Shown here: positions 1-7,539 of the stretch, piece after piece
Layout: each line of letters begins with the position of its first letter
Position numbering within the stretch: position 1 is the stretch's first letter
Assembly (NCBI GenBank): GCA_030620115.1
Contig: JAUXFG010000174.1
Span: 1 to 7,539 of the forward strand
Direction of reading: 5' to 3'
Length of the DNA: 7,539 bases
Source of the DNA: Candidatus Fermentibacterota bacterium
GTDB lineage: Bacteria > JAFGKV01
Program-made: the position numbers and the translations under genes
Notes under the pieces: model-generated
What the model was told of the DNA's origin: nothing
The model's input: only the letters and a program-made list of their open reading frames with translations
Database searches by the model: none

Positions 1-15
1 AAGGCGTATTCTCAT
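1..15 (-). CDS. Possible 5' end of a minus-strand gene running off the left edge
   Basis: On the minus strand an ATG at 15-13 is followed by open codons (M-R-I-R-L) to the window edge. A strong purine run (AAGGGGGG, about 21-28 on the plus strand as its complement) lies six bases upstream, at good ribosome-binding distance. Only five codons are visible, so no product can be proposed. The call rests on the ribosome-binding site alone. Confidence 0.22.
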
Positions 16-269
16 GTCGTTCCCCCCTTGCGCATAAACCCGTGCTGCTCAGCAGAGCGCAGCAACCATATTGAGCTGCCCATGCAATGGCACATGAACA
101 CTCCTGATTACCAATTTAGTCACCAGCTGAGCGATGCGCAATTCGATCGGTTAACCCGGACTTCTCACCGGCTTCTATGTCAGGAGACCAAAGACAGAAG
201 ACATCCCTGGCATCCAATATGGGTCGGGAGTTTATGGTTTATGGGGTCTGATCTTTGATGTTTAATATT
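16..269. other. Left intergenic stretch without a recognisable gene
   Basis: An open frame of 76 codons crosses this stretch on the plus strand (28-258). Its translation has no recognisable domain, an odd composition, and no ribosome-binding site at its start. The other frames are broken by stops. I see no tRNA, no terminal inverted repeats and no insertion-sequence end that I can name. It is best read as a spacer or decayed sequence upstream of the repeat at 270. Confidence 0.4.
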
Positions 270-322
270 GAACCACAGATTGGGAGAGGAGATTTGGGGA
301 ACACGGATTGAATGGATTTGGA
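270..322 (+). repeat. Dispersed repeat of the ACCACAGATT type, copy 1
   Basis: The segment begins GAACCACAGATT, continues with a GGGAGAGGAGATT block and then ACACGGATTGA. The same three blocks, in the same order, occur on the opposite strand at 1948-2035. Copy 1 lacks the TTCACTGA insert between the first two blocks and has five to six extra bases (about TGGGGA) before the third. Repeats of this word type (ACCACAGATT...ACACGGATT) are, from memory, common between genes in many bacterial genomes; their function is unknown. Confidence 0.6.
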
Positions 323-369
323 GAGAGCTCGGTGAACTAATGCGGGATGATGAGGGTAGCATTGTCGTC

Positions 370-1137
370 ATGAAACGAATTCTGCAGAGCTTACGTAGTG
401 GCGAGACTGAAGTCGCCGATGTTCCTGTCACGGCCTGTGGCCGAGGCATGCTGAAGATGCGAACATGTGAAGCCTTGATTTCTGCGGGTACCAACCGCAT
501 GCTGGTGGTGTTTTCCAAGGGCGGATTTTGGGCGAAGCCCATCTGCATCCAAGATAGACCAATCCAGTGCAAAGGTATTCATGAGACAAGACACCACGCA
601 ATGCCCATCTTGCTTGAAGTGCTTCTCGAATCCAGCCATGACAGTTCAATAGCTCATTGATCAGGGCGAGTTCGATCTGCTGCCCGCGCTTCGTGAACTG
701 TTGCTCAACGCCGTAGTGCATCCGGAATACACGAGCCCGGTTGATACTCAAATCAAGATATTCGATACTTCGATCACCTTTTTCAACCCCGGCAGGCTCT
801 TTGGAGGGCTGACAGTCGAAGCGCTCAAGAGTGACAACTATCAGTCTCGAACACGCAATAAACTCATTGCCGAAGCCTTCTATCTGACCCGTGATATCGA
901 GAAATATGGAAGCGGTTTCATAATGTCGGTCTATTGCCCCAAGACGGTAACGAGGGAATAAGTGAGGAAATACACCGGCTGCTTGAGACCATAAGGCATG
1001 CGCCGGGAAGGCGGATACCCCAACTCGCGGACTCCCTAGGAGTTCCAGCAAAAACAGTCGAACGTTGGATTGCCACCCTGAAGAAGCGGAAGCGCGTCGA
1101 ATATCGTGGCAGCAAGAGGACGGGCGAATATACGTGA
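370..1137 (+). pseudogene. Degraded AlbA/HATPase_c_4/winged-helix transcriptional regulator (COG2865-like)
   Basis: Three pieces in two frames follow the domain order of COG2865-type regulators. (1) From the ATG at 370 (frame 1), the reading MKRILQSLRSGETEV resembles the start of a Schlafen-AlbA_2 domain, with a weak SAGTN...VVFSKGG match near 480-525. (2) From about 662 to 930 (frame 2) there is a well-preserved HATPase_c_4 segment: ALRELLLNAVVHPEY (the E..NA..H..Y box), FNPGRLFGGLT, RNKLIAEAF and IEKYGSGF. (3) From about 940 to 1137 (frame 1) there is a C-terminal winged helix (IPQLADSLGVPAKTVERWI, then a KRKRVEYRG wing), ending in TGATGA. A TAG at 650-652 closes frame 2 just before the ATPase piece. 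About 250 codons remain where the family, from memory, usually has about 450-550, so the regions between AlbA and the ATPase and between the ATPase and the HTH are largely deleted. The ATPase and HTH assignments are firm; the AlbA piece is tentative. Confidence 0.75.
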
Positions 1138-1298
1138 TGAACAACCTGCCGGAGTAGCATCATAGGATCTCACGCATCCGCCTACGCTCGGCAGCTTCGG
1201 ACGTGACAAGAAGGCGGAAAGGGGGGACCTTCGATCGGGGGAGAGGGCGTACAGCTATGAGCGTTCAGCGTTCAGAAGATGGAACTCTGACGAGGGTG

Positions 1299-1398
1299 AG
1301 ATTCTTCGCTTCCTGCAGTCGCTCAGAATGGCAGGGGTGGTTGGCATTGGACGTGAAGAGACGTGTCATTCTGAGGGAGAGGAGCGACCGAAGAATCT
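1299..1398 (+). repeat. 100-bp palindromic repeat, copy 1
   Basis: The unit starts AGATTCTTCG and ends CGAAGAATCT, a perfect 10-base terminal inverted repeat. The arms continue inward as imperfect complements: a CTCAGAATG word on the left and CATTCTGAG on the right. The centre (about 1335-1362) is not palindromic and contains GGTTGGCATTGGACGTGAAGAGAC. A second copy lies at 5544-5643 in opposite orientation, also exactly 100 bp, and 91 of 100 bases agree by manual alignment. It carries no transposase and would fold as a long hairpin in single-stranded form, so it is MITE-like or REP-like. Words of the form TGTCATTCTGAG...GAAGAATCT are, from memory, widespread in intergenic DNA of many bacterial genomes. 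Confidence 0.85.
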
Positions 1399-1415
1399 GG
1401 GAGGGGGGGAAGGGG
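1399..1415 (+). other. G-rich tract with a G-quadruplex-type pattern
   Basis: Directly abutting the repeat are runs of three, seven and four G separated by one and two bases. The seven-G run can supply two G3 blocks, so the tract meets the G3+N1-7 pattern. The equivalent flank of the other repeat copy (about 5518-5541, minus strand) is also G-rich but has a less regular pattern. Whether it folds or matters in the cell is unknown. Confidence 0.45.
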
Positions 1416-1454
1416 AGGAAGCCGTTGAGCCCATAAGCTGGTAGGCTGATGGAG

Positions 1455-1470
1455 TCCGCCGGCTGGCGGA
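1455..1470. repeat. Short perfect hairpin TCCGCC/GGCGGA
   Basis: A six-base perfect stem with a four-base loop (GGCT). No T-tract follows on either strand, so it is not a standard intrinsic terminator. It probably belongs to the dispersed palindromes of this spacer. Confidence 0.45.
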
Positions 1471-1500
1471 AAGCAGGCAGCGCCATATCGGTTGCTGCAG

Positions 1501-1519
1501 TCCCGCGGTGGACGCGGGA
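1501..1519. repeat. Short perfect hairpin TCCCGCG/CGCGGGA
   Basis: A seven-base perfect GC-rich stem with a five-base loop (GTGGA). It lacks a following T-tract, so a terminator role is not supported. It lies 31 bases after the preceding hairpin. Confidence 0.45.
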
Positions 1520-1594
1520 TGAGAAATGCGGGTTAAGGGGAGACGGTAGTTGGTTTTCGCGAAGAGCACTATTGCCGAGGCTGTCTGAGAGCAC

Positions 1595-1622
1595 TTGATA
1601 TCGAGCGTTGAAGCCTTATCTC
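1595..1622 (+). promoter_or_regulatory. Weak candidate promoter for the UPF0175-type gene
   Basis: TTGATA (1595-1600, five of six matches to the sigma-70 -35 box) is followed after 16 bases by TATCTC (1617-1622, three of six matches to the -10 box). It lies about 40 bp before the GTG start at 1663. The match is weak and not unique by inspection. Confidence 0.22.
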
Positions 1623-1653
1623 GTCACCACGTGGAAAAAGCGGAGAGTGGGAA

Positions 1654-1677
1654 TAGCTCCAGGTGAGCTTGGAGCTA
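1654..1677 (+). promoter_or_regulatory. Inverted repeat enclosing the antitoxin start codon
   Basis: TAGCTCCA (1654-1661) and TGGAGCTA (1670-1677) are perfect 8-base complements. In RNA a G-U pair (1662/1669) would extend the stem to nine pairs, leaving a six-base loop that holds the GTG start codon (1663-1665). It could be a translational hairpin or a dimeric operator bound by the antitoxin itself; both are inference. The left arm also contains the in-frame TAG that closes the reading frame upstream. Confidence 0.45.
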
Positions 1678-1914
1678 CCACGCGATTTGCTTGGGGCACT
1701 TGACATCCCGGAGGGTCGGCTACAAAGCCGAGTAAGAGAATTGATTGCTCTGGAATTGCTTCGGGAAGGGCATATCTCATCCGGCAAGGCCGCAGAGTTG
1801 TTAGGTATCTCTAAGGGGGAGTTTGTGCTTCTGATGGCGCAACATGATGTTCCCTACTTCACGGAGTCACCCGATGAATTGGCTGCCGAGGTTGCGACCA
1901 TACTCCTGTCCTGA
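1663..1914 (+). CDS. UPF0175 family protein, probable antitoxin without its toxin
   Basis: This 83-residue protein has the UPF0175 (PF03683) plan. An N-terminal strand (VSLELPRDLL if the GTG is read as Val) is followed by a helix with RVRELIALELLREG at about 23-36, then the family's hallmark ISSGKAAELLGISKGEF helix-turn-helix (about 38-52) and a C-terminal DELAAEVATILL tail (70-82). UPF0175 proteins are small DNA-binding antitoxins usually encoded just before a PIN-like DUF3368 toxin. Here the bases after the TGA at 1912-1914 encode no such protein; repeat DNA begins within about 35 bases. The GTG at 1663 is the only available start, because an in-frame TAG lies at 1654. There is no clear ribosome-binding site, and the start sits in an inverted repeat. 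The coding region is full length for the family and uninterrupted. It may still be expressed, or be a relic that has lost its partner. Confidence 0.82.
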   Translation: MSLELPRDLLGALDIPEGRLQSRVRELIALELLREGHISSGKAAELLGISKGEFVLLMAQHDVPYFTESPDELAAEVATILLS

Positions 1915-1947
1915 GAGTTGACCATTCGCAATTGATCCCCCGCCGTT

Positions 1948-2035
1948 CTCTCTGTGAGAGATATCCTTCATCATCTCAATCCGTGTAATCTCCTTTCCCA
2001 ATCAGTGAAATCTGTGGTTCTGTGATCTGTGGTTC
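1948..2035 (-). repeat. Dispersed repeat of the ACCACAGATT type, copy 2 (inverted)
   Basis: Read on the minus strand it begins with GAACCACAGAT twice in tandem (15-base period), then continues TTTCACTGATTGGGAAAGGAGATTACACGGATTGA in blocks matching 270-322, and ends near TCTCTCACAGAGAG. It is opposite in orientation to copy 1, so the two bracket the pseudogene, the 100-bp repeat and the antitoxin gene. Confidence 0.6.
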
Positions 2036-2039
2036 CCGC

Positions 2040-2160
2040 ATTTCGCCTTTCCCCATCCCAGCATTCCAGCAATTCCTCCCCCTTCCTCAGATTGCACTTT
2101 ACAGATTGCCAGATTCCAGATTCTTCCCTCCTTTCCCGCAATCAAGCAATTCCCCGGACT
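2040..2160. repeat. Degenerate short-word repeat region
   Basis: The stretch is built from recurring short words: CAGATTGC/CAGATTCC (for example about 2090-2130), AGCAATTCC (about 2067-2075 and again about 2143-2153) and pyrimidine runs. AGATTCTTCCCTCC (about 2120-2133) resembles the outer arm of the 100-bp repeat with its pyrimidine flank. It lies just downstream of the stop of the four-gene operon. I found no hairpin with a T-tract that would act as an intrinsic terminator. Confidence 0.4.
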
Positions 2161-2165
2161 ACTAT

Positions 2166-2822
2166 CTACTTGATTATTCCTAACCAATCCCTGAGCAGGA
2201 AGTCCATGCGGCCGATGAGGAGAGAGATCCTGGCCATGGCGGTGAAGCCGAAGGTGGCGCCGAAACCGATCATCAGAGTCCAGATGCCCACCTTTGCAAC
2301 CGAGCCCACTGCTCCTTTGTGAGCTTTCGAGAAAAAGAAGTAGGTGAGGCCGCTCAATACGCCGATGACCACCAGCAGGCTGTTGAATCCATCCCATGTC
2401 CCCACGGTTTTGAGATCGATGATGCTGGCCTGAAGCTGCCGGATCACCTTGGTCTGCAGCGAGAGGGGAATCACAAAACCGGCGCCTATCCCCCAGATGA
2501 TGGCGATGGGAATGCGTGCCAGCCAGGAGTAGCGGGTAGAGAATCTGGTGAATATCAGAATCCCCAAGAATGCCGCGATTACCAGAAGGAACAAGCCCAA
2601 AGGCCCTGGAATGACATTCCAGTTCCGTTCCCTGAAAAGCGGAATCACGAAGTATGGCACCAATGTCTGTCTGATCAGAATGACCAACCAGTACCCCGCG
2701 GAAACACCCACCACCAGATGCTCGGCGATACGATAGAATAGGTTGTCCTTGTAGAGAAATGAGAAGATACAGAGGGTAAGAAACGCAGCCAACCAGACAC
2801 CCGGATCCACAGAGAGTGCCAT
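2166..2822 (-). CDS. Six-TM membrane protein, fourth gene of the FN3/DUF6754 module
   Basis: This 218-residue protein is almost entirely hydrophobic, with probable TM helices at about 7-23, 34-51, 74-92, 102-121, 145-163 and 174-196. Between the first two helices is the stretch FLYKDNLFYRIAEHLVVGVSAGYW (about 22-45, described in two parts: YKDN-FY, then AEHLVVGVSAGYW), which looks like a conserved core. I recall similar proteins annotated as hypothetical in uncultured-bacterium genomes, but cannot cite a family. I chose the ATG at 2822-2820, not the longer frame starting at 2918. It overlaps the TAA of the preceding gene by one base (TAATG), and an AGAAGGA ribosome-binding site lies nine bases upstream. 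The extra 32 residues of the longer frame are an out-of-frame reading of the neighbour. It closes the four-gene unit; the C-terminus is short, basic and probably cytoplasmic. The function is unknown. Confidence 0.85.
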   Translation of the reverse strand: MALSVDPGVWLAAFLTLCIFSFLYKDNLFYRIAEHLVVGVSAGYWLVILIRQTLVPYFVIPLFRERNWNVIPGPLGLFLLVIAAFLGILIFTRFSTRYSWLARIPIAIIWGIGAGFVIPLSLQTKVIRQLQASIIDLKTVGTWDGFNSLLVVIGVLSGLTYFFFSKAHKGAVGSVAKVGIWTLMIGFGATFGFTAMARISLLIGRMDFLLRDWLGIIK

Positions 2823-3646
2823 TAGCTCTGATCCTTCTTGCCGGCCATGAACGCGATATTCCCGATGATGATAAGAACCACGATGAGCAGATGACAGATG
2901 GATTGTATATTCATCCAAATGGTGGCACGTTCGCCTTCGCCCAGAAGGGTCTCATATTCAGCGGCACCCTTGAGCCCACCGAGTATGCCCACGATCTGGC
3001 CTGATTGCAGGTAGTTGTAGTAGTCCGCCGCCATGACGGCAGTGACGCCAATGGCGAGCGGGAAGTTGTACCGCTCCTTGCCATACATGATCCACGCATC
3101 GACACCGCTGGTGGCATTGACCGAAAGCACGAACTTGAAGTCCCGGTAATTCTTCACGTTCCGGAAGATGGGGAGACTGTCGAGCCGTGTGCCGTAGTAG
3201 TCAATGGGAAATGACTGCCGAATGTCTTGACCCATAGAGAGGATCACCGCGGCGGGATAGGGCCTATAGCCGAGGTAGCCATAGTCCCTCCCATATTCCA
3301 TGCCTCGCTCCTCGGCAACTGTTCTGATCTCGGATTCGATGAGGCTGACGCCTGTTGCCGCAAGGCACATGCATATGAGGCGCGCGCCGCGCCGATGGGC
3401 ATGCCGCATGATGGCGTAGGTCATGGGCTCGAGTTCCGCCATGGTATCGGGGCCGTAATCCATGTCCAACAAGAAAAGATCGCCGGGCTGGAGACTCTCT
3501 ACCAAATCGAATACCTTCTTTGACTCGGGTGTCACCTTGACGGAAAGCTTGGCGGGGAAAAGCAGCGGGATGATCACTGCAACAGCCATGAGGAGAAAAA
3601 TCACACGCCGATCAAGCTGTGACACCTTCGCCAGGAATCCCCTCAT
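2822..3646 (-). CDS. Two-TM protein with a large Rossmann-like middle domain, third gene of the module
   Basis: The protein has 274 residues. A basic N-terminus is followed by one TM helix (about 14-32), a soluble domain (about 40-245) and a C-terminal TM helix (about 250-268) ending GKKDQS. The soluble domain begins with strand-helix-strand units (GDLFLLDMD at 55-63, then a helix to about 88, then RLICMCLA). It continues with PYPAAV (129-134), NFPLAIG (194-200), GQIVG (216-220) and GAAEYETLLGEG (227-238). The same motif order occurs in the first gene of the operon, so the two soluble domains may be homologous. Topology is ambiguous because both sides of the first TM are equally basic. The start is ATG, one base after the preceding TAG, with a GGGAG ribosome-binding site six to seven bases upstream. 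The stop overlaps the next start. I recognise no catalytic motif, and the function is unknown. Confidence 0.85.
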   Translation of the reverse strand: MRGFLAKVSQLDRRVIFLLMAVAVIIPLLFPAKLSVKVTPESKKVFDLVESLQPGDLFLLDMDYGPDTMAELEPMTYAIMRHAHRRGARLICMCLAATGVSLIESEIRTVAEERGMEYGRDYGYLGYRPYPAAVILSMGQDIRQSFPIDYYGTRLDSLPIFRNVKNYRDFKFVLSVNATSGVDAWIMYGKERYNFPLAIGVTAVMAADYYNYLQSGQIVGILGGLKGAAEYETLLGEGERATIWMNIQSICHLLIVVLIIIGNIAFMAGKKDQS

Positions 3647-3647
3647 G

Positions 3648-4271
3648 CTACTCTCCCGCCATGTAGCTTCGCTCGATGCCCAACATGACCCGGAGCGCCA
3701 TGCTCGCCTCTCCTAATCCCACGCCGATGAGGATGGCGCGCTTTGCCGCCACATTGGGCACGTTCAGGAGCCAGTCCGCGATGGCCGGAAACAACCCATG
3801 GCTCATTCGATCGCCCAAGGGAACCCTCCCCAACATCACGAAAACCGCGGCAAGCAACAGGATCGTGGCAATGGCGGATCGTGCCCGGAAGGCCCGGAAT
3901 GCCGCGGATGCGATAAAGAACGCCAGAAGGCTGAACATGGTTGCTGATATGGGATTCAGGATGTGGTCATAGAGCCACTCGTACGATCCCCGCTGCTCCA
4001 GTGCCGGGATGAGGCCTGCCGCCACCATGGCGAACAAACCACCCAAAGTAATGAAGCTGTACTGCCATTGCCGCTGGCGATGCCGGATCTTTCTCACATG
4101 CATCGTCACGAGACTGGTGATGCCAAGAAAGATGGAGAAAACGCCTATGATCTGAAGCCATATGTTCGAAACTTCATAGATCTGCTCGAACGACCGATGT
4201 GGCACGAAATACTGAACCGTCAATAGGAATGCACAGATGAACGTCAGAAAAACGGGGAGCTGCTTTTTCAT
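3648..4271 (-). CDS. Six-TM membrane protein, second gene of the module
   Basis: This 207-residue integral membrane protein has probable helices at about 5-22, 37-55, 71-90, 105-125, 133-150 and 178-198. A strongly basic loop (VRKIRHRQRQWQ, 59-70) should be cytoplasmic by the positive-inside rule. The loop between helices five and six (GRVPLGDRMSHGLFPAIADW) and the last helix (RAILIGVGLGEASMALRVM) look like the conserved parts. The ATG at 4271-4269 overlaps the TGA of the preceding gene as ATGA. No purine ribosome-binding site precedes it (the upstream bases are pyrimidine-rich), so it should depend on translational coupling to the first gene. One base separates its TAG from the next start. 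It has no recognised family; by context it is a membrane subunit of the same complex as its neighbours. Confidence 0.85.
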   Translation of the reverse strand: MKKQLPVFLTFICAFLLTVQYFVPHRSFEQIYEVSNIWLQIIGVFSIFLGITSLVTMHVRKIRHRQRQWQYSFITLGGLFAMVAAGLIPALEQRGSYEWLYDHILNPISATMFSLLAFFIASAAFRAFRARSAIATILLLAAVFVMLGRVPLGDRMSHGLFPAIADWLLNVPNVAAKRAILIGVGLGEASMALRVMLGIERSYMAGE

Positions 4272-5398
4272 AGTCTGATGGAAAGGAGTTTGGTCACGAT
4301 ATCGCTGCCGAATGTGGTTGCGATGATCCCGAGAAGAAGTACCAAAACAATGATGAGCTTCGCGATATCCTGTCCCTTGAGTGTGCCTAACTGCAATGGA
4401 TCCTTGGAGAGGTAGGCGCTGGCGGCATAGAGTTCCTCTCCCATGAGCGTGTAGTCACAGGCGGCCACAAAGAAGGGTATTTGGGTCAACTCATCCGTGC
4501 CGGCGATCTGCATGGATCCCGCTTGGAAGCCGGTCTCCGCCAGAATCAAGGACTCCGCGTAGAATTTCCCCAGGTAGAAATTGGTCGCGGGCTTCTCCCT
4601 GAGCATAAGGCCATTCACCGCCGCAGTGAATGGAAATTGCTCTGAGGTGACATAGAAGATGTCTTTCTCGTCATACGCGTCCGGCCGGCCCGCATTCAAA
4701 TATGCTGATTTGACGACTTCTTGGGCGATTATCATGACCGTGGCGTAGACATTCGGCACTACCAATCTCGTCTGGTACTCCGCGGTCCTCTGGGCGACGC
4801 GTCCCAGTATGGTAAAGGCCGCGATGGTAGCGACTTCCGATGCCTCGGATATGCCGGGGATGAACAGAATAGGCCGCCCCATTTCCGTGGCACGGCCGAT
4901 GGCCTCATCAACGGCATCAATCCCGGCAATGGGGCGTACATACAGCTCACGCCCCTCTCGTGCCCTCTGGATCATGAGAAGCACCAGGAAGGAGAACGCC
5001 ACCGCGAAAACAAGGACCACGGTTTTCCCCGTATGGAACCATTGCCCTTCCGGCACAACGGGGCCTGCAACAGGATACTCGAAATCACCTGACTCTATCC
5101 GCGCAATGATCTTGTAGTAGTATGGGGTGCCGTTCGTCAGATCCTCGCACGCATCGACATACTCATGCGCTTCTCCCTTGAGAACCGCAGTACTCTCAAA
5201 TGGGCCTATGGAACTAATGGAACGAAAGAGATTGAATTGATCAACATGCGTGCCAGGCCCAGGATTGGTCCACGACAGGGTGATGCTTTTTCCGTGATCA
5301 TTGGGTGTATCGGCGGCGGTGAGGGTCTGCCCATACGCGCCACGAGGCAGCGACAAGGCAAAGAGAAGAGGGCCAAGGTATAGCCAGCTACGCAGCAC
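4268..5398 (-). CDS. Signal-peptide/FN3/membrane-anchored protein, probable DUF6754 family; first gene of the module
   Basis: The protein has 376 residues. A signal peptide (about 1-23, ending GAYG before Q24) is followed by a fibronectin type III-like domain (about 25-115; cues are GKSITLSW and NGTPYYYKIIA). Next come a TM helix (about 125-143) with RAREGRE directly after it, a large domain (about 150-342) and a C-terminal TM helix (about 346-363). The charge after the first TM puts the large domain in the cytoplasm and the FN3 domain outside. The VRPIAGIDAVDEAIGRATE stretch and the overall plan match what I recall as DUF6754, a family of unknown function. Motifs in the large domain are RPILFIPG (175-182), FPFTAAV (255-261), NFYLGKF (273-279), SMQIAG (295-300) and AACDYTLMGEEL (312-323). 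The start is GTG with AGGAG six bases upstream. It overlaps the next gene by ATGA. The gene model is firm; the family name is from memory, and the function is unknown. Confidence 0.85.
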   Translation of the reverse strand: MLRSWLYLGPLLFALSLPRGAYGQTLTAADTPNDHGKSITLSWTNPGPGTHVDQFNLFRSISSIGPFESTAVLKGEAHEYVDACEDLTNGTPYYYKIIARIESGDFEYPVAGPVVPEGQWFHTGKTVVLVFAVAFSFLVLLMIQRAREGRELYVRPIAGIDAVDEAIGRATEMGRPILFIPGISEASEVATIAAFTILGRVAQRTAEYQTRLVVPNVYATVMIIAQEVVKSAYLNAGRPDAYDEKDIFYVTSEQFPFTAAVNGLMLREKPATNFYLGKFYAESLILAETGFQAGSMQIAGTDELTQIPFFVAACDYTLMGEELYAASAYLSKDPLQLGTLKGQDIAKLIIVLVLLLGIIATTFGSDIVTKLLSIRL

Positions 5399-5428
5399 GT
5401 AATGCTCCTATGCATGTGTTGATCGGCT

Positions 5429-5457
5429 AACATCGGTTCGTGACCCCCACGCGTCAA
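5429..5457 (-). promoter_or_regulatory. Candidate promoter of the four-gene operon
   Basis: On the minus strand TTGACG (5457-5452, five of six matches to the -35 consensus) is followed after exactly 17 bases by GATGTT (5434-5429, three of six matches to the -10). Transcription would begin near 5422, giving a short leader before the AGGAG and the GTG at 5398. It is the best sigma-70-like site I see in the gap, but the -10 box is weak. Confidence 0.33.
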
Positions 5458-5543
5458 CTCCCTCCACCTGATGTTGGTCACGACACCGGGCTCCGGTCGT
5501 CAGCCCCATCAGCCCCAGATTCCTTTCCCTCCCTCCTTCCCAC

Positions 5544-5643
5544 AGATTCTTCAGTCACTCTGCTCCCTCAGAATGACATGTCTCTTCACGTCCAATGCCA
5601 ACCACGCCTGTCATTCTGAGCGAATGCAGGGAGCGAAGAATCT
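5544..5643 (-). repeat. 100-bp palindromic repeat, copy 2 (inverted)
   Basis: Read on the minus strand it matches 1299-1398 in 91 of 100 bases with no gap, including the non-palindromic centre GGTTGGCATTGGACGTGAAG. Differences fall mainly in the arms. The outermost bases still pair (AGATTCTTC with GAAGAATCT), and the minus-strand 3' flank is G-rich as in copy 1. It sits about 145 bp upstream of the start of the four-gene operon. Confidence 0.85.
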
Positions 5644-5717
5644 CTCTTCTCTTCAGCATTCCCTGAATTCGAAATTCCCCCGCCCATTCACCCAATCGCT
5701 CACTCATCAGCATCAGC

Positions 5718-5737
5718 GGCCATGACAGAGCATGGCC
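5718..5737. repeat. Perfect hairpin GGCCATG/CATGGCC
   Basis: A seven-base perfect stem with a six-base loop, about 50 bp past the VanZ stop in the direction of VanZ transcription. No T-tract follows on the minus strand, so intrinsic termination is not supported. It could protect a 3' end or simply be another dispersed palindrome. Confidence 0.4.
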
Positions 5738-5751
5738 CTCCATCATCCTCA

Positions 5752-5792
5752 TTTCGACGTTGAATGTTGAGTGTTGGATGTTCGACATTCAA
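5752..5792 (-). repeat. TTGAATGT/ACATTCAA repeat overlapping the VanZ stop
   Basis: The minus strand reads as variants of one word (CATTGAATGTCGAACATCCAACACTCAACATTCAACGTCGAA type, here 5792-5752). The ends TTGAATGT and ACATTCAA form an 8-base perfect stem with a 17-base loop. The TGA of the VanZ gene (5791-5789) lies inside the first arm. Repeats of this word type are, from memory, common between genes in many bacterial genomes. Confidence 0.5.
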
Positions 5793-6190
5793 TCCCCTTC
5801 CTCCCTCCACCTTCTCACTCGAATCAATAGAGAGAAAACCATGAGTCCTGCGCAGGCGCCCAGGCCATTGGCTACCATATCGCCCCAGCTGAAGTATCGG
5901 TCACCCGGGAGAAAGAGCATCTGGAGTGCCTCCATGAGCGTGCCGTACACGAAGCATCCGGAGAAAACCGTTCCCCCGGAGAATCTGGTGATAACGACGG
6001 CTCCCATGGCCCACATGACAAGAATGGCAAGGATGCCATACATGCCGAAATGAACGATCTTGTCACTCAAAGGAAGGTTCAGACCGCCAAGCATTGAGGT
6101 CATGGACTTGGACGGCAGGAGGGAGCACAGGGTAATTCCCACTGTGTACAGACCACAGACGAGCCATCGTTTCCAGTTGCAGACAGTCAT
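5789..6190 (-). CDS. VanZ-like family membrane protein
   Basis: This 133-residue protein has about four TM helices (about 8-25, 44-62, 71-90 and 106-124) and the VanZ-like (PF04892) pattern. It shows SDKIVHFGMYGILA (42-55, with D43 and H47), then YGTLMEALQMLFLPGDRYFSWGDMVANGLGA in two parts: E87 and Q90 in the helix, then D97-R98, D104 and N108. VanZ of the Tn1546 cluster gives low-level teicoplanin resistance, but most VanZ-like proteins are chromosomal and uncharacterised, often near polysaccharide or exosortase genes, so resistance should not be inferred. The ATG lies five bases after the TAA of the nucleotidyltransferase gene. The only purine motif, AGGA, touches the ATG, so translation is probably coupled. 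The basic tail (RVRRWREEGD) ends at a stop supplied by a dispersed repeat, so the native C-terminus may have been slightly altered. Confidence 0.88.
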   Translation of the reverse strand: MTVCNWKRWLVCGLYTVGITLCSLLPSKSMTSMLGGLNLPLSDKIVHFGMYGILAILVMWAMGAVVITRFSGGTVFSGCFVYGTLMEALQMLFLPGDRYFSWGDMVANGLGACAGLMVFSLLIRVRRWREEGD

Positions 6191-6195
6191 TCCTA

Positions 6196-7386
6196 TTAGC
6201 GTGCCTTCTTCTGACGCGAGGATTGCCAGAGGTACTGGAGGAACTTGAGGCTCGCACGCACGAGCCGTACCACGCGATAGAGGGGGAAGAGCGGCTCAGG
6301 CAGGAAAAGCAGCCTGATATCATACGGACCGGGACTGAAGGGAAGTTGAAGGCAGAGGCCAAGCCTATCGCGAAATCTCTCGAGGACCCGGAAGTGGAGG
6401 AACCCCATACCCACAAGACCGGCCGCCCCCTCGTTTCGCCAGAGAAACCTTTTCTGAACCTTTCCGGCAAGCGATTGGACTCCTGGATAGGCTCGTGCTT
6501 GTTGCATGACCTCCTCCGGAAGATCGGCCTCCAGAAGATCCCTGGCAAGGACAAGCCCAATGAAAAGTATCCTTCTTTTGCCTGCTTTTGCCGCACGGGC
6601 AATGATCATGCCCCAATTGACTGGTTGATTGGCTCGAATCACCGCTGCAATGTCGCGAACCAGGTAGAGACTCTGCCAACAGTCCACCCCCGCCTTCATG
6701 CAGGTATAGAGGAGCAGGTCATCACGCGAGAGTGTCTCCAGCTTCCAGCCTTCCCAATTCTGCGTTCGAGAATGCTTCCATACACCTTGAGAGCCATGGT
6801 CAAAAGAGAAATAGCTGGGCAAAAGCTTCCAGTGGATATCAAAATGCAGGACGCTGGATGTGGATGAGAAATCGCGCTCACCTCTGAATTTGACGAGTGC
6901 CGTTTCCTGAGTGTCAGTCAATTGAACGTGCGGATAGATGTTGTTTGCGACCAGCAATTTGCTCAATTCGTGGAGATCGCAACAGTGAATGAGAATGTCC
7001 AGATCAGTCGATTGTCGAAGACGAAGATCGCTGTGGATGGTTTCAGCGAACATCGGCCCTTTGAGCGAGATGGCGGGAATCCCCTTGAGCTTGAGGATGT
7101 CCAGCAATCTGACCAGGATCGCCACCTGACTCAGGTTATATTGTGCATTGGCCTCATGAAGGCTCTGAAGCCGATTCATGACATCATGCGGAACATCCAG
7201 AGATGCAGCCCGCAAGTTCAAATATAGAAACGGCATCATCCGATGTGGAGCGGCCAACCTCAGCACGCAATCCCAGTCTATACCCTGAGCGATGAGAGAT
7301 CTGATACGAATCTCGGTCGCTTCATCCATTCTGGCTCGCGCACAGCAAAGCAAGAGTTCTCGTTCAGGGTGTTTGGTTTTTTCCAA
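6196..7386 (-). CDS. Family-5 uncharacterised nucleotidyltransferase (NTP_transf_5)
   Basis: This 396-residue soluble protein has the plan of NTP_transf_5 (PF14907). An N-terminal helical region carries LIAQGIDWDCVLRLAAPHRMMPFLYLNL in two parts (31-58). Then come ISLKGPMFAETIH (106-118, LKG motif), RLRQSTDLDILI (122-133, with the catalytic-type D128 and D130 pair) and LHFDIHW (180-186, candidate third carboxylate D183). A C-terminal helical part contains LSRDDLLLYTCMKAG. The family belongs to the polymerase-beta superfamily and often occurs in polysaccharide or exosortase-type loci; the substrate is unknown. The start is TTG at 7386. A stop lies two codons upstream in frame, an AGGA lies nine bases upstream, and homology-like sequence begins before the first internal Met (residue 21), so the TTG is preferred over the ATG at 7326. 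The gene is followed after five bases by the VanZ-like gene. Length and key residues look intact. Confidence 0.9.
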   Translation of the reverse strand: MEKTKHPERELLLCCARARMDEATEIRIRSLIAQGIDWDCVLRLAAPHRMMPFLYLNLRAASLDVPHDVMNRLQSLHEANAQYNLSQVAILVRLLDILKLKGIPAISLKGPMFAETIHSDLRLRQSTDLDILIHCCDLHELSKLLVANNIYPHVQLTDTQETALVKFRGERDFSSTSSVLHFDIHWKLLPSYFSFDHGSQGVWKHSRTQNWEGWKLETLSRDDLLLYTCMKAGVDCWQSLYLVRDIAAVIRANQPVNWGMIIARAAKAGKRRILFIGLVLARDLLEADLPEEVMQQARAYPGVQSLAGKVQKRFLWRNEGAAGLVGMGFLHFRVLERFRDRLGLCLQLPFSPGPYDIRLLFLPEPLFPLYRVVRLVRASLKFLQYLWQSSRQKKAR

Positions 7387-7440
7387 GTTTCAGAATCCTA
7401 GCATATCCTAACCGTCAAGTGATACTTCAGCAGATGGTAG

Positions 7441-7455
7441 GGGCATGCCGTGCCC
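7441..7455. repeat. Palindromic intergenic repeat GGGCA/TGCCC
   Basis: A five-base perfect stem with a five-base loop lies inside GTAGGGGCATGCCGTGCCCG. This closely resembles a GTAGGGGCA...TGCCGTGCCC word that, as I recall, recurs between genes in many bacterial genomes. It separates the possible gene end at 7470 from the nucleotidyltransferase start at 7386. No T-tract follows. Confidence 0.4.
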
Positions 7456-7469
7456 GCTCCTTGCTTTTC

Positions 7470-7538
7470 TCAGCGCCATTGAATGGGATTCGTTATCGGG
7501 ACTGCTCCACTCCTCATCATCCTGCTCAACAGCTCCCC
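7470..7538 (-). CDS. Possible C-terminal end of an upstream minus-strand gene
   Basis: On the minus strand an open frame enters at the window edge and reads ELLSRMMRSGAVPITNPIQWR (shown from residue 2) before TGA at 7472-7470. The amphipathic start and natural composition look protein-like. The frame ends just before a palindromic intergenic repeat, as a real gene end would. A second open frame (7539-7408) also lacks stops, but it reads through the repeat and is polar and low in structure. Twenty-two residues are too few to name a family. Confidence 0.3.
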   Translation of the reverse strand, partial: GELLSRMMRSGAVPITNPIQWR

Positions 7539-7539
7539 C

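Follow-up and report, generated by a model that had tools for sequence, protein, structure and literature searches.

A widespread four-gene membrane cassette of unassigned function and its genomic association with a MutL-type ATPase

Two kinds of described system are relevant to the genes reported here. The known role of GlmL/MutL homologues is that of accessories to B12-dependent mutases rather than of transport ATPases, MutL being an ATPase by family. In the group II ECF transporters, one energising module serves many substrate subunits. We have analysed a cassette of four genes, here called A, B, C and D, in a 7,539-nucleotide stretch of DNA from a Candidatus Fermentibacterota bacterium (contig JAUXFG010000174.1), which we refer to as the window. 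The cassette appears to be a molecular machine of wide distribution, and one that seems so far to have escaped description. The DUF6754 family, to which A belongs, is without an assigned function, and B, C and D are in no catalogued family: neither singly nor as sets of 61-85 relatives did they match any curated Pfam or NCBIfam family, which bears out the initial impression that no subunit has a function that can be named. DUF6754 or PF20539 was named in no open-access paper that we searched, most subscription papers being outside the scope of the search. Members may be listed, without a function, in a large published survey that covers unknown gene families of uncultivated taxa (PMC10849945). 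If the cassette is indeed a new machine, it would have stayed undescribed because nearly all its carriers are uncultured.

Four coupled genes under constraint

The genes and their predicted domains are as follows.

4268..5398, minus strand: gene A, 376 aa, GTG start; signal peptide, extracytoplasmic FN3 domain, transmembrane (TM) segment, cytoplasmic DUF6754 domain and C-terminal TM segment
5042..5329, minus strand: FN3 domain of A, residues 24-119, from profile and fold comparison
4286..5050, minus strand: DUF6754 region of A together with the TM segment on either side; six beta-alpha units, invariant residues at strand ends
3648..4271, minus strand: gene B, 207 aa, about six TM segments; N and C termini inside; invariant R126; no family match
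2822..3646, minus strand: gene C, 274 aa, two TM segments and an extracytoplasmic Rossmann-like domain; no family match
2927..3535, minus strand: Rossmann-like domain of C, residues 38-240; AlphaFold2 pLDDT 95, fold matches
2166..2822, minus strand: gene D, 218 aa, about six TM segments; N terminus probably outside; invariant N27, E34 and R198; no family match

A sequence-only reading of the window had described four minus-strand open reading frames in close coupling, and their presence and junctions were confirmed when we read the sequence. The tetranucleotide ATGA (4268-4271) is common to the stop of A and the start of B. The TAG stop of B is followed by a single base, 3647, and then by the ATG of C at 3646, while TAATG at 2822 is common to the TAA stop of C and the start of D. 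For D we used the ATG at 2822 (218 aa) and not the longer mechanical ORF start. Purine-rich, Shine-Dalgarno-like stretches precede A (aggag), C (gggagag) and D (aagga). The same reading had held that B is without a ribosome-binding site, and this is correct: upstream of B we found ctcctttccatcagact and then ATG, with no Shine-Dalgarno-like stretch. Synthesis of B would depend on the translation of A, and all four proteins would be made together.

Orthologous cassettes from a sister genus (L044 and L049) were compared with that of the window. Protein identity was 68-80%, the changes fell mostly at third codon positions, and dN/dS was 0.08-0.16; in L049 the three junctions are identical to those of the window, base for base. 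Judged by these ratios and junctions, the genes are under purifying selection and their coupling is maintained, which argues that the cassette is not a product of chance. Upstream in the window lie VanZ-like and NTP_transf_5 genes; these were considered as partners and ruled out, since they are absent beside the orthologue L049.

Predicted domains and topology

Gene A had been interpreted as an FN3 domain joined to a DUF6754-like part, an interpretation that profile and fold evidence now supports. A is a full-length, high-scoring member of DUF6754 (PF20539), well above the Pfam gathering cut-off (E=2.4e-119, 397.6 bits against a cut-off of 27, model positions 2-256 of 257). The Pfam match of its FN3 domain as a single sequence was below the cut-off, the profile match to titin had E=8e-28, and fold comparison with VIA-align gave Z of about 12 to FN3 domains, with an rmsd of 1.9 over 85 residues. 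A carries three hydrophobic segments, and the positive-inside rule, applied to column-averaged hydropathy and charge in 78 sequences, places the FN3 domain outside and the DUF6754 domain inside. The outer part of A varies by lineage: it consists of several FN3-like repeats in Cloacimonadota (L143, L144), it is missing in some Planctomycetota, and some relatives without FN3 begin at the TM segment (L157, L164, L165). In the AlphaFold2 model of A (pLDDT 93), the invariant residues R155, R169, E172, Q254, R267, E282, E288, Q297, Q306, D315, E321, E322, D344 and K347 lie largely at the C-terminal ends of parallel strands, which is the usual ligand site in Rossmann-like folds. The inner domain matched the Sir2 chain 1ma3 (Z 10.8, 144 residues, rmsd 3.8, 10% identity), a moderate score; because FN3 matches fill the PDB fold lists for A, the comparison of its inner domain is a thin one.

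Gene C had been expected to encode two TM segments and a large domain, and we indeed found two TM segments with a domain of about 200 aa. From column-averaged hydropathy and charge, this domain is predicted outside, with both ends of the protein inside. Its invariant residues are E71, D149, Q217, E232, H252 and N263, the last two in the second TM segment, and in the AlphaFold2 model they are in good part at C-terminal strand ends. Compared with PDB sequences, either alone or as a profile, C gave no significant match. Its fold matches had Z of 8-10 overall and included MT0777 (1kjn, Z 10.0), the epsilon subunit of CODH/ACS (chain 9c0s_C, Z 9.3 over 144 residues) and RCK domains, with other Rossmann families scoring similarly. 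The fold scores of A and C are moderate, and they show a Rossmann-like arrangement, not a function. In both proteins six beta-alpha units form a domain flanked by two TM helices, in opposite predicted orientations. Homology between the two domains was considered and not retained, as there was no profile signal despite the common TM-(beta-alpha)6-TM plan.

B and D are polytopic, as had been proposed, with about six TM segments each and the N terminus predicted inside for B and outside for D; these assignments rest on hydropathy only. No profile signal was found for homology between them, and the weak Pfam matches of B (TMD0_ABC in 9 of 76 sequences, DUF998 and others) were discarded as scattered and below cut-off. 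In some lineages D is followed by genes for roadblock-like proteins, recognised by eye only and without a Pfam match, and no conclusion here rests on them.

Distribution and a cytosolic partner set

A scan of 84,980 species genomes yielded at least 473 relatives, and 79 loci were kept. The order A-B-C-D was found in 73 of them; another five are cut by contig ends, and L053 has A alone. These loci span more than ten phyla, among them Zixibacteria, WOR-3, Eisenbacteria, Fermentibacteria, Cloacimonadota, Latescibacterota, Poribacteria, Planctomycetota, Edwardsbacteria and Coatesbacteria. DUF6754 was present in all 132 sampled Zixibacteria genomes, most often in five copies, in 91 of 343 Planctomycetota genomes, and in none of 14 well-known control genomes. 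Two or three cassettes were counted from the locus listing in 19 of the 79 loci, and genomes with ABCD carry between one and seven. The genome of the window has seven A and seven C genes, a relative has six of each, and a less complete relative has four and three. One of the seven cassettes in the window's genome is divided between two contigs, A being separated from B-C-D, and the same split is seen in the sister genus. When 131 complete cassettes are compared pair by pair, the distances for A, B, C and D correlate at 0.67-0.81, as expected under joint inheritance. The cassettes of the window's genome tend to match cassettes of other phyla at identities equal to or higher than those among themselves, and so represent old specialised classes, not recent copies. 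A mobile or phage origin was rejected (no match in plasmids or phages), as was an anti-phage defence system (no PADLOC match for A-D).

The sequence-only reading had inferred one membrane complex of unknown function, and had named two outcomes that would refute it: scattered homologues, or a match of the set to a named transporter or secretion system. Neither outcome materialised, given the order kept in 73 of 79 loci and the A to C ratios of 7:7 and 6:6, and given that no subunit matches such a system. The inference is supported by this co-occurrence and the lack of a named match, with the physical complex itself remaining inferential.

The genes most often found next to the cassette encode a small protein (S133), an ASKHA ATPase of the MutL type with about 600 aa, and H373, a 373-aa protein that contains a barrel-sandwich domain. 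In about 21 of the 79 loci, from several phyla, S133-MutL-H373 immediately precedes A, and the order S133-MutL-H373-A-B-C-D is common among the Planctomycetota loci that we read. The partner MutL is a member of PF13941 (E=1e-125; 420.5 and 428.9 bits against a cut-off of 27). H373 was found in 31 of 34 genomes with ABCD, generally as one full-length copy, against one to seven cassettes; a single-copy ATPase set alongside several cassettes suggests a common driver of interchangeable membrane units. Among 343 Planctomycetota genomes, 82 have both H373 and DUF6754, nine DUF6754 only, two H373 only, and 250 neither (Fisher p=6e-66, with genomes treated as independent and no correction for relatedness). 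These nine and three other genomes have DUF6754 without a detectable H373, and may be incomplete assemblies. The cassette of the window does not have the cytosolic set beside it; the window's genome carries the set on contig C105, and also encodes a protein of about 985 aa in which MutL and barrel-sandwich parts are fused. Literature searches that combined MutL/GlmL with Planctomycetes or ATPase returned nothing. Gene order, copy number, co-occurrence with the cytosolic set, and domains and topology as far as these can be predicted, are what the sequences themselves show.

A possible shared energising module, its alternatives and its relatives

Our preferred reading, to which we give a probability of roughly 0.4, is that ABCD makes up the membrane-bound half of a system of seven genes, S133 - MutL-like ASKHA ATPase - H373 - A - B - C - D, in which a shared cytosolic ATPase drives or resets several membrane complexes. 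The four proteins would form one complex in the cytoplasmic membrane with B and D as its core. A would offer a ligand-binding domain to the cytoplasm and its FN3 domain to the outside, where C would offer a second ligand-binding domain. Walker A motifs are not conserved in the cassette (none in B or D, one in C and five in A among 131 cassettes), so ATP hydrolysis would need a partner. The module of MutL, H373 and S133 could dock on the DUF6754 domain of A and, with ATP, drive or reset any ABCD complex present in the cell. Substrates or signals may differ from cassette to cassette, in the manner of the group II ECF modules, and the work would most likely consist in moving or relaying a small molecule across the membrane, between the pocket conserved in A on the inside and that conserved in C on the outside. 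Complex formation, docking of MutL-H373, use of ATP and transport are all inferred, and there are no data on interactions, substrates or ATPase activity. That this amounts to a new class of ATP-driven machine, with a single ASKHA-type ATPase module powering several interchangeable four-protein membrane complexes, is a tentative proposal.

The main rival is a role in maturation or reactivation, which would be equally natural for MutL homologues. Here MutL-H373 would be an ATP-driven activator or a cofactor-loading chaperone, and ABCD its client membrane enzymes or carriers, not run by ATP. GlmL/MutL relatives sit with B12-dependent mutases, and the partner MutL matches the GlmL equivalog model NF040745 at E=5e-67, below its cut-off (226.6 and 221.9 bits against 475); however, no gene for a B12 enzyme was seen in the linked set. 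The barrel-sandwich domain of H373 resembles RnfC, NqrA and lipoyl proteins, but there is no evidence that H373 carries a cofactor. In the window's genome the cytosolic set follows gcvT, gcvH, gcvP and a lipoyl ligase, and a gcvP homologue is upstream in nine other loci, yet this link is absent in the Planctomycetota loci that we read. On balance we consider a maturation role somewhat doubtful.

A sensor or signalling system appears unlikely. C or the FN3 domain would bind a ligand outside, and the signal would pass via B and D to alter the DUF6754 domain and then the cytosolic partners. Domains of a ligand-binding type are predicted on both membrane faces, and the lineage-variable outer part of A would suit such a role. 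However, the cassette is without a kinase, cyclase, methyl-accepting or DNA-binding domain, no fusions to output domains were seen, and the near-invariance of the inner domain fits an enzyme or transporter better. We find it still harder to favour a redox or transhydrogenase-like enzyme in which NAD(P) or flavin is bound by the DUF6754 domain and the domain of C. It could draw on the resemblance of A to Sir2 and, for C, on Z values of 8-9 to CODH/ACS epsilon, RCK and transhydrogenase domain III, but Rossmann-like folds are common and these Z values only moderate. Moreover, there is no profile match to any such family, neither conserved Fe-S cysteine pairs nor a flavinylation motif are present, and the domain of C is predicted outside, where NAD(P) is unavailable. 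Finally, a role as an accessory to a rotary or Ton/Exb-type energy machine is very improbable. In the three genomes of L150, L152 and L153 one cassette is embedded in a V/A-type ATPase operon, flanked by the genes for subunit C (AC39) and subunit F (operon genes Pfam-checked in L150 only), and in WOR-3 a MotA/ExbB gene follows (L149). Each of these links, however, is seen in a few lineages only and involves a single one of the several cassettes, and we give them little weight.

Being universal in sampled Zixibacteria and present in many candidate phyla and about a quarter of Planctomycetota, the cassette is probably central to the cells that carry it. Its co-occurrence with a single-copy ATPase set provides a concrete, testable list of partners, and since several single-contig Planctomycetota genomes contain the whole operon, a culturable host may exist.

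If the preferred reading of a shared cytosolic ATPase is set beside known systems, Rnf/Nqr offers a likeness in parts, namely a barrel-sandwich protein, two six-TM proteins and an anchored outer domain. Membership was rejected: PF02508 matched one of 76 B proteins (E=0.0056, below cut-off) and none of 61 D proteins, B has no conserved cysteine column and D none above 39%, and the flavinylation motif occurs in 0 of 131 C proteins. The accessory ATPase of B12-dependent mutases, GlmL/MutL (PF13941, NF040745), is related to the cassette-linked ATPase, a clear member of PF13941. The latter differs from GlmL in scoring below both the GlmL and Or-4 equivalog cut-offs, in its longer C terminus, and in adjoining a membrane cassette rather than mutase genes. 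As for the ABC/ECF transporters, no P-loop ATPase was found in the cassette by Walker A conservation across the 131 cassettes, and the system differs from group II ECF transporters in having no ABC ATPase and no homology to them. What it has in common with them, as an analogy only and from general knowledge, is a single-copy ATPase set combined with several membrane units.

Repeats and neighbouring genes in the window

The cassette of coupled membrane-protein genes lies between two copies of a palindromic repeat and shares the window with several other genes:

701-961, plus strand, and around 1-1140: RecG-like/HATPase_c_4 protein fragment (PF13749, E=4e-14)
1298-1416: palindromic repeat, one copy
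1663-1914, plus strand: UPF0175 family protein (E=1e-17)
5526-5644: palindromic repeat, other copy, the two mutually inverted
5789-7386, minus strand, upstream of the cassette: genes for a VanZ-like protein and for NTP_transf_5 (PF14907)

The repeat unit measures 119 nt, with inverted arms of 35 nt each, and its two copies here are 86% alike. Further copies were found on other contigs of the same genome (L011, L141) and none in the loci fetched from other genomes; the repeat appears to be a mobile element, short and non-autonomous. No long intact frame was detected near the RecG-like fragment, which is probably a decayed gene. UPF0175 family proteins are often antitoxins. The VanZ-like and NTP_transf_5 genes are missing beside the orthologous cassette of the sister genus (L049), and are therefore probably unrelated to the cassette.

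A MutL-type ATPase/barrel-sandwich fusion

The window's genome also encodes a 985-aa fusion of a MutL-type ATPase and a barrel-sandwich protein, distinct from its set of two separate genes for these proteins:

L141:7131-10088, minus strand: fusion gene

Similar long frames occur in other genomes.

The cassette in other lineages

Gene A, coding for the FN3 and DUF6754 protein, is enlarged in Cloacimonadota:

L143:5379-8396: enlarged gene A
L144:5652-8504: enlarged gene A

The whole protein reaches 950-1005 aa, with a far larger extracytoplasmic part that apparently contains several FN3-like repeats. At three further loci (L150, L152, L153), a cassette is followed by two roadblock-like proteins, recognized by eye without a Pfam match, and stands inside a V/A-type ATPase operon, between the AC39 and F subunits.
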